Shown piece by piece: positions 1 through 64,000 of a DNA stretch of 64,000 nt. The stretch is from Pigmentiphaga kullae (GTDB lineage Bacteria > Pseudomonadota > Gammaproteobacteria > Burkholderiales > Burkholderiaceae_B). The first letter of the stretch is position 1. Each line of letters starts with the position of its first letter. The notes beneath the pieces are model-generated. The model did not search any database and had not been told where the DNA came from. It worked only from the letters and a program-made list of their open reading frames with translations. Position numbers and translations under genes: made by a program. The DNA lies in contig NZ_SGXC01000003.1 in the NCBI RefSeq assembly GCF_004216695.1, forward strand, positions 434,001 to 498,000. The letters run 5' to 3'.

Positions 1-1
1 C

Positions 2-1315
2 GAGCCCAAGACCTCGCGCGTGGACCGCGACGAATTCGTCAACACGCTGCTGGCCCATACGTCCATGGAAAGCAGCGCGCCCATCAACCTGGTGGCGGTG
101 GGCAACGACGGACGGCCGCGCCAGAAATCGATGCGCGAGATCCTGGACGAGTGGCTGGCCTTCCGTACCCAGACCGTCACGCGCCGCTCGCGCCATCGCC
201 TGGACAAGGTGCTGGACCGCATCCATGTGCTGGAAGGGCGCATGGTGGTCTACCTGAACGTGGATGCCGTGATCAAGGTCATCCGCGAGTCGGATGAACC
301 GCGGCCCGCGCTGATGCAGGCCTTCAACCTGACCGAACGCCAGGCCGAGGACATCCTGGAGATGCGCCTGCGGCAACTGGCGCGCCTGGAAGGTTTCAAG
401 ATCGAGCAGGAGCTCAAGAACCTGCAGGAAGAGCAGGGCAAGCTCGAGGAACTGCTGGCCAATCCGGCCTCGCTCAAGCGCCTGATCGTCAAGGAGATCG
501 AAGCCGACGCCAAGCAGTACGGCGACGACCGCCGCACGCTGATCGAGGCGGCCGAGCGCGCCACCATCGAGGCCAAGGTCATCGACGAGCCGGTTACCGT
601 GATCGTGTCGCAGAAGGGCTGGCTGCGCGCCCGCCAGGGCCACGGCCACGATGCCAGCCTGTTCACGTTCAAGGCGGGCGATGCGCTCTACGGCGCGTTC
701 GAATGCCGGACCACCGATACGCTGATCGCGCTCGGCAGCAACGGCCGCGTCTACTCGGTGGCCGTCAGCGCGCTGCCCTCGGCGCGCGGCGACGGCGTGC
801 CGGTGACCACGCTGATCGACCTGGAAACCGGGTCACGCATCCTGCACATGATCGCGGCGGCGCCCGAGAGCCGCTGGCTGCTGGCCACCGAGCGCGGCGT
901 CGGCTTCGTCACGCGCCTTGGCGACATGGCCACGCGCCAGCGCGGCGGCAAGCAGTTCATGACGCTGGACGAAGGCGACAGCCCGCTGCGCCCCGTGCCG
1001 GTGTTCGACAGCGCCGACTCGCTCGCGCTGCTGACCGACAAGGGCCGCTTCCTGGTGTTCGGCCTGGCCGAGGTCAAGGCCCTGTCGTCGGGCGGCCGCG
1101 GCACGGCGCTGATGGACATCGATCCCAAGGACACCCTGGCCCAGGTGGTGCCGGTCGGGCCGGCGGGGCTGCGGATCACGGGCATCTACCGCAACAAGCC
1201 GCACGAAGAGATCCTGTCCGCCGGCGGGCTCGCGGTCTACGTCGGCAAGCGGGCCCGCAAGGGCCGGCTGCTGGATGCCAAGCCCAAGCAGCCCGTGCTG
1301 TCGCCGGTGCTGTAG
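2..1315 (+). CDS. parC: DNA topoisomerase IV subunit A, C-terminal part (5' end outside window)
   Basis: The visible 437 residues are the C-terminal part of the A subunit of topoisomerase IV, which with ParE unlinks replicated chromosomes. The gene enters from the left edge, so the winged-helix and catalytic-tyrosine region is not seen. The first ~140 residues are the end of the coiled-coil tower (QAEDILEMRLRQLARLEGFK is typical of the family). The remainder is the beta-pinwheel DNA-binding domain. ParC rather than GyrA is chosen because the pinwheel carries a ParC-like RQRGGKQFMTL stretch instead of a clear GyrA box and lacks an acidic GyrA tail. It stops 4 bp before the next gene. Confidence 0.93.
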   Translation, partial: EPKTSRVDRDEFVNTLLAHTSMESSAPINLVAVGNDGRPRQKSMREILDEWLAFRTQTVTRRSRHRLDKVLDRIHVLEGRMVVYLNVDAVIKVIRESDEPRPALMQAFNLTERQAEDILEMRLRQLARLEGFKIEQELKNLQEEQGKLEELLANPASLKRLIVKEIEADAKQYGDDRRTLIEAAERATIEAKVIDEPVTVIVSQKGWLRARQGHGHDASLFTFKAGDALYGAFECRTTDTLIALGSNGRVYSVAVSALPSARGDGVPVTTLIDLETGSRILHMIAAAPESRWLLATERGVGFVTRLGDMATRQRGGKQFMTLDEGDSPLRPVPVFDSADSLALLTDKGRFLVFGLAEVKALSSGGRGTALMDIDPKDTLAQVVPVGPAGLRITGIYRNKPHEEILSAGGLAVYVGKRARKGRLLDAKPKQPVLSPVL

Positions 1316-1319
1316 CGCC

Positions 1320-2408
1320 ATGATGCGGCGGGGGGCGGCGGCGGTCCTGGCGGCGTGCGCGGTGGCGGGGTGCTCCCCCGTCAACCCGTACTACGATTCC
1401 AGCCAGCCGCACCATACGCCGCACGGGTTCCGCAACCTGTACTCGTATGCCCAGCCAGGCACGCTGGATTTCTGGCGCTGGCAGTTCGACCGGTGGGCGC
1501 AGGGCCTGCCGCCGCCCCCGACCGAGTCCCTGGCTCCGGTCGTGGCGGACACCGCGTGGCTGAAGGAGCCTTCGCCAGACGTGCGGGTCAGCTGGGTCGG
1601 ACATTCCACCCTGCTGGTGCAACTGGGCCAGTTCAATCTGTTGACCGATCCGGTGTTCTCCGAGCGCGCCTCGCCCTTCGGATTCATGGGGCCCAGGCGT
1701 CACCAGCCCCCCGGCATCGCGCTGGCGGACCTGCCGCACATCGATGCCGTGGTGATCTCGCACAACCACTACGACCACCTGGATTTCGAATCGGTCAAGG
1801 CGCTGGCGGCCCAGCCCGGCGGCCCGCCCGTCTTCATGGTGCCCCTGGGCGTGGACGTCTGGTTCCGCCGGAACGTGCCCGAGGTCACCGACCTGCGGCC
1901 GCTGGACTGGTGGGGCCAGACGATGGTGGGCGATGCCATCCTGACGCTGCTGCCGGTGCAGCACTGGAGCGCCCGCACGCCCTTCGACCGGAACGTGTCG
2001 CTATGGGGCGCCTGGGCGGTCCGGACGCGCGAGCCCGCGTTCAATTTCCTGTTCGGCGGCGACTTCGGCTATTCCAAGGACATCGCCACCATAGGCGAGC
2101 GCATGGGGCCCTTCGACCTGGCCGCGCTGCCGATAGGCGCCTATGCGCCGCGCTGGTTCATGCGCGGCCACCACATGAATCCCACCGAGGCCGTGCAGGC
2201 TCACCGGGATCTGGACGCCAGGACCTCCGTGGCCATCCATTGGGGTACCTTCGAGCTGGCCGACGAGGCCCTGGACCAGCCGCCCCGCGACCTGGCGCGG
2301 GCCCGCCGCTACGCAGGCGTCCCGTCCGACGAGTTCTTCGTGATGCGCCATGGCGAGAGCCGGGTCTGGCGCGACGGCCGCTGGCTGATCCGCGCTCCAG
2401 AGAATTGA
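1320..2408 (+). CDS. Metallo-beta-lactamase-fold lipoprotein hydrolase (NAPE-PLD/UlaG-like)
   Basis: A 362-residue zinc hydrolase of the metallo-beta-lactamase superfamily. The N-terminus is a lipoprotein signal with lipobox VAGC, so the mature protein is probably anchored to an envelope membrane. The metal motif HNHYDHLD begins at residue 148. Further ligand-like residues occur in GGDFGYSKD and HWGTFE, and WVGHSTLLVQ is typical of the N-acyl-phosphatidylethanolamine phospholipase D-like branch. Start ATG 1320 (or 1323) is chosen because it yields the signal peptide. It follows parC by 4 bp, so it may be co-transcribed. The substrate cannot be told from sequence; phospholipid or lactone hydrolysis are family activities only. 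Confidence 0.85.
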   Translation: MMRRGAAAVLAACAVAGCSPVNPYYDSSQPHHTPHGFRNLYSYAQPGTLDFWRWQFDRWAQGLPPPPTESLAPVVADTAWLKEPSPDVRVSWVGHSTLLVQLGQFNLLTDPVFSERASPFGFMGPRRHQPPGIALADLPHIDAVVISHNHYDHLDFESVKALAAQPGGPPVFMVPLGVDVWFRRNVPEVTDLRPLDWWGQTMVGDAILTLLPVQHWSARTPFDRNVSLWGAWAVRTREPAFNFLFGGDFGYSKDIATIGERMGPFDLAALPIGAYAPRWFMRGHHMNPTEAVQAHRDLDARTSVAIHWGTFELADEALDQPPRDLARARRYAGVPSDEFFVMRHGESRVWRDGRWLIRAPEN

Positions 2409-2490
2409 CCCCCCCTACGCGCTTACGCGCGCCCCCCAGGGGGCGATGCGGGCGGACTGGCGGAGCCAGATCCGCCGCATCCTGGGTCTG
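2409..2490 (+). repeat. Intergenic hairpin repeat, copy a
   Basis: About 82 bp directly after the preceding stop codon. It starts with a C-run and TACGCGC, passes through a CCCCCCAGGGGG palindrome and ends in a GATGCGG...CCGCATC stem closing on CCTGGGTCTG. The same unit recurs at least eight times in this window. Positions ~2498-2526 hold a diverged, reverse-oriented match to the linker found between repeat pairs at 22.9 kb and 28.0 kb. Confidence 0.85.
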
Positions 2491-2569
2491 CATGGTTTGT
2501 CTCGGTGCGGAAGTACCGGGCTCTTGCGCGATGTTGGCGGATGAATGTTGTGCGGAATCGGCATTTGTC

Positions 2570-2605
2570 TTGATTTGGTCATTGAGGCGCTGTATAAAAA
2601 CCCAG
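2570..2605 (+). promoter_or_regulatory. Promoter overlapped by LexA (SOS) box for the HNH gene
   Basis: A -35 element TTGATT (2570-2575) and -10 element TATAAA (2593-2598) are separated by exactly 17 bp. Overlapping the -10 is CTGTATAAAAACCCAG (2590-2605), which fits the proteobacterial LexA pattern CTG-N10-CAG with the AT-rich left half well conserved. Repression by LexA and induction by DNA damage is inferred. Confidence 0.65.
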
Positions 2606-2643
2606 TGAAAGATAGCGATAGGCAATCCATTCAGGAGAAAACT

Positions 2644-3219
2644 GTGGCTCATCTGGTTCTCGCGCTCGATGTCGCCGGCACGCCGGTGCATTGGGTCGAC
2701 ATCGAAAAAGCCATCTGCCTGCACGTGTCGGGCAGGGTGGCGTGGGAACTGGGCGACACCACCGTCACCTATCGCGGGGGCACGAACCGGCTGACCGGGC
2801 TCGTCTCCACCGTCAGCACCGCCAGCATCATCGCCGTGCGCGGCCGCGAGTTCCGCGGCGATCGCTCGGCCTCCATCAGCATCAGCCGCGAGCGCCTGTT
2901 CTCGCGCGACATGCATGTCTGCGCCTACTGCGGCGGCTGTTTCCCCGAGTTCGAACTGACCATCGAGCACGTCCGCCCCGAATCCCGCGGCGGCGCCAAC
3001 ACCTGGGAAAACGTGGTCACCGCCTGCCGCTCGTGCAACCAGCGCAAGGGCAACCGCACCCCCGAGCAGGCCGGCATGCCGCTGCTCTACCTGCCCTATA
3101 GGCCCAACCGCTGGGAAGGCATGATCCTGCGCAATCGCCGCATCCTGGCCGACCAGATGGAATTCCTGCTGGCCGGCGTACCTATTACAAGTAGGTTGGG
3201 GCCCCCCCCTACGCGCTGA
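2644..3219 (+). CDS. HNH endonuclease family protein, predicted SOS-regulated
   Basis: A 191-residue protein with an HNH nuclease fold: CAYC at residues 93-96, IEH with His109, and CRSCN at 128-132, giving a four-cysteine zinc site around the HNH motif, as in McrA-like nucleases. The N-terminal ~85 residues look like the domain that precedes HNH in many uncharacterised bacterial relatives. Start GTG 2644 is supported by AGGAG at 2633-2637; the longer frame to 2545 would translate through its own promoter. The last residues and the stop (PPPTR, stop) come from intergenic repeat b. The LexA-like box upstream suggests a DNA-damage role, but the substrate is unknown. Confidence 0.8.
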
Positions 3220-3450
3220 GGGGAAGCCCACCCCCTACGCCCTTCGGGCGCCCAGAATGGTGGGCCCCCAGCCGCTACGCGGCAGCCCCCCAAGGGGGCC
3301 AGGACCCGCCTTGGGGCGGCCCGGCGCCGGGTCCCGGGGGGCGATGCGGGTGGACCGGAAGGGAAGCCCTCCCCCACGCCCTTCGGGCGCCCCCTCAAGG
3401 GGGCGGTGCGGGTGGACCGGCGGAGCCGGATCCACCGCATCCTGGGTCTG
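3202..3450 (+). repeat. Intergenic hairpin repeat, composite copy b
   Basis: A 250-bp composite of the window's repeat family, occupying most of the 376-bp gap before htpG. It has two C-run/TACGC starts (3202 and 3229), two CTACGC-type or CACGCCCTTCGGGCGC segments and two hairpin cores, ending with the GATCCACCGCATCCTGGGTCTG-type terminus. Its first bases encode the C-terminal PPPTR and stop of the HNH gene. Confidence 0.85.
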
Positions 3451-3465
3451 GGTGGGGCTGTTATG

Positions 3466-3494
3466 CTTGAAAAAGATGCGCGCGGCCTTATCTA
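3466..3494 (+). promoter_or_regulatory. Sigma32-like heat-shock promoter of htpG
   Basis: CTTGAA (3466-3471) followed after 14 bp by CCTTATCTA (3486-3494) resembles the RpoH consensus CTTGAA / CCCCATNTA, matching 7 of 9 positions in the -10. The -10 lies inside a perfect inverted repeat, CGCGGCC-TTATCTA-GGCCGCG (3481-3501). That hairpin could alternatively end transcription from upstream. Heat-shock control fits the gene product. Confidence 0.6.
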
Positions 3495-3595
3495 GGCCGC
3501 GTGAGCTTTTTGCTTCAGCCGGACAACTTCCTTTCGTCAACCGCCATGCTTGGCGCGCTTTAACCATGCGCGCCGGGATGGGCCTTGTTATTGCC

Positions 3596-5500
3596 ATGAG
3601 TCAGACCAACACCTCCGAAACCCTGGGCTTCCAGACCGAAGTCAAGCAGTTGCTGCACCTGATGATCCACTCGCTGTACAGCAACAAGGAAATTTTCCTG
3701 CGCGAGCTGGTCTCCAATGCGTCCGATGCCTGCGACAAGCTGCGTTTCGAGGCCATCGACCGGCCGGAACTGCTGGAAGGCGACGGCGAGACGGCCATAC
3801 GCGTGGGCTTCGACAAGACCGCGCGGACCATCACGATTTCCGACAACGGCATAGGCATGACGCGGGACGAGGCCATTGCCAACCTGGGCACCATCGCCCG
3901 CTCGGGCACGCGCGAGTTCTTCCAGCAACTGACCGGCGACAAGCAGAAGGACGCGCAACTGATCGGCCAGTTCGGCGTGGGCTTCTATTCGTCGTTCATC
4001 GTCGCGCAGAAAGTCACCGTCGTCAGCCGCCGCGCGGGCCTGCCGGCGGACCAGGCGATACGCTGGGAATCGGCCGGCGACGGCGAGTTCACGATCTCGG
4101 CGGCCGAGAAGGCCGGGCGCGGCACGGATATCATCCTGACGCTGCGCGAGGATGAGGACGACTTCCTGTCGTCGTGGAAGCTGCGCGACATCCTGCGCCG
4201 CTATTCGGACCACATCTCCGTTCCCATCCTGATGAAGAAAGAGGAATGGGACGCCGAGAAATCCGAGCAGGTCACCCGCGACGAGGAAGAAACCGTCAAC
4301 CAGGCCAGCGCCCTGTGGACGCGCAGCAAGTCCGAGATCACCGACGAGCAGTACGCCGAGTTCTACAAGCACGTGGCGCACGACTTCGAGGAGCCGCTGG
4401 CCTGGAGCCACAACCGGGTCGAAGGCCGCAGCGAATACACGCAGCTGTTGTACGTGCCCCGGCGCGCGCCGTTCGACATGTGGGACCGCAACAAGAAGCA
4501 CGGAGTCAAGCTGTACGTGAAGCGCGTCTTCATCATGGACGACGCCGAGCAACTGCTGCCCGGCTATCTGCGCTTCGTGCGCGGCGTCATCGATTCGGCC
4601 GACCTGCCGCTGAACGTATCGCGAGAGATCCTGCAGGAAAGCCGCGACGTGCGCGCCATCCGCGAAGGCAGCGCCAAGCGCGTGCTGAGCCTGCTGGAAG
4701 ACCTGGCCGAGAACCGCAAGGACGACTACGCGACGTTCTGGACCGAGTTCGGCCAGGTGCTCAAGGAAGGCGTGGGCGAGGATGCGGCCAACCTGGAGCG
4801 CATCCTGAAGCTGCTGCGCTTCGCGTCCACGCAGGACGGCACCCCCGCGCAGACGGTGTCGCTGGCCGACTACGTGTCCCGCATGAAGGAAGGCCAGGAC
4901 AAGATCTACTACGTCACGGCCGAGACCTTCGCCGCGGCCAGCAGCAGCCCGCACCTGGAGATCTTCCGCAAGAAGGGCATCGAGGTCCTGCTGCTGACCG
5001 ATCGCGTCGATGAATGGATGCTGTCCTTCGTCAACGAGTTCGACGGCAAGCCGCTGACCTCCATCGCCAAGGGCGGCCTGGACCTGGGCGCGCTGGCCGA
5101 CGAGGAAGAGAAGAAGCAGCAGGACGAGGTGTCGGAAGAGCTCAAGCCGGTGGTCGAGCGTTTGAAGGCCGCGCTGGGAGAGGCGGTCAAGGACGTGCGC
5201 GTGACCTTCCGCCTGGTCGATTCCCCCGCCTGCGTGGTGGTGGACCAGCAGGACATGAGCCAGCACCTGCAACGCCTGCTCAAGGCGGCCGGGCAGGCGG
5301 CGCCCGAGTCGCGGCCCATCCTGGAGATCAATCCGGGACATCCGCTGATCGCCCGCGTGCGGCAGGCCGGCGACGCCGATTTCGGCCAGTGGGCCCGGCT
5401 GCTGCTGGACCAGGCCCTGCTGGCCGAGGGCGCGTCGCTGGAGGATCCGGCCGCGTTCGTGCGCAGCATGAACAGCCTGTTGCTGAGCCAGGCCTCTTGA
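3596..5500 (+). CDS. htpG: Chaperone protein HtpG (bacterial Hsp90)
   Basis: A 634-residue cytosolic ATP-dependent chaperone of the Hsp90 family, full length for the family. The N-terminal GHKL ATPase domain shows [26 protein letters not shown] and [11 protein letters not shown]. The middle domain carries the client/ATP-sensing region ([16 protein letters not shown]), and the C-terminal ~130 residues are the dimerisation domain. ATG 3596 is chosen because it begins the conserved [15 protein letters not shown]. The frame stays open upstream through the repeat to 3257, but that extension is repeat sequence. A sigma32-like promoter lies 100 bp upstream. The stop overlaps the start of the next gene, implying coupling. 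Confidence 0.97.
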
Positions 5501-6312
5501 GCCGCGGGGCGCAGCGGTCCGGGCCGGAGCGGCGGCGGGCCGCCGGTCCCAGCGAGCTCGACGAGCCGACGTTCTCGGAAGAGCAGGGCGTTCGCTACCT
5601 GCATTTCGGCAGCCCGTGGATCCAGGGCGCGATGCGGATACGCAGCCCCTTCGCGCTGGAGCTGGAATACACGCGCCAGATGATGGCGTGGCTGCTGTTC
5701 CTCGATCCGCCGCAGGCCGGCGGCGAGCAGGCCATCGGCACGCTGGGGCTGGGCGCGGGGTCCTTGACCCGCTTCTGCCTGAAGCATACCGACAGCCCGG
5801 TGCATGCGGTGGAATGGAATCCCAGCGTGACCGCCGCCTGCCGCGCCTATTTCCGCCTGCCCGCCGACAACGAGCGCTTCATGGTGACCCATGACGACGC
5901 GGGCGCCTGGGTAGAGGACATCGCCAACCGCGGCAGCTGCCGCGCCTTGATGGTGGACTTGTACGACCATGCCGCGCGCGGCCCGGTGCGCGATTCCGTC
6001 GAGTTCTATCGCGGCTGCCGGCGGGTGGTCAGCGCCAACGCCAGCCAGGCCGGCATCGTGACGGTCAACCTGTTCGGCGCCCACGACAGCTACGAACACA
6101 ATCGCCGCAACCTCGATGAAGCGTTCGAGGGGCGGGTGGTCGAGTTGCCGGAAATCGAGGAAGGCAACCGGGTGGCGATCGCCCTGGCCGGTCCGGCCTT
6201 GCGGATCGACGCGCAGGTGCTGCTGGCGCGCGCCGACGAGGTCGAGAACCGCTACGGCCTGCCTGCGCGCAAATGGGCGCGCTCGCTGGCGCCGGAGCTG
6301 GGGCGGTTGTGA
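5497..6312 (+). CDS. SAM-dependent methyltransferase-fold protein, spermidine-synthase-like
   Basis: A 271-residue Rossmann protein of the spermine/spermidine synthase-like class. It shows a nucleotide-binding loop [10 protein letters not shown], an acidic strand end AVEWNPS, and MVDLYDHAA where the aminopropyltransferases carry their catalytic acidic loop. The best start is TTG 5497, which overlaps the htpG stop. An internal ATG at 5632 would remove the conserved [19 protein letters not shown] segment. No SpeD or other polyamine gene is nearby, so true aminopropyl transfer is unproven and many members are uncharacterised. Translational coupling to htpG and a 4-bp overlap with the downstream glycosylase suggest one operon. 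Confidence 0.75.
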
Positions 6313-6818
6313 GCGCCGCGGCGCCGCCCCAGCTCAGCGGTTTTCCGCCGGTCCTGGCGCCCGACGCCAGGGTGCTGCTGCTGGGCAGTTTCCCGGGCGT
6401 GGCTTCGCTGGACGTGGGCCAGTACTACGCCCATCCGCGCAACCAGTTCTGGCGCCTGCTGGGCGCCTGCCTGGAGGTCGAGGCACTGCATCTGATGCCC
6501 TACGAAGAGCGCCTGCGCGTCGCCGTCCGGCATCGCGTGGGCATCTGGGACGTGGTCGCCAGTTGCCGCCGCCAGGGCAGCCTGGATGCCGCCGTGACCG
6601 AAGCCGAGGTCAATCCGCTTGCCGCCTACCTGAAGGTACACGCGCCCCGGCTCGAATGCATAGGTTTCAACGGCGGCCTGTCCTGGAAGCTGGGCCATCA
6701 CCTGGCCGACTACGGCTACCGCGTGTTCCGGCTGGCTTCTTCGTCGCCGGCGGCCGCGATGTATAGCTTCGAGCAGAAGCTGGAGCAATGGCGGCCCCTG
6801 TTCGCATGTCGGTCGTGA
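6309..6818 (+). CDS. DNA-deoxyinosine glycosylase (hypoxanthine-DNA glycosylase, UDG family 6)
   Basis: A 169-residue uracil-DNA-glycosylase-fold protein. The motif LLLGSFPGVASL at residues 24-34 and HPRNQFW shortly after are characteristic of the family-6 branch, which removes hypoxanthine (deaminated adenine) from DNA. SSSPAAAM near the C-terminus matches the second active-site loop. The GTG start at 6309 overlaps the preceding TGA by 4 bp. The 3' end overlaps the end of the convergent LysR gene by 152 bp, an unusually long antisense overlap. Function assignment is by motif, moderately sure. Confidence 0.8.
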   Translation: MSAAAPPQLSGFPPVLAPDARVLLLGSFPGVASLDVGQYYAHPRNQFWRLLGACLEVEALHLMPYEERLRVAVRHRVGIWDVVASCRRQGSLDAAVTEAEVNPLAAYLKVHAPRLECIGFNGGLSWKLGHHLADYGYRVFRLASSSPAAAMYSFEQKLEQWRPLFACRS

Positions 6819-7746
6819 TCTCCTGCTGCAACAGGTCGTCCGTCAGGTGGCGGATCTCCTGGATCAGGGCCTTGCTGGCGGTCGACAGCATGGTGTCGCG
6901 CCGGTAGGCGACGCCTATCATGTGCGTGCTCAGCAGCTTCTTGCCCACCGCCGGCTGGAGCGGCAGTTCCACGATGTTCCCGGTGTGTTTCTCCAGGCGC
7001 GCGGAGTCGTAGCGGGCCAGGCCGATGCAATCGCTCGCCACCAGCGTCGAGCGGAAGAAATAGAAGGAATCGGTGCGGATCACGCTGTTGGCGAAGGGCG
7101 TGCCCTGCGCGCGCATCATCTGTCTGAGCATGACTTCCAGCTGCGAGCATTCCGACAGCACCAGCCAGGGGTAGTCCGCCAAGTGGGCGCCGGTGCCGTC
7201 GAAGGTTTCCAGGATCGGATGGTCGGCGCGCACGAACAGGGCGGTGCGGTCGGGGAAGAGCGGTTCGGACACCAGTTCGTCGGCGTATTCGTCGTCCTCG
7301 ATGCCGACGATGACGAAGTCCAGGTCGCCGCGCAGCAGCGGGCCCAGCATGCTGCTGCGATGGCCGAACCGGTAGTTCACCGTCAGCCGCCGCGCGCGCT
7401 GCGTCAGGTTCAAGGTGGCCTTGGGCAGAATCTGGTTCTGCAGCAGGCCAGGCACCACGCCCACGTTGACCTCGCCCGTCGAGACGTCGCGCAGCGCGCG
7501 CGCTTCGCTTTCCAGTTTTCGGAACTCGGCGTCGACCAGCTTGGCGCGGGTATAGATGGTTTCGCCAAACGACGTGAGGCTTACGCCGCGCGCGTTGCGG
7601 GTGAACAGTTCCACCCCCAGGGCTTCTTCCAGGTCTTGCAGGTCTTTCGTCAGCGAAGGCTGCGAGACGTTCAGGTGAATGGCGGCCTTGTTGATGCTGC
7701 CGAGTTCGGCGATGGCCAGGAAGCGTTTGAGCGTGCGCAGGTTCAT
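6667..7746 (-). CDS. LysR-family transcriptional regulator
   Basis: A 359-residue LysR-type regulator. The N-terminal winged helix (MNLRTLKRFLAIAELGSINKAA, residues 1-22, then SQPSLTKDLQDLEEALGVELF) is followed by a periplasmic-binding-fold effector domain to about residue 305. The last ~45 residues are Arg/Ser/Pro-rich and lie over the 3' end of the glycosylase gene on the other strand; family members usually end near residue 305-310, so this tail is unusual. It is divergent from the M24-TctC-dioxygenase operon across 162 bp, the usual arrangement for a LysR activator of a catabolic operon. The effector is unknown. Confidence 0.9.
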   Translation of the reverse strand: MNLRTLKRFLAIAELGSINKAAIHLNVSQPSLTKDLQDLEEALGVELFTRNARGVSLTSFGETIYTRAKLVDAEFRKLESEARALRDVSTGEVNVGVVPGLLQNQILPKATLNLTQRARRLTVNYRFGHRSSMLGPLLRGDLDFVIVGIEDDEYADELVSEPLFPDRTALFVRADHPILETFDGTGAHLADYPWLVLSECSQLEVMLRQMMRAQGTPFANSVIRTDSFYFFRSTLVASDCIGLARYDSARLEKHTGNIVELPLQPAVGKKLLSTHMIGVAYRRDTMLSTASKALIQEIRHLTDDLLQQEITTDMRTGAAIAPASARSYTSRPPATKKPAGTRGSRSRPGDGPASRTGRR

Positions 7747-7756
7747 GGTGCCAGCA

Positions 7757-7773
7757 TATCAATATTTCCGATA
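7757..7773. promoter_or_regulatory. Possible LysR binding region in divergent promoter
   Basis: TATC (7757-7760) and GATA (7770-7773) form a short inverted repeat 11 bp upstream of the LysR start, and ATAGCT recurs at 7771 and 7802. This fits the AT-rich dyad sites of LysR regulators but is short; weak evidence. Confidence 0.3.
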
Positions 7774-7908
7774 GCTGGTAGAGAAAATTGTATTTGTTGT
7801 CTATAGCTAGCCTACGTATTCTGTCGCCCATGACGAGAGCCCGCCGCGTGCGGGCGCCAGAACGCGAAAGGCCGGGCCGCCGCTGCCCGGCCGGTGGGAG
7901 AGACAGCA

Positions 7909-9018
7909 ATGAGTGCGCAACTCAGGCAAGAGCGGGGCGTCCGCCTGCGGACCGCCATGGAACAGGCCGGCCTGGACCTGTTGGTGGTGACGGGCAATGC
8001 CTGGCGCAGCGACTATCTGCGCTACGCGCTGGACGTGACGCCCATGGAAGGCCAGGCCGTGGCCTTCGTCACCGCCGACGATGCCTGGCTGATGGTCGAG
8101 ACCCCGGCCGAGGCCGAGCGCATCGCGGCCGAGCAGCCCGGCATGAAGGTGGAGTGGAGCGCCGACCTGCTGGCGCGCGCACGGCAGGCCCTGGATGCCG
8201 CCCGGCCCGGACGCACCGGCCTCGCGCCCGCGCATTCGACGCCTGCGCTGCTGGCGCGCAGCGCCGCGGGCGCGGGCATGCAAGCGGCCACCGCCATGCT
8301 GGACGGCCTGATGGTGCGCAAGAGCGCTGCCGAAGCCGACCGGGTCGAGCAGGCGGTGCGCCTGGCCGACGAAGGCTACGAGGTCTTTCGCGCGGCAGCC
8401 CAGGTGGGCAAGCGCGAATTCGAGCTGGTGGGCGAACTGGAAGCCTGGCTGCGGACCCAGGGCTGTCCGGAGAATTTCATGATCATGGGATCGGGCGGCA
8501 AGGAAGTCCGCACCATGCGTCCGCCGGGCGAGCGCCAACTGGCCGCGGGCGACCTGGTCACGACCGAACTCACGCCCTGCCTGGACGGGTACTACGCGCA
8601 GATCTGCCGCACGCTGGTACTGGGCACGCCCACGCGCGAACAGCTCGATGCCTACCGGGTGTACCTGGACGCGCTGGAGGCCGGCATCGCCGCGGTGAAG
8701 CCGGGCAATACCCACGGCGACGTGGCGCGCGCGCAGAACGACATCTTCCGCCGCCATGGCCTGGGCGAATACGTGACCTCCAAGTACACCCGCGTGCGCG
8801 GCCACGGCATGGGGCTCTACGTCGACGGCCCGCACGTGCTGGAGGACGTCGACCTGGTGCTGGAGCCCGACATGACCCTGGTCGTCCATCCCAACACCTA
8901 CCACCCGGTGGCCGGCTACATCGTGCTGGGCGACACCGTGCGCGTGACCGCCGACGGCTGCAGGGTGCTGACCCGCACGCCGCGCGAGCTGCGCAGCGCC
9001 CCGGCCGGCCTGGCCTGA
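7909..9018 (+). CDS. M24/creatinase-fold protein lacking the canonical metal ligands
   Basis: A 369-residue protein with a creatinase-type N-terminal domain (~1-135) and a pita-bread M24 domain (~140-365). In M24 aminopeptidases the two metals are held by Asp, Asp, His, Glu and Glu. At the aligned positions this protein has Glu220 (VTTELTP), Gln231 (YYAQICRT), His299 (RGHGMGLY), His327 (LVVHPNTY) and Gly341 (YIVLGDTVRV). Only His is kept, as expected for a metal-free creatinase-like amidinohydrolase or another non-peptidase reaction. Start ATG 7909 has GGGAG at 7896-7900. It is the first gene of the LysR-divergent operon; the substrate is unknown. Confidence 0.8.
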   Translation: MSAQLRQERGVRLRTAMEQAGLDLLVVTGNAWRSDYLRYALDVTPMEGQAVAFVTADDAWLMVETPAEAERIAAEQPGMKVEWSADLLARARQALDAARPGRTGLAPAHSTPALLARSAAGAGMQAATAMLDGLMVRKSAAEADRVEQAVRLADEGYEVFRAAAQVGKREFELVGELEAWLRTQGCPENFMIMGSGGKEVRTMRPPGERQLAAGDLVTTELTPCLDGYYAQICRTLVLGTPTREQLDAYRVYLDALEAGIAAVKPGNTHGDVARAQNDIFRRHGLGEYVTSKYTRVRGHGMGLYVDGPHVLEDVDLVLEPDMTLVVHPNTYHPVAGYIVLGDTVRVTADGCRVLTRTPRELRSAPAGLA

Positions 9019-9044
9019 TTCGGTATACACGGAAGGATACGTTT

Positions 9045-10118
9045 ATGCGTCGCGGACTCATGAGCTGGTCGCGGGAAGAACTGCCGGCCTCGGTGCTGGA
9101 CGAGCGCGTTGCGCGCCTGCGGGCCGGCATGAAGCGGGAGGGCCTGGCGGCAGTGCTGGCCTACACCTCGTTCGCCGAGCCGGCCGCCGTGCACTGGTTG
9201 ACCAATTTCACACCGTACTGGAGCGAGGCCATGCTGCTGGTGCTGCCGGACGAGGCCCCGGTCCTGCTGGCGTCGCTCACGCCGCGCGTGCACGGCTGGA
9301 TACGCGAAGTCTCGCATCTGGGCGAGGTCGTGTCCGCGCCCCGGCTTGCCCAGGGTGTGCTCGACATGCTGGCCGGCAAGGGCGTGCAGCCCGGCGCGCG
9401 CCTGGGCGTAGTCGGCCTGGACAGCCTGCCGGCGGCGGTGGCGCTGCCGCTGATGAAGGCCTGGGGAGCCGCGGCCATCGTCGATGCCGCGCCCATGTTC
9501 GCCGCCATCCGCCAGCCTTGCGGCAAGGAAGAGCTGGCGCTGGCCGGCCGCGCGCTGGGCATCGCCCGACGCGCCGTGGCCGGGGTGCCGGACGATGTCC
9601 CGGACACCTCGGTCCTGGCGGCCGCCATCGAGGCCAGTGCCCGCGCCGCCGGCGCCGAAGAAGTGCTTTATCGCGTCGCGCCCGACCTGTCGCGCGGCGG
9701 CGCGCTGGGCCGGCTGGAAGGGGAGTTCGCGCTGGGCGCGGCCTATGCCCTGGAACTATCGGTGGCCTACAAGGGCCATTGGATCCGCCTGGGCGGCAGC
9801 CACGCTCGCGGCGCGCCGCCCGAGGGCTGGGAAGCGGCCCGGGCCTGGTTCGACGACAGCCTGTCGCGCCTGGCCGGTCGCGGCGCCGACGGGCTGCCCG
9901 CCGCGCCGGCCGGCGCGGCGCGCTGGACGCTGGAGTCATGTACGGGCGTGCAGCCCCTGAGCCTGGCGCGCACCGATGAACAGGAATTCGTGCCCCTGCC
10001 GCCCGGCAGCCTGGCGGTGTTCTCCGCCCATGCCGCGCTGGAGGGCGGCCACTGGTACCGGAGCGCACCCCTGACGCTGGGCGGCGGCGGGCAGCGCGGA
10101 CAGGTGCTGCGCGGTTGA
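9045..10118 (+). CDS. Creatinase-N/M24-like protein with no recognisable metal site
   Basis: A 357-residue protein whose N-terminal half (residues ~15-165, LRAGMKREGLAAVLAYTS and following) is the creatinase/prolidase N-terminal domain. The second half follows M24 spacing only loosely (ALELSVAYKGHWIRLGGSHA) and contains none of the M24 metal-ligand motifs. It lies 26 bp after a full-length M24 paralogue, so the two may form a heteromer in which this subunit is non-catalytic; that is inference. ATG 9045 follows a weak GGAAGGAT. The frame is open back to 7788, but that part is a shadow of the upstream gene. Confidence 0.65.
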   Translation: MRRGLMSWSREELPASVLDERVARLRAGMKREGLAAVLAYTSFAEPAAVHWLTNFTPYWSEAMLLVLPDEAPVLLASLTPRVHGWIREVSHLGEVVSAPRLAQGVLDMLAGKGVQPGARLGVVGLDSLPAAVALPLMKAWGAAAIVDAAPMFAAIRQPCGKEELALAGRALGIARRAVAGVPDDVPDTSVLAAAIEASARAAGAEEVLYRVAPDLSRGGALGRLEGEFALGAAYALELSVAYKGHWIRLGGSHARGAPPEGWEAARAWFDDSLSRLAGRGADGLPAAPAGAARWTLESCTGVQPLSLARTDEQEFVPLPPGSLAVFSAHAALEGGHWYRSAPLTLGGGGQRGQVLRG

Positions 10119-10177
10119 CGCGCGGCACCCAGACGAACGCGGCGCATGGACGCGCCGACATACAAGGAGACAACACC

Positions 10178-11146
10178 ATGTCCAAGCACATCGTGCGGCG
10201 GCTGCTGGCGGCCGCATCGCTGGCCCTGCCCTGTGCCGCGATGGCGGCCGGCTATCCGGAGCGGGTGATCAAGGTGGTCGTGCCGGTGCCCGCCGGCGGC
10301 GCGGCCGATACCCTGGCGCGCCTGGCCGGCGAGGGGATACAGAAGAAATGGGGCCAACCGGTGGTGGTGGAGAACCGCGCCGGCGCCAACGGCAACATCG
10401 GCGGCGAGGCGGTCTACCGCGCCGAGCCCGACGGCTACACCTTCCTGGTGTCGCCGCCCACGGCGATCGCGATCAACCAGAGCTTCTACAAGAAGCTCGC
10501 CTACGACCCGAACCGTTTCGTGCCGGTGTCCATCATCGCCGCCAACCCGAACGTGCTGCTGGTCAATCCCAAGGTACCGGCGAAGTCGCTGAAGGAACTG
10601 ATCGCCTATGCCAAGGCCCATCCCGGCAAGCTCAACTTCGCCTCGGGCGGCACCGGTTCCACGCCGCATCTGGCGGGCGAACTGCTGAAGATGATGGCCG
10701 GCATCGACATGGTCCACATCCCCTACAAGGGCGGCCCGCCGGCCTATGCCGACCTGATCGCCGGCCAGGTGGAGGTGATGTTCCAGGGCCTGGCCACCGC
10801 CTTGCCGCAGATCCGCGAAGGCAAGCTGCGCGTGCTGGCCATCGGCAGCGAGAAGCGCCACCCGGCCTTGCCCGACGTGCCCACGCTGAACGAAACCATG
10901 CCCGGATTCATCTCGGTGTCGTGGACCGGCATGGTGGCGCCGCCGGGCACGCCGGCCGACATCGTCGCCAAGGTTTCGGCGGCGATACGCGAGGAACTGA
11001 TGGTCAACGGCGCCGGCAAGGACATCAAGGGCCTGGATGCGCGCGACCTGATCGCCAGCAGTCCGGCCGAGGCCGACCGGTTCATCAAGGAAGAAGTGGC
11101 CCGCTGGGGCAAGGTGATCCATTCGACCGGCATCAGCATCGACTGA
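10178..11146 (+). CDS. Tripartite tricarboxylate transporter receptor (Bug/TctC family)
   Basis: A 322-residue secreted solute receptor of the Bug family. A Sec signal peptide (RRLLAAASLALPCAAMA) precedes the mature start near AGYPERVIKVVVPVPAGGAADT, the hallmark ligand-loop region. The second loop region, NFASGGTGSTPHLAGELLK, and the hinge motif PYKGGPPAYADL are also present. These proteins bind carboxylates or amides in the periplasm. No TctA/TctB membrane partners are adjacent, which is common for the family in Alcaligenaceae. Strong Shine-Dalgarno AAGGAGA at 10164-10170. Its place in the operon suggests that it captures the substrate of the neighbouring enzymes. Confidence 0.92.
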   Translation: MSKHIVRRLLAAASLALPCAAMAAGYPERVIKVVVPVPAGGAADTLARLAGEGIQKKWGQPVVVENRAGANGNIGGEAVYRAEPDGYTFLVSPPTAIAINQSFYKKLAYDPNRFVPVSIIAANPNVLLVNPKVPAKSLKELIAYAKAHPGKLNFASGGTGSTPHLAGELLKMMAGIDMVHIPYKGGPPAYADLIAGQVEVMFQGLATALPQIREGKLRVLAIGSEKRHPALPDVPTLNETMPGFISVSWTGMVAPPGTPADIVAKVSAAIREELMVNGAGKDIKGLDARDLIASSPAEADRFIKEEVARWGKVIHSTGISID

Positions 11147-11172
11147 GCCCGGTTCTTTCAGGAGATTTTTTC

Positions 11173-12222
11173 ATGCGTGCAGCCCTCACCGGACCGGCCA
11201 CCTGGCGCGGCCCCGAAATCAAGGACAGCAAGGCCTGGGTCTACGAGTTCACCCAGGCCGAGATCGACGAGATCGATGCCGCGCTGCGCAACGTGCGCAA
11301 GCAGGGCAAGCTCATCTCGACCATGACGCGCGAGGACTTCCCGCTGCCGACGGTGTCGAAGGTGATAGACCACACCCGCGAGCAGATCGAGAACGGCCTG
11401 GGCCTGCAACTGCTGCGAGGCATCCAGGCCGAGCGCTACGGCAAGGACGACCTGCGCATCATCTACTGGGGCATCGGCCAGCACATGGGCACGGCCGTCT
11501 CGCAAAGCGCCAAAGGCGACATCCTGGGCGACGTGCGCAACCTGGGCATCGACATCAACAGCCCGCAGGGCCGCGGCTATACCTCGAACCAGAAGCTGAC
11601 CTACCACACCGATTCCTGCGACGTGGTGGCGCTGTTCGTGCTGCGTACCGCGCGCAGCGGCGGCCTGAGCATGATCGCCAGTTCGCAGGCCATCCACAAC
11701 GAGATCCTGAAGCAGCGTCCCGACCTGCTCGACGTGTTGTACCAGCCGTTCCACTGGAGCTGGCAGGGGCAGGAAGAACCCGGGCAACTGCCGTACTACC
11801 AGCAGCCCGTGTTTTCGATGCATGAAGGCAAGTTTTCGTGCCGCTACGTGCGCACGCATATCCGTTCCGCGCAGCGCTTTCCCGACGTGCCGCGCCTGAC
11901 GCCGATCCAGGAAGAGGCGCTGGATTTCCTCGACAGCCTGTCGGGCAGCACCGATTTCCATTTCTCGATGATGTTCCAGCCGGGCGACCTGCAATTCCTG
12001 AACAACCACATGATGCTGCATTCGCGCACCGCGTTCGAGGACTTCGAGGAACCGGAGAAAAAGCGCCACCTGTTGCGCATGTGGCTGTCGGTGCCCAACA
12101 GCCGCGCCCTGAGCCCGGCCCTGGCCACCATCTACCGCGACCAGCGCGCGGGCGCGGTGCGGGGGGGCTTTCCGTCGCGCACGGGCAAGCTGATCTACGA
12201 AACCGTCGGCAGCATCGAGTAA
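11173..12222 (+). CDS. TauD/TfdA-family Fe(II)/2-oxoglutarate-dependent dioxygenase
   Basis: A 349-residue oxygenase of the TauD/TfdA group, which couples 2-oxoglutarate decarboxylation to hydroxylation of a small substrate. The iron triad is visible as HTD in LTYHTDSCDVVALF and the distal His in NNHMMLHSRTAF; the 2-oxoglutarate-binding Arg is probably in KRHLLRMWLSVP. AGGAG at 11160-11164 precedes ATG 11173. The order after a Bug receptor and before a dehydrogenase suggests oxidation of an imported compound. Closest relatives known to me are annotated only as taurine-catabolism-like dioxygenases; the true substrate is not evident. Confidence 0.88.
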   Translation: MRAALTGPATWRGPEIKDSKAWVYEFTQAEIDEIDAALRNVRKQGKLISTMTREDFPLPTVSKVIDHTREQIENGLGLQLLRGIQAERYGKDDLRIIYWGIGQHMGTAVSQSAKGDILGDVRNLGIDINSPQGRGYTSNQKLTYHTDSCDVVALFVLRTARSGGLSMIASSQAIHNEILKQRPDLLDVLYQPFHWSWQGQEEPGQLPYYQQPVFSMHEGKFSCRYVRTHIRSAQRFPDVPRLTPIQEEALDFLDSLSGSTDFHFSMMFQPGDLQFLNNHMMLHSRTAFEDFEEPEKKRHLLRMWLSVPNSRALSPALATIYRDQRAGAVRGGFPSRTGKLIYETVGSIE

Positions 12223-12234
12223 GGCGGAGGGCCT

Positions 12235-13599
12235 ATGTTGTACGAAGCTGAGCGGGGCCGTATCAAGCTGGCGTTGGTCGGCGACATGATGTTGTCCAGG
12301 GCCTTGAAGCCTTACGCCGAAGACGACTATCTGGCGCTGGTCGATCTGCTGCGGGACGCCGATGCCAGCTTCGGCAACCTGGAGACCACCGTGCGCGAGT
12401 CCGGCGAAGGCGTGCCCAACTTCACGCAGGGCACGCCCATGAGCACCGCGCCGGCCTTGCTGGAAGAGCTGAAGTGGATGGGCCTGGACATCGTGTCCAT
12501 CGCCAACAACCATGCCACCGACTACGGCGTGTCGGGGGTGCTGGCCAGCCTGGCGCACCTGGACCGCGCCGGCATTCCGTACTCCGGCGCGGGCCGTACG
12601 CTGGCCGAGGCACGCCGGCCGGGCTACCTGGAAACGAACGCGGGCCGCGTCGGCCTGGTCTCGGCCACGTCGTTCTATCGGCCCTGGAACCGCGCGGCCG
12701 ACGCGCGCTCCGACAGCGCCGGCCGCCCTGGCATCAATCCCCTGGGGTTCGCCACGTCCTATACGGTGGACGACGAATCGCTGGCGGCGCTGCGGCGCAT
12801 CAGCGATGAGCTGGGCATGGCGCAGGAGCAGGTGCGGCACCGCTCGCAGTTCTATGCGCCGCACGAGGTGCCCAGCAATGACGACGACAGCGTGGCCCTG
12901 CTGGGCGCGAAGTTCCGCCGCGGCAAGGGCTTCGCCGTATCGACCAAGGTCGACGCCAAGGATGCCGAAGCCAACCTGCGCTTCATCCGCGAGGCGCGCA
13001 AACAGGCGGACTGGGTGATTTTTTCTTTCCATTGCCACGAGTTCGGCAGTGCGGGCAAGCGCACCGCGCCCACCGACGTGGAGCTGGAGGAGTCCGCGCA
13101 GTTCGCCATCGAGTTCGCCCGCGCGGCCGTGGACGCCGGCGCCCACGTGGTGGCGGGGCATGGCCCGCACCTGACCATGGGCGTCGAGGTCTACCGGGGC
13201 GCGCCCATCTTCCACAGCCTGGGCAACTTCATTTTCCAGAACGAGACCATCAACGCCTTTCCCGCCGAGGCCTACGGCCGCTTCGGGCTGGACGCAGCCG
13301 CCACGCCTTCCGAGTTCCTGGACGCGCGCACCGGCAACGACAGCCGGGGCTTTCCGGCCACGCGCGAGTTCTGGGAAGGCTGCCTGGCCACGTGCCAGTT
13401 CGAGGCGGGCAAGCTGGCCGCGGTCAGCCTGTATCCGATCGACATGGGATTCGGGCGGCCGCGAGGCCAGCGCGGCCGCCCCATGCTGGCCCGGGGCGAG
13501 GACGCGCATCGCATCCTGGCGCGCGTCGCCCGGCTGTCCCGCCCCTTCGGCACGCGCCTGGACATCGAGGGGGACGTCGGCGTCCTGCGCCTGCCATGA
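12235..13599 (+). CDS. CapA-family (poly-gamma-glutamate capsule-type) metallophosphatase-like protein
   Basis: A 454-residue protein of the PGA_cap/CapA family with a calcineurin-like phosphoesterase layout: ALVGDMMLSR (~13-22), FGNLETTV (~45), ANNHATDYG (~90), AGHGPHLTMG (~307) and HSLGNFIFQN (~325). In Bacillus CapA acts in poly-gamma-glutamate export. There is no signal peptide or membrane segment here and no CapB/CapC, so a soluble hydrolase role in this operon is more likely. GGAGG lies 5 bp before ATG 12235. The stop overlaps the next start as ATGA. Reaction unknown. Confidence 0.8.
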   Translation: MLYEAERGRIKLALVGDMMLSRALKPYAEDDYLALVDLLRDADASFGNLETTVRESGEGVPNFTQGTPMSTAPALLEELKWMGLDIVSIANNHATDYGVSGVLASLAHLDRAGIPYSGAGRTLAEARRPGYLETNAGRVGLVSATSFYRPWNRAADARSDSAGRPGINPLGFATSYTVDDESLAALRRISDELGMAQEQVRHRSQFYAPHEVPSNDDDSVALLGAKFRRGKGFAVSTKVDAKDAEANLRFIREARKQADWVIFSFHCHEFGSAGKRTAPTDVELEESAQFAIEFARAAVDAGAHVVAGHGPHLTMGVEVYRGAPIFHSLGNFIFQNETINAFPAEAYGRFGLDAAATPSEFLDARTGNDSRGFPATREFWEGCLATCQFEAGKLAAVSLYPIDMGFGRPRGQRGRPMLARGEDAHRILARVARLSRPFGTRLDIEGDVGVLRLP

Positions 13600-14558
13600 A
13601 GCGCCTGGCCATCCTGGACGATTACCTGCGCCTGGCGTTGCGCTCGGCCGACTGGTCGGTGCTGGAAGGGCAGTGCCGGATCGACGTGATCGACCGCAAG
13701 CTGGCGGTGCCGGACGAGGCGGCCGAGGTGCTCGAGCCGTATCACATCCTCTGCCACCTGCGTGAACGCACGCCCATGCCGCGCGCGTTGCTGGAGCGCT
13801 TGCCCAACCTCGAGTTCATGACCGTGACGGGCAAGGCGCATCGCACGCTGGACCTGCGGGCGGCGACCGAGCGGGGCGTCGTCGTGTCCCATGTGTCCTC
13901 GGCCGTCCAGGGGTCCAACGCGACGCCCGAACTGGCCTGGGGACTGATACTGGCCACCGCCCGCCACATCGCCTACGAGGACCGCGGCGTGCGCGAGGGA
14001 GCCTGGCAGCGTACCGCCGGCATGCTGCTGGACGGCAAGACCCTGGGGCTGCTGGGACTGGGGCGGGTAGGCCAGCGCATGGCCGCCATCGGCCAGGCCT
14101 TCGGCATGCGGGTCGTGGCCTGGAGTCCCAACCTGACCGACGAGGCGGCGGCCGCCTTCCAGGTCCGGCGCGTCGACAAGGACGAGTTGTTCGCGCAGTC
14201 GGACGTGCTCAGCATCCATGTGGTCCTGAGCGAACGGTCGCGCCATCTGGTCGGCGGGCGGGAACTGGCGCTGATGAAGCGCGATGCGCTGCTGATCAAC
14301 ACCGCCCGGGGACCCATCGTGGACGAGGCGGCGCTGGTCGAGGCGCTGGCGCAGGGCCGGCTGGGCGGCGCGGGGCTGGACGTCTTCGAGACCGAACCGC
14401 TGCCGGCCGGCCATCCGCTGACCCGGCTGGACAACGTGGTGCTGACGCCGCACCTGGGCTACGCCACGCGCGAGACGATCGCGGGTTTCTATCAGGCCAG
14501 CGTGGCGGGCGTGCGGGCCTACCTGGCGGGCGCCCCCGTCGGGGTCCGAGAGGAGTGA
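13596..14558 (+). CDS. D-isomer-specific 2-hydroxyacid dehydrogenase
   Basis: A 320-residue NAD(P)-dependent dehydrogenase of the SerA/GhrA family. A flanking substrate domain surrounds a Rossmann core with GLLGLGRVGQRMAAIG, followed by NTARGPIVDEAALVEAL (catalytic Arg) and LTPHLGYAT (catalytic His). The start overlaps the CapA-like gene by 4 bp. This is the last gene of the LysR-divergent operon and would interconvert a 2-hydroxy and a 2-oxo acid. It probably acts on the product of the dioxygenase or amidinohydrolase-like steps, but the exact substrate cannot be read from sequence. Confidence 0.88.
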   Translation: MKRLAILDDYLRLALRSADWSVLEGQCRIDVIDRKLAVPDEAAEVLEPYHILCHLRERTPMPRALLERLPNLEFMTVTGKAHRTLDLRAATERGVVVSHVSSAVQGSNATPELAWGLILATARHIAYEDRGVREGAWQRTAGMLLDGKTLGLLGLGRVGQRMAAIGQAFGMRVVAWSPNLTDEAAAAFQVRRVDKDELFAQSDVLSIHVVLSERSRHLVGGRELALMKRDALLINTARGPIVDEAALVEALAQGRLGGAGLDVFETEPLPAGHPLTRLDNVVLTPHLGYATRETIAGFYQASVAGVRAYLAGAPVGVREE

Positions 14559-14653
14559 CCGGCAAGGGCTGGCGACGGAGGTTCCACTGAACGCCGGTCA
14601 GGCACCCTGTCTACAATGCGAGGTCCACGGTTCATGCAAAGGCGGGCAGGGCG

Positions 14654-15271
14654 ATGTCGCAGTACTCATTGATCGGCAACCTGGTCGTGTTGCGGCCCCT
14701 GGCGCGCGAGGATGCCGCGGCGCTGGTGGCGGCGGCGCGGGACCAGGACGCGTGGCGCACCCTCTACACCCAGATTCCCGCCGAGCCGGCCGCGGCCGAG
14801 GCCTACATCGAAGCCGCGCTGCGCGCCCGCGACATGGGCGAGTCCATGCCCTTCGCCACCACGCTGCGCGAGGATGGCCGGGTGGTCGGCTCGACCCGCT
14901 ATTGCCGCATCGAGCCCGCGCATCGCAAGCGCGAGATCGGCTATACCTGGATAGGCGGTTCGTGGCAGCGGACCTTCGTCAACACCGAGGCCAAGTACCT
15001 GATGCTGCGCCACGCGTTCGAGGGGCTGGGCTGCCAGCGCGTGCAGTTACAGACCGATGAGCTGAACCAGCAGTCCCGCCGCGCCATCGAACGGCTGGGC
15101 GCCCGGCTGGAAGGCATCCTGCGCAACGATCGCATCATGCCCGACGGGCGCAGGCGGCATTCGGCCATGTACAGCATCGTCGACGAGGAATGGCCGCGGG
15201 TGCGCGCCGGCCTCGAAGCCGCGATGCGCCGGCGGGGCCTCGAGCCCGCCATGGAAGTGGCGGAGGGCTAG
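14654..15271 (+). CDS. GNAT-family N-acetyltransferase (RimJ/RimL-like)
   Basis: A 205-residue GCN5-related acetyltransferase of the RimJ/RimL type. LVVLRPLAREDAAALV opens the fold, GSTRYCRIEPAHRKREIGYTW forms the beta-sheet and IGGSWQRTFVNTEAKYLMLR the acetyl-CoA pyrophosphate loop region. The C-terminal part (RRAIERLGARLEGILRNDRI) is typical of members that acetylate protein or small-molecule amines. It stands alone: 95 bp after the dehydrogenase gene and convergent with the next. Start ATG 14654 follows a purine-rich GGGCAGGGCG. Substrate unknown. Confidence 0.85.
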   Translation: MSQYSLIGNLVVLRPLAREDAAALVAAARDQDAWRTLYTQIPAEPAAAEAYIEAALRARDMGESMPFATTLREDGRVVGSTRYCRIEPAHRKREIGYTWIGGSWQRTFVNTEAKYLMLRHAFEGLGCQRVQLQTDELNQQSRRAIERLGARLEGILRNDRIMPDGRRRHSAMYSIVDEEWPRVRAGLEAAMRRRGLEPAMEVAEG

Positions 15272-15274
15272 AGG

Positions 15275-15892
15275 CTATTCGACCAGCAGCTTGCGCCGTT
15301 TCAGGATGTCCTGGATCTGGCCCAGGCGGCTTTCCGGATCGTCGTCGGCCAGCAGGTGCCGCTGCTGCGGCGGCAGCAGCGGCAGCATTTCCGCCCAGCG
15401 GTTCGCCACCCATGCGCATTCGTCCAGGCGGAAGGGCGGCGCGATGGGCAGGTCCGCGCGGGGGCCCTGGTGCTGCTGGATGTCGGCGATCAGGCGGCCC
15501 AGCGTGTTGGCCGCCGGTTGCAGGGCATCCGGGATGGGGACCACCGGATCGTCGGCCAGCGGTTCGACCTGCCCGACCCAGAGACCGTACTTGCGCTGTT
15601 CGCTCGACACCAGGCGAAAGCGCGTCGTCCCCACGCAGCGCAGTTGCAGCAGGCCCGGCATGGGCGCATCCCACTGCTCTATCTTCGCCATGGTGCCGAA
15701 GTCGGCCAGGACTTCCCTGCCTTCGGGCGTGCGGACCTCGTGGCCGGCCAGGAGCGGCACGACGCCGAACGGAGCCTGATCGGCGATGCACTGCTTGATC
15801 ATGTCGAGGTAGCGGATCTCGAAGATGCGCAAGTGCAGCATGCCCTCGGGATACAGCGCCCGGCTGAGCGGAAAGAGCGGGGTCGTGTTCAT
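15275..15892 (-). CDS. LON substrate-binding-domain protein
   Basis: A 205-residue protein made only of the N-terminal substrate-recognition domain of Lon protease: TPLFPLSRALYPEGMLHLRIFEIRY (residues 4-28) is the signature. It has no AAA+ or protease domain. Stand-alone LON-domain proteins are common in Burkholderiales and their role is not well defined; they are sometimes annotated as peptidase S16. It converges on the acetyltransferase gene with 3 bp between the stops. Confidence 0.85.
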   Translation of the reverse strand: MNTTPLFPLSRALYPEGMLHLRIFEIRYLDMIKQCIADQAPFGVVPLLAGHEVRTPEGREVLADFGTMAKIEQWDAPMPGLLQLRCVGTTRFRLVSSEQRKYGLWVGQVEPLADDPVVPIPDALQPAANTLGRLIADIQQHQGPRADLPIAPPFRLDECAWVANRWAEMLPLLPPQQRHLLADDDPESRLGQIQDILKRRKLLVE

Positions 15893-15960
15893 GGCGGGTA
15901 GGCGGTTGGTTGCCCGAGCCTCCAGGATAGCGCTTCTACCAGGAATGCAGCGCAGGCCGC

Positions 15961-18111
15961 TTATTTCGTGCCACGCAGCCGCAGCGCATTGAAGATCACC
16001 GAAGCCGAGCTCAGACTCATCGCCAGTGCCGCAATCATTGGCGACAGGAGCCAGCCAGTGAACGGATACAGAACCCCGGCGGCAATCGGTACGCCAATAC
16101 CGTTGTAGACGAAGGCAAACATCAGGTTCTGCCGCATATTGCGCACCGTATCGATGGAGACCTCGCGCGACGCCGCGATGCCGCGCAGGTCGCCCTTGAT
16201 CAGCGTGATCTGGCCGCTGTTCATTGCCACGTCAGTGCCCGTGCCCATGGCGACCCCGACGTCGGACTTTGCCAGCGCGGGAGCGTCATTGATGCCGTCT
16301 CCCGCCATGGCAACCACATGGCCTTCCTGCTGCAGCCGCGCCACCAGCGCCAGCTTGTCGGCGGGCTTGACCTCGCCATGCACTTCATCGATACCCAGCT
16401 TGGCCGCTACGGCCTTGGCGGTGGTGAGACCGTCTCCAGTCGCCATCACGATGCGCAGACCGCTGGCGTGCAGGGTTCGGATGGCGCCGGGCGTGCTGGC
16501 TTTGATGGGGTCGGTCACCGCCAGAATGCCCGCGAACCGTCCGTCGACAGCCAGGTGCATGATGCTGGCGCCTTCACCGCGCAGACGCTCTGCGTCAGCC
16601 CGCAGGGACGAAACCGCCACGCTTTCCTGCTCCATCAAGGCCGTGTTGCCCAATGCCAGCCGCCGTCCCTCGACCGTGCCGCGCACGCCGATGCCGCTGC
16701 CCGATTCGAAATCGGCCGGTTTGGCCAGCGGCAGGCCCCTGGCTCGCGCTGCGCTGACAATCGCATCTGCCAGCGGGTGTTCGCTGCCCTGGTCCAGACT
16801 GGCCGCCAGCCTCAGAACCTCATCGGGCGTGAAGCCGGGCGCCGCAACGGCGGTGTCGAACGCGGGTCTGCCTTCCGTCAGTGTGCCGGTCTTGTCCACG
16901 ATGAGGGTGTCCACCTCGCGCATCTTCTCGATGGCACCGGCATCGCGGAACAGCACTCCCTGCGTGGCGGCGCGCCCGGTGGCCACCATCACCGACATGG
17001 GGGTGGCCAGGCCCAGAGCACAGGGACAGGCGATGATCAGCACCGCCACGGCATTGATCAGCCCGAACACCCAGCTGGGCTCCGGCCCGAACAGGCCCCA
17101 GGCCAGAAAGGTAGCGATGGCGATCAGCACCACCGCCACGACGAACTTGCCCGCCACCACGTCGGCCATGCGCTGCATGGGAGCCTTGGAGCGCTGGGCC
17201 GAGGCGACCATCTGCACGATCTGCGACAGCATGGTGGCCGCGCCGATTTTTTCGGACCGCATGATCAGCGCGCCGCTGGTGTTCAGCGTGGCCCCGATCA
17301 ACGGGGCACCGGCACGCTTGGTCACCGGCACCGGTTCGCCGGTCAGCATGGATTCATCGACCGCGCTGCTGCCTTCGGTAACGATGCCATCGACCGGAAT
17401 TTTCTCGCCAGGGCGCACACGCAGCAGGTCGCCGACATGAACATGATTGAGCGGCACATCCTCTTCGCTGCCGTCCGCGTTGATGCGCCGCGCAGTCTTT
17501 GGCGCCAGGTCCAGCAGGGACTTGATGGCCGCCGAGGTCTGGGAGCGTGCCTTCAACTCGATAAGTTGGCCCATCATGGTCAGGGAAATGATGACCACCG
17601 CTGCCTCGAAGTACACGGCCACGCGGCCCATGGACATGAACGAGTCGGGGAAAGCGCCCGGCGCCACCGTGGCGACCACGCTGTAGACGAAGGCGGCGCC
17701 CGAGCCCAGGGCGATCAAGGTCCACATGTTCGGGCTGCGGTGGACGATCGATTGCCAGCCCCGCACGAAGAAGGGCCAGCCTGTCCACAGCACCACGGGC
17801 AGCGACAGCACGAATTCGACCCAGGTCTGGGTGGCCATGGCGAACCAGCCCAGACGATGGCCGAGCATGGCCAGGACGGTCACGATCAGAGTGAGGGGCA
17901 GCGTCCACCAAAAGCGGCGCTGAAAATCGATCAGCTCGCTGTTGTCTTCCTCGGCCAGCGGAATGATCGGCTCCAGCGTCATGCCGCACTTGGGGCAATT
18001 GCCGGGGTGGTCCTGCCGCACCTCGGGGTGCATGGGGCAGGTGTAAATGGTGCCAGCCGACGCATCACTCCGTTCTCCAGACTGATGATGGTCATGGTGA
18101 TGCGGATTCAT
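15961..18111 (-). CDS. Copper-type heavy-metal translocating P-type ATPase
   Basis: A 716-residue P1B-type ATPase that exports Cu(I) or a similar metal across the inner membrane. After a His-rich start (NPHHHDHHQ), the N-terminus carries a small metal-binding motif YTCPMHPEV...CPKCGM instead of a Cys-x-x-Cys HMA domain. TGEPVPV (actuator), the transmembrane [11 protein letters not shown] site, DKTGTLTEG with the phosphorylated Asp, EHPLADAI and [10 protein letters not shown] are all present. ATG 18111 is chosen over 18135 because GAGGGG stands just upstream of it. No CueR, CopZ or CopC gene is adjacent. A strong dyad lies 40 bp upstream. Confidence 0.93.
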
Positions 18112-18150
18112 GCTGTTCCCCTCGCGCCAGATCAAGGCTTGATGCTCCGC

Positions 18151-18173
18151 CTTGACACTATGGGAATGTCAAG
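18151..18173 (-). promoter_or_regulatory. Dyad operator/-35 region of the P-type ATPase gene
   Basis: A perfect 7-bp inverted repeat, CTTGACA-N9-TGTCAAG, stands 40 bp upstream of the ATPase start. Its left arm, read on the minus strand, contains a consensus -35 (TTGACA). Operators placed between -35 and -10 are typical of metal-responsive MerR regulators, but no clear -10 at 19-20 bp spacing is seen. The regulator gene is not in this window. Confidence 0.5.
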
Positions 18174-18280
18174 TATTTTGTGCGTGATCCGAGTACAGGA
18201 TCGCATTGAGCACCTGCGAATATGCATGCAATCTTCATTCGTTGGCGTCAACACGACCTGGCCCAGCGCAACGACCGCCT

Positions 18281-18769
18281 CTAGTCCAGCGGAAACACCG
18301 CCTGGTCCGCGCAGGCGCGCAGCAGTTCGTCCACCGGCCCCTGGGGCAGCGTCATGCCGGGATCGATGTCTGACAGGGGGCGCAGCACGAAGGCGCGCTG
18401 GTGCATGCGGGGGTGGGGCAGGGTCAGCCGGGGCGTGTCCAGGCGCTGGCCGTCGTACGCCAGCAGGTCCAGGTCCAGCGTGCGGGGGGCGTTGCGATAG
18501 GGGCGTTCGCGGCCGTGGCGCCGTTCGATGTCCTGCAGCAGGTCCAGCAGCGCCAAGGGGGACAGCGTGGTGCGCACGCGCACGACGGCGTTGACGTAGT
18601 CCGGGCCGCTGGAGTCGATCGGCCCGGTGCGGTAGAAGCGCGAGAGCGCGTCCTGCCGTACCTGGGGATGGGCGGCCAGCGCGGCCAGCGCCTCGCGCAG
18701 GGTGGCGGCCGGATCGCCCAGGTTGGCGCCCAATCCCACCCAGGCCATCCGCCAGCCGGGGGCGTTCAT
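18281..18769 (-). CDS. folK: 2-amino-4-hydroxy-6-hydroxymethyldihydropteridine pyrophosphokinase
   Basis: A 162-residue cytosolic enzyme that transfers pyrophosphate from ATP to the pterin precursor in folate synthesis. AWVGLGANLGDPAATL is the N-terminal signature and RTLDLDLLAYDGQ, followed by LPHPRMHQRAFVL, is the HPPK signature. The ATG at 18769 overlaps the pcnB stop (ATGA), so it is translationally coupled to poly(A) polymerase, the same arrangement as pcnB-folK in other proteobacteria. The longer open frame to 19240 is a shadow of pcnB. Confidence 0.95.
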   Translation of the reverse strand: MNAPGWRMAWVGLGANLGDPAATLREALAALAAHPQVRQDALSRFYRTGPIDSSGPDYVNAVVRVRTTLSPLALLDLLQDIERRHGRERPYRNAPRTLDLDLLAYDGQRLDTPRLTLPHPRMHQRAFVLRPLSDIDPGMTLPQGPVDELLRACADQAVFPLD

Positions 18770-20169
18770 CCCGCTACCGGGGTGCCGCCTTCCGGGCCGC
18801 CCTCGGCGGGGCCGCCCTGGCGCGAACGGCCGCTGCGCCGGCGGCGCTTGCGGGGGGCCGCCGCTTCGCCGGCCGCGCGCGGCTGGCGGGCCAGGTCTTC
18901 CAGCATTTCGGCACGCGCCGCGTCGCTGGCGTCGGCCAGGTCCATCCACCATTGCGCCAGGGCGCTGTCGACCTCGCCGGCGGCGGCGCGCAATTGCAGG
19001 AAGTCGCAGGCGGCGCGAAAGCGCGGCTGTTCCAGCATGCGCCAGGCGCCCTTGCTCTGGCGCCGTTCGAAGCGCGGCTGCATGAACCAGATCTCGCGCA
19101 TGTCGGACACGAAGCGGCGCTGGATGGCGAGCTTCTCGGTCTGGTCGTCCAGCACGGAATCCACGGCCATGCCCAGGGCGGGCATGGCAGGCTCGCCGTC
19201 GGCGCGGTACTGCTGCCAGCGGTGGTTGACCTGCTGCCACAGCAGCGCGGCGAACAGGAAGCTGGGGCTGACCGACTTGCCGCTGCGCACGCGCACGTCG
19301 GTGCGCTCCAGAGCCAGCTTCACGAAGCGCTCGCCCCCAGGCTGTTCCAGCACCACGTCCAGCAGCGGCAACAGGCCCTTGTGCAGGCCCTCGGCGCGCA
19401 GCCGGCGCAGGCAGTCCAGCGCGTGGCCGCAGGTCAGCATCTTCAGCATCTCGTCGAACAGCCGCGAGGCGGGCACGTTCTCGATCAGGTGGGCCATCTC
19501 GCGGATGGGCGCGAGCGTGGCCGGCGCGATGGTGAAGTCCAGCTTGGCGGCGAAGCGCATGCCGCGCAGCATGCGGACCGGATCCTCGCGATAGCGCTTG
19601 GAGGCGTCGCCGATGATGCTGACGGTCTTCTTCTTCAGGTCGGCCACGCCGTCGTGGTAGTCGATGACGATCTCGGTGGCCGGGTCGTAGTACAGCGCGT
19701 TCAGCGTGAAGTCCCGCCGGGCGGCGTCTTCCTCCAGCGTACCGAAGACGTTGTCGCGCAGGATGCGGCCGTGCTCGTCGGTGGTCTGTTCGTCCGAGCC
19801 CGAGGCGCGGAAGGTGGAGGTCTCGATGATCTCCTGGCCGAACACCACGTGCACCAGGCGGAAGCGGCGGCCGATGATGCGGGCGCGGCGGAACAGCGGC
19901 TGTATCTGTTCCGGCGTGGCGTTGGTGGCCACGTCGAAATCCTTGGGCTGGGCGCCCACGATCAGGTCGCGTACGGCGCCGCCGACGATGTAGGCCTCGA
20001 AGCCGTTCTCGTGCAGCACGTCGCAGACCTTGATCGCATGGCGCGAGACCAGCCGGCGGTCGATGCCGTGCTTGGCCTGGGGCACGCGCAGGGGCGCATG
20101 CCGCTTGACGCTCAGGATGGGGCGCGCCGCGCGGGGGGTGAACAGCTTGCTGATGAGCTTCTTGATCAT
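18766..20169 (-). CDS. pcnB: Poly(A) polymerase I
   Basis: A 467-residue nucleotidyltransferase that adds poly(A) tails to RNA 3' ends and so promotes RNA decay. The class-II head domain shows YIVGGAVRDLIVG and KDFDVATNATPEQ, the acidic metal site, followed by the RNA-binding helices (REDPVRMLRGMRFAAKLDF). The N-terminus is basic, as expected for PcnB, and the C-terminus ends in an Arg-rich tail (RKRRRRSGRSRQ) likely to contact RNA. It overlaps the HAD gene upstream (ATGA) and folK downstream, giving a tight hda-HAD-pcnB-folK operon. Confidence 0.95.
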   Translation of the reverse strand: MIKKLISKLFTPRAARPILSVKRHAPLRVPQAKHGIDRRLVSRHAIKVCDVLHENGFEAYIVGGAVRDLIVGAQPKDFDVATNATPEQIQPLFRRARIIGRRFRLVHVVFGQEIIETSTFRASGSDEQTTDEHGRILRDNVFGTLEEDAARRDFTLNALYYDPATEIVIDYHDGVADLKKKTVSIIGDASKRYREDPVRMLRGMRFAAKLDFTIAPATLAPIREMAHLIENVPASRLFDEMLKMLTCGHALDCLRRLRAEGLHKGLLPLLDVVLEQPGGERFVKLALERTDVRVRSGKSVSPSFLFAALLWQQVNHRWQQYRADGEPAMPALGMAVDSVLDDQTEKLAIQRRFVSDMREIWFMQPRFERRQSKGAWRMLEQPRFRAACDFLQLRAAAGEVDSALAQWWMDLADASDAARAEMLEDLARQPRAAGEAAAPRKRRRRSGRSRQGGPAEGGPEGGTPVAG

Positions 20170-20858
20170 GCGAACAGGTCCGTGATGCGCCAGCCCCGTT
20201 CGCGCGCCAGTTCGCGCAGCGCGGCGGATGGGTTGGCGGCGACCGGGTCGGTCACCGCTTCGAGCAGCGGGACGTCGTTCATCGAGTCGCTATAGAAGAA
20301 AGACTGGCGGAAATCCGACAACTGCCAGCCGTGGCCGGCCAGCCACTGGTTGACGCGCACCACCTTGCCTTCGCGGAAGCACGGGATGCCCTGAATGCGG
20401 CCGGTGTAGCGGCCGGCGGTGTATTCCGGCTCGGTGCCCAGCAGCACGGGAATGCCGAAGGCGCGCGCGATGGGCGCGGTCACGAAGGTGTTGGTCGAGG
20501 TGGCGATGGCGCACAGGTCGCCCGCCTCCAGGTGTTCGCGCACCAGTGCGACGGCCTGCCCGGAGATGGCCGGGCGGATCACCTCGGCCATGAAGTCCTC
20601 GTGCCAGCGGGCCAGGTCGTAGGGGGTGTTGCGGGCCAGCAGGCCCAGCATGAACTCGGCCGATTCCATCGCGGTCAGCTTGCCCTCGTCGTAGCGCCGC
20701 ATCAGCTCCTCGTTCCGGGCGCAGGCGGCGGCGGGGTCGCCGACGTGGCCGGCGCGGGCGAGGAAATCGGCCCACCGGTAGTCGCTGTCGAGCGGCAGCA
20801 GGGTATGGTCCAGGTCGAACAGGGCGAGGCGGGCAGGCGGCGCTTGGGTGGGGGTCAT
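20166..20858 (-). CDS. HAD-superfamily IB phosphatase (SerB-like)
   Basis: A 230-residue HAD hydrolase. Motif I is LALFDLDHTL (Asp15 and Asp17), motif II AIATSTNTFV and motif III YSDSMNDVPLL. The helical cap between residues ~40 and 100 and the C-terminal NPSAALRELARERGW are typical of subfamily IB, close to phosphoserine or histidinol-phosphate phosphatases. Relatives in betaproteobacteria next to pcnB are sometimes proposed as histidinol phosphatases; that is only a possibility here. It overlaps hda by 4 bp and pcnB by 4 bp. Confidence 0.88.
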   Translation of the reverse strand: MTPTQAPPARLALFDLDHTLLPLDSDYRWADFLARAGHVGDPAAACARNEELMRRYDEGKLTAMESAEFMLGLLARNTPYDLARWHEDFMAEVIRPAISGQAVALVREHLEAGDLCAIATSTNTFVTAPIARAFGIPVLLGTEPEYTAGRYTGRIQGIPCFREGKVVRVNQWLAGHGWQLSDFRQSFFYSDSMNDVPLLEAVTDPVAANPSAALRELARERGWRITDLFA

Positions 20859-21577
20859 GACAACGAAGAATACGACTGAATGGAGGACGGTTGGGGCTGT
20901 TCGGCCAGCATGGCGCGCAACAGCGGCAGCGTGATCGGGCGCTTGGCCGCCAGCGAATAGCGGTCCAGGGCGTCGAGCAGGGCTGCCAGCTGGCGCATGT
21001 CCCGCTCGTAATGGGTAAGAATCCAGTTCACCACCTCGGGCGCGAGCTGCAGCCCGCGGCTGGCGGCCTGGCGGATCAGGGCGTCGGTCTTTTCGGCATC
21101 GGACAGCACTTCCAGCCGGAAGACCAGGTCCCAGCCCAGGCGGGTGCGCAGGTCCTCGCGGATCTCGAGCTGGCCCGGAGCGCGTTCGCCGGCCACGATC
21201 AGCGACAGGGCGATGTCGGTGGCCGAGGTTTCGCGCCAGCGGTTGTACAGCGAGAACACGCAGGCCAGCCGGGGTTCGTCCAGCAGGTGCAGGTCGTCGA
21301 TGGCGATCAGCGCGGGGCGGACGTCGGATTCCTCGGGCTGGGCGGTGCGGCGGTAGGCCGACACGGGGCTGTGGCTGTCCAGGTAGATCGCGCCCGGCCG
21401 GTCGGACAGGGCGCGCAGCAGGTGGGTGCGGCCGCAGCCGGCGGGGCCCCAGAGGTAGACGGCCCGGCCCGGCGCCAGCGCGCGCAGGCTCGCCAGGGCC
21501 TCGGTATTGGGGCCCGCGACATAGTTTTCCAGGGACGGAGCCGGCGCGGCAAGAACGTCGAGTAGCAACTGCTTCAT
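20855..21577 (-). CDS. hda: DnaA regulatory inactivator Hda
   Basis: A 240-residue AAA+ protein related to DnaA domain III. With the DNA-loaded sliding clamp it stimulates ATP hydrolysis on DnaA and blocks re-initiation of replication. LWGPAGCGRTHLLRAL is the Walker A region, with Arg in place of the usual Lys, as I recall for E. coli Hda. ALIAIDDLHLLDE is Walker B, and the C-terminal part has the sensor-2 region. KQLLLDV at the N-terminus is where clamp-binding motifs of the QL-x-L type sit. It is first in the hda-HAD-pcnB-folK operon and divergent from purM. Confidence 0.92.
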   Translation of the reverse strand: MKQLLLDVLAAPAPSLENYVAGPNTEALASLRALAPGRAVYLWGPAGCGRTHLLRALSDRPGAIYLDSHSPVSAYRRTAQPEESDVRPALIAIDDLHLLDEPRLACVFSLYNRWRETSATDIALSLIVAGERAPGQLEIREDLRTRLGWDLVFRLEVLSDAEKTDALIRQAASRGLQLAPEVVNWILTHYERDMRQLAALLDALDRYSLAAKRPITLPLLRAMLAEQPQPSSIQSYSSLS

Positions 21578-21824
21578 GGGGTGCGGCTAAGAGACCCGCA
21601 GCGTCGGACGATCATGGCGTTGGGTGGCGACAGGTCGGGCCGGGCAAGGCTGCGCAGGCAGAAAAGGAACGCGGGGCGCGGCGGGTGCCACCGGGAATTG
21701 ACCCGATGTAAATCCCTGTCCGCTGCATGGGAATACCAATCATCGTAAAATTATAGCTTTCAGGCGGTCCCGGCTGGTTTTTTTGCCGCGAAAGCCCGCG
21801 CCCATCCACTTTTCGGTCCATCCC

Positions 21825-22874
21825 ATGTCCGCACAACAACCCAGCGCTTCCTCTCTAACCTACCGCGACGCGGGCGTCGACATCGACGCGGGCGATGCCC
21901 TGGTCGAGCGCATCAAGCCCCTCGCCAAGCGCACCATGCGCGAAGGAGTGCTGGCCGGCATTGGCGGATTCGGGGCCCTGTTCGAGGTGCCCAAGAAGTA
22001 CCGCGAGCCCGTGCTGGTGTCGGGCACCGACGGCGTGGGCACCAAGCTGCGCCTGGCGTTCTCGTGGAACAAGCACGACACCGTGGGCATCGACCTGGTG
22101 GCCATGAGCGTGAACGACATCCTGGTGCAGGGCGCCGAGCCGCTGTTCTTCCTGGACTACTTCGCCTGCGGCCGCCTGTCGGTGGACACGGCCGCCACGG
22201 TCGTCGGCGGCATCGCCAAGGGCTGCGAGCTGGCCGGCTGCGCGCTGATCGGCGGCGAAACCGCCGAGATGCCCGGCATGTATCCCGACGGCGAATACGA
22301 CCTGGCGGGCTTCGCCGTCGGCGCGGTCGAGAAGTCGCAGGCCATCGACGGCAGCCGCATCCAGCCCGGTGATGCCGTGCTGGGCCTGGCCTCGAGCGGC
22401 GCGCACTCCAACGGCTATTCGCTGGTGCGCAAGATCATCGAACGCGCCGGCGCCACGCCGGACCAGGACTTCCACGGCCAGCCGCTGCGCGACGTCGTCA
22501 TGGCGCCCACGCGCATCTACGTCAAGCAGGTGCTGGCGGCCATCGCCAAGCACGAGATCAAGGGCCTGGCCCACATCACCGGCGGCGGCCTGCTGGACAA
22601 CGTACCGCGCATCCTGCGCCCCGGCCTGGCCGCGCGCCTGCACCGCGATGCGTGGAAGATGCCCGAACTGTTCACGTGGCTGCAACGCGAAGGCCAGGTG
22701 GCCGACACCGAGATGCACCGCGTTTTCAATTGCGGCATCGGCATGGTGGTGGTGGTCTCGGCCGACCAGGCCGACGCCGTGGCCGCAACGCTGCGCGACC
22801 AAGGCGAAACCGTCTACCGCCTGGGCGAAATCGTCGACCAACAACCCGGCACCGCCCAAACCGAAGTGGTGTAA
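21825..22874 (+). CDS. purM: Phosphoribosylformylglycinamidine cyclo-ligase
   Basis: A 349-residue enzyme of purine synthesis that closes the imidazole ring of AIR using [19 protein letters not shown] (substrate/ATP loop), [20 protein letters not shown] and [19 protein letters not shown] are signature stretches. The start is ATG 21825 ([17 protein letters not shown]), giving the family's usual length; the upstream TTG at 21783 is unlikely. A likely -10, TAAAATTAT, lies near 21745. The 247-bp gap to hda holds both promoters and no other gene. The gene is followed by an inverted pair of intergenic repeats and converges with hisC. Confidence 0.96.
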
Positions 22875-22875
22875 G

Positions 22876-23076
22876 CCCACCCCTACCCGCTGACGCGGGC
22901 CCCTCAAGGGGCGACCCTGGCGGACCGGCAAAGCCGGATCCGCGGCGCCCAGGATCAAAGCAAGCATGCGGTGCTCCGCACCGAGAACGACGACACAGAC
23001 CACGACACGGTGGATCCGGCTCTGCCGGTCCACCGCCGTCGGCCCCCTGGGGGGCGCGCGTCAGCGCGTAGGGGGG
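22876..23076. repeat. Intergenic hairpin repeats, inverted pair c with linker
   Basis: A plus-oriented unit (22876-22956) and a minus-oriented unit (23009-23076) face each other between the convergent genes purM and hisC. They flank a ~52-bp linker containing GCAAGCATGCGGTGCTCCGC. The same three-part layout, linker included, recurs at 27.9-28.1 kb. The right unit overlaps the end of hisC and supplies its PPTR tail and stop codon. Confidence 0.85.
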
Positions 23077-24125
23077 ATATCCCTCAATGCACCCAGCAGC
23101 GCATCGCATTCGGCATCGGTGCCGACCGTGATGCGCAGGTACTGGTCGATGCGCGGCTGCTTGAAATGCCGCACCAGCACCTTGCGGTCGCGCAGCGCCT
23201 GCAGCAGGGCCGCGCCATCGTGGCCGGGGTGGCGCGCAAAGACGAAGTTGGCGGCCGACGGCAGCACCTCGAAACCCAGTTCTTCCAGCCTGGCGGTCAA
23301 GCGCACGCGCGAGGCGATGACGGCCTGGCGGGTACGGTCGAAATAGGCGGTGTCTTCCATGGCCGCCGTCGCGCCGGCCAGGGCCAGGCGGTCGAGCGGA
23401 TAGGAATTGAAGCTGCTCTTGACCCGTTCCAGCCCTTCGACCAGGTGCGGCTGGCCGATGGCATAGCCGACCCGCAGGCCCGCCAGCGAGCGCGCCTTGG
23501 ACAGCGTCTGCACCACCAGCAGGTTGGGGTGGGCCGCCACCAGCGGGACGGCCGACGTGCCGCCGAAATCGACGTAGGCTTCATCCACCACCACGACCGA
23601 ATCCGGATTCGCCTTCAGCAGCGCCTCGATGTCCTCCAGGGGCAGCAGGCGGCCGGTGGGGGCGTTGGGATTGGGGAAGATGATCCCGCCGTTCGGCTGG
23701 CCGTAGTCCTGCACGCGCAGGGACAGGTCGTCGGCCAGCGGCACGGTGCGGTAGTCGATGCCGTACAGGCCGCAGTAGACCGGGTAGAAGCTGTAGGTGA
23801 CGTCCGGGAACAGCAGTGGCAGGTCGTGCTTGAGCAGGCCGATGAACACGTGGGCCAGCACCTCGTCCGAACTGTTGCCGACGAAGACCTGGTCGGCCTG
23901 CACGCCGTGGAAGCGGGCCACCGCGGCCTTGAACACGTTGGCGTCGGGATCGGGATAGCGCCGCAGCGTCTCGTTGGTGGCCTGGCGTATGGCTTCCAGG
24001 GCACGCGGCGAGGGCGGATACGGGTTCTCGTTCGTGTTGAGTTTGACGAGTCCGTCTATCTGCGGTTGTTCGCCGGGGACATAGGGCGTCAGTTGCTGAG
24101 CGACGCGGCTCCAGTACCTGTTCAT
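23061..24125 (-). CDS. hisC: Histidinol-phosphate aminotransferase
   Basis: A 354-residue PLP-dependent aminotransferase of histidine synthesis, converting imidazole-acetol phosphate to histidinol phosphate. [20 protein letters not shown] is the N-terminal signature, [11 protein letters not shown] binds PLP, and [18 protein letters not shown] carries the Schiff-base Lys and the following Arg. ATG 24125 begins [11 protein letters not shown]; the frame is open further upstream without signal. It stands apart from other his genes, so it may be one of two HisC paralogues in the genome. Its last four residues, PPTR, are read from an intergenic repeat. Confidence 0.93.
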
Positions 24126-24239
24126 GAATCTGGTCTTCGAAAGCGCAAAGCGCGGCAACGGACCGCGCACGCATCCAGCATAGCAGGGCCGGCGTCCCGG
24201 CGCACGCCGCGGCCGGCCGGGCGTGGCGCGGGCGCGCCG

Positions 24240-25214
24240 TCAGCGCGGATCGCCGGCCGCTTCCAGGGATGCGTCCAGCGTCGCGGCCGCCGCGTCGATC
24301 ACGCGCGCCGTGCTGTCCGGCGCCAGGCAGTCCACCGCCAGCCGGTCGGGCAGGGCGCGCAGCCAGGTGATCTGGCGCTTGGCCAGTTGCCGGGTGGCGG
24401 CGATCGCCTGGCCGCGCATCTCGGCGCCGTGGACTTCCCCGGCCAGATAGCTCCAGGCCTGGCGGTAGCCCACGCAGCGTATGGACGGCAGGTCGGGGCT
24501 CAGGTCGCCGCGCGCGCGCAGGCGACGCACTTCGTCCACCAGGCCCGCTTCCAGCATGGCGTCGAAGCGCTGTTCGATGCGGGCGTGCAGGCCTGCGCGC
24601 TCGGACGGCTCCAGACTGAGATTGACGTAGCGCAGCCCCGCGTCGGCGGGCGCGGCCTGGCCGGTCAACAGGGCCGACATGGGTTGGCCTGTCAGCGCGT
24701 GGATCTCCAGCGCGCGCTGGATGCGCTGGCTGTCGTTGGGCGAGAGCCGCGCGGCGGTGACCGGATCGAGGCGCGCCAGTTCGGCGTGCATGGCCGGCCA
24801 GCCGACGTCGGCGGCGCGCGCGTTCAACTGTGCGCGCAAGACGGCGTCCGCCTGCGGCAGGTTGTCCAGGCCCTCGCGCAGCGCCTTGAAATACATCATG
24901 GTGCCGCCCGCCAGCAGCGGAATGCGGCCCCGGCCGCGGATGTCGGCGATCAGGCGCAGGGTCTCGGCGCGGAACTGGCCGGCCGAGAAACTCTCGGCCG
25001 GATCGCGGATGTCCAGCAGGTGCTGCGGCACGCGCCGGCGTTCCTCCCGGCCGGGCTTGGCCGTGCCGATGTCCATGCCGCGATAGATGGTGGCGGAATC
25101 GACGTTGACGATCTCGAGCGGCCAGCGGTCGGCCAGCGCCAGCGTGGCCGCGCTCTTGCCGGCGGCGGTGGGGCCCATCAGGCACAGGATGGGAGGGGAG
25201 CCGCGGTCGGCCAT
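24240..25214 (-). CDS. miaA: tRNA dimethylallyltransferase
   Basis: A 324-residue enzyme that transfers a dimethylallyl group to A37 of tRNAs reading UNN codons. [16 protein letters not shown] is the P-loop, [17 protein letters not shown] the signature that follows, and [23 protein letters not shown] and [11 protein letters not shown] further family motifs. The start may be ATG 25214 (taken here) or GTG 25238, which would overlap the mutL stop by 11 bp; neither has a strong ribosome-binding site. mutL-miaA adjacency is widespread in proteobacteria. Confidence 0.95.
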
Positions 25215-25227
25215 CTTCGGTGCGGAC

Positions 25228-27141
25228 TCAGCGCCCACGCAGGAACAGGCGGTCGAGATCGCCCACGCTGAGCTGCACCCAGGTCGGACGGCCGTGGTTG
25301 CACTGGTCGGCGCGTTCGGTCGCCTCCATCTGCCGCAGCAGGCCGTTCATCTCGTCATGGTTGAGCCGGCGGTTGGCGCGCACCGCGCCATGGCAGGCCA
25401 TGGTCGCCAGCAGTTCGTTGCGCTGCTCGGTCAGCAGGCGCGATGCGCCCACCTCGGCGAAGTCGCGCAGCACTTCGCGCGCCAGGGTCTCGATGTCGGC
25501 CTGGGCCAGCGGCGCGGGCACGGCGCGTACCGCGACCGAGGCAGGCCCGGCCGGCCGCAGCTCGAAGCCGAGGTCGGACAGGGCTTCCTGCTGTTCCTCG
25601 ACCAGCGCGACGTCGCTTTCCGAGGCCCGGAACACGACCGGCACCAGCAGGTTCTGGCGCGGCATTTCGCGCGCGTCCAGCGCGTTCTTGAGCTGTTCGT
25701 ACACGATGCGTTCGTGGGCCGCGTGCATGTCGATCACGACCAGCCCGTGCGCGTTCTGGGCCAGCACGTAGATGCCGTGCAGCTGGGCGATCGCCATGCC
25801 GAGCGGCAGTTCGGTGCCGTCCGGCAGCGGGCGGGGACGGCCACCGGCCAAGGCCTGGGCCATGCCCGCGGCGCTGGGTAGGACGGCGGGCGAGGGCGCG
25901 GGCGCCAGGGGTTCGTGCAGGGCCAGGATGCGCGCGCCCAGTTCGGGCCGATAGGCGGGCGGGGCGTCCTGCAGCCGGAACGGCAGTTGCGAGGACGAGG
26001 CCAGTGCGGGCGCCACGGAGCGCGCGAAGCCCGGCTCGGACGGAGAGGGCATGGGCGAGGCGTCCAGGCCGTCGGCGCGGCCCGGAGCCGGCACGCCGCC
26101 CGCCAGGACCGCCTCGGACGGCGGCGCGTCGGCGGCCGGGTCCATGCCGGGCGCCGCGCCCGCGGCATGGGCCAGGGTCTGGCCGACGATCTGCGTCACG
26201 AAGCGGTGCACCGCGCCGCTTTCGCGGAAGCGCACCTCGTGCTTGGCCGGGTGCACGTTGACGTCGACCGCCGCCGGGTCCAGGTCCAGGAACAGCACGT
26301 AGGCCGGCTGCCGGTCGCCGTGCAGCACGTCGGCATAGGAGGCGCGCATGGCGTGGCTGACCGTGCGGTCGCGCACGAAGCGGCCGTTGACGTACAGGTA
26401 CTGGCGGTCGGCGCGGGCGCGCGAGGCGGTGGGGCGCGAGACGACGCCGTGCAGGCGGATCGCGCCGGCGTCGGCCTGCACCGGCAGGCCACCCTGGCCG
26501 AATTCCGCGCCCAGCACGTCATGGATGCGGCGCACCGGGTCGGCGGGCAGGTGCTGCTGATAGGCGCGGTCGTGGTGGAACAGGCGGAAGGCGATGTGGC
26601 AGTGCGCGAGCGCGATGCGCTGGAAGGCCTCCACGCAATGGCCGAATTCCGTGGCTTCCGATTTCAGGAACTTGCGCCGGGCCGGCACCAGGTCGAACAA
26701 CTGGCGCACGTCCACCGTGGTGCCCGGGGGGCCGGAGGCGGGGGAGACCTGGCCGTCTTCCCATTGCCAGGCATGGTCGGCGCTGGCCGTGCGCGAAATC
26801 AGGGTCAGCCGGGCGACGGAGGCGATCGAAGCCAGGGCCTCGCCGCGGAACCCCATCGAGGCCACCGATTCGAGTTCGTTCAGCGAGCGGATCTTGCTGG
26901 TGGCGTGGCGGGCGACGGCCAGCGGCAGTTCGTCGGGAGGAATGCCGCCGCCGTCGTCGCTGACGGCGATCCGCCGGATGCCGCCGCCCTCGAGCCGCAC
27001 GTCGACCGCGCGCGCGCCGGCGTCGATGGCGTTCTCCATCAATTCCTTGAGGACCGAGGCAGGGCGCTCGATGACTTCACCCGCCGCGATCTGGCTGATC
27101 AGGAGGTCGGGAAGCTGGGCGATGGGGCGACGTTCGGACAT
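25228..27141 (-). CDS. mutL: DNA mismatch repair protein MutL
   Basis: A 637-residue GHKL ATPase that links MutS mismatch recognition to downstream repair. [31 protein letters not shown] and [16 protein letters not shown] are the three GHKL motifs. [14 protein letters not shown] closes the N-terminal module (~residue 320). A Pro/Ala-rich linker (~345-435) leads to the C-terminal dimerisation domain, where [16 protein letters not shown] is typical. The frame has no DQHA...E endonuclease motif that I can see near residue 470 (it reads DMHAAHERI), and [11 protein letters not shown] sits where the ACHSAIRA motif falls in endonucleolytic relatives. Start ATG 27141. Confidence 0.95.
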
Positions 27142-27264
27142 GGCCGGATTATAGTGGCCCCTCCCGGGCGCGGGGATCCTGTCATGCTTTGACATGCGCG
27201 GAAACGCCTGCGTCGGCTATAGTGCCCGCTCGCCTTTTTCCTCGTCCCCTATCTCCGGCTTCCC

Positions 27265-27915
27265 ATGCTCGAATTCCTGCAGATGTTGATCCATATCGAC
27301 CAGACCCTGGGCGTATGGGTCGCGCAATATGGCGCCTGGATCTACCTCATCCTGTTCCTGATCGTCTTCGCCGAGACCGGCCTGGTCGTTCTGCCCTTCC
27401 TGCCGGGCGATTCGCTGCTGTTCATCGCCGGCGCCTTCGCCGCCACCGGCAGCATGCACCCCGGGCTGCTGATCGTGCTGCTGCTGATCGCGGCGGTCTC
27501 GGGCAACACCGTCAACTACTACGTGGGCCGTTACATCGGCCCCCGCGTCTTCTCGCAGAACATCCGCTTCCTGGACCGCGCGGCCCTGATCAAGACCCAC
27601 GCCTTCTACGAGAAACACGGCGGCAAGACCCTGATCATTGCCCGCTTCCTGCCCGTGGTCCGGACCTTCGCCCCCTTCGTCGCCGGCGTCGGCTACATGA
27701 CCGTCGCCCGCTTCCAGTTCTTCAACATCATCGGCGCGCTGCTGTGGGTGTTGCTGCTCGTCCTGGCCGGCTACTTCTTCGGCAACCTGCCCCTGGTGCG
27801 CGAACACCTGAACACCATCGTCCTGATAGGCCTGGCCGCCGCCATCGTCCCGGTCGTACTGGGCGGCCTATGGAAGTTGATAGGCGGGTTGAAGTCGCCC
27901 CCCCCTACGCGCTGA
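27265..27915 (+). CDS. DedA-family inner-membrane protein
   Basis: A 216-residue integral membrane protein of the DedA/SNARE-associated family. The signatures FAETGLVVLPFLPGDSLLF, GNTVNYYVGRYIGPRVF and IARFLPVVRTFAPFVAGVG (the key Arg pair) are present, with about five membrane segments. Family members act as lipid (undecaprenyl phosphate or phospholipid) flippases and support envelope integrity. ATG 27265 starts MLEFLQMLIHID. It ends LKSPPPTR: the last residues and stop codon lie in an intergenic repeat, so the natural C-terminus has been extended or replaced by repeat sequence. Confidence 0.92.
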   Translation: MLEFLQMLIHIDQTLGVWVAQYGAWIYLILFLIVFAETGLVVLPFLPGDSLLFIAGAFAATGSMHPGLLIVLLLIAAVSGNTVNYYVGRYIGPRVFSQNIRFLDRAALIKTHAFYEKHGGKTLIIARFLPVVRTFAPFVAGVGYMTVARFQFFNIIGALLWVLLLVLAGYFFGNLPLVREHLNTIVLIGLAAAIVPVVLGGLWKLIGGLKSPPPTR

Positions 27916-28118
27916 GGGGAAGCCCACCCCCTACGCCCTTCGGGCGCCCCCTCAAGGGGGCGGCGCTGGCGGACCGGCAAAGCCGGATCCGCGGCGCCCA
28001 GGATCAAGGCAAGCATGCGGTGCTCCGCACCAAGACAACCCCACTAGACTCAGGATGCGGTGGATCCGGCTCCGCCGGTCCACTCGCATCGCCCCCTGGG
28101 GGGCGCGCGAAGCGCGTA
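27898..28118. repeat. Intergenic hairpin repeats, inverted pair d with linker
   Basis: A plus-oriented composite unit (27898-28003) and a minus-oriented unit (28052-28118) flank a linker containing GCAAGCATGCGGTGCTCCGC, the same linker as in pair c. They fill the 214-bp gap between the convergent genes dedA and the amidase. The left end encodes the PPPTR tail of DedA. Confidence 0.85.
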
Positions 28119-28129
28119 GGGGGGGACCC

Positions 28130-29563
28130 CTACGTCAGTTTGTTCTTCGACAGCGGCGGGTTCTTCGCGAAATAGCGCTGGATGCCCTGCATGATGGCGG
28201 TCGCCATGCTGCTCTGGTAGGACACGTCCGACAGGCGCTTTTCCTCTTCCGGGTTGCTGATGAAGGCGGTCTCGACCAGGATGGACGGGATGTCGGGAGC
28301 CTTCAGCACCGCGAAGCCGGCCTGCTCGACCCGCGGCTTGTGCAGGCGGTTGATGTTGGACAGTTCGTCCAGCACCGCGCGGCCGAGCTTGAGCGAATCG
28401 TTGATCTGGGCCGTGGTCGACAGGTCCAGCAGCACCCGGGCGATCTGCTTGTCGTGCGAACCGATGTTGACGCCACCGATCAGGTCGGAGGCGTTTTCCT
28501 TGGCCGCCAGCCAGCGCGCCGCGCTGCTGCTGGCCCCGCTCTCGGACAGCGCGAACACCGACGAACCGCGCGCATCCGGCTTGATCCAGGCGTCGGCATG
28601 CACCGACACGAACAGGTCGGCCTGCACCCGCCGCGCTTTCGCCACCCGTACGTGCAGCGGCACGAAGTAGTCGCCGTCGCGGGTCAGCATGGCGCGCATG
28701 TTGGGCTGCTGGTCGATCATGGCCTTGAGACCGCGCGCGATGCGCAGCACGACATCCTTTTCCCGCGTGCCGCCCCGGCCGATGGCGCCCGGATCCTCGC
28801 CGCCATGGCCGGGATCCAGCGCCACGGTGATCATGCGCGCGACCTGCGGAGCCGGATCGGACCGGCGCCGGATGGATGGCGCCTGGGGCGCCGCTTCCGG
28901 AATGGGCGCGCCGTTGGCGCCTGCGCCGGTGCCGGGCGCCGGGATGGCGTCGCGCTCGGACTGCAGGTTCTCCAGGATCTGCGCCATGGGGTCGTCGCCG
29001 CCCTTGTTCGCCAGCGCGAGCAGCGGGTCCTGGGCCGCCTTGGGATACAGGTCGAGCACCAGGCGGTGTTTGTATTCGCCCACGGGCTTGAGGCTGAAGA
29101 CCTGGGGGATGGTTTCCTGCTTCAGGTCCAGCACCAGCCGCACCACGTTGGGACGGTTCTGTCCGACGCGCACGCTGGCGATGTAGGGGTCGTCCGGCCG
29201 GACCTTGGACACCAGGTCGCGTAGCGCGGCATTCATTTCCACGCCTTCGATATCCAGGACCACGCGGTCCGGATTGTCCAGCACGAAATGCTCGGTCTTG
29301 AGTTCGGCGTCCAGCTCCAGCGTGAGCCGGGTGTAGTCCGGGGCGGGCCACAGGCGCACCGCGACCAGTTCGGCGGCCCGGGTTGCCGTCGGGATCAGGG
29401 GTACCACCAGGGTGGCAGCCAGGCCGGCCACCAGCCGGCGGCGGGAGATGCCGCGGGGCGCGAGCACCCCCTGGGCCTGGGCGTAGGACAGGGCCGGTGT
29501 GCCGGCCGGAAGGTCGGGATCGGGTTCTAGACCGTCGCGTCGGGAAAAAGTGTGTTCAGCCAT
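28130..29563 (-). CDS. amiC: N-acetylmuramoyl-L-alanine amidase, AmiC-type
   Basis: A 477-residue periplasmic zinc amidase that cleaves the peptide stem from peptidoglycan during daughter-cell separation. SRRRLVAGLAATLVVPLIP (from ~residue 40) is a twin-arginine (Tat) signal. An AMIN domain (~65-185) for septal targeting follows, then a Pro/Ala linker and the Amidase_3 domain. Zinc and catalytic residues are visible in VALDPGHGGEDPGAIG, SVHADAW and ILVETAFISN. The start overlaps tsaE by 37 bp, so the two are co-transcribed, as often seen for tsaE-ami-mutL-miaA clusters. Confidence 0.93.
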   Translation of the reverse strand: MAEHTFSRRDGLEPDPDLPAGTPALSYAQAQGVLAPRGISRRRLVAGLAATLVVPLIPTATRAAELVAVRLWPAPDYTRLTLELDAELKTEHFVLDNPDRVVLDIEGVEMNAALRDLVSKVRPDDPYIASVRVGQNRPNVVRLVLDLKQETIPQVFSLKPVGEYKHRLVLDLYPKAAQDPLLALANKGGDDPMAQILENLQSERDAIPAPGTGAGANGAPIPEAAPQAPSIRRRSDPAPQVARMITVALDPGHGGEDPGAIGRGGTREKDVVLRIARGLKAMIDQQPNMRAMLTRDGDYFVPLHVRVAKARRVQADLFVSVHADAWIKPDARGSSVFALSESGASSSAARWLAAKENASDLIGGVNIGSHDKQIARVLLDLSTTAQINDSLKLGRAVLDELSNINRLHKPRVEQAGFAVLKAPDIPSILVETAFISNPEEEKRLSDVSYQSSMATAIMQGIQRYFAKNPPLSKNKLT

Positions 29564-30033
29564 GCCTGCCCTTTTGCGGTGTGGGCGTCCAGCGTCACCC
29601 CGCGTCCTGCGCCTTCATAAGACAGCGCGATGTCCAGGTCCGGGACCGGAAGCGCACCGCCTGCGCGTTCCGCCCATTCGATGAGCACGAGGGCGTCATC
29701 GCGCAGGGCGTCCCGGAATCCGGCGTCGAGCCACTCGCGTGGATCGGTAAAACGATAAAAATCAAAGTGATAGCAGTATAAGTTCGAAACTTTGTAAGGT
29801 TCAACTAGCGTGAACGTCGGACTTTTGATTCGACCTGTAACGCCGACTCCACGCAACAGTGCCCGGGCGAAGCTGGTTTTGCCGGCGCCGAGGTCGCCGT
29901 GGAGGTGGATGCGGCCCCCGCTGGCGACCAGCGGAGCCATCCGGGCGGCCAGGGCCTCGGTGGCGGATTCGTCGGGCAGATGGGCGTGGCGGGAGTCGGG
30001 CATGGCGGGATGAAGGGCAGGGTTCATGGGCAT
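29527..30033 (-). CDS. tsaE: tRNA threonylcarbamoyladenosine biosynthesis ATPase TsaE
   Basis: A 168-residue P-loop ATPase that works with TsaB and TsaD to install t6A at position 37 of ANN-decoding tRNAs. HGDLGAGKTSFARALL is the Walker A, SPTFTLVEPY the switch region and LIEWAERAG the Walker B-like end. ATG 30033 (or 30027, two codons later) gives an N-terminus close to the divergent queG start. TsaD is encoded elsewhere in this window (36.3-37.3 kb); TsaB and TsaC are not seen here. Confidence 0.93.
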   Translation of the reverse strand: MPMNPALHPAMPDSRHAHLPDESATEALAARMAPLVASGGRIHLHGDLGAGKTSFARALLRGVGVTGRIKSPTFTLVEPYKVSNLYCYHFDFYRFTDPREWLDAGFRDALRDDALVLIEWAERAGGALPVPDLDIALSYEGAGRGVTLDAHTAKGQAWLNTLFPDATV

Positions 30034-30049
30034 GGGCTACCATGACAGT

Positions 30050-31165
30050 ATGTCAGCGTCGCCCCCGTTTGCCCCCGTTTCCACCCAGGACGGCCCCGAC
30101 CTGGCCGCGCTGGCCGAGACCATACGCGGCTGGGGCCGGGAGCTGGGTTTTTCCGCGGTGGGATTCGCCGACCTCGACCTGGACGAGGCGGGCCAGCGGC
30201 TGGCCGCCTGGGTGGCCGAGGGCATGCATGGCGAGATGGATTATATGGAGCGCCACCTGCCGCTACGGCAGGACCCGGCCCAATTGGTCTCGGGGGCCCG
30301 CTCAGCCATCATGGTGCGCATGGACTACGCTCCGCTGGACGGGCCCGCGCTGGCGGCGCGCCAGCGCCAGGCCCTGGAGGCGGGCGACCGGGCGGTCGTG
30401 GCCGCCTATGCCCTGGGCCGGGACTACCACAAGGTCCTGCGCCAGCGCCTGCAGCGGCTGGCGGACCGCATCGCCGAGCATGCCGGCCCCTTCGGCTACC
30501 GCGTCTTCACCGATTCGGCCCCGGTCATGGAAGTGGAGCTGGCGCGCAAGGCCGGACTGGGCTGGCGCGGCAAGCATACGTTGTTGCTGTCGCGCGACGG
30601 GAGCTGGTTCTTCCTGGGCGAGATCCTGACCGACCTGCCGCTGCCGGCCGACAGCCTGGAGACACCGCATTGCGGGCAGTGCCGCCGCTGCATCGACGCC
30701 TGTCCGACCGGCGCCATCGTGGCGCCCTACGTGGTGGACGCCCGGCGCTGCATCTCCTACCTGACCATCGAACTCAAGGGCAGCATACCCGAGGCGCTGC
30801 GGCCGGCCATCGGCACGCGCGTATACGGCTGCGACGACTGCCAGACTGCCTGCCCCTGGAACAAGTACGCGCGCGCCAGCGCCGAGGGGGATTTCGCGCC
30901 GCGCCACGGGCTGGACGCGGCGTCGCTGCTCGACCTGTTCGCCTGGAGCGAGCGGGATTTCGACGAGCGTACCCAGGGCAGCGCGATCCGCCGCATCGGC
31001 TACGAGCGGTGGCTGAGGAACCTGGCGGTGGCGCTGGGCAACGCGCCGCCCTCGGACGAAGCGCGCGCCGCGCTGCGCGCGCGGGCCGACCATCCCGCCG
31101 AACTGGTCCGGGAGCACGTGCGCTGGGCGCTGGAGCGCCAGAGTCGGGGAAAACGAGAGGTGTGA
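30050..31165 (+). CDS. queG: Epoxyqueuosine reductase
   Basis: A 371-residue cobalamin- and iron-sulfur-dependent enzyme for the last step of queuosine synthesis in tRNA (QueG/YjeS). The central FTDSAPVMEVELARKAGLGW carries the conserved Asp. Two 4Fe-4S clusters are read from CGQCRRCIDACPTGAI and CDDCQTACPWN. The C-terminal region is HEAT-like. ATG 30050 is preferred to 30026, which would overlap the divergent tsaE start. Three tRNA-modification genes (miaA, tsaE, queG) thus lie within 7 kb. Confidence 0.95.
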   Translation: MSASPPFAPVSTQDGPDLAALAETIRGWGRELGFSAVGFADLDLDEAGQRLAAWVAEGMHGEMDYMERHLPLRQDPAQLVSGARSAIMVRMDYAPLDGPALAARQRQALEAGDRAVVAAYALGRDYHKVLRQRLQRLADRIAEHAGPFGYRVFTDSAPVMEVELARKAGLGWRGKHTLLLSRDGSWFFLGEILTDLPLPADSLETPHCGQCRRCIDACPTGAIVAPYVVDARRCISYLTIELKGSIPEALRPAIGTRVYGCDDCQTACPWNKYARASAEGDFAPRHGLDAASLLDLFAWSERDFDERTQGSAIRRIGYERWLRNLAVALGNAPPSDEARAALRARADHPAELVREHVRWALERQSRGKREV

Positions 31166-31334
31166 CATGCACAGCGTGTCAAACCTGTTTGCTATTCTTT
31201 TGGCCAGGCCCACTTGAGCCCATGAGGTCAAGACAGCACTAGAAACGCGCAGCATCGAGACCGGCGCGCAGACGCCTTCGCATCGTTGCGGCACGGGCCG
31301 ATTCCGTGAAGGACCATCCACAAGAGGAGTACGC

Positions 31335-32324
31335 ATGAAAGCAGCAAGAATCGCCGCTTCGCTGGCGGGGCTGACCGTTTCCGCCACCATGCTCGCCGTG
31401 CCCGGCACGGCCGCCGCCCAGTCGTCCTATCCCAACAAACCCGTACGCGTCATCGTGCCGTTTGCGCCCGGCGGCTCGACCGACATCATCGCCCGGCTCG
31501 TGGGCGAGCGCATGGGCCGCGAACTGGGCCAGCCCTTCGTGATCGAGAACCGCGGCGGCGGCGGCGGGGCCATCGGCGCCGGCGAAGCCGCGCGCGCCGC
31601 GCCGGACGGCTACACCCTGAGCATCGCCACCGTCTCGACGATGGCCATCAACCCCGCGTGCAACCCCAAGCTGGGCTACGACCCGCTCAAGGACTTCCAG
31701 CCGGTCACCAACTTCGCCCATACGGCCAACGTGCTGGCCGTCAACCCCAAGGTCCCGGCCAACGACTTCAAGTCCTTCCTGGAACTGGCCAAGAAAGAAC
31801 CCGGCAAGTTCTCGTTCGCCACCTCGGGCACTTGCAGCATCAACCACTTCCTGGGTGAACTTTTCCAACTGGGTACGGGCGCCAAGATCGTCCACATTCC
31901 CTATCGCGGTTCGGGGCCGGCCATCGCCGACGTGGTCGGTGGCCAGGTGCAGATGCTGTTCGACAACCTGCCTTCGTCCATGCCCAACATCCAGGCCGGC
32001 AAGCTCAAGGCGCTGGCGGTCGCGTGGGACAAGCGGGTGGACGGCCTGCCCGACGTGCCCACGTTCAAGGAGCTGGGCCTGCCGCTGATGAACGATCCGG
32101 CCTGGTATGGCCTGCTGGCGCCCGCCGGTACGCCCAACGACATCATCAACAAGCTGCGCGACGCCGCGGTGAAGGTGCTGTCCGATCCGCAGGTGAAGGA
32201 CACCCTGGCCAAGCAGGGCGCCGCCGCCGTCGGCAATACGCCCGCCGAGTTCCGCACCGAGATCGAGAAGGAACTGAACAAGGCGAAGGACGTGGTGAAG
32301 AAGCAGAACATCAAACTGGAGTAG
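31335..32324 (+). CDS. Tripartite tricarboxylate transporter receptor (Bug/TctC family)
   Basis: A 329-residue periplasmic solute receptor. A Sec signal ending PGTAAAQ precedes SSYPNKPVRVIVPFAPGGST, the Bug hallmark, and IPYRGSGPAIADVVGGQV marks the hinge. It differs from the 10.2-kb receptor, is not in an operon with enzymes and has no TctA/TctB partners nearby, so the ligand cannot be guessed. GAGGAG 4-9 bp before ATG 31335 is a strong ribosome-binding site. The 169-bp upstream gap holds only promoter-like AT-rich sequence (TATTCT near 31193). Confidence 0.92.
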   Translation: MKAARIAASLAGLTVSATMLAVPGTAAAQSSYPNKPVRVIVPFAPGGSTDIIARLVGERMGRELGQPFVIENRGGGGGAIGAGEAARAAPDGYTLSIATVSTMAINPACNPKLGYDPLKDFQPVTNFAHTANVLAVNPKVPANDFKSFLELAKKEPGKFSFATSGTCSINHFLGELFQLGTGAKIVHIPYRGSGPAIADVVGGQVQMLFDNLPSSMPNIQAGKLKALAVAWDKRVDGLPDVPTFKELGLPLMNDPAWYGLLAPAGTPNDIINKLRDAAVKVLSDPQVKDTLAKQGAAAVGNTPAEFRTEIEKELNKAKDVVKKQNIKLE

Positions 32325-32329
32325 AAGAT

Positions 32330-32406
32330 CCCCCCTACGCGCTGACGCGCGCCCCCCAGGGGGCGATGCGGGTGGACCGGCAAAGCCGGATCCACCGCAT
32401 CCTGGG
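32330..32406 (+). repeat. Intergenic hairpin repeat, copy e
   Basis: A clean copy of the unit: C-run, TACGCGCTGACGCGCG, CCCCCCAGGGGG, then a GATGCGG...CCGCATC stem with a CAAAG-type loop. It follows the Bug receptor stop by 5 bp and occupies the left side of the gene-free stretch 32325-32675. Confidence 0.85.
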
Positions 32407-32460
32407 GTACCAACAGGCTGGCGGAGGACAGGCGTTCTTGCCTCTTGTCAGCACAAATGA

Positions 32461-32494
32461 GAACGGCCTTGTATCTGATGATGCAAGGCCGTTC
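32461..32494 (+). terminator. Perfect 11-bp hairpin between repeats e and f
   Basis: GAACGGCCTTG-N12-CAAGGCCGTTC is a perfect inverted repeat in the 351-bp gap between the convergent Bug receptor and DUF2214 genes. No T-run follows on either side, so a factor-independent terminator is possible but not certain. Apart from this hairpin and repeats e and f, the gap shows nothing coding. Confidence 0.45.
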
Positions 32495-32512
32495 CCGTAT
32501 TCGCGGTCGTCC

Positions 32513-32676
32513 CAGACCCAGGGCATAGCGGATCCGGTTTGTATGGTTATAGGTGCCGCCCCCCTGGGGACCCGGCGCCGGGCCGCCCCAAGGCGGGTCC
32601 CCGCCCCCTCGGGGGGCTGCCGCGTAGCGGCTGGGGGCTCACCATGCCGGGCGCGCGAAGCGCGTAGGGGGGGGGC
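32513..32676 (-). repeat. Intergenic hairpin repeat, minus-oriented copy f
   Basis: A reverse-oriented composite copy starting CCCAGACCCAGGG and ending GCGCGCGAAGCGCGTAGGGGG, with an inserted GGACCCGGCGCCGGG segment and an AGCGGCTGGGGGC segment that also occur in composite copy b. Its right end reaches the DUF2214 gene. Confidence 0.8.
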
Positions 32677-33122
32677 TAAACCCCCCGAGCCATGGCGGCG
32701 GCCAGGATGGGGAGGGCGAGCCAGCCCAGGAATTGGAGGCGGATGGCCTTGCGGACCTTGTTCACGTCGTCGGCGGCTGGCTGGAAGTCCGCGTTGTGGC
32801 GGGCTTGCTGGCGCCAGCGCAGGTAGTTGATGGTGGGCAGGGCCGAGATGGCGCCCACGGCCAGGAAGACCGCGATCTTGGCCCAGAAGACGGGGTTGTC
32901 CAGGTAGAAGGCCGCGCCCTTGGGGCCCCAGGCGACGCGGGCTGCGCCGATGGCCAGAATCAGCATGGCCAGGCTGCCGTACCAGGCGTCGGTCTTGCCC
33001 AGCAGGGCCAGGGGAATGGCGGGGCGCGACGGGCCCAGGAGCGTCCATTGCATGGCCAGTGCCGCGGCCATGCCCAGGAAGCAGAGGTGGTGCATCCACG
33101 CGAGAATGAAATCGGCGATCAT
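32676..33122 (-). CDS. DUF2214-family small membrane protein
   Basis: A 148-residue predicted inner-membrane protein with about four hydrophobic segments; DFILAWMHHLCFLGMAAALA at the start and AARVAWGPKGAAFYLDNPVF in the middle resemble DUF2214 members of unknown function. ATG 33122 is chosen. The in-frame GTG at 33155 would lie inside the predicted -10 box (33154-33159) of its own promoter and so would not be transcribed as a codon. It is divergent from a TetR regulator, with a palindrome between the two, and is therefore probably its target. Confidence 0.75.
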   Translation of the reverse strand: MIADFILAWMHHLCFLGMAAALAMQWTLLGPSRPAIPLALLGKTDAWYGSLAMLILAIGAARVAWGPKGAAFYLDNPVFWAKIAVFLAVGAISALPTINYLRWRQQARHNADFQPAADDVNKVRKAIRLQFLGWLALPILAAAMARGV

Positions 33123-33153
33123 GGTCTTGACGCTGTCTAGATTGGAAAGTGCC

Positions 33154-33182
33154 ACGATAACGTTCGATGTTTACACTGTCAA
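33154..33182 (-). promoter_or_regulatory. Promoter of the DUF2214 gene
   Basis: On the minus strand, TTGACA (33182-33177) and TATCGT (33159-33154) are spaced 17 bp apart, a near-consensus sigma70 promoter. It decides the downstream start codon, placing the GTG at 33155 upstream of the transcription start. Confidence 0.55.
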
Positions 33183-33203
33183 GAAAAAATCCCGGCATGC
33201 CAT

Positions 33204-33218
33204 CCGTCAATTTGACGG
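33204..33218. promoter_or_regulatory. Palindromic operator between divergent TetR and DUF2214 genes
   Basis: CCGTCAATTTGACGG is a perfect inverted repeat with 7-bp arms around one base. It lies between the divergent promoters, 29 bp before the TetR start, as expected for an autoregulating TetR repressor. Confidence 0.55.
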
Positions 33219-33246
33219 CGTAAAGATTTCTTTGCGAAGATGGGGC

Positions 33247-33963
33247 ATGCGAGCTGATCTTCCCCCGGGCGGCAAGCGCCCCCGTCGCACCGTTGCCCGC
33301 CAGACGGGCTCCTATCACCATGGCGACCTGCGCCAGGCGTTGCTCGACGCGGCGCAATCCCTGCTTGACGAGCGCGGCCTCGAAGGCTTCACGCTGCGCG
33401 AATGCGCGCGCCGAGCCGGGGTCTCCCATGCGGCGCCCGCGCATCACTTCGGCGACGCCACCGGCTTGCTGACGGCGTTCGCCGCCGCGGGCTTCCGGCA
33501 GTTGTCGGCCATGATGCAGGCCTATCGCGACAAGGCGGCCGCTTCGCCGCAGGCCCAGTTGCGGGCCGTGGGGCTGGCCTATATCGATTTCGCCATCGGC
33601 CATCGCGCCCAGTTCCAGCTGATGTTCCGCTACGACCGCCTGTCGCCGGGAGATGCCGGACTGGAACAGGCGGGCAGCGAGGCCGCCGGGCACCTGTCCA
33701 CCACGCTGGCCGGCGCGCTGGCCGAACGAGGGCTGGACGGGCAGGGCCAGGACTTCGAGCGCCGGCTGTTGCTGGCCTGGTCGGCGGTCCATGGGTTCGC
33801 GACCCTGCTGCTCGAAGGCCGGCTGGACGGCTGGCGCGGCCGGCAGTCGGTGCCCGCGTTCGCTTCCCGGACCGGCGACGAGGTGCTGGCGGTCCTGGAG
33901 GTGGCCCTGCTCGCGCCGCCCGGCGCCGGCCCGCGGCGGCGCGGCCGGGGGCGCGCGGCATGA
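33247..33963 (+). CDS. TetR-family regulator with WHG domain
   Basis: A 238-residue repressor. The helix-turn-helix is in residues ~22-68 (LDERGLEGFTLRECARRAGV then SHAAPAHHFGDATGLL). The C-terminal ligand domain contains WSAVHGFATLLLEGRL, the WHG-type signature. The N-terminus is Arg/Lys-rich. The likely target is the divergent DUF2214 membrane protein gene. The stop overlaps xerD (ATGA), an odd partner, so xerD may be read through from this promoter. Ligand unknown. Confidence 0.85.
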   Translation: MRADLPPGGKRPRRTVARQTGSYHHGDLRQALLDAAQSLLDERGLEGFTLRECARRAGVSHAAPAHHFGDATGLLTAFAAAGFRQLSAMMQAYRDKAAASPQAQLRAVGLAYIDFAIGHRAQFQLMFRYDRLSPGDAGLEQAGSEAAGHLSTTLAGALAERGLDGQGQDFERRLLLAWSAVHGFATLLLEGRLDGWRGRQSVPAFASRTGDEVLAVLEVALLAPPGAGPRRRGRGRAA

Positions 33964-34904
33964 ACGCCGCGCGGGACGGCCGGACCAGGTCCAGGCGGGG
34001 CGTGGTGCGGCCGGGCGATGATCCCGGCGTCGCGACCTTCCTCGAAGCCATGTGGCTGGAGGACGGGCTGTCCGACAACACCCTGCGCGCCTATCGCCAG
34101 GACTTGTCGGCCTTCGACGCCTGGCTGAAAGAGAAGCGCGCCTCGGCCCTGGACCGCGCCCAGGCGCATGACATCGAGGCGTGGTTCGCGGCGGTCCATC
34201 ACCAGAGCAAGGCCACCACGGCCAACCGGCGGCTGGCAACGCTGCGCCGCTATTTCCAATGGGCACTGCGCCTGCATCGCGTGCAGGCCGATCCCTGCCT
34301 GACGCTGCGTGCCGCCAAGCAGCCGCCCCGCCTGCCCAAGACGCTGTCCGAGGCCCAGGTCGAGGCCCTGCTGGGCGCGCCGGATCTCGACACCGATCTG
34401 GGGCTGCGCGACCGCGCCATGCTGGAAACGCTTTACGCCACGGGCCTGCGCGTATCCGAACTCGTCGACCTGAAGTCCCTGGACGTCGGCTTGAACGAGG
34501 GCGTGGTGCGCGTGGTCATGGGCAAGGGAGGCAAGGACAGGCTCGTGCCGCTGGGCGCGGAGGCCGCGCACTGGATCACGCGCTACCTGGAAGCGTCGCG
34601 TCCCGCGCTGCTGGGAGGCAAGGTCAGCGACGCGCTGTTCGTGACCGCCCGCGCCACCGCCATGACCCGGCAGAGCTTCTGGCTCATCGTCAAGAAGTAC
34701 GCGCTGCGGGCCGGCATACGCGCGGCCCTGTCGCCGCACGTGCTGCGGCACGCCTTCGCCACGCACCTGCTCAATCATGGCGCCGACCTGAGAGTGGTGC
34801 AGATGCTGCTGGGGCATGCCGACATCTCCACCACGCAGATCTATACGCACATCGCGCGCGAGCGCCTTAAACTGCTGCACGCGCGGCACCACCCGCGAGG
34901 CTGA
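33960..34904 (+). CDS. xerD: Tyrosine recombinase XerD
   Basis: A 314-residue recombinase that with XerC resolves chromosome dimers at dif under FtsK control. A SAM-like N-terminal domain (FLEAMWLEDGLSDNTLRAYR) precedes the catalytic domain. The catalytic set is visible: Arg in YATGLRVSELVDL, Lys in GKGGKDRLVPLG, His and Arg in SPHVLRHAFATHL, His in LLGHADISTTQ, and nucleophile Tyr in QIYTHI. The length and HADISTTQIYTH form match XerD rather than a phage integrase. The ATG overlaps the TetR stop by 4 bp. Confidence 0.93.
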   Translation: MNAARDGRTRSRRGVVRPGDDPGVATFLEAMWLEDGLSDNTLRAYRQDLSAFDAWLKEKRASALDRAQAHDIEAWFAAVHHQSKATTANRRLATLRRYFQWALRLHRVQADPCLTLRAAKQPPRLPKTLSEAQVEALLGAPDLDTDLGLRDRAMLETLYATGLRVSELVDLKSLDVGLNEGVVRVVMGKGGKDRLVPLGAEAAHWITRYLEASRPALLGGKVSDALFVTARATAMTRQSFWLIVKKYALRAGIRAALSPHVLRHAFATHLLNHGADLRVVQMLLGHADISTTQIYTHIARERLKLLHARHHPRG

Positions 34905-34923
34905 GGCCGCCCTTCATCTCATC

Positions 34924-35409
34924 ATGAGCAAAGCCAGACACGTTTCGGAAACCCCCGCCACGCAATTCCTGCGCAGGCATGGCGTCGCCTTCACCGAACA
35001 TGCCTACGACTACGTCGAGCACGGCGGCACCTCGGAATCGGCGCGTCAACTGGGCGAGGACGAGCATGCCGTGGTCAAGACCCTGATCATGGAGGACGAG
35101 GCCGCCCGGCCGCTGGTCATCCTGATGCACGGGGACAAGGAAGTGTCGACCAAGAACCTGGCTCGGCAGATCGGCGCCAAGAAGGTGGCGCCCTGCAAAC
35201 CCGAGGTGGCCCAGCGGCATTCGGGCTACCAGGTGGGCGGCACCTCGCCCTTCGGGACCCGCAAGGCCATGCCGGTGTACGTGGAGGGCAGCGTGCTCGA
35301 CATGCCGCGCATCCTCATCAACGGCGGCCGCCGAGGCTACCTCGTCGGCATCGACCCCAAGGAACTCGTTCGCCTGTTGAAGGCCGTGCCGGTGGCCGCC
35401 GCGTTGTGA
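34924..35409 (+). CDS. ybaK: Cys-tRNA(Pro)/Cys-tRNA(Cys) deacylase, YbaK family
   Basis: A 161-residue trans-editing protein that hydrolyses mischarged Cys-tRNA(Pro). ATQFLRRHGVAFTEHAYDYV starts the fold, VVKTLIMEDEAARPLVILM and GTSPFGTRKAMPVYVE are YbaK signatures, and the conserved Lys lies in the KTLI segment. The start is ATG 34924, just after xerD (19-bp gap). Start and length fit the family. Confidence 0.92.
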   Translation: MSKARHVSETPATQFLRRHGVAFTEHAYDYVEHGGTSESARQLGEDEHAVVKTLIMEDEAARPLVILMHGDKEVSTKNLARQIGAKKVAPCKPEVAQRHSGYQVGGTSPFGTRKAMPVYVEGSVLDMPRILINGGRRGYLVGIDPKELVRLLKAVPVAAAL

Positions 35410-35535
35410 CGAGCCGGGCCGCGGCGGCTTTCGTGCGCTTGCAGCAGGACAGTGTCTTGTCCAACCGGTAGAATCGCCGCCTGTCATGCCATCGTCACCG
35501 TGACGTGGCCACATAGGCCCAAGGGTTTCCCATTC

Positions 35536-36168
35536 ATGATCACCGTCGCCGCCGCCGTCATCGCCTATCTGATCGGTTCCATCTCGTTCGCCGTGGTCGT
35601 GAGCCGGGTGATGGGGCTCGACGATCCGCGCAGCTACGGTTCCGGGAATCCGGGCGCCACCAACGTGCTGCGCTCGGGCAGCAAGGCCGCCGCGATCCTG
35701 ACGCTGGTCGGCGATGCCTTCAAGGGCTGGGTGGCGGTGTGGCTGGCCCAGGTCTATGCGTATCGGCTGGGCTTTGGCGAAACCACGATCGCGGTGGTGG
35801 CGCTGGCGGTATTCCTGGGCCACCTGTACCCGGTGTTCTTCCGGTTCAAGGGCGGCAAGGGCGTGGCGACCGCGCTGGGCGTGCTGCTGGGCCTGCAACC
35901 CTGGCTGGGCGTGGCCACGCTGGCGACCTGGCTGATCGTGGCGCTGTTCTTCCGCTATTCGTCGCTGGCCGCCATCGTCGCGGCCATTTTCGCGCCCATC
36001 TACTACGTGTTCGGCCACGGCGTGGCCTGGACCGCCGATTCCCGCATCGGCACCGCCATCGGTCTGATGGCGCTGATGCTGCTCTACCGCCATCGGCAGA
36101 ATATCTCCAAGCTGATGGCCGGCAAGGAAAGCAAGCTCGGGAAGAAGAGTCCCCCCCCTACCCGCTGA
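35536..36168 (+). CDS. plsY: Acyl-phosphate:glycerol-3-phosphate acyltransferase
   Basis: A 210-residue inner-membrane enzyme that makes lysophosphatidic acid from acyl phosphate and glycerol-3-phosphate. The three signature motifs are [14 protein letters not shown] with [27 protein letters not shown] and [12 protein letters not shown], with about five membrane spans. ATG 35536. It ends KKSPPPTR, the last five residues being read from an intergenic repeat. It converges with tsaD; adjacency of plsY to tsaD is common in proteobacteria. Confidence 0.95.
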
Positions 36169-36232
36169 CGCGGGCCCCCCAGGGGGCGATGCGGGTGGAC
36201 CGGCGGAGCCGGATCCACCGCATCCTGGGTCT
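36151..36232 (+). repeat. Intergenic hairpin repeat, copy g
   Basis: One unit between the convergent genes plsY and tsaD. C-run, TACCCGCTGACGCGGG, CCCCCCAGGGGG and the GATGCGG...CCGCATC stem are intact, ending CCTGGGTCT. It overlaps the end of plsY and gives it a PPPTR tail and stop. Confidence 0.85.
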
Positions 36233-36276
36233 AGTACCGTTATCTTGGGTAGGGGGCGGTGCTTCGTGGCTGCCCG

Positions 36277-37296
36277 CTAGGCAGCGTCTAGTGGCCACCG
36301 GGGTTGGACCGTGAAGCCCATGTGGCGCTCGCTGGGGTTGGCCAGGCCGGCTTGCAGGCGCAGGGCGCCGGCGAAGGCGATCATGGCGCCGTTGTCGGTG
36401 CACAGTTCCAGCGGCGGGAAGTAGGCCTGGGCGCGCAGGCGCGCGAGGTGGGTGGCCAGGCGTTCGCGCAGCAGGCGGTTGGCGCCCACGCCGCCGGCGA
36501 CGACCAGGCGCTTCAGGCCGGTGGCCTCGAGGGCCTTGGCGGCCTTGGCGACCAGCACCGAGACGATGGCATCCTGCGTGGCCGCCGCCAGATCGGCGCG
36601 GGCCTGCGCGTCGTCGGCGTCCAGGGTTTTCATGCGGGTCAGCACGGCGGTCTTCAGGCCGCTGAAGCTGAAATCCAGGTCGGGGCTGTGCAGTTTCGGG
36701 CGGGGCAGGTCGAAGCGGTCGGCGCGGCCGGATTCGGCCAGCCGGGACAGCGCCGGTCCGCCGGGATAGCCCAGGCCCAGCAGCTTGGCGGTCTTGTCGA
36801 AGGCCTCGCCGGCGGCGTCGTCCAGGGTCTCGCCCAGCAGTTCGTAGCGGCCCACGCCGTCCACCCGCATGAGCTGGGTGTGGCCGCCGGAGACCAGCAA
36901 GGCGACGAAGGGAAACTCGGGCCGGGGCGTCGCCAGCAGCGGCGACAGCAGGTGCCCTTCAAGGTGATGGATGGCGATGGAGGGCAGGTCGCGGGCCCAG
37001 GCGATGGCTTGCGCCACGCTGGCGCCCACCAGCAGGGCGCCGGCCAGGCCCGGTCCGGCGGTGTAGGTGACGGCATCCACGTCGTCCAGGGTCAGGCCGG
37101 CGCCGTTCAGGGCCTGCTGCGTCAGCGGCAGCACCCGCCGCACGTGATCGCGGGAGGCCAGCTCCGGCACCACGCCGCCGTAGGCCTGGTGCATCTCGAC
37201 CTGCGAGTACAGGGCGTGGGCGAGCAGGCCGCGTTCGGCGCTGACGACGGCGACGCCGGTTTCGTCGCAGGAGCTTTCGAAGCCGAGGACAATCAT
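36277..37296 (-). CDS. tsaD: tRNA N6-adenosine threonylcarbamoyltransferase TsaD
   Basis: A 339-residue metalloenzyme that transfers the threonylcarbamoyl group to A37 of t[21 protein letters not shown] is the start signature. The metal-binding His pair is in [27 protein letters not shown] and [20 protein letters not shown] are substrate motifs, and [14 protein letters not shown] carries the third ligand. ATG 37296; the frame upstream is a shadow of rpsU. It is divergent from rpsU across 147 bp, a conserved neighbourhood. Confidence 0.96.
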
Positions 37297-37443
37297 TGAA
37301 AAATGCGCGCGGGCGCGATTATGATCAGAGTTAACCCTAGCGGCAGTGTAGCACCGAGGCTGCGGAAGGGTTGGCAATATGGAAAAGGATCTGCTATATT
37401 GGCAGGCTTGATCAACCCCTAGCAACCCCGAGGCAATCGTTAC

Positions 37444-37656
37444 ATGCCGACAATTCGCGTTAAAGAAAATGAGCCGTTTGAGGTCGCCCTGCGTCGTTTC
37501 AAGCGCACCATTGAAAAGACTGGCTTGCTGACCGAACTGCGCTCGCGCGAGTTTTACGAAAAGCCCACGGCCGAGCGCAAGCGCAAGCATGCCGCCGCAG
37601 TCAAGCGCCACTACAAGCGCATCCGCAGCCAGCAGCTGCCCAAGCGCCTGTACTGA
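37444..37656 (+). CDS. rpsU: 30S ribosomal protein S21
   Basis: A 70-residue small-subunit protein needed for mRNA binding. [20 protein letters not shown] and the basic C-terminus [17 protein letters not shown] are diagnostic. It opens the classical macromolecular-synthesis block rpsU-(yqeY)-dnaG-rpoD. A GC-rich hairpin with TTTT 60 bp after the stop should end many transcripts here, so that S21 is made in excess over primase and sigma. Confidence 0.97.
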
Positions 37657-37716
37657 TTGCTGCCGCGCCCTTGGCGCGACGTAAGCTTTCCGGTAGTTTC
37701 GCAAAGTTGTTGTCAG

Positions 37717-37746
37717 AGCCGCTACGGCACTAGCCGGGCGGCTTTT
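37717..37746 (+). terminator. Terminator/attenuator after rpsU
   Basis: The outer stem AGCCGC/GCGGCT and inner stem CGGC/GCCG around an ACTA loop are followed by TTTT and, after GGCG, TTTTT. A factor-independent terminator here would set the rpsU to dnaG-rpoD ratio, as in other proteobacteria. Confidence 0.65.
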
Positions 37747-37824
37747 GGCGTTTTTGCCGTTATTCTCTGTCCTGGCTTGTGCCCACCGTGGCGCCCGGCT
37801 TCTCTCTTACCGCGGAATCCCTCC

Positions 37825-38286
37825 ATGAGCGCAGATACCCTCAAAGCCCGCCTGTCCGATGAAATCAAGAGCGCGATGCGCGCCAAGGCGACCGAGCGTC
37901 TCGGGACCCTGCGGCTGCTGTCGGCCGCGGTCAAGCAAAAGGAAGTCGACGAGCGTCGCGAGCTGGCGGATGCCGACATCGTCGCCATCGTCGAGAAGCA
38001 GGTGAAGCAGCGCCGCGAGTCGATCGCTTCGTTCGAGCAGGCTGGCCGGACCGAGTCGGCCGATCAGGAGCGCGCGGAAATGGCGATCCTGCAGGAATTC
38101 CTGCCGCAGGCAGCTCCCCAGGAAGAGGTCGAGGCTGTCGTCGCGGCCGCCGTGGCCGAGGTCTCGGCACAGGGCGTCACCGGCGGCGCCGCCATGGGCA
38201 AGGTGATGGGGCTGGTCAAGCCCAGGCTGGCCGGCCGCGCGGACATGGCCGAAGTGTCCAAGCTGATCAAGGCCCGCCTGGGTTGA
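37825..38286 (+). CDS. yqeY: GatB/YqeY-domain protein
   Basis: A 153-residue protein of the YqeY family, related to the tRNA-binding tail of GatB. MSADTLKARLSDEIKSAMRA and RLGTLRLLSAAVKQKEVD are typical, and the C-terminal half (MGKVMGLVKPRLAGRADMAE) forms the helical YqeY domain. The molecular role is not established; a link to tRNA amidation is suggested by homology. ATG 37825 is preceded by a CCCTCC-type region without a strong ribosome-binding site. It sits between rpsU and dnaG, as in many betaproteobacteria. Confidence 0.92.
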   Translation: MSADTLKARLSDEIKSAMRAKATERLGTLRLLSAAVKQKEVDERRELADADIVAIVEKQVKQRRESIASFEQAGRTESADQERAEMAILQEFLPQAAPQEEVEAVVAAAVAEVSAQGVTGGAAMGKVMGLVKPRLAGRADMAEVSKLIKARLG

Positions 38287-38323
38287 AGCGGCAGGCCGTG
38301 CGTTTTCCTTTCGCGCCGCGCGC

Positions 38324-40339
38324 ATGATCCCCGAGTCATTCATCCAGGATCTGCTGGCCCGGGTCGACATCGTCGATGTCGTGGGCCAGCACGTGCAGTT
38401 GCGCAAGGCGGGTGCCAACCTGCTGGGATTGTGTCCCTTCCACGGCGAAAAGTCGCCATCGTTCACGGTCAGCCCCACCAAGCAGTTCTATCACTGCTTC
38501 GGTTGCGGCGCCCATGGCACGGCCATCCGCTTCCTGATGGAGCACACCGGCGCCGGCTTTCCCGAAGCGGTGCGGTCGCTGGCCGGCATGGTGGGCATGT
38601 CGGTGCCCGAGGAAGAGCGCAGCCCCCGCCAGCGGGCCGCGCGCCAGCAGCGCGAAGCCATGGTGTCGCGCCACAGCCAGGTGCTGGAGACCGCCAATAC
38701 CTGGTACCGGCAGCAGTTGCGCGGCGCGGGCGCCGCCGTGGCCTACCTGAAGGGGCGCGGCGTGTCCGGCGAGATCGCCGCCCGTTTCGGGCTGGGCTGG
38801 GCCGGCGGCGAACGCCAGGGCCTGTCCGCGGTCCTGTCCAACTACGACGATCCGCTGCTGGTCGAGGCCGGGCTGGTCATCCTGAGCGAAGATGGGCGAC
38901 GCTACGACCGGTTCCGCGAGCGTGTCACCTTTCCCATCCGGAATGCCCGGGGCCATCTCATAGGCTTCGGTGGCCGCATCATCGGCAAGGGCGAGCCCAA
39001 ATACCTCAACTCGCCCGAAACCCCCATCTTCTCGAAGGGATCCGAGCTGTACGGGCTCTGGGAGGCGCGCCAGGCCATCCGCAAGGAGGGCATGGTGGTG
39101 GTGGTCGAGGGCTACATGGACGTCGTGGCGCTGGCGCAGCTCGGCATCGAGTGCGGCGTGGCCACGCTGGGTACGGCGACCACGCCCGTGCACGTGCAGA
39201 AGCTGCTGCGGGCCAGCGACAGCGTGATTTTCAGCTTCGACGGCGACAAGGCCGGGCGCAAGGCCGCCTGGAGGGCGCTCGAGGCCTGCCTGCCGCTCCT
39301 GCGCGACGATATTTCGATCCGCTTTCTTTTCCTGCCGGACGAGCACGATCCCGACTCGTACGTGCGCGAATTCGGCGCCGAGCGCTTCCGCAAGGCCCTG
39401 CGCGAGGCGATGCCCCTGTCCCAGTTCATGCTGGGCGAACTGGCCGAGCGGCACCAGATGGACGAGGCCGAGGGCAGGGCGCGCTGCGTGCACGACGCGA
39501 AACCGCTGCTGCAGGCCATGCCGGCCGGCGCGCTGCGCATGCAGGTGCAGCGGGAACTGGCGCAGTTGACCCGCCTGACCACGGAAGAGCTGGGCCAGTT
39601 GGTCCCGTTGCAGGACGTGCCCAGCGGACCGCTGGTGCAGACGCCGGCCCAAATGCGGGGAACTTCCCCGGTGCCGGGGCGCTCAGAGTCTAATAATGGT
39701 GTGCAGGGCAGTGCCGAAGCCCCCGATTGGGTGCCCGACCATGAACCGCCTGACGACCATTTCTACGAACCCGCCCCGGATTTTCACGAGCGGCCCGCCG
39801 GGCCGGCCGGGGGCGGCGGGTTCCGGCCGGGGCGCTTCAAGAGCGGGCGCTTCCGGGACCGCGACGGTCGCTACGGCGACGAGCGGCCGCAGGGCTACAC
39901 GGGCCCGCGGGCCAGGGTGACCCCGATAGCGGGGCGATTGCTTCAGCTGCTGCTGACGCATCCCGGCCTGGTCCGGCACATGGGCGAAGATGCCGAACAT
40001 TTGCTGGAGGCCAACCAGGGATACGAATCGGTCAAGGCGCTGCTGGCGCTGGTGCGCGAAACGGGCGCCCAGCACGCGGGCGCGCTGTTGCAGGCTGCCG
40101 AGGGCAGCGCGTTGTCGCAGACTCTTGTGATGGCGTCGACGGCCACCATCTATGAAGAAGAGCTGCCGGATCCCGACGCGGAATTGCATGACGCGCTGCG
40201 CATGGTGGCCTTGCACGCCGCCGTTGCCGAGCAGCAGCAGCTGGCCGCTTCGGGCCTGAAAGATGCGCAGGACAAGGCGCGCTACCTCGCCCTGACCGAA
40301 AGAATTCTAGAGTTGAAGAAGCCGAGAGTGGTAGAATAG
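38324..40339 (+). CDS. dnaG: DNA primase
   Basis: A 671-residue primase that lays down RNA primers at the replication fork. The CHC2 zinc domain (CPFHGEKSPSF...CFGCGAHG, residues ~40-65) is followed by the catalytic core with TOPRIM motifs VVVVEGYMDVVALAQLGI and FSFDGDKAGRKAAW. The C-terminal helicase-binding domain (~545-671) is separated by an unusual Gly/Arg/Phe-rich linker at about residues 490-530 (FRPGRFKSGRFRDRDGRY). ATG 38324. A small hairpin with TTTT follows the stop. Confidence 0.96.
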   Translation: MIPESFIQDLLARVDIVDVVGQHVQLRKAGANLLGLCPFHGEKSPSFTVSPTKQFYHCFGCGAHGTAIRFLMEHTGAGFPEAVRSLAGMVGMSVPEEERSPRQRAARQQREAMVSRHSQVLETANTWYRQQLRGAGAAVAYLKGRGVSGEIAARFGLGWAGGERQGLSAVLSNYDDPLLVEAGLVILSEDGRRYDRFRERVTFPIRNARGHLIGFGGRIIGKGEPKYLNSPETPIFSKGSELYGLWEARQAIRKEGMVVVVEGYMDVVALAQLGIECGVATLGTATTPVHVQKLLRASDSVIFSFDGDKAGRKAAWRALEACLPLLRDDISIRFLFLPDEHDPDSYVREFGAERFRKALREAMPLSQFMLGELAERHQMDEAEGRARCVHDAKPLLQAMPAGALRMQVQRELAQLTRLTTEELGQLVPLQDVPSGPLVQTPAQMRGTSPVPGRSESNNGVQGSAEAPDWVPDHEPPDDHFYEPAPDFHERPAGPAGGGGFRPGRFKSGRFRDRDGRYGDERPQGYTGPRARVTPIAGRLLQLLLTHPGLVRHMGEDAEHLLEANQGYESVKALLALVRETGAQHAGALLQAAEGSALSQTLVMASTATIYEEELPDPDAELHDALRMVALHAAVAEQQQLAASGLKDAQDKARYLALTERILELKKPRVVE

Positions 40340-40360
40340 AGGGTTTACCGTAGGTTAGAT

Positions 40361-40383
40361 CGGGAGAATTTTTTCCCGTTTTC
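40361..40383 (+). terminator. Weak terminator/attenuator between dnaG and rpoD
   Basis: CGGGA-N8-TCCCG followed by TTTT, 22 bp after the dnaG stop. The short stem and AT-rich loop suggest partial termination or processing within the 190-bp gap, leaving rpoD partly dependent on its own promoter. Confidence 0.45.
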
Positions 40384-40529
40384 TGGTATGGATTTTGCTT
40401 GGCGCGATCTTTGCCAGGGGCCGTTACCGGATGCGCGGGAGCCGAGATCGGCGCACACGTGCCGACCCGCGGATTGGGGGCTGGGGCAATCCAGCCGCCG
40501 GATGAAATATTAGGAGTGGTTGACCGACC

Positions 40530-42887
40530 ATGGCGAAAACGACAGGCAAGACGCTGACTGTGAACAAATCCAAAGCCGAAGGGCAAGACAAGGCCAAGGA
40601 GAAGGCTGCGTCCAAGACGGCGGCCGCCAGCGGCGTCAAGGTGACGGTCAAGTCGGCTGGCAGGGCCCGCACCAAGCTGTTGGACCCGCAGGCCCAGGCG
40701 GCCGATGCCGATTTCGACGCCGTGGCGGCCGAACTCGCCGAGAAGGCCAAGCCCGCCGCCAAGGCGGCCAAGAAGGCCACCAAGACGGCGGCCAAGACCG
40801 CGACCGCCGCCGACAAGAAGAACGCCGAGAAAAAGCTGGCCGAGCTGCTGGCCAAGCCGGCGGGCCGCCGGCCGGGCCGTCCGCCCAAGGACGCCAAGCA
40901 GGCCGAGTCTTCCGGCGGGGATTTCGATGACGGGGGCGATAACGACGGTGATGCCGAGCCTATCCCCGAGATCAAGATCCCCAAGGGCCGGGGCAAGCGC
41001 GGCAAGGCCGACCCCAAGGACCTGATCGCCCGCGGACCGGTGACGCCCGAGGAATACGAGGCCCGCCGCAACCGCCTCAAGCTGCTGATCAAGCTCGGCA
41101 AGGACCGCGGCTACCTGACCTATGGCGAGATCAACGATCATCTGCCCGACGACCTGGTCGACGCCGAGGCCATCGACGGCATCATCAGCACCTTCAACGA
41201 CATGGGCATCTCGGTCTACGACCAGGCGCCCGATGCCGAGACCCTGCTGCTGAACGAGAACGCCCCGGTCGCCTCGTCCGACGACGACGCCGAGGAAGAG
41301 GCGGAAGCCGCGCTGTCCACGGTCGACTCCGACTTCGGCCGCACCACCGACCCCGTGCGCATGTACATGCGCGAGATGGGTTCGGTCGAGCTATTGACCC
41401 GCGAAGGGGAAATCGAGATCGCCAAGCGGATCGAGGACGGTCTCAAGCACATGGTGATGGCGATCTCCGCCTGCCCGACCACGATCAACGAGATCCTGGA
41501 GAACGCCGACCGCGTCCGCGCGTCCGAGATCCAGATCGACGAGATCGTCGACGGCCTGATCGATCCCAACGACGGCGAGGAATATGCCGGGTCGGGCGTC
41601 ACCTCGTCGTCCGACGATGACGACGAAGAGGGCGACGACGCCCCCGCCGGCGGCATGAGCAGCAAGCAGGTCGAAGAGCTGCGCGTGAAGTCGCTGGAGA
41701 AGTTCGACAGCGTCAAGCGCTGGTTCGACAAGATGCGCCAGGCCTACGAGCGCGAAGGCTACAAGTCGGAGGCCTACGTCACCGCCCAGGAAACCATCCT
41801 GGAAGAGATGATGGGCATCCGCTTCACCGCGAAGATGGTCGAGCGCCTGGCCGACACGCTGCGCGCGCAGGTCGAGGAAGTCCGCAAGCTCGAACGCGCG
41901 ATCATGCAGATCTGTGTGGACCGTGCCGGCATGCCGCGCACGCACTTCATCAAGGCCTTCCCCGGGCATGAAACCAACCTGGAATGGGTGCTTGGGGAAG
42001 TCAACGCCGCCCACGATTATTCCGAGACGCTGTCGCGCCAGATCCCGGCCATCCAGGAACTGCAGCAGAAGCTGATCGACCTGCAGGCCCGCGTGGTGCT
42101 GCCGCTGAAGGACCTCAAGGACGTCAACAAGCAGATGGCCACCGGCGAGGCCAAGGCCCGCAAGGCCAAGCGCGAGATGACCGAGGCCAACCTGCGCCTG
42201 GTGATCTCGATCGCCAAGAAGTACACGAACCGCGGCCTGCAGTTCCTGGACCTGATCCAGGAAGGCAACATCGGCCTGATGAAGGCGGTGGACAAGTTCG
42301 AATACCGTCGCGGCTACAAGTTCTCGACCTACGCCACGTGGTGGATCCGGCAGGCCATCACCCGTTCGATCGCCGATCAGGCGCGCACCATCCGCATTCC
42401 GGTGCACATGATCGAGACGATCAACAAGATGAACCGGATCAGCCGCCAGATCCTGCAGGAAACCGGCGCCGAGCCGGATCCCGCCACCCTGGCGCAGAAG
42501 ATGGACATGCCGGAGGACAAGATCCGCAAGATCCTGAAGATCGCCAAGGAGCCGATCTCGATGGAGACCCCCATCGGCGACGACGACGATTCGCATCTGG
42601 GCGATTTCATCGAGGACACCGCCACGCTGGCGCCCTCGGATGCGGCGCTGCATGGTTCGATGCGCAACGTCGTCAAGGAAGTGCTGGATTCGCTGACGCC
42701 GCGCGAGGCCAAGGTGCTGCGCATGCGGTTCGGTATCGAGATGAGCACCGACCAGACCCTGGAAGAAGTGGGCAAGCAGTTTGACGTGACGCGCGAGCGT
42801 ATTCGTCAGATAGAAGCCAAGGCGCTGCGCAAGCTGCGTCACCCGAGCCGGGCCGACAAGCTCAAGAGCTTCCTGGAAGGTCAGTAA
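40530..42887 (+). CDS. rpoD: RNA polymerase primary sigma factor RpoD (sigma70)
   Basis: A 785-residue housekeeping sigma factor. Region 2 is recognised by [20 protein letters not shown] and [20 protein letters not shown]; region 4.2 by [21 protein letters not shown] long N-terminal extension (~residues 1-150) is Lys/Ala-rich ([20 protein letters not shown]) and then acidic, ahead of region 1.1 ([19 protein letters not shown]). This extension is absent from E. coli RpoD but is common in Burkholderiales. The large acidic non-conserved region between 1.2 and 2.1 includes [11 protein letters not shown]. The gene is followed by a strong terminator. Confidence 0.97.
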
Positions 42888-42915
42888 AAACCCTGTAGCA
42901 CGGTCTGCCAAAGGG

Positions 42916-42955
42916 AATCCCTGCCCGCGCGTGAGCGCCGGCAGGGATTTTTTTT
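42916..42955 (+). terminator. Factor-independent terminator of rpoD
   Basis: A perfect 10-bp stem AATCCCTGCC/GGCAGGGATT with a 14-base loop is followed by eight T residues. Clear intrinsic terminator closing the rpsU-rpoD block. Confidence 0.9.
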
Positions 42956-42964
42956 CTTCCATTA

Positions 42965-43008
42965 TCAACCAACCGGATGGTTGACTCGTGGAAAATTGTG
43001 CGTATCAT
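42965..43008 (+). promoter_or_regulatory. TetR-type operator and promoter of the amide-uptake operon
   Basis: A perfect 20-bp palindrome TCAACCA-ACCGGA-TGGTTGA (42965-42984) overlaps the -35 TTGACT (42981-42986). TATCAT (43003-43008) follows at 16-bp spacing. The last gene of the operon encodes a TetR regulator, so autorepression through this site is likely. Confidence 0.65.
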
Positions 43009-43055
43009 TGACGCGTATCCAAGGGGTGTTTCAAGCCAAAGCGGAGTGCGTTGCC

Positions 43056-44633
43056 ATGAAACTCGAAAGACTGTTTGCGATCGTGATCTGCTTCTCGATG
43101 CTCGCTGTCGGGATGCGGGATGTGCCCGCGCAGGAGGGGCGGAAAGTACTGCGTGTCATCAGCGGCGACGTGACCGAGCTGGATCCCACCCAGGGTAGCA
43201 ACAGGGTGTCGCGTGTCTATTCGCAAATGGTTTTCGACACGCTGTTCGCGCTCGATGGCAAGCTGGTCGCGAAGCCGATGATGGTGGAGAAGTACACCGT
43301 CAGCAGCGACGGCCTGACGCGGGACTACACGCTGCGCCCCAACCTGAAGTTCCACGACGGATCGCCGGTGACCGCGCGCGACGTGGTGGCCTCGGTGAGG
43401 CGCTGGGCCGACAACACGGCCATCGGGGCGCAGCTCAAGTCGCGGCTGTCGTCCCTGGCGTCCGTCGGCGACCGCGACTTCCGGCTGGTCTTGAAGGAAC
43501 CCTTCGGGTTCGTGGAGTTCCTGCTGGCCGGAGCGGGTTCGCCCATTCCGGGCATCATGCGGGAGAAGGACGCGGCGCGCCCCTACAACACGCCGATGCC
43601 GCTTCCCGTGGTCGGTTCGGGGCCGTTCAAGTTCGTCGATGCCGAGCGGGTGGAAGGCAGCCGGGTGGTATTCGCGCGCAATGCCGACTACCTGTCCCGC
43701 GGTGAGCCGGCCGATGGCCTGGCGGGGGGGCGGGTCGTCAAGGTCGATCAGGTCCGCTGGATCATCATGCCGGACGCGACGACAGCGTCGAACGCCCTGG
43801 CGGCGGGCGAGGCCGACCTGTGGGCCGAGGCGGACCCGGACCAGATCGCGTTCCTGAGGCAGCGGGGGCTCAAGCTCAGTCCCAATGGGCTGCCCTTCGT
43901 CGAGTTCGTGCGGCCCAATTTCCAGCTTCCGCCGTTCAACGACGTCAGGGCGCGCCAGGCGCTGGCGCTGCTGATCGACCAGGATGAAATCATGCCCGCC
44001 GTGGCGGGGGACGCGGACTGGAAGCCATGCCATTCGTTCAGTGTCTGCGGCACCGCCTTTGGTACGGAAGCGGGATCCAAGCCGTTCCTCAAGCAGAACG
44101 TGCAACGGGCCAGGAGCCTGCTGGCCGAGGCGGGGTACAAGGGCGAGACCATCGTGCTGTTGAGCCTTCCGGCCGGCCCGAACATGGCCGTCGCGCAAGT
44201 GCTGGCCCAGCGCCTGAAGGAAGCGGGAGTCAAGGTCGATCTCCAGGTGACCGATCTTCCCACGCTCCTGCAACGCATCCGGGCCAAGGGCCAGCCTCCG
44301 GGCAAGGGCGGCTATCACCTGTTTCCGTACAACGCCACCGGCAGCATCTGGTTTCACCCGCTGACGAACGCCGCGCTCGACATGTCCTGCGGCGGGCACA
44401 ACTGGCCCGGTTTTCCCTGCGATGAGGCCGGCGAGCGCCTGCGCCAGCGTGTTCTGCGGGCATTGACCCCCGCCGAGCAGCAGCAGGCGTTCGAAGCCCT
44501 GCAAGAGCACATGTGGCAATTCCTGCCCTACGTGCCGGTGGGGCAGTGGGATGTCGTCAGCGCCTATCGGCCCAATGTCACCGGCCTGCTGCCCGCATAC
44601 GTCCAGCCCTATTGGAACGTCGAGAAGCGGTGA
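43056..44633 (+). CDS. ABC transporter substrate-binding protein, peptide/nickel family 5
   Basis: A 525-residue periplasmic receptor of the DppA/OppA type (SBP_bac_5), with a signal peptide (RLFAIVICFSMLAVGM...PAQ) and then KVLRVISGDVTELDPTQGSN. YTLRPNLKFHDGSPVTARDV is the family signature. It is the first gene of a nine-gene operon encoding a complete importer and two amide hydrolases, so the ligand is probably an amide or short peptide-like compound. ATG 43056 follows GCGGAG. The frame upstream to 42981 covers the promoter and is not coding. Confidence 0.9.
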   Translation: MKLERLFAIVICFSMLAVGMRDVPAQEGRKVLRVISGDVTELDPTQGSNRVSRVYSQMVFDTLFALDGKLVAKPMMVEKYTVSSDGLTRDYTLRPNLKFHDGSPVTARDVVASVRRWADNTAIGAQLKSRLSSLASVGDRDFRLVLKEPFGFVEFLLAGAGSPIPGIMREKDAARPYNTPMPLPVVGSGPFKFVDAERVEGSRVVFARNADYLSRGEPADGLAGGRVVKVDQVRWIIMPDATTASNALAAGEADLWAEADPDQIAFLRQRGLKLSPNGLPFVEFVRPNFQLPPFNDVRARQALALLIDQDEIMPAVAGDADWKPCHSFSVCGTAFGTEAGSKPFLKQNVQRARSLLAEAGYKGETIVLLSLPAGPNMAVAQVLAQRLKEAGVKVDLQVTDLPTLLQRIRAKGQPPGKGGYHLFPYNATGSIWFHPLTNAALDMSCGGHNWPGFPCDEAGERLRQRVLRALTPAEQQQAFEALQEHMWQFLPYVPVGQWDVVSAYRPNVTGLLPAYVQPYWNVEKR

Positions 44634-44668
44634 ACGCGTCCGGAAGGATCATTCCCTAGGAGAAGTCC

Positions 44669-45208
44669 ATGCAGAGTCGTCAGGTAAGTCCGGAGGAAAT
44701 GCGAAAGAGGGTGGCGGTCTTCAGCGAGCTCCAGGCCAGCGCCATGCCGCTGATCGACGCGGCCAGGCCCGAGTTCCAGCGCGAGCTACTGAGCATCATC
44801 GGCCAGGGCGTGGCTGAGGATGGCGCCATCGTTCCGCCCATCACGGATGTCGAGGGGTTTCATCTGTCCATCGTCCGGGTCGATGCGGGGAAAGGCAGCG
44901 CGCTCCACAAGCATCGGACCGTGGAGGTGTTCATGCCCCTGAACGGCCGGTTCTCGGTGCAATGGGGAGACCATGGCGAGCACGAGATTTTTCTGGACCA
45001 GTATGACGTTATCTCGCTTCCGGTCGGCGTGCTGCGCGGGTTCCGCAACGAGAGTCCCGGCCAGGCGCTGCTGCTGGTCATCATCGGCGGCGACGACCCG
45101 GGCAACGTAGAGTGGATAGACGAGGTGATGGATGCGGCGCGCCGGAAAGGCTTCGGCCTGGACGAGCGGGGCAAGATCACGACCCGTTCCGTGAGCGAGG
45201 GAGGCTGA
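44669..45208 (+). CDS. Cupin-domain protein
   Basis: A 179-residue single cupin. The beta-barrel holds SALHKHRTVEVFMPLNGRFS (His pair and Glu of motif 1) and LDQYDVISLPVGVLRGFRNE (motif 2, where the usual His is not present at the normal place), followed by LLLVIIGGDDPG. The N-terminal ~50 residues are helical. Such proteins may be isomerases, dioxygenases or ligand sensors; with amidases and a transporter it may be a small-molecule enzyme, but nothing pins this down. AGGAGA lies just before ATG 44669. Confidence 0.8.
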   Translation: MQSRQVSPEEMRKRVAVFSELQASAMPLIDAARPEFQRELLSIIGQGVAEDGAIVPPITDVEGFHLSIVRVDAGKGSALHKHRTVEVFMPLNGRFSVQWGDHGEHEIFLDQYDVISLPVGVLRGFRNESPGQALLLVIIGGDDPGNVEWIDEVMDAARRKGFGLDERGKITTRSVSEGG

Positions 45209-45215
45209 GCCGGCC

Positions 45216-46619
45216 ATGCGACAGGACGAACTTTGTGGATTGTCCGCGACGCGTCTGGCGGCTCTTGTCGCCGCGCGCCAGGTTTCGCCGGTCGAGGCCG
45301 TCGGCGCGGTGCTCGATCGCATCGATCGGGCCAATCCGCGGGTCAACGCGTTCGCGCTGGTCTTGCGGGAAGAGGCGGAAAGGGCGGCCCGCGCGGCCGA
45401 GCGACGGGTGATGGCGGGCGAGGCGCTCGGTCCGCTGCACGGGGTGCCCGTGACGGTCAAGGACAATGTCGCGGTGGCCGGCGTGCCGCTGGGCAACGGA
45501 TCCATCGCCGCGGCGCCGGTCATCCCGGCGAAGGACGCCGTGGCGGTCGAGCGGGTGCGCGCCGCGGGCGCGATCCTGGTCGGCAAGACGACCTTGCCCG
45601 AATTCGCGCACAAGATGGTGACCGAAAGCCTGGCGACCGGGGTGACGCGCAACCCCTGGAACCTGGACCATACGCCCGGGGGGTCGAGCGGCGGGGCCGG
45701 AGCGGCCCTGGCCGCGGGCATGGGGCCGCTGGCGATCGCCACCGACGGCGGAGGATCCATTCGTTGTCCGTCGGCCTGGAATGGCGTGGTCGGCATGAAA
45801 CCGACCCTGGGACGCGTGCCGATCGAGGCGGTGGCCGACGGCTTCGGGAATTTCGCCTACATCGGACCGATGGCACGGACCACGCAGGACGCGGCGCTGT
45901 TGCTGTCGGTGATGCAGGGGCCGTCCGCCGCCGATCCGTTCTCGACCAGGGGTGCGCCGCCCGCGTGGTCCGGCGAGATCCGTGGCCTGCGCATAGGCTG
46001 GATCGAGCACTTCGGCGAATATCGAACCGATCCGGAGGTGTTGCGGATCACGTCGGCCGCGGTGTCCCGTCTTACGGATCGCGGGGCGTGTGTCGAGGGG
46101 CTGCGCGAGGCCTGCTTCGATGGCCTTTATCCCCTGTATGCGACGCTGGCCAGCACGCATCGCGCTGGGCGGTATGGGGCCCTTTTCGATGCCGCGCCGG
46201 ACAGGACGACGCCCACGCTGCGCGCGGGTATCGCACAGGGCCGCGGCTGGTCGGCCATCGAGTTCCTGGCTGCCTGCGACCGGCGTACCGCGCTTTTCCG
46301 GTCGGTGCAGGCAGTTTTTGAACGTTTCGACGTGCTGGCCATGCCGACGACGACCGTCGCGGCGCCTCGCCTGGACGCCATCGATCCGGGGTATCCGGGG
46401 GCCTATCCGCACTGGGCGGCGGCGCTGCATCCGTTCAACCTGACGGGCCATCCCGCGCTTTCTACACCGGTGGGGTTCACCGGGGCGGGGCTGCCCGTGG
46501 GGCTGCAACTTGTGGGGCCTTGGGACGCCGAACAGCGTCTCTTCATGCTGTCCCAGGCGCTGGAGCAGGACCTGGGCCTGTCGGGACGCATCGCGAGCCC
46601 GGAGGATGCGCCATGCTAG
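45216..46619 (+). CDS. Amidase-signature family amidase
   Basis: A 467-residue Ser-cisSer-Lys hydrolase. The catalytic Lys is in HGVPVTVKDNVAVAG, the cis-Ser in TPGGSSGGAGAALAAG and the nucleophile Ser in TDGGGSIRCPSAWNG. It is related to GatA and to broad amidases, but no gatB/gatC is near, so it probably hydrolyses an imported amide to acid and ammonia. The stop overlaps the start of the first permease by 7 bp, so enzyme and transporter are co-translated. Confidence 0.92.
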   Translation: MRQDELCGLSATRLAALVAARQVSPVEAVGAVLDRIDRANPRVNAFALVLREEAERAARAAERRVMAGEALGPLHGVPVTVKDNVAVAGVPLGNGSIAAAPVIPAKDAVAVERVRAAGAILVGKTTLPEFAHKMVTESLATGVTRNPWNLDHTPGGSSGGAGAALAAGMGPLAIATDGGGSIRCPSAWNGVVGMKPTLGRVPIEAVADGFGNFAYIGPMARTTQDAALLLSVMQGPSAADPFSTRGAPPAWSGEIRGLRIGWIEHFGEYRTDPEVLRITSAAVSRLTDRGACVEGLREACFDGLYPLYATLASTHRAGRYGALFDAAPDRTTPTLRAGIAQGRGWSAIEFLAACDRRTALFRSVQAVFERFDVLAMPTTTVAAPRLDAIDPGYPGAYPHWAAALHPFNLTGHPALSTPVGFTGAGLPVGLQLVGPWDAEQRLFMLSQALEQDLGLSGRIASPEDAPC

Positions 46620-47554
46620 GTTTCATCATCCGCCGGATTCTGTCGACCCTGCCTGTCATGGGCGTGGTCGCGCTGCTGGTGTTCAGCCTGATGTACCTGG
46701 CGCCCGGCGATCCGGCATTGCTCATCGCCGGCGACCACGCCACCCAGGAGGAACTGGATCGTATCCGGGTCTCCCTGGGCCTGGACGAACCGTTTCCCAT
46801 CCGCTTCGCCACCTGGGTCTGGCAGGTTCTGCATGGGGCGCTGGGGACGTCGATCTTCACCAATCTGCCGGTGGGCACGTTGCTGCTAGAGCGCATGGAG
46901 CCGACCATCTCCCTGATGGCCGTGACCCTGGTCATCGCGACCAGCGTCGGCGTGCCGCTGGGGATCGCCGCGGCGGCCAAGGCGGACTCCTGGGTCGATC
47001 GCCTGGTCATGATGGGAGCCGTGTTCGGATTCTCCGTGCCGGTGTTCGTCCTGGGCTATGTGCTGGCCTACGTGTTCGGGCTGCAGATGGGAATCCTGCC
47101 GGTGCAGGGATACCGGGCATTCTCGGAGGGGCTGGGGCCGTGGCTGCGCAGTGTGCTGCTGCCTTCGTTCGCGCTCAGCGGCGTCTATATCGCCATCATC
47201 GCGCGCACGACGCGTGCCGCGCTGCTGGATGTCCTGCAACAGGGCTACATCCGCACCGCGCGCGCCAAGGGCGTGGGCCGGGTTCGCATCCTCTACGTCC
47301 ACGCGTTGAAGAATGCCGCCCTGCCCATCGTTACCGTCATCGGCATCGGCATGGCATTGTTGGTCAGCGGCGCGGTCGTGACCGAAAGCGTGTTCGCCAT
47401 TCCCGGCCTGGGCCGGCTCACCGCCGATGCCATCCTGCGCCGCGACTACCCCGTCATCCAGGGCGTGGTGCTGCTGTTCTCGTTCACCTACGTGATGGTC
47501 AATCTACTGATCGACCTCGTCTATATCCTGATCGATCCGAGGGTACGGCTGTGA
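46613..47554 (+). CDS. ABC transporter permease, DppB-type
   Basis: A 313-residue inner-membrane subunit of a peptide-type importer with six predicted spans. MLGFIIRRILSTLPVMGVVA is a typical DppB start, LMYLAPGDPALLIAG follows, and the cytoplasmic EAA loop is ARTTRAALLDVLQQGYIRTA with RAKG. GGAGG precedes ATG 46613. The stop overlaps the GTG of the second permease. The frame is open upstream over the amidase gene but carries no transport signal there. Confidence 0.93.
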   Translation: MLGFIIRRILSTLPVMGVVALLVFSLMYLAPGDPALLIAGDHATQEELDRIRVSLGLDEPFPIRFATWVWQVLHGALGTSIFTNLPVGTLLLERMEPTISLMAVTLVIATSVGVPLGIAAAAKADSWVDRLVMMGAVFGFSVPVFVLGYVLAYVFGLQMGILPVQGYRAFSEGLGPWLRSVLLPSFALSGVYIAIIARTTRAALLDVLQQGYIRTARAKGVGRVRILYVHALKNAALPIVTVIGIGMALLVSGAVVTESVFAIPGLGRLTADAILRRDYPVIQGVVLLFSFTYVMVNLLIDLVYILIDPRVRL

Positions 47555-48474
47555 ATGCCCATGTAACCACGACGCTTGCCGCGGAGCTTGCTCCGCCGGC
47601 GGCCCGGCCGCTGCCGGACCTGTTTCCCGAGACGCGTCCCGCCGGCGGGGTCGTCGGATTCGTCCGTCGTCATCCGACCATGGTGGTCGGCGGCCTGCTG
47701 CTCCTGTTGATGATCCTGGTCGCAGTCTTCGCCCCCTGGCTGGCGACCCGGGACCCGGCTGCGGTGGCGCCGGCGTTGCGCAAGCTGGAGCCCTCGGCGC
47801 GCTTCTGGTTCGGGACCGACATCCTGGGCCGGGACCTGTATTCGCGCGTGCTGTTCGGCGCCCGGGTATCCCTGGTCGTCGGCTTTTCGGTGGCGCTGCT
47901 CTCTTGTCTGATCGGCCTGGCGGTCGGCGTGGTCTCCGGCTACGTCCGGTGGGCGGACAACATCGTGATGCGGGTGATGGACGGCATGATGTCGATTCCG
48001 CCCATCCTGCTGGCGATCGCGCTGATGGCCCTGACGCGGGCCAGCATCGGCAACGTGATCTTCGCCATTACGGTGACAGAGATTCCCCGCGTCGCGAGGG
48101 TGGTGCGCGGGATCGTGATCTCGCTGCGGGAGCAGCCCTTCGTCGAGGCCGCCATCGCCTCGGGAACCCGGGCGCCGACGATCATGGTCCGGCACATCCT
48201 GCCCAACGTCATGGGGCCGCTGATCGTGCAGGCAACCTTCATCTGCGCCAGCGCCATCCTGATCGAAGCCGCGCTGTCGTTCCTGGGCGCCGGCACGCCA
48301 TCCAACATCCCGTCATGGGGGAACATCATGGCCGAAGGCCGGAGCATCTGGCAGGTCAAGCCGTACATCGTCTTCTTTCCCGCCTTGTTTCTCAGCGTGG
48401 CCGTGCTGGCGATGAACATGCTGGGCGATGGCGTCAGGGATCTCCTGGACCCGAGGATGAACGAACATGTATGA
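47551..48474 (+). CDS. ABC transporter permease, DppC-type
   Basis: A 307-residue partner permease. A ~35-residue cytoplasmic N-terminus precedes RRHPTMVVGGLLLLLMILVA, then FWFGTDILGRDLYSRVLFGA (the DppC/OppC N-terminal signature) and the EAA loop VVRGIVISLREQPFVEAAIA with SGTRAP. GTG 47551 overlaps the preceding TGA; the 654-residue open frame that begins at 46510 is an out-of-frame shadow before this point. The 3' end overlaps the first ATPase gene by 8 bp. Confidence 0.92.
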   Translation: MNAHVTTTLAAELAPPAARPLPDLFPETRPAGGVVGFVRRHPTMVVGGLLLLLMILVAVFAPWLATRDPAAVAPALRKLEPSARFWFGTDILGRDLYSRVLFGARVSLVVGFSVALLSCLIGLAVGVVSGYVRWADNIVMRVMDGMMSIPPILLAIALMALTRASIGNVIFAITVTEIPRVARVVRGIVISLREQPFVEAAIASGTRAPTIMVRHILPNVMGPLIVQATFICASAILIEAALSFLGAGTPSNIPSWGNIMAEGRSIWQVKPYIVFFPALFLSVAVLAMNMLGDGVRDLLDPRMNEHV

Positions 48475-49480
48475 GGACGCGAGCGTTTCCGCCGCCCCCC
48501 TGCTGGACGTCGAGGACCTGCAGACGCAGTTTCTCGCGCGCGACGGCATCGGCCGCGCCGTGAACGGCATCAGCTTCCAGGTGGCCGAGGGAGAAACCGT
48601 GGCCATCGTGGGAGAAAGCGGCAGCGGCAAGTCGGTGACCGCCATGTCCATCATGCGGCTGCTGCCCGCCCGCACGACGCGCGTGGCAGGCAAGGTCCGG
48701 TTGCTGGGCCGGGACCTGATGGCGCTGACGGAGGAGGACATGCGGAGCATCCGCGGGAATGTCCTCAGCATGATCTTCCAGGACCCCATGTCCAGCCTGA
48801 ATCCCGTGCTGACGGTAGGCCAGCAGATCGGCGAAGCCCTGGCGCTGCATGCGGGACTGCGCGGCAGGGCGGCGCAGGACAGGGCGGTGGCGATGCTGGA
48901 GTTGGTCGGCATCCCCGAGCCGCGGCGCCGCGTCCGGCAATACCCCCATGAACTCTCGGGCGGCATGTGCCAGCGGGTCATGATCGCGATGGCCCTGGCG
49001 TGCGAGCCGCGGCTCCTGATCGCCGACGAGCCGACGACCGCCCTGGACGTGACGATTCAGGCGCAGATCCTCGACCTGGTGAAGGACCTGACGCGCCGGA
49101 CCGGCGCGGCCGTGGTGCTCATCACGCACGATCTCGGGGTGGTATGGGAAGTGGCGCAGCGCGTGCTGGTGATGTATGCGGGACGGGTGGTCGAGGAGGC
49201 GCCCGTCGCGCAGGTGTTTCGCGATCCGCTGCATCCCTATACGCGGGGCCTGCTGGGCGCCGTGCCCACGCTGGACTCCAGCGCGGGCGGTGGACGGCTG
49301 GCGGAAATACCGGGCACCGTGCCCGGCATCAAGGAGCGCATCGACGGCTGTGCGTTCGCGGGGCGATGCGCCTTGGCCGTGGATGCATGCCGGGCGGTGG
49401 TCCCGGCCTTGCAGGTCAAGTCGCCGGGGCATCGCGTGGCTTGCCACCGGGTCGAGGTGCAAGAGGGGGCAGGTTCATGA
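48467..49480 (+). CDS. ABC transporter ATP-binding protein, DppD/OppD-type
   Basis: A 337-residue cytoplasmic ATPase. Walker A is VGESGSGKSVTAM, the Q-loop MIFQDPMSSLNPVL, the ABC signature LSGGMCQRV (Cys at the position usually held by Arg or Gln), Walker B LLIADEPTTALDVT and the switch His in LITHDLGVV. The C-terminal oligopeptide-transporter extension contains HPYTRGLLGAVP and CAFAGRCALAVDACRA, the iron-sulfur-like Cys cluster region of OppD/DppD. The start overlaps the permease gene and the stop overlaps the next ATPase gene (ATGA). Confidence 0.93.
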   Translation: MYEDASVSAAPLLDVEDLQTQFLARDGIGRAVNGISFQVAEGETVAIVGESGSGKSVTAMSIMRLLPARTTRVAGKVRLLGRDLMALTEEDMRSIRGNVLSMIFQDPMSSLNPVLTVGQQIGEALALHAGLRGRAAQDRAVAMLELVGIPEPRRRVRQYPHELSGGMCQRVMIAMALACEPRLLIADEPTTALDVTIQAQILDLVKDLTRRTGAAVVLITHDLGVVWEVAQRVLVMYAGRVVEEAPVAQVFRDPLHPYTRGLLGAVPTLDSSAGGGRLAEIPGTVPGIKERIDGCAFAGRCALAVDACRAVVPALQVKSPGHRVACHRVEVQEGAGS

Positions 49481-50472
49481 ACGCACCGCTGTTGAAGGTC
49501 ACCGGCTTGAAGAAATACTACGCGATCGGGTCTCGTTTCCCCGGCGCGAGCCCCCGGCAGCTCCGGGCCGTGGACGACGTGTCGTTCAGCATCGGGCATG
49601 GCGAGACCCTGTCGCTCGTCGGCGAGAGCGGCTGCGGCAAGTCCTCGGTCGGGCGGTCCATCCTGGGCTTGTTCCCCATCACGGACGGCAGCATCGAGCT
49701 GGGCGGGATGAGGATAGACCGGTTGTCGTCCGAGGCCTTTCGTCCCGTTCGCAAGAAATTGCAGGTGGTGTTCCAGGATCCTTTCTCGTCGCTGAACCCC
49801 AGGATGAAGGTCCGGGACATCGTGGCCGAGCCCTTGCGCAATTTCCGGTCGGACCTCTCCAGGGCGCAGATCGATCGCAAGGTTGGAGACGTCCTGGACC
49901 AGGTCGGATTGCCGCGCGACGCCATCGGCCGGTGGCCGCACGAGTTCAGCGGGGGGCAGCGCCAGCGCATCGGCATCGCCCGGGCCCTGTCGGCCGAGCC
50001 GGAGCTGATCGTGTGCGACGAGGCCGTGTCCGCGTTGGACGTGTCGGTCAAGGCCCAGATCATCAACCTGCTGCAGGATTTGCAGCGGGAACTTGGGCTG
50101 GCGCTGCTGTTCATCAGCCACGATCTCGGCATCGTCGCCCACATGACGCATCGCGTGGCGGTGATGTACCTGGGCAAGATCGTGGAGATCGGGACGCGCC
50201 AGGAAGTGTTCTGCCAGACCCGGCATCCCTATACGAAGGCCTTGCTGTCGTCGGTGCCGTCGATGAAGGCCCACGGAGCCGGGAGCCGGCGCATCATTCT
50301 GGCCGGCGACGTTCCCAGTCCCGTGAACCCTCCGCCGGGTTGCCGCTTCCATGCCAGATGCCCGTCCGCGATGGACCGCTGCAAGGTCGAAGAACCGCTG
50401 CTGGTGTCCCATGGGGACGGCCATGCGTCGGCCTGCCACTTGAACGATGTGAACGGAGAACCCGCGCGATGA
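49477..50472 (+). CDS. ABC transporter ATP-binding protein, DppF/OppF-type
   Basis: A 331-residue second ATPase of the importer. LVGESGCGKSSVGRSILGL is Walker A, VVFQDPFSSLNPRMKVRDIV the Q-loop, FSGGQRQRIGIARAL the signature, LIVCDEAVSALDVSVKAQII Walker B (Cys in place of the usual Ala before DE) and LFISHDLGIV the switch. The N-terminal insert YAIGSRFPGASPRQLRAVDD is typical of DppF, and the C-terminal Cys cluster CRFHARCPSAMDRC is present. It overlaps its neighbours by 4 bp on both sides. Confidence 0.93.
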   Translation: MNAPLLKVTGLKKYYAIGSRFPGASPRQLRAVDDVSFSIGHGETLSLVGESGCGKSSVGRSILGLFPITDGSIELGGMRIDRLSSEAFRPVRKKLQVVFQDPFSSLNPRMKVRDIVAEPLRNFRSDLSRAQIDRKVGDVLDQVGLPRDAIGRWPHEFSGGQRQRIGIARALSAEPELIVCDEAVSALDVSVKAQIINLLQDLQRELGLALLFISHDLGIVAHMTHRVAVMYLGKIVEIGTRQEVFCQTRHPYTKALLSSVPSMKAHGAGSRRIILAGDVPSPVNPPPGCRFHARCPSAMDRCKVEEPLLVSHGDGHASACHLNDVNGEPAR

Positions 50473-51422
50473 TCCACCATGTTCCCGCCTCGCCCGAGAA
50501 TGTCCGGGTCGGCATGTTCGACGCCGGCTTCGAGCCCATCCTGATCGTCGAATCCGGCGATACGGTCAGGATGGAGACCGTGTCCGGCAAGGCCTCGCTG
50601 TTTCCGCAACCCGGATCGGGAATGACCGTGCCCGCGGCGCTGAGGCGCATAGCCGAGGCGAACCTGCCCATGCTGGCGCCGCACATCCTGACCGGTCCGA
50701 TCGGCATCGCGGGCGCGGAGCCGGGGGACATGCTGGAGGTCAGGATAGATGCGGTGGAGCTGGGCTCCGATTGGGGGTATAACTACATCCGCCCGTTGGC
50801 GGGGGCGCTGCCAGAGGATTTCCCCGACCTGACGGTGGCCACGATCCCCATCGATCGTGAGACCCGCCGCGCGCGCCTCGCATGGGGCATGACGCTGCCG
50901 GTCGCTCCTTTCTTCGGTGTCATGGGCGTTGCGCCGCCACCTTCATATGCCTGCATTTCTTCGAAAGAGCCGCGCGTCCATGGCGGCAACATGGACAACA
51001 AGGAACTGGTGGCCGGAAGCACGCTGTTTCTTCCCGTCCACGTCCCCGGCGCGCTTTTTTCCGCGGGAGACGGCCACGCGTTGCAGGGAGACGGCGAGGT
51101 ATGCGTCACCGCGCTCGAGACCTGCCTGGACGGCGAGTTCACGCTGGCCGTCCACAAAGGGGGCGGCGCCGCCGATCCCGTGCTGCGCTTTCCCCGCGCG
51201 GAAACGCCGACGCATTACATCAGCATGGGGTTCCATGAGAGTCTCGATCAGGCCCTGAAGCAAGCGCTGCGCGAGATGATCGACTTCATCCGTGCGCGAA
51301 CCGGTCTTGCGCGCGCCCATGCCTATCAGCTGTGTTCGCTTGCCGTCGACTTCCACGTGACGCAGGCGGTGAACGGAGAGAAGGGCGTGCACGGGATGCT
51401 CCGCCGGGAAATACTGGACTGA
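50469..51422 (+). CDS. Acetamidase/formamidase (FmdA/AmdA) family protein
   Basis: A 317-residue hydrolase of the FmdA/AmdA family, which releases ammonia from formamide or acetamide. HILTGPIGIAGAEPGDMLEV is the signature, followed by PFFGVMGVAPPP and KEPRVHGGNMDNKELVAGST with the metal-binding His/Asp residues. It is the second amide hydrolase in the operon, distinct in fold from the amidase-signature enzyme, so the pathway may release two ammonia molecules or accept several amides. The ATG overlaps the ATPase stop. Confidence 0.9.
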   Translation: MIHHVPASPENVRVGMFDAGFEPILIVESGDTVRMETVSGKASLFPQPGSGMTVPAALRRIAEANLPMLAPHILTGPIGIAGAEPGDMLEVRIDAVELGSDWGYNYIRPLAGALPEDFPDLTVATIPIDRETRRARLAWGMTLPVAPFFGVMGVAPPPSYACISSKEPRVHGGNMDNKELVAGSTLFLPVHVPGALFSAGDGHALQGDGEVCVTALETCLDGEFTLAVHKGGGAADPVLRFPRAETPTHYISMGFHESLDQALKQALREMIDFIRARTGLARAHAYQLCSLAVDFHVTQAVNGEKGVHGMLRREILD

Positions 51423-51459
51423 CCGGGGCCTGCTCCACTTTTTTTCAGGAAGCGTCAAA

Positions 51460-52152
51460 TTGACAGTTCGCAGTACCGACAAGAAAGACAAGCCGGCCTT
51501 CTTCATTTCGGCCACGAGGCGTCCGAGCCGCTCGAACGGTGCCCGCGATCCGGAACGCACACGGCAGAACCTGCTGGACGCGGCTTACCGGGAGTTTTCC
51601 CATAGCGGGTACCACGCCGCGAGCGTCGAGAAGATCTGCACCCGCGCCGGCGTCAGCAAGCAGATCCTGTCCCATCATTTCGGCTCGAAGGAAAATGCCT
51701 ATCTGGCGGTGCTCGAGGCGGCGTACACGGCATTCCGCTCCAACGACCCCAAGCTGGAACTGAACGCCGCCGACCCGCGCGCCGCGCTGCGGGACTTCGT
51801 CCTGTTCACGTTCGACCACGTTCGCCACAACCGGGATTTCGTCAATCTGCTCAGCGGCGAGAACGTGAACAAGGGCAGGATCATCCGCAAATCGGAACGC
51901 CTGAAGTCCATTTACGATCCCATGATCCATCGTATCGGCATGCTGTTGAAGGCGGGGGCCGAGGCGGGGCTGTTCCGGCCCGGGCTGGATGCGCGCCAGG
52001 TCTACATCAGCATCAACGCCTTGTGCTTTTTCAGTATTTCCAATTGCCACACGCTGTCGGCGGTGCTGGGTACCGACTTGTCGGACGATGCCGCGCTGGA
52101 CGAGCGCCGCGCGCACGTCGTCGATTTCGTGATGGCCGCCATTACCGCGTGA
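51460..52152 (+). CDS. TetR-family regulator, likely repressor of the amide operon
   Basis: A 230-residue regulator. The DNA-binding domain lies at ~30-80 (RTRQNLLDAAYREFSHSGYH, then VEKICTRAGVSKQILSHHFG), and the C-terminal part resembles TetR_C domains of the RutR/YcdC type. The best start is TTG 51460 with AGGA 10 bp upstream; no ATG is available before the helix-turn-helix. It is the last gene of the operon. The perfect palindrome over the operon promoter at 42965 is its probable operator. It overlaps the convergent LysR gene by 11 bp. Confidence 0.87.
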   Translation: MTVRSTDKKDKPAFFISATRRPSRSNGARDPERTRQNLLDAAYREFSHSGYHAASVEKICTRAGVSKQILSHHFGSKENAYLAVLEAAYTAFRSNDPKLELNAADPRAALRDFVLFTFDHVRHNRDFVNLLSGENVNKGRIIRKSERLKSIYDPMIHRIGMLLKAGAEAGLFRPGLDARQVYISINALCFFSISNCHTLSAVLGTDLSDDAALDERRAHVVDFVMAAITA

Positions 52153-53089
52153 CGCGCTTGGGCGGTGCGGGTGTTTCTCCTTCCAGCCCGTGCTGGGCCC
52201 GGTACTGGGCCGCCTGTGCCGCCAGCCACTGCCTGAACAGGTGCAGGGGTTCGTGGTCGGCCTTCCACTCGGGCAAGACCAGGTAGTAGTTCTTGTCCCG
52301 CACCGATTCGCGTTCGCAGGCGACGATCAGGCGGCCCGAGGCGAGTTCCTGCTCCACGATCAACCGCGGCACGAGGGCGATGCCCTGGCCGTGCACGGCC
52401 GCTTCCACCAGCATCGAGAACAGTTCATAGCGCGGGCCGCCCAGGTCGTGCGGATGGCTGACGTTCTGCGCGGCGAACCACTGCCGCCAGGCGTAGGGGC
52501 GGGTGCTTTGCTGCAGCAGCCGATAGGCCGAGAACTGCCCGGGCATGATGCGCTTGCGCACGCCCAGCAGCCTGGGGGAACACACGGGCACCAGTTTCTC
52601 GGGCATCAGGAAGACCGCTTCGGTGCCCGGCCAGGGCCCGTCGCCGGCGTAGATGGCGGCGTCGAAGGGAGTGCCCTCGAACAGGAAGGGCCGGCTTTGC
52701 GGGGTGATGTTCAGGACGATGTTGGGGGCCTGGCGTTCGAAGTCGGCCAGGCGCGGCAGCAGCCAGCGGGTGGCGAAGGTGGGCACGGAGGCCAGTTCCA
52801 GTACGCCGCCTTCGCCGCGCCGGGCCATCAGGTCCAGGGTGTCGCGTTCGACCTCGTCCAGGCGGCGCGCCACGGTTTCGCCGTAGGTCTGGCCGGCCTG
52901 GGTCAGGGTGACGCCGCGCCGGGTGCGGCGGAACAGCTTCAGGCCCAGGAAGGACTCCAGGCCGGCGATCTGGCGGCAGACGGCGCTTTGGGTCAGGGCC
53001 AGTTCGGCTGCGGCCTTGGTGAAGCTCTGGTGGCGCGCGGCCGCCTCGAAGGCGGCCAGGGCGGCGGTGCTGGGCAGTTTGCGGCGCAT
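52142..53089 (-). CDS. LysR-family regulator (GcvA-like), divergent from gcdH
   Basis: A 315-residue LysR regulator of the GcvA/AmpR-like branch: MRRKLPSTAALAAFEAAARH, then SFTKAAAELALTQSAVCRQI in the winged helix, and WLLPRLADFERQAPNIVLNI in the effector domain. It is divergent from glutaryl-CoA dehydrogenase across 158 bp containing a T-N11-A palindrome. Activation of gcdH in response to glutaryl-CoA, lysine or tryptophan catabolism is a reasonable inference; I recall similar LysR-gcdH pairs in betaproteobacteria. Confidence 0.9.
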   Translation of the reverse strand: MRRKLPSTAALAAFEAAARHQSFTKAAAELALTQSAVCRQIAGLESFLGLKLFRRTRRGVTLTQAGQTYGETVARRLDEVERDTLDLMARRGEGGVLELASVPTFATRWLLPRLADFERQAPNIVLNITPQSRPFLFEGTPFDAAIYAGDGPWPGTEAVFLMPEKLVPVCSPRLLGVRKRIMPGQFSAYRLLQQSTRPYAWRQWFAAQNVSHPHDLGGPRYELFSMLVEAAVHGQGIALVPRLIVEQELASGRLIVACERESVRDKNYYLVLPEWKADHEPLHLFRQWLAAQAAQYRAQHGLEGETPAPPKRVTR

Positions 53090-53126
53090 GAGAAGGGCCC
53101 GGGGTCGGAAGGTTCTACTTTACCAA

Positions 53127-53141
53127 GTGCGAAAAGCGCAC
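53127..53141. promoter_or_regulatory. Candidate LysR box between LysR and gcdH
   Basis: GTGCGAAAAGCGCAC is a perfect inverted repeat with 5-bp arms and contains T-N11-A (T28/A40 of the local sequence), the LysR consensus. It lies 38 bp upstream of the regulator start. Confidence 0.5.
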
Positions 53142-53247
53142 AGATAAGTGAAAAGAACTCGTTTGGCGCAGCGGCCGAATCCGTATATCTTGCAGGAAAT
53201 TCGCCGGGAGGACACGAATTCTCCTGTTTCCCAATTACTTGCGAGAC

Positions 53248-54450
53248 ATGAATCTTATGCACAAGCCTGCACAATTCAACTGGGCCGACCCCCTGCTGCT
53301 CGACCAGCAGCTGAGCGACGACGAGCGCATGGTCAGGGAAGCGGCGGCGGCATACTGCCAGGACAAGCTGATGCCGCGCGTGCTGGAGTCGTTCCGCAAC
53401 GAGCGCACCGATGCCGCCATCTTCCGCGAGATGGGCGAGCTGGGCCTGTTGGGGCCCACGATTCCCGAGCAGTACGGTGGTCCAGGCCTGAACTACGTCA
53501 GCTACGGCTTGATCGCGCGCGAGGTCGAGCGGGTGGATTCCGGCTACCGGTCGATGATGAGCGTGCAGTCCTCGCTGGTCATGGTCCCCATCCATGAATT
53601 CGGTACCGAGGCGCAAAAGCAGAAATACCTGCCCAAACTGGCCACCGGCGAGCTGATCGGCTGCTTCGGCCTGACCGAGCCCAACCACGGTTCGGATCCC
53701 GGCTCCATGGTCACCCGCGCCACCAAGGTGGACGGCGGCTACCGCCTGAGCGGGGCCAAGATGTGGATTACCAACTCGCCCATCGCCGATGTGTTCGTGG
53801 TCTGGGCCAAGCTCAAGGACGAGGACGGCAAGGACAACATCCGCGGCTTCATCCTGGAGAAGGGCTGGAAGGGGCTGTCGGCGCCGGCCATCCACGGCAA
53901 GGTCGGCCTGCGTACGTCCATTACCGGCGAGATCGTCATGGACGAGGTGTTCGTGCCGGAAGAGAATTACATGCCCAACGTGGCCGGCCTGAAGGGCCCG
54001 TTCACCTGCCTGAACTCGGCCCGCTACGGCATCGCCTGGGGCGCGCTGGGCGCGGCCGAGTACTGCTGGCACACCGCCCGCCAGTACGTGCTGGACCGCA
54101 AGCAGTTCGGCCGCCCGCTGGCCGCCAACCAGCTGGTGCAGAAGAAGCTGGCCGACATGCAGACCGAGATCACGCTGGGCCTGCAAGGCTGCCTGCAACT
54201 GGGCCGGATGAAGGATGCCGGAACGGCGGCGGTGGAGATCACCTCCATCATGAAGCGCAACTCCTGCGGCAAGTCGCTGGACATCGCCCGCGTCGCGCGT
54301 GACATGCTGGGCGGCAACGGGATTTCCGACGAGTTCGGCGTGATCCGCCACGTCGTCAACCTCGAGGTGGTCAACACCTACGAAGGCACGCACGACATCC
54401 ATGCGCTGATCCTGGGCCGCGCCCAGACGGGCATCCAGGCGTTCTGCTAG
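53248..54450 (+). CDS. gcdH: Glutaryl-CoA dehydrogenase
   Basis: A 400-residue flavin acyl-CoA dehydrogenase that oxidises and decarboxylates glutaryl-CoA to crotonyl-CoA. [15 protein letters not shown] and [17 protein letters not shown] are flavin-site motifs, and [20 protein letters not shown] carries the catalytic base Glu and the family C-terminal signature. [20 protein letters not shown] is a typical GcdH start. ATG 53248 or 53257 could be used; neither has a strong ribosome-binding site, and GGGAGG lies further upstream at 53204. It overlaps the convergent prpR gene by 4 bp. Confidence 0.94.
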
Positions 54451-56426
54451 GCATACGGGGCGCCGGGCGGCGCCTCTTTCAGCTTGCGCCACAGCGTGGC
54501 GGGGCTGATGCCCAGTATCCGGCACGCCGCCGCGCGGTCGCCGTGGCAGGCGTCCAGCACGCGGCGAGCGTGCGCCGCCTGGCTGGCCCGGGCGATCTCG
54601 TCCAGCGACGCGAAGGCGGTCCCGCCCGGATCGGCGGGCGCGGTTTTGTCCGTGCCGCCGTACAGCTCGGGCACGGTGATTTCCAGTTCCAGCTCCAGTT
54701 CCTTGCGGCCGATCTTGCGGCCCGCATGCGACACGGCCACCCGTTCCAGCACGTTCTCCATCTCGCGCAGGTTGCCGGGCCAGGCGTAGTTGGCGCACAG
54801 CGACCGCACGAAGGCCGGCAGGCGCACGGGCCGCGCCATGCCCAGCCGCCGCTGCGCGCGGGCGTAGAGTTCCTCGGCCAGTTCGTCGATGTCGCCTTCG
54901 CGTTCGCGCAGCGGCGGCATGGCGATGCGCAGGATGTTCAGGCGGTAGAACAGGTCCTGCCGGAACTCGCCGGCACGCACCATGGTCTGCAGGTCGCGGT
55001 GGGTGGCGGCGACCACCCGCACGTTGACGGCCACCGGTTCCAGCGCGCCCACCGGCAGCACCTGCCGTTCCTGCAGTACGCGCAGCAGGCGCACCTGCAG
55101 CGCCAGCGGCATGTCGCCGATCTCGTCCAGGAACAGGGTGCCGTTGTGGGCGGCCTCGAACAGGCCGGTCTTGCCGCCCTTGCGGGCGCCGGTGAAGGCG
55201 CCTTCCTCGTAGCCGAACAGTTCGCTTTCCAGCAGAGGCTCGGGGAAGGCGGCGCAGTTGATGGCAACGAAGGGAAAGTCGCGGCGGGGGCTGGCGCGGT
55301 GCATGCCCTGCGCCAGCACTTCCTTGCCGGTGCCGCTCTCGCCCTCGATCAGCACCGTGGAACTGACGCCGGCGTACAGCCTGGCCAGCTCGCGCACCCG
55401 CTGCATGGGGCCCGAGCTGCCCAGCAGGTCGTCCAGGTCGTAGCGCGTGCCGGACGGCCGCGCCGGCGCGCCGGTGCGCAGGTTGCGGTCCACCCGCTGG
55501 ATGGCCTGGGCGTCCTGCGCCGTGACCACCGCGCCCAGCAGTTCGCCGCCGCTCAGGATGGGGATGCGGTTCAGGATCAGCACCTTGTCGCGCACCTTCT
55601 GGATGGTCTCCAGTTCCTTCTGGCCATGGCGCAGGGGGCCGTCGAGCGAGATCGCCGGGGCGGCTTCCTCCAGCGGCTGGCCGATGGCCTGCTCGCGCCG
55701 CAGGCCCAGCAGGCGCTCCATGGGCGGATTGAGGGACTGGATGCGGCCTTCGGCGTCCACCGCGGCCACGCCCTCGTTCAGGTGGGACAACACGGTGTTC
55801 AGGTATTCGCGGCGGCGCTGCTCGATGCGGGCGAGCCGGGCCGCCTCGATGGCGTCTTCCAGCGCGACCCGGATCGAATTGGTGGAATAGAGGAAGACGC
55901 CCGCCAGGCCCTGTTGTTCGGCCAGGTCCGAGACCAGCCCGGGGCCGACGATGACCTCCAGCCCGGCGCGCTTGAGCGCCTTGACCTGCGCGGCGGCGTC
56001 CTCGGTCGTGACGTAGCTGTGGCTGGGGAAGTCCAGCCCGAAGGCCTGCTTGAAGGCTTCGGCCTCGGGAAAGGTGGAGGCGTGGGTGACCAGGGCCAGC
56101 CGGCTCGACAACTGCCTGGCCGTGGTCAGGGCGTGCATGACGTCGAAGCCCGTGACCTTGATCAGGATGACGGGCACGTCCACGTGCTGGCGCAGGTAGG
56201 CGCCGTTCGAGCCGCCCGCGACCACCGCGTCGACCAGACCCTGGCGCGCGGCTTCGTTGATCGAGCGGGCCGCCGTCTCGAAGCCTTCGTCGACGATGCG
56301 GAAATCGGCCTGCGCGGCGTAGCCGGGGGCCAGTTCGGCGAAAGCGCGGGACACGCGGCTGATGCCCATGGTCCAGATGACGGGCCGGGAGTGAGGGCGG
56401 GAGGCAAGGGCGGCTGGAAGGTCCAT
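54447..56426 (-). CDS. prpR: Sigma54-dependent propionate-catabolism activator PrpR
   Basis: A 659-residue enhancer-binding protein. The PrpR N-terminal effector domain (~15-200), which senses 2-methylcitrate, is followed by a PAS domain ([20 protein letters not shown]), the AAA+ domain with [20 protein letters not shown], the sigma54-contact loop GAFTGA (in [13 protein letters not shown]) and Walker [14 protein letters not shown], and a Fis-type helix-turn-helix at the end ([18 protein letters not shown]). It is divergent from prpB, which has a consensus sigma54 promoter, so regulator and target match. Confidence 0.94.
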
Positions 56427-56459
56427 GGCAAGGTCCTGATTGCAGATTTGATTATATAG

Positions 56460-56475
56460 ATTTCAAATATGAAAT
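56460..56475. promoter_or_regulatory. Palindrome upstream of the prp promoter, candidate PrpR enhancer
   Basis: ATTTCA-AATA-TGAAAT is a perfect 16-bp palindrome in an AT-rich island about 130-150 bp before the predicted prpB transcription start. That is the usual distance for an enhancer used by a Fis-type sigma54 activator. Confidence 0.5.
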
Positions 56476-56585
56476 GAATCTGGCGCTCGGAGTTCGGCGG
56501 CAAGGACGGGAATGCCGCGCGCCATCACGGGGGAAGCCCGCGCCCACGCGGCCTGGCGGGGGGAAGGGCGGCGCCGGCCCACGCA

Positions 56586-56601
56586 TGGCACGGTCTTTGC
56601 A
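56586..56601 (+). promoter_or_regulatory. Sigma54 (-24/-12) promoter of prpB
   Basis: TGGCACGGTCTTTGCA matches the sigma54 consensus TGGCACG-N4-TTGCA exactly, with GG and GC spaced correctly, 35 bp before the prpB start. The adjacent divergent activator is sigma54-dependent. Confidence 0.88.
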
Positions 56602-56636
56602 GTAAGCTGAGTTTTCCCCTAGTCCGAGTCATCGCC

Positions 56637-57542
56637 ATGACCTCCTCACGACCCGCCTCGCCCGGCGCCCGCTTCCGCCAGGCGCTGCGCGAAGAACACC
56701 CCCTGCAGATCATCGGCGCCATCAACGCCAACCACGCCCTGCTGGCCAAGCGCGCGGGCTTTCGCGCCGTCTACGTGTCGGGCGGCGGCGTGGCCGCCGG
56801 CTCGCTGGGCATGCCCGATCTGGGCATCAACACGCTGGACGACGTGCTGATCGACGTGCGCCGCATCACCGACGTGTGCGACCTGCCGCTGATGGTGGAC
56901 ATCGACACCGGCTTCGGCCCGTCGGCCTTCAACATCGCGCGCTCGGTCAAGAGCCTGATCAAGGCCGGCGCCGCCGCCTGCCACATCGAGGACCAGGTCG
57001 GCGCCAAGCGCTGCGGCCACCGTCCGGGCAAGGAAATCGTGTCGGCCTCGGAAATGGTGGACCGCGTCAAGGCGGCGGCCGATGCCAAGACCGATCCCGA
57101 CTTCTTCCTGGTGGCGCGCACCGACGCCATCGCGGTGGAAGGGCTGGACGCCGCCATCGAGCGCGCCCAGGCCTGCGTGGAAGCGGGCGCCGACGGTATC
57201 TTCGCCGAGGCCGCCTACGACCTGCCCACCTACCGCAAGTTCGTCGACGCCGTGAAGGTGCCGGTGCTGGCCAACATCACCGAGTTCGGACAGACGCCGC
57301 TGTTCACGGTGGAAGAACTGCGCAGCGCCGACGTGTCCATGGTGCTGTACCCGCTGTCCGCCTTCCGCGCCATGAACAAGGCCGCGGAAACCGTCTACAC
57401 GGCCATCCGCCGCGACGGGCACCAGAAGAACGTGATCGACATGATGCAGACGCGAGAGGAGTTGTACGATCGCATTGGCTATCACGCGTTCGAACAGCAT
57501 TTGGATGCGTTGTTCAAAAAGGGGTCCCCCCCTACGCGCTGA
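56637..57542 (+). CDS. prpB: Methylisocitrate lyase
   Basis: A 301-residue lyase of the isocitrate-lyase superfamily that splits 2-methylisocitrate into pyruvate and succinate. [47 protein letters not shown] (active-site Cys region) and [18 protein letters not shown] are signature stretches. ATG 56637 under a sigma54 promoter. It ends KKGSPPTR, the tail being read from repeat h. First gene of prpBCD; AcnD/PrpF and PrpE are not in the window. Confidence 0.95.
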
Positions 57543-57642
57543 CGCGCGAGGGAAGCCCACCCCCTGGCGGCCTTTGGCCGCTCCCCCTCAAGGGGGCGGC
57601 GCTGGCGGACCGGCAAAGCCGGATCCGCGGCGCCCTGGGTCT
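57526..57642 (+). repeat. Intergenic hairpin repeat, copy h, inside the prp operon
   Basis: A plus-oriented composite unit between prpB and prpC, with an extra CCCCCTGGCGGCCTTTGGCC segment. It gives PrpB its PPTR tail and stop. With the minus-oriented copy i it flanks prpC. Confidence 0.85.
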
Positions 57643-57699
57643 AGCGAATTTCTTGTGTCTTGGGTTGCGTAGTAACTGCCAAATGGAGCGAGTGAGACG

Positions 57700-58875
57700 A
57701 TGAGCGCAACGGTATCGAATCAGAAGGACCAGCCGGCCGCGGGGCCGAAGCCGAAGAAGTCGGTGGCCCTGTCGGGCGTGATGGCGGGCAATACCGCCTT
57801 GTGCACGGTGGGCCGCAGCGGCAACGACCTGCACTATCGCGGCTACGACATTCTGGATATCGCCGATGAGTGCGAGTTCGAGGAGATCGCCTATCTGCTG
57901 GTGCACGGCAAGCTGCCCAACCGCAACGAGCTGGCGGCCTACAAGACCAAGCTGAAGGCGCTGCGCGGGCTGCCCGCCAACGTGAAGGCGGCGCTGGAAT
58001 GGCTGCCCGCGGCCAGCCACCCCATGGACGTGATGCGCACCGGCGTGTCCGCCCTGGGCTGCGTGCTGCCCGAGAAGGACGACCACAACCTGCCCGGCGC
58101 GCGCGACATCGCCGACCGGCTGATGGCCTCGCTGGGATCGATGCTGCTGTACTGGTACCACTACAGCCACCGCGGCGAGCGCATCGACGTCGATACCGAC
58201 GACGACAGCATAGGCGGGCACTTCCTGCACCTGCTGCACGGCAAGCCGGCGCCCGCCTCGTGGGTGCGGGCCATGCACACCTCGCTGAACCTGTACGCCG
58301 AACACGAGTTCAACGCCTCCACGTTCACCGCCCGCGTCATCGCCGGCACCGGCTCGGACATGTACTCGGCCCTGACCGGCGCCATCGGCGCGCTGCGCGG
58401 ACCCAAGCATGGCGGCGCCAACGAAGTCGCCTTCGAAGTCCAGAGCCGCTACGAGACGCCCGACGAGGCCGAGGCCGACATCCGCCGCCGCGTCGAGAAC
58501 AAGGAAGTGGTGATCGGCTTCGGCCACCCCGTCTACACCGTGTCCGACCCGCGCAACCAGGTCATCAAGGGCGTGTCGCACCGCCTGTCCAAGGAGTCCG
58601 GCAACATGCGGCTGTACGAGATCGCCGAGCGCCTGGAGTCGGTGATGTGGAACGTCAAGAAGATGTTCCCCAATCTCGACTGGTTCAGCGCCGTCAGCTA
58701 CCACGAGATGGGTGTTCCCACCGCCATGTTCACCCCGTTGTTCGTGATCGCCCGCACCGCCGGCTGGTCGGCCCACATCATCGAACAACGCATCGACAAC
58801 AAGATCATCCGCCCCAGCGCCAACTACACCGGCCCTGAAGACCGCAAGTTCGTGCCGCTGGCCAAGCGCAAGTAA
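57700..58875 (+). CDS. prpC: 2-methylcitrate synthase
   Basis: A 391-residue enzyme of the citrate synthase family that condenses propionyl-CoA with oxaloacetate. [20 protein letters not shown] is the N-terminal signature, [20 protein letters not shown] holds the first catalytic His, [14 protein letters not shown] the second, and [20 protein letters not shown] the Asp region with the PrpC/CitZ form. GGAG lies 15 bp before ATG 57700. The gene is flanked by inverted repeats h and i. A 30-residue Lys/Pro-rich N-terminus precedes the conserved fold. Confidence 0.95.
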
Positions 58876-58930
58876 GCAGTATCGAACAACCACCTTTCAT
58901 CAACCAAACCCAGTTCGTGCCAAGCCGTCC

Positions 58931-59010
58931 GACCCAGGGCACAGTGGATCCGGCTCCGCCGGTCCGCCAGTGCCGCCCCCTGGGGGGCGCGCGAAGCGCG
59001 TAGGGGGGAG
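58931..59010 (-). repeat. Intergenic hairpin repeat, minus-oriented copy i
   Basis: A minus-oriented unit from CCCAGGGCACAGTGGATCC to GCGCGTAGGGGGGAG, between prpC and prpD. Its last bases, GGGGGGAG, end 4 bp before the prpD start and act as the apparent Shine-Dalgarno sequence. Confidence 0.85.
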
Positions 59011-59014
59011 CCCC

Positions 59015-60466
59015 ATGTCTTCCGCTATCTCTACCGTTCGTCCGAAGCCCGACCAGGTCCTGGTCGACATCGTCGACTACGTCCTGAAAAAACGCATCAC
59101 CAGCAAGCTGGCCTACGAGACCGCCCGCAACTGCCTGATCGACACCCTGGGCTGCGGCCTGGAGGCGCTGGAATACCCGGCCTGCACCAAGCTGCTCGGA
59201 CCCATCGTTCCCGGCACCGTCGTGCCCAACGGCGCCAAGGTGCCCGGCACCCAGTTCCAGCTCGATCCCGTGCAGGCGGCCTTCAACATCGGCACCATCA
59301 TCCGCTGGCTGGACTTCAACGACACCTGGCTGGCCGCCGAATGGGGCCATCCCTCGGACAACCTGGGCGGCATCCTGGCCACGGCCGACTGGCTGTCGCG
59401 CCAGGCCGTTGCCGCGGGCAAGAAACCGCTGACCATGCGCGACGTCCTGACCGCCATGATCAAGGCCCACGAAATCCAGGGCTGCATCGCGCTGGAGAAC
59501 TCCTTCAACCGCGTCGGCCTGGACCACGTGGTGCTGGTCAAGGTCGCCTCCACCGCCGTGGTCGGCCAGATGATGGGCCTGACCCGCGATGAACTGATCA
59601 ACGCCGTGTCGCTGGCCTGGGTCGACGGCCAGAGCCTGCGCACCTATCGCCACGCGCCCAACACCGGCTCGCGCAAGAGCTGGGCCGCCGGCGACGCCAC
59701 CAGCCGCGCCGTGCGCCTGGCGCTGATCGCCCGCACCGGCGAAATGGGCTATCCCTCGGTGCTGAGCGCCAAGACCTGGGGCTTCTACGACGTCCTGTTC
59801 AAGGGCCAGCCCTTCAAGTTCCAGCGCCCCTACGGCAGCTACGTGATGGAGAACGTGCTGTTCAAGATCTCCTTCCCGGCCGAGTTCCACTCGCAGACCG
59901 CCGTCGAATGCGCGATGGACATCCACAAGCAGTTGCAGAAGCAGGGCCGCAGCGCGGACGACATCAAGAAGATCACCATCCGCACCCACGAAGCCTGCAT
60001 CCGCATCATCGACAAGAAGGGCCCGCTGGACAACCCCGCCGACCGCGACCACTGCATCCAGTACATGGTGGCCGTGCCCATCCTGTTCGGCCGGCTGACC
60101 GCCGGCGACTACGAGGACGAGATCGCCAGGGACCCGCGCATCGACCAGTTGCGCGACAAGATCGTCTGCGTCGAAGATCCCGCCTTCACCAAGGACTACC
60201 ACGACCCCGAGAAGCGCTCCATCGCCAACGCGCTGACCGTGGAATTCAAGGACGGCAAGAAGCTCAAGGAAATCGTCTGCGAATACCCCATCGGCCACAA
60301 GCGCCGCCGCAAGGACGGCATCCCGCTGCTGGAAGCCAAGTTCCGGACCAACCTGGCCCGCCGCTTCCCGACCAAGCAGCAGGACACCATCCTGGGCGTG
60401 TCGCTGGACCAGCAGGTGCTGGAGGCCATGCCGGTGCATGAGTACGTGGATCTGTACGTGATCTGA
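59015..60466 (+). CDS. prpD: 2-methylcitrate dehydratase
   Basis: A 483-residue cofactor-free dehydratase of the MmgE/PrpD family, converting 2-methylcitrate to 2-methyl-cis-aconitate. [40 protein letters not shown] and [16 protein letters not shown] are diagnostic. ATG 59015 begins [14 protein letters not shown], and the apparent ribosome-binding site GGGGGGAG belongs to repeat i. Last gene of prpBCD; a hydratase for the next step (AcnD or AcnB) must lie elsewhere. The CAU tRNA follows after 46 bp. Confidence 0.95.
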
Positions 60467-60512
60467 CCGGGGCCGGGCCCGGGGGCGCGAGTCGGTGTAG
60501 AATTGCGCCCTC

Positions 60513-60591
<79 letters not shown>

Positions 60592-60607
60592 AAGAATTAC
60601 TCAGGTA

Positions 60608-60850
60608 TCAAGCATTTAGCGCCACCGTGATAGGTGGCGTTTCTTTTTGCGCGATGCCGCTTGACCAAAATTCGACATTTTCCGCGTGCGCGGCGAGGTG
60701 CGAAGTGGCAGGTGCGCGTACTTCTGCACCATCTCGATCCATTCCCAGCCGCCCAGCTCTTTGAGCACCATGAGCGGCGTGCCGCGCTGAACGTGCCAAC
60801 TCGCCCAGGTGTGCCGCAGGTCGTGAATGTGGAAGTCCTCGAACCTGGTC
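60608..60850 (-). pseudogene. Phage-type tyrosine integrase, frameshifted C-terminal remnant
   Basis: On the minus strand, the frame from 60843 reads [18 protein letters not shown], followed by [19 protein letters not shown] and QKYAHL: the His-x-x-Arg, Trp/His and nucleophile-Tyr end of a phage integrase. After YAHL (about 60709) the homologous reading moves to another frame, [15 protein letters not shown], running to a stop at 60608. One missing base (CTGCC for CTGGCC) would restore [19 protein letters not shown]. Upstream of ~60850 the catalytic Arg and DNA-binding domains are gone. It lies 16 bp from the tRNA 3' end, the normal place for an integrase beside attL. Non-functional. Confidence 0.85.
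60620..60648 (+). terminator. Terminator after the CAU tRNA
   Basis: CGCCACC-GTGATA-GGTGGCG followed by TTTCTTTTT on the plus strand, 28 bp after the tRNA. It overlaps the antisense strand of the integrase remnant. Confidence 0.75.
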
Positions 60851-60940
60851 GGGCTGGCCGGGGATGGAGCCCCGGGCCATGCAAGCGATTACCGAGGTGC
60901 TGGATGCGGCCGGGCTGCTCGGATCGATTGGCCCGAAGTG

Positions 60941-61010
60941 ATGTCGAAACCTGATATCCGGCACGATTATGGCGAACTCCAGGGAGGTGAAGGCTTATGC
61001 CGAAGCTTAA
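60941..61010 (+). pseudogene. BrnT-type toxin, collapsed remnant
   Basis: One frame reads DIRHDYGE (60953-60976), like the DxRxDYGE segment of BrnT ribonuclease toxins. A second frame reads ANSREVKAYAEA and stop (60972-61010), like the BrnT C-terminus (RKANxREVKAYAEA). The two overlap at GGCGAA, as if a deletion between two short direct repeats removed the segment between them and shifted the frame. The 5' portion before ~60941 is also missing; an unidentified 25-codon frame ([20 protein letters not shown] and five more residues, 60861-60940) lies there instead. The toxin cannot be functional. Confidence 0.65.
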
Positions 61011-61293
61011 GAAAGGGCTCATCATGCCCACCCCAGAAGAGGATGCGGCGATCAACGCCGGCATCGCCGCGGACCCTGACGCCTACGAGCTGGGCGCACA
61101 GGAGTTCAAGCAACTGCGGAAAGTTGGGCGCCCGCGCGCGGCCCAAGCGAAAGTCCAGCTCACTGTCCGCTACGACCAGGAGGTCGTGGACGCGTTCAAA
61201 TCCAGCGGGCCAGGTTGGCAGTCTAGGATGAATGACGCGCTGCGGGACTGGCTCCGGGATCACCGGGCACGGGACCTTGTGCAAAAGACGTAA
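60997..61293 (+). CDS. brnA: BrnA-type antitoxin (DUF4415), orphaned
   Basis: A 98-residue antitoxin-like protein. MPKLKKGLIMPTPEEDAAIN begins the usual BrnA N-terminus, VQLTVRYDQEVVDAFKSSGP (ribbon-helix-helix-like DUF4415) and GWQSRMNDALRDWLRDHRA complete it. GGAGG at 60983-60987 precedes ATG 60997, which overlaps the toxin remnant's stop by 14 bp, the coupling expected for brnTA. In intact systems BrnA binds BrnT and represses the operon. Here the toxin is deleted while the antitoxin frame looks complete, so it is an orphan, perhaps recently so. An intrinsic terminator follows 47 bp downstream. Confidence 0.82.
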   Translation: MPKLKKGLIMPTPEEDAAINAGIAADPDAYELGAQEFKQLRKVGRPRAAQAKVQLTVRYDQEVVDAFKSSGPGWQSRMNDALRDWLRDHRARDLVQKT

Positions 61294-61339
61294 AAAAACG
61301 TGGCATTTTTCGCCAAGCTCGCAAGCGTTGCGGCCAGAC

Positions 61340-61377
61340 AAAGCCCGCCTGTCTCACGACGGCGGGCTTTTTCTTTT
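61340..61377 (+). terminator. Terminator after brnA
   Basis: A perfect 10-bp stem AAAGCCCGCC/GGCGGGCTTT with an 11-base loop is followed by TTCTTTT. Strong intrinsic terminator in the plus direction and possibly bidirectional. Confidence 0.85.
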
Positions 61378-61460
61378 CAGGTAAAAAAGACCCGCCATTA
61401 CTGACAGGCCCCCAACGCTACTTCGGTGCCATCAGGAGCCGTCAAAAATCCGTCCATCTT

Positions 61461-61667
61461 TCATAGGTCTTGGAGCCATCGACGTTCCTGTACCGTGCGC
61501 GTTCCCGAGTGGCGGCGAGGATTCCCGCACATCCAGCAGCTACATGGCGTTGGGGTATCGATGACCTTGCTCCGCTCAGCTTCTCCGGTCAGTTTGTGAC
61601 CCCACCAATAGGCCCGCTTTCGCAGCAGCCTGGCGCGAGCGGCGCGCCGTTCCGCTTTTCCTGACAT
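61461..61667 (-). CDS. Small Arg-rich CxC/CxxC protein, phage/island-associated
   Basis: A 68-residue basic protein: MSGKAERRAARARLLRKRAY, then WWGHKLTGEAERSKVIDTPT and CSCWMCGNPRRHSG. The CxCxxCGNPRR knuckle resembles small conserved hypothetical proteins common in phages and integrative elements; their function is unknown to me. ATG 61667 is preceded by GAGGA on the minus strand, and the frame is intact, so this may still be expressed. It lies within the scar between the tRNA and the EAL gene. Confidence 0.7.
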   Translation of the reverse strand: MSGKAERRAARARLLRKRAYWWGHKLTGEAERSKVIDTPTPCSCWMCGNPRRHSGTRTVQERRWLQDL

Positions 61668-61705
61668 GGTTTTCCTCGCACATTTTCATACGTTGAATGT
61701 GCGAA

Positions 61706-61724
61706 AGCCCGCTCAGGGCGGGCT
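61706..61724. terminator. GC hairpin at the scar's right side
   Basis: AGCCCGC-TCAG-GGCGGGCT forms a near-perfect hairpin overlapping the stop of the DUF4287 remnant. Only TTT follows on the minus strand, so termination is possible but weak. Confidence 0.4.
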
Positions 61725-61838
61725 ATGCCAGATACCGTGCCACCAGCGCATTGGCATGCCCGTGACCCAGTTGATGTTCCGACTTCAAATGCGCCACCAG
61801 CTCCATGTACTTGAGCGGACCGGCCTTCTTGAGCTTAT
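61723..61838 (-). pseudogene. DUF4287-family protein, C-terminal remnant
   Basis: The minus strand reads YKLKKAGPLKYMELVAHLKS and then EHQLGHGHANALVARYLA, stop at 61723. The LKSEH-LGHGHANALVA stretch is characteristic of the C-terminus of DUF4287 proteins. Only about 38 residues remain: the frame runs directly into the end of the EAL gene, whose TAA is at 61835-61837, with no start codon or ribosome-binding site. This junction marks the right edge of the degraded insertion. Confidence 0.6.
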
Positions 61839-63748
61839 AGGGCCGATTCCGCGTCCTGGCTCCTGTAGTCTCGCGCCAACCACCCCGCGGCCAGCTCATC
61901 CGCGCTCAGCGCAGGCGAAAAATAAAACCCCTGTCCCAAGGTAAACCCGATCTCCCGCAACTGGTTGCGCTGGGCCTCGGTTTCGATGCCTTCGGCCACC
62001 ATCTCCAGATGCATCGCGCACCCCAGTCCGTAGATCGCCCGGCAGACGATTTCCGCGTCATTGCTGGTGCCCAGGTCGTCGATGACGCTCTTGTCGATCT
62101 TGATGCAGTCGAAGGGCAGGGATTTCAGGTGGCCGATGTTCGAGGCGCCGCTGCCGAAATCGTCCAGGGACAGCGGGAAGCCCAGGGCCTTGATGCGATT
62201 GAGTACGTTGATGGACAGGCTCGGATCCGTCATCACGGAAGATTCCGTCAGCTCGAATTCGATCTGCGACGGGCTCAGGCCGTGGCCCAGCACGCAGCGC
62301 AATGCCCGCTCGGGAAATTCGCTGTCGAGCAGCTGTTTGGCGGACAGGTTGACGGACGTTACCGGCGGAGTGAAGCCATGCCGGCGCCACGCGACGAGTT
62401 GGCGACAGGTTTCCTGGAGCACCCATTCCCCCAGCGGGACGATCAGGCCCGAGGTTTCTGCCACGGGAATGAATTCGTCGGGAGCCACCTTGCCGAGGGC
62501 GGGTGAATGCCAGCGGCATAGGGCCTCGACGCCGTGGAGCTTGCCGGTGTCCAGGTGGACCTTGGGCTGGTATTGCAGGAGGAATTCGTTGCCGGTCTCG
62601 ACCGCGCGCCGCAGTTCCACCTCCAGTTTCATGGGGCGGACGGCTTGTACGACGGTGTTTTCGTCGTAGACCTGCAGCCGGTTTTCTCCCAGCGTGATGG
62701 AGCGCGCCAGGGCCTGGTTGCCGTGCGCGATGAGGGTTTCGAGGGCATCGTGGTCGCCCGAGGACGAGCTGATGCCGATGTTCAGGCTCAGGTGCAGGTC
62801 GCGGCCATGGGAGTGGAAGGGGCGGCGAAAGGCGGCGAAGACGTCGTCGACCAGCGCGACGGTCTCGTCCAGGGGATCGGCCATGACGAACAGGCCGAAG
62901 GTGCCGTCGTCGAAGCGCGCCAGGGTGGGGTTCTTCACCACGGCCTCGAGCCGGCGGGCCGCCTCGGTCAGCAGGGACTCGGACAGGCGCGGTCCCAGCG
63001 TCACGCTGACGTTGCGCAGCCTGCGGATGGATATCAGCAGCACGACGATCTTGTCGTCGGAGCCGGCGAGTTTTCGAAGCGCGGCATCCAGTTCGAGCCA
63101 GAAGCCGGCCCGGTTCAGGAGGCCGGAGGCGCGATCCCGGACCAGCAGCGTCCTGACCAGGTCCTGCTGTTCGTTGAGTTTGCGGCCCAGGTTGGTCTTC
63201 TGCTGAATGAGGATGAGCATGCCTCCCGCGATCATGGTCACGCAGAACTGGGAAAGCGGCATGACGATCAGCAGCGATCCGTGCACCTGGGCCAGCCACA
63301 GCGCGGCGATCTGGTTCAGCGAGGCCCAGGCGCCCATCGTGGCGAGGGCGCGCGCCGAGACCGCGCCGGACTCGGGCACCAGGCCGCGCCAGCGCGCCAG
63401 GAAGACGATGCCCAGGAAGATGGTGGCCAGGACGGCCACGCCTATGGGCGCCACGGGGCCGCCTATCCAGAAGCGGGTGACGGCGCCGATGGCCAGGGCG
63501 ACGACCGCGGGCAGGGGGCCGCCGAACAGGTAGGCCAGCACCAGGATGGCGCCCCGCATGTCGGCGATGGTGTGCTGTCCGTGGTGGACCGAGGACATCA
63601 TGGCCAGCCACATCGCGGCGCCGAACAGCACCGACATGTGGAGATTCCCCTGCCTGCCGCCGGGCAGCCACGCCCTGAGCGCGACATAGACCGAAGTCAG
63701 CGCGATCGGAGTCAAGGCGGACAAAAGGAGGGGGAACAGGGTGTTCAT
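61835..63748 (-). CDS. Membrane-anchored EAL phosphodiesterase with degenerate GGDEF domain
   Basis: A 637-residue c-di-GMP protein. The N-terminal ~195 residues are a multi-span sensor resembling 5TMR-LYT domains (GQHTIADMRGAILVLAYLFG). A GGDEF-fold domain (~200-370) has RFDDGTF where the active GGDEF loop should be, so cyclase activity is unlikely. The EAL domain is complete: EALCRW from Glu408, FELTESSVM, LDDFGSGASNIGHLKSLPFD with Asp529/Asp530, IKIDKSVI and EGIETEAQ. It is probably a c-di-GMP hydrolase whose GGDEF part is regulatory. The start ATG 63748 lacks a strong ribosome-binding site. Downstream it abuts the DUF4287 stub. Confidence 0.92.
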   Translation of the reverse strand: MNTLFPLLLSALTPIALTSVYVALRAWLPGGRQGNLHMSVLFGAAMWLAMMSSVHHGQHTIADMRGAILVLAYLFGGPLPAVVALAIGAVTRFWIGGPVAPIGVAVLATIFLGIVFLARWRGLVPESGAVSARALATMGAWASLNQIAALWLAQVHGSLLIVMPLSQFCVTMIAGGMLILIQQKTNLGRKLNEQQDLVRTLLVRDRASGLLNRAGFWLELDAALRKLAGSDDKIVVLLISIRRLRNVSVTLGPRLSESLLTEAARRLEAVVKNPTLARFDDGTFGLFVMADPLDETVALVDDVFAAFRRPFHSHGRDLHLSLNIGISSSSGDHDALETLIAHGNQALARSITLGENRLQVYDENTVVQAVRPMKLEVELRRAVETGNEFLLQYQPKVHLDTGKLHGVEALCRWHSPALGKVAPDEFIPVAETSGLIVPLGEWVLQETCRQLVAWRRHGFTPPVTSVNLSAKQLLDSEFPERALRCVLGHGLSPSQIEFELTESSVMTDPSLSINVLNRIKALGFPLSLDDFGSGASNIGHLKSLPFDCIKIDKSVIDDLGTSNDAEIVCRAIYGLGCAMHLEMVAEGIETEAQRNQLREIGFTLGQGFYFSPALSADELAAGWLARDYRSQDAESAL

Positions 63749-63866
63749 ACGTTCCCGCGCGGAAGGTGCGACTCCTCACCCCCGGCGCGGCGGATTACGG
63801 TCTGGCTTCAAAAGTGTAATCGCATGATCGATCCTTGACGTGGTGGAAGGGTATTGTCAGGAACCC

Positions 63867-64000
63867 TTATCTTGGTCCTCCCTGGATGCCGGTTTCCTTT
63901 CTCCATACATCGTCCCGGGACATGCTGGGGTTGGCCGGCCGCCGGTCGTAGTACGGAATCAGGGGCACATACAGGCCGTAAAGGCGGCGCAGCTCGCCGA
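63867..64000 (-). CDS. Unidentified gene, C-terminal end only (start beyond right edge)
   Basis: On the minus strand an open frame reads GELRRLYGLYVPLIPYYDRR, then PANPSMSRDDVWRKETGIQG and GPR, stop at 63867. The 44 visible residues have ordinary composition and the frame enters from the edge without interruption, so it is probably a real gene end. I do not recognise the family. It precedes the EAL gene on the same strand with 118 bp between them. Confidence 0.5.
   Translation of the reverse strand, partial: GELRRLYGLYVPLIPYYDRRPANPSMSRDDVWRKETGIQGGPR

Follow-up and report, generated by a model that had tools for sequence, protein, structure and literature searches.

A probable decayed brnTA operon with an intact antitoxin frame beside a tRNA-Met gene of Pigmentiphaga kullae

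A stretch of 64,000 nucleotides from Pigmentiphaga kullae (the window, whose positions are used below) carries an open brnA antitoxin gene next to the broken remains of a brnT toxin gene. The locus is very probably a decayed brnTA operon, in which two deletions killed the toxin and left BrnA as a relic antitoxin without promoter or operator. The two deletions and their polarity, the relatives with an intact pair, and a palindrome that recurs upstream of brnT and is lost here were shown by comparison at the DNA level. The features of the locus were as follows.

60513-60591, plus strand: tRNA-Met (CAT), which the remnant adjoins; a tRNA-Met lies at the same place in the sister species
60618-60641, plus strand: terminator-like hairpin separating the tRNA from brnA (hairpin search)
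60703-60837, minus strand: phage integrase remnant, C-terminal end (PF00589 positions 126-168 of 172, E 1.5e-11)
60917-60919, plus strand: junction of a 147-bp deletion with GCT microhomology (alignment to both intact relatives)
60917-60976, plus strand: first brnT remnant, coding for residues 25-44 of 88 (alignment to relatives; 13 bits with a purpose-built BrnT profile)
60971-60978, plus strand: junction of a 101-bp frameshifting deletion at the direct repeat GGCGAACT, brnT codons 45-76 gone (alignment)
60972-61010, plus strand: brnT remnant in the other frame, residues 77-88 and stop, containing the brnA Shine-Dalgarno (alignment to relatives)
60997-61293, plus strand: brnA, intact antitoxin ORF of 98 aa (PF14384 match; 97% and 95% identity to the two intact relatives)
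61347-61367, plus strand: terminator-like hairpin and T run downstream of brnA (hairpin search)
61461-61667, minus strand: ORF of 68 aa that includes CSCWMCGNPRR; 97% identity to the sister species, no Pfam match
61726-61899, minus strand: truncated DUF4287 gene, intact with 69 aa at locus L112 and 97% identical at L113

In the Pfam profile search, the product of brnA scored 73.3 bits against PF14384 (BrnA_antitoxin) at a cut-off of 26.1, which placed it in the BrnA family. A complete BrnT ORF was not found beside it. Only residues 25-44 and 77-88 were left, no piece of the 60917-60976 remnant gave a Pfam match, and the three PF04365 matches obtained from the whole genome all lay away from this locus. 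The pieces DIRHDYGE and ANSREVKAYAEA were located in separate frames that join at GGCGAACT (60971-60978), as the original prediction had noticed, and corresponded to residues 37-44 (DTRHDYGE) and 77-88 of the BrnT of the sister species. No other toxin-like partner was seen among the ORFs neighbouring brnA. Pairing of brnA with another toxin was rejected, with a brnT remnant upstream and the terminator-like hairpin and other remnants downstream.

The full pair was found in two relatives, in both of which a complete BrnT of 88 aa overlaps the start of BrnA. The sister species Pigmentiphaga sp. NML030171 (genome G002, locus L038) carries it at the orthologous locus, with flanks that were 94% (3.7 kb) and 95% (2.2 kb) identical and with a BrnA 95% identical to that of the window. 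In Burkholderiales bacterium 67-32 (genome G003, locus L037) the intact brnT and brnA lie at another genomic place, and the identity of BrnA was 97%. The PF04365 scores of the two toxins were 72.4 bits (L038) and 71 bits (L037). The window's brnA is an orphan in the sense that an intact antitoxin ORF stands beside a toxin remnant and relatives retain the intact pair. L038 has also suffered losses of its own; it is without an equivalent of 61304-61460, including the terminator-like hairpin of brnA, which is kept in L037. A relative of the pair decayed in both genes was observed in another genome (L116, G005:C8:1814500-1816200), where brnT was in pieces and BrnA had lost its N-terminal part and was cut to 61 aa. 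Judged by eye, it adjoins the same transporter-like ORF as the L037 pair.

Alignment to L038 and L037 defined the endpoints of both deletions. This comparison bore out the original prediction that the toxin was lost by deletion at a short direct repeat and that the brnA frame was kept. It had implied a single deletion across GGCGAA; the slippage type of this deletion was retained, the repeat was 8 bp compared with L038 and the six bases GGCGAA only compared with L037, and an additional deletion upstream had gone unmentioned. For the 101-bp deletion, both ends carry the 8-bp repeat in L038, where the matching brnT stretches are 101 bp further apart. Among all possible positions of a 50-300 bp deletion in the matching L038 stretch, junction homology of at least 8 bp occurred in 0.018% and of at least 3 bp in 5.7%. 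The repeat is therefore more than chance would give, which points to slippage between repeats as the probable origin of the 101-bp deletion, and the 3-bp homology at the junction of the 147-bp deletion is unremarkable. The latter took brnT codons 1-24 together with a promoter-like site and two copies of the palindrome TGTAGCTACA. Since L037 retains both deleted segments, both losses were assigned to the branch of the window. Clear matches to the fragment 60857-60919 were restricted to the window's own locus and the L038 locus of G002.

The signals around brnA were then compared with those of the intact pairs. The Shine-Dalgarno of brnA, GGGAGGTGA at 60982-60990 (recognised by eye), is part of the last stretch of brnT in L038 and L037 as well; by alignment it is ancestral rather than a new acquisition of brnA. 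The terminator expected downstream of brnA was recovered as the hairpin at 61347-61367. No promoter-like site was detected at 60590-61450 of the window. The best candidate in 60592-60996 was matched or exceeded in 250 of 300 shuffles, and that of 60860-60996 alone in 69 of 300. The native promoter of brnA has most likely been lost, and BrnA would be expressed little or not at all, though read-through or a different class of promoter may still supply some transcript.

What was lost can be seen upstream of brnT in L038. There, TGTAGCTACA occurs at 4695-4704 and 4730-4739, and the second copy overlaps the -10 element of the promoter-like sequence TTGCCA-17-TACAAT (4713-4741), whose score was reached in 7 of 300 shuffles of the DNA around it. 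No such promoter with palindromes remains upstream of brnT in the window, where it was deleted, and in the whole 64 kb no palindrome was found within 1 mismatch (0.25 expected by chance). For each of 64 distinct brnTA pairs, the best match to the palindrome in the 150 bp before brnT was taken; the other 14 of 78 intact pairs had been set aside, either as duplicates or because their upstream sequence was too short. The pair of G019 (L120) was counted as intact here, though with a stop near the end of BrnT. With at most 1 mismatch the palindrome was present in 25 of the 64 upstream regions, in most cases around -24 or -59 relative to the start of BrnT. Mononucleotide shuffles predicted 0.36 such regions, and none of the 64 brnT bodies contained it. 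The remaining 39 regions were without it at 1 mismatch, so the palindrome is no strict family mark. BrnA controls brnTA transcription in Brucella (PMC11980606), and the palindrome is presumably its operator.

The open frame of brnA was examined for constraint. On the branch of the window, brnA had 2 amino-acid-changing and 2 silent codons and one three-state codon, which are too few to show selection. Pairwise dN/dS was low, at 0.217-0.245 against L038 and 0.045 against L037, which like the open frame counts against a relic, though much of this divergence predates the toxin loss or lies on the branches of the relatives. Because only 28 of 882 single substitutions in brnA create a stop, about five changes would be expected to leave the frame open in any case. 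Between window and L038, 9 gaps (6 large and 3 of one base) were counted in 60592-61832 and 0 in brnA; the chance of this is 0.76^9, about 0.085 by hand, which is suggestive and not significant. None of these results shows that BrnA is being kept, though it may be; as a relic it would be under no selection.

The brnTA remains are part of a decaying prophage-like or island remnant beside tRNA-Met. The remnant is about 1.2 kb long and lies between tRNA-Met and a 637-aa ORF, which by eye we take to resemble a GGDEF/EAL protein, with the integrase end, the brnTA remains, the 68-aa ORF and the DUF4287 gene in this order. Over 60640-60837 the DNA was 77% identical to that of a phage integrase gene, and only the first 23 residues of the truncated DUF4287 gene matched L038. 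The site 60592-61832 is filled differently in G002, G003, G005 and G007, with other DNA in G003, G005 and G007, and none of these four relatives had an empty site. The integrase end is common to the window, L038 and G003 at the tRNA-Met site. These comparisons showed that the site is a tRNA hot spot.

Taken as a history, the preferred reading is that a brnTA type II operon resided in this remnant at tRNA-Met, where a slippage-type deletion of 101 bp between two GGCGAACT copies frameshifted brnT. The 147-bp deletion took away the brnT start along with the promoter-like site and the two palindromes presumed to be operators. The brnA ORF and its ribosome-binding site were spared by both, leaving a BrnA that is translatable and yet most likely a relic. 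Decay of the toxin before the antitoxin is the tolerable order, since a toxin that outlived its antitoxin would go unchecked. That both deletions are assembly errors and the pair is really intact is highly improbable, given two separate junctions and further gaps across the remnant, an assembly of 6.22 Mb in 5 contigs, and substitutions that also separate the residual brnT piece from L038 (95.4% identity over 65 bases). Least credible of all is that the short upstream frame (MSKPDIRHDYGE...), which is open to 61231, is a gene in its own right; its DNA is the middle of the full brnT in L038 and L037, by which this reading was refuted. The original prediction had named a conserved gene there as a finding that would overturn it, and the opposite was found.

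The original prediction had also offered the remaining BrnA as an anti-addiction factor or a DNA-binding regulator, and neither role was supported, considering the loss of the promoter-like site and palindromes and the few changes in brnA. As an anti-addiction factor, an orphan BrnA would be kept to neutralise the BrnT of incoming phages or islands of the same brnTA clade. Such a role calls for both an expressed BrnA and an invader. It is improbable, although several observations are in line with it. The same proposal has been published for orphan antitoxins generally (PMC7192599, PMC7354431 and PMC2654758), the ribosome-binding site of brnA was spared by both deletions, and BrnA is 95-97% identical to the BrnA of intact pairs in relatives. 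BrnA relatives were also found on two viral contigs (L170 with 67% and L171 with 62% identity), a full-length BrnT preceding that of L170, and in three Bordetella phages (54%, BrnT annotated), so a source of invading brnTA elements exists. However, the promoter-like site and both palindromes are gone and no promoter-like site was found in the remainder; the branch-specific brnA changes (2 amino-acid-changing, 2 silent, one three-state) give no sign of constraint, and the matches in 65 plasmid records were all below 60% identity. Equally improbable is a version in which a freshly orphaned BrnA, made from a captured promoter, shields a Pigmentiphaga relative from phages and islands with brnTA of the same clade; were it true, this would be a natural anti-addiction gene observed shortly after it arose, while the sister species still keeps the form with the toxin. 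It is less probable still, and very unlikely, that BrnA acts in trans as a repressor cross-regulating the intact brnTA operons elsewhere in the genome. Three other BrnT-BrnA pairs are present in the same genome, and the Brucella precedent (PMC11980606) makes such control conceivable, but the three other BrnAs were only 41-47% identical to the orphan and over parts only, their upstream regions had 2, 2 and 3 mismatches to TGTAGCTACA, and paired TGTANNTACA sites 20-30 bases apart were absent from the whole genome. On identity, palindrome mismatches and absent paired sites, this regulation of the three operons was rejected.

The decayed operon was compared with known systems. BrnT/BrnA was described as a type II system in Brucella abortus (Heaton et al. 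2012, as summarised in PMC11980606). The window resembles it in the PF14384 protein, the toxin-first order and a brnA start inside the brnT end, and the intact relatives resemble it in having complete PF04365/PF14384 pairs. Unlike in Brucella, the toxin gene of the window is destroyed, and the promoter-like site and presumed operator are gone. For Klebsiella pneumoniae, 2253 occurrences of orphan antitoxins have been given, with degraded TA remnants as one named origin (PMC7192599). An antitoxin ORF left after toxin loss is common to both cases, whereas here the deletions, junction repeats, polarity and promoter loss can be read from intact relatives. Decay of a chromosomal TA pair is also known for ccdO157 in E. 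coli (Mine et al. 2009, as cited in PMC2654758), which is of a different family. In a literature search, PMC12654330 was the sole match for BrnA together with orphan antitoxins; it lists BrnT/BrnA among TA pairs and treats orphan antitoxins separately. A separate search for Pigmentiphaga toxin-antitoxin systems found no papers. The present case is ordinary genome decay, unusually clear since a sister species keeps the whole pair at the same place, and it offers a clean before-and-after record in which toxin and promoter die by small deletions and the antitoxin frame and ribosome-binding site stay.

The frequency of BrnA beside a broken BrnT was evaluated in 51 genomes, namely that of the window and 50 relatives, which gave 61 PF14384 matches and 62 PF04365 matches. 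A BrnT was taken as complete and open when at least 70 of 77 positions were covered without a stop on the same strand within 500 bp of BrnA. Upstream of the 61 BrnA matches, BrnT was complete in 31, damaged in 8 (G135 being uncertain and G019 counted only for a stop near the end) and not found at Pfam sensitivity in 22. One of these 22, G020:C13, lies at a contig end and is not judgeable. With the purpose-built BrnT profile, pieces above 8 bits were detected in 7 of the 22, including the window; several were the last brnT codons adjoining brnA. About 0.03 would be predicted from the background of the profile, which gave 4 matches over 1.57 million strand-bases, three of them at loci that had been collected for BrnT itself. 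In total, 14-15 of the 61 BrnA matches had a damaged or fragmentary BrnT upstream, a tally that starts from BrnA matches, none of which had an internal stop, and thus says nothing on the death rate of antitoxins. One more would be added by G005, with brnT remnants revealed by DNA alignment and missed by the profile. Orphaning of brnA by toxin decay is common among these relatives, and for this reason an intact orphan antitoxin ORF is by itself no evidence of an anti-addiction role.

The reverse situation was looked for in 20 of the 21 loci with BrnT and no BrnA match (G030:C33 was left out), a match-based sample that gives no fair rate, and no complete BrnT beside a convincing broken BrnA was found in them. 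L156 and L162 had BrnA matches of 9 bits only, and L165 and L167 were among the few with both genes in pieces. The lack of an intact BrnT beside a broken BrnA is what one would predict if it does harm to lose the antitoxin before the toxin. One of the tallied cases with a broken BrnT lies within the genus, where brnT is cut to its C-terminal part and BrnA is open (L125, G007:C1:1553600-1555000). This locus appears orthologous to a pair still complete in the genome of the window (L147, G000:C1:2668000-2669000).
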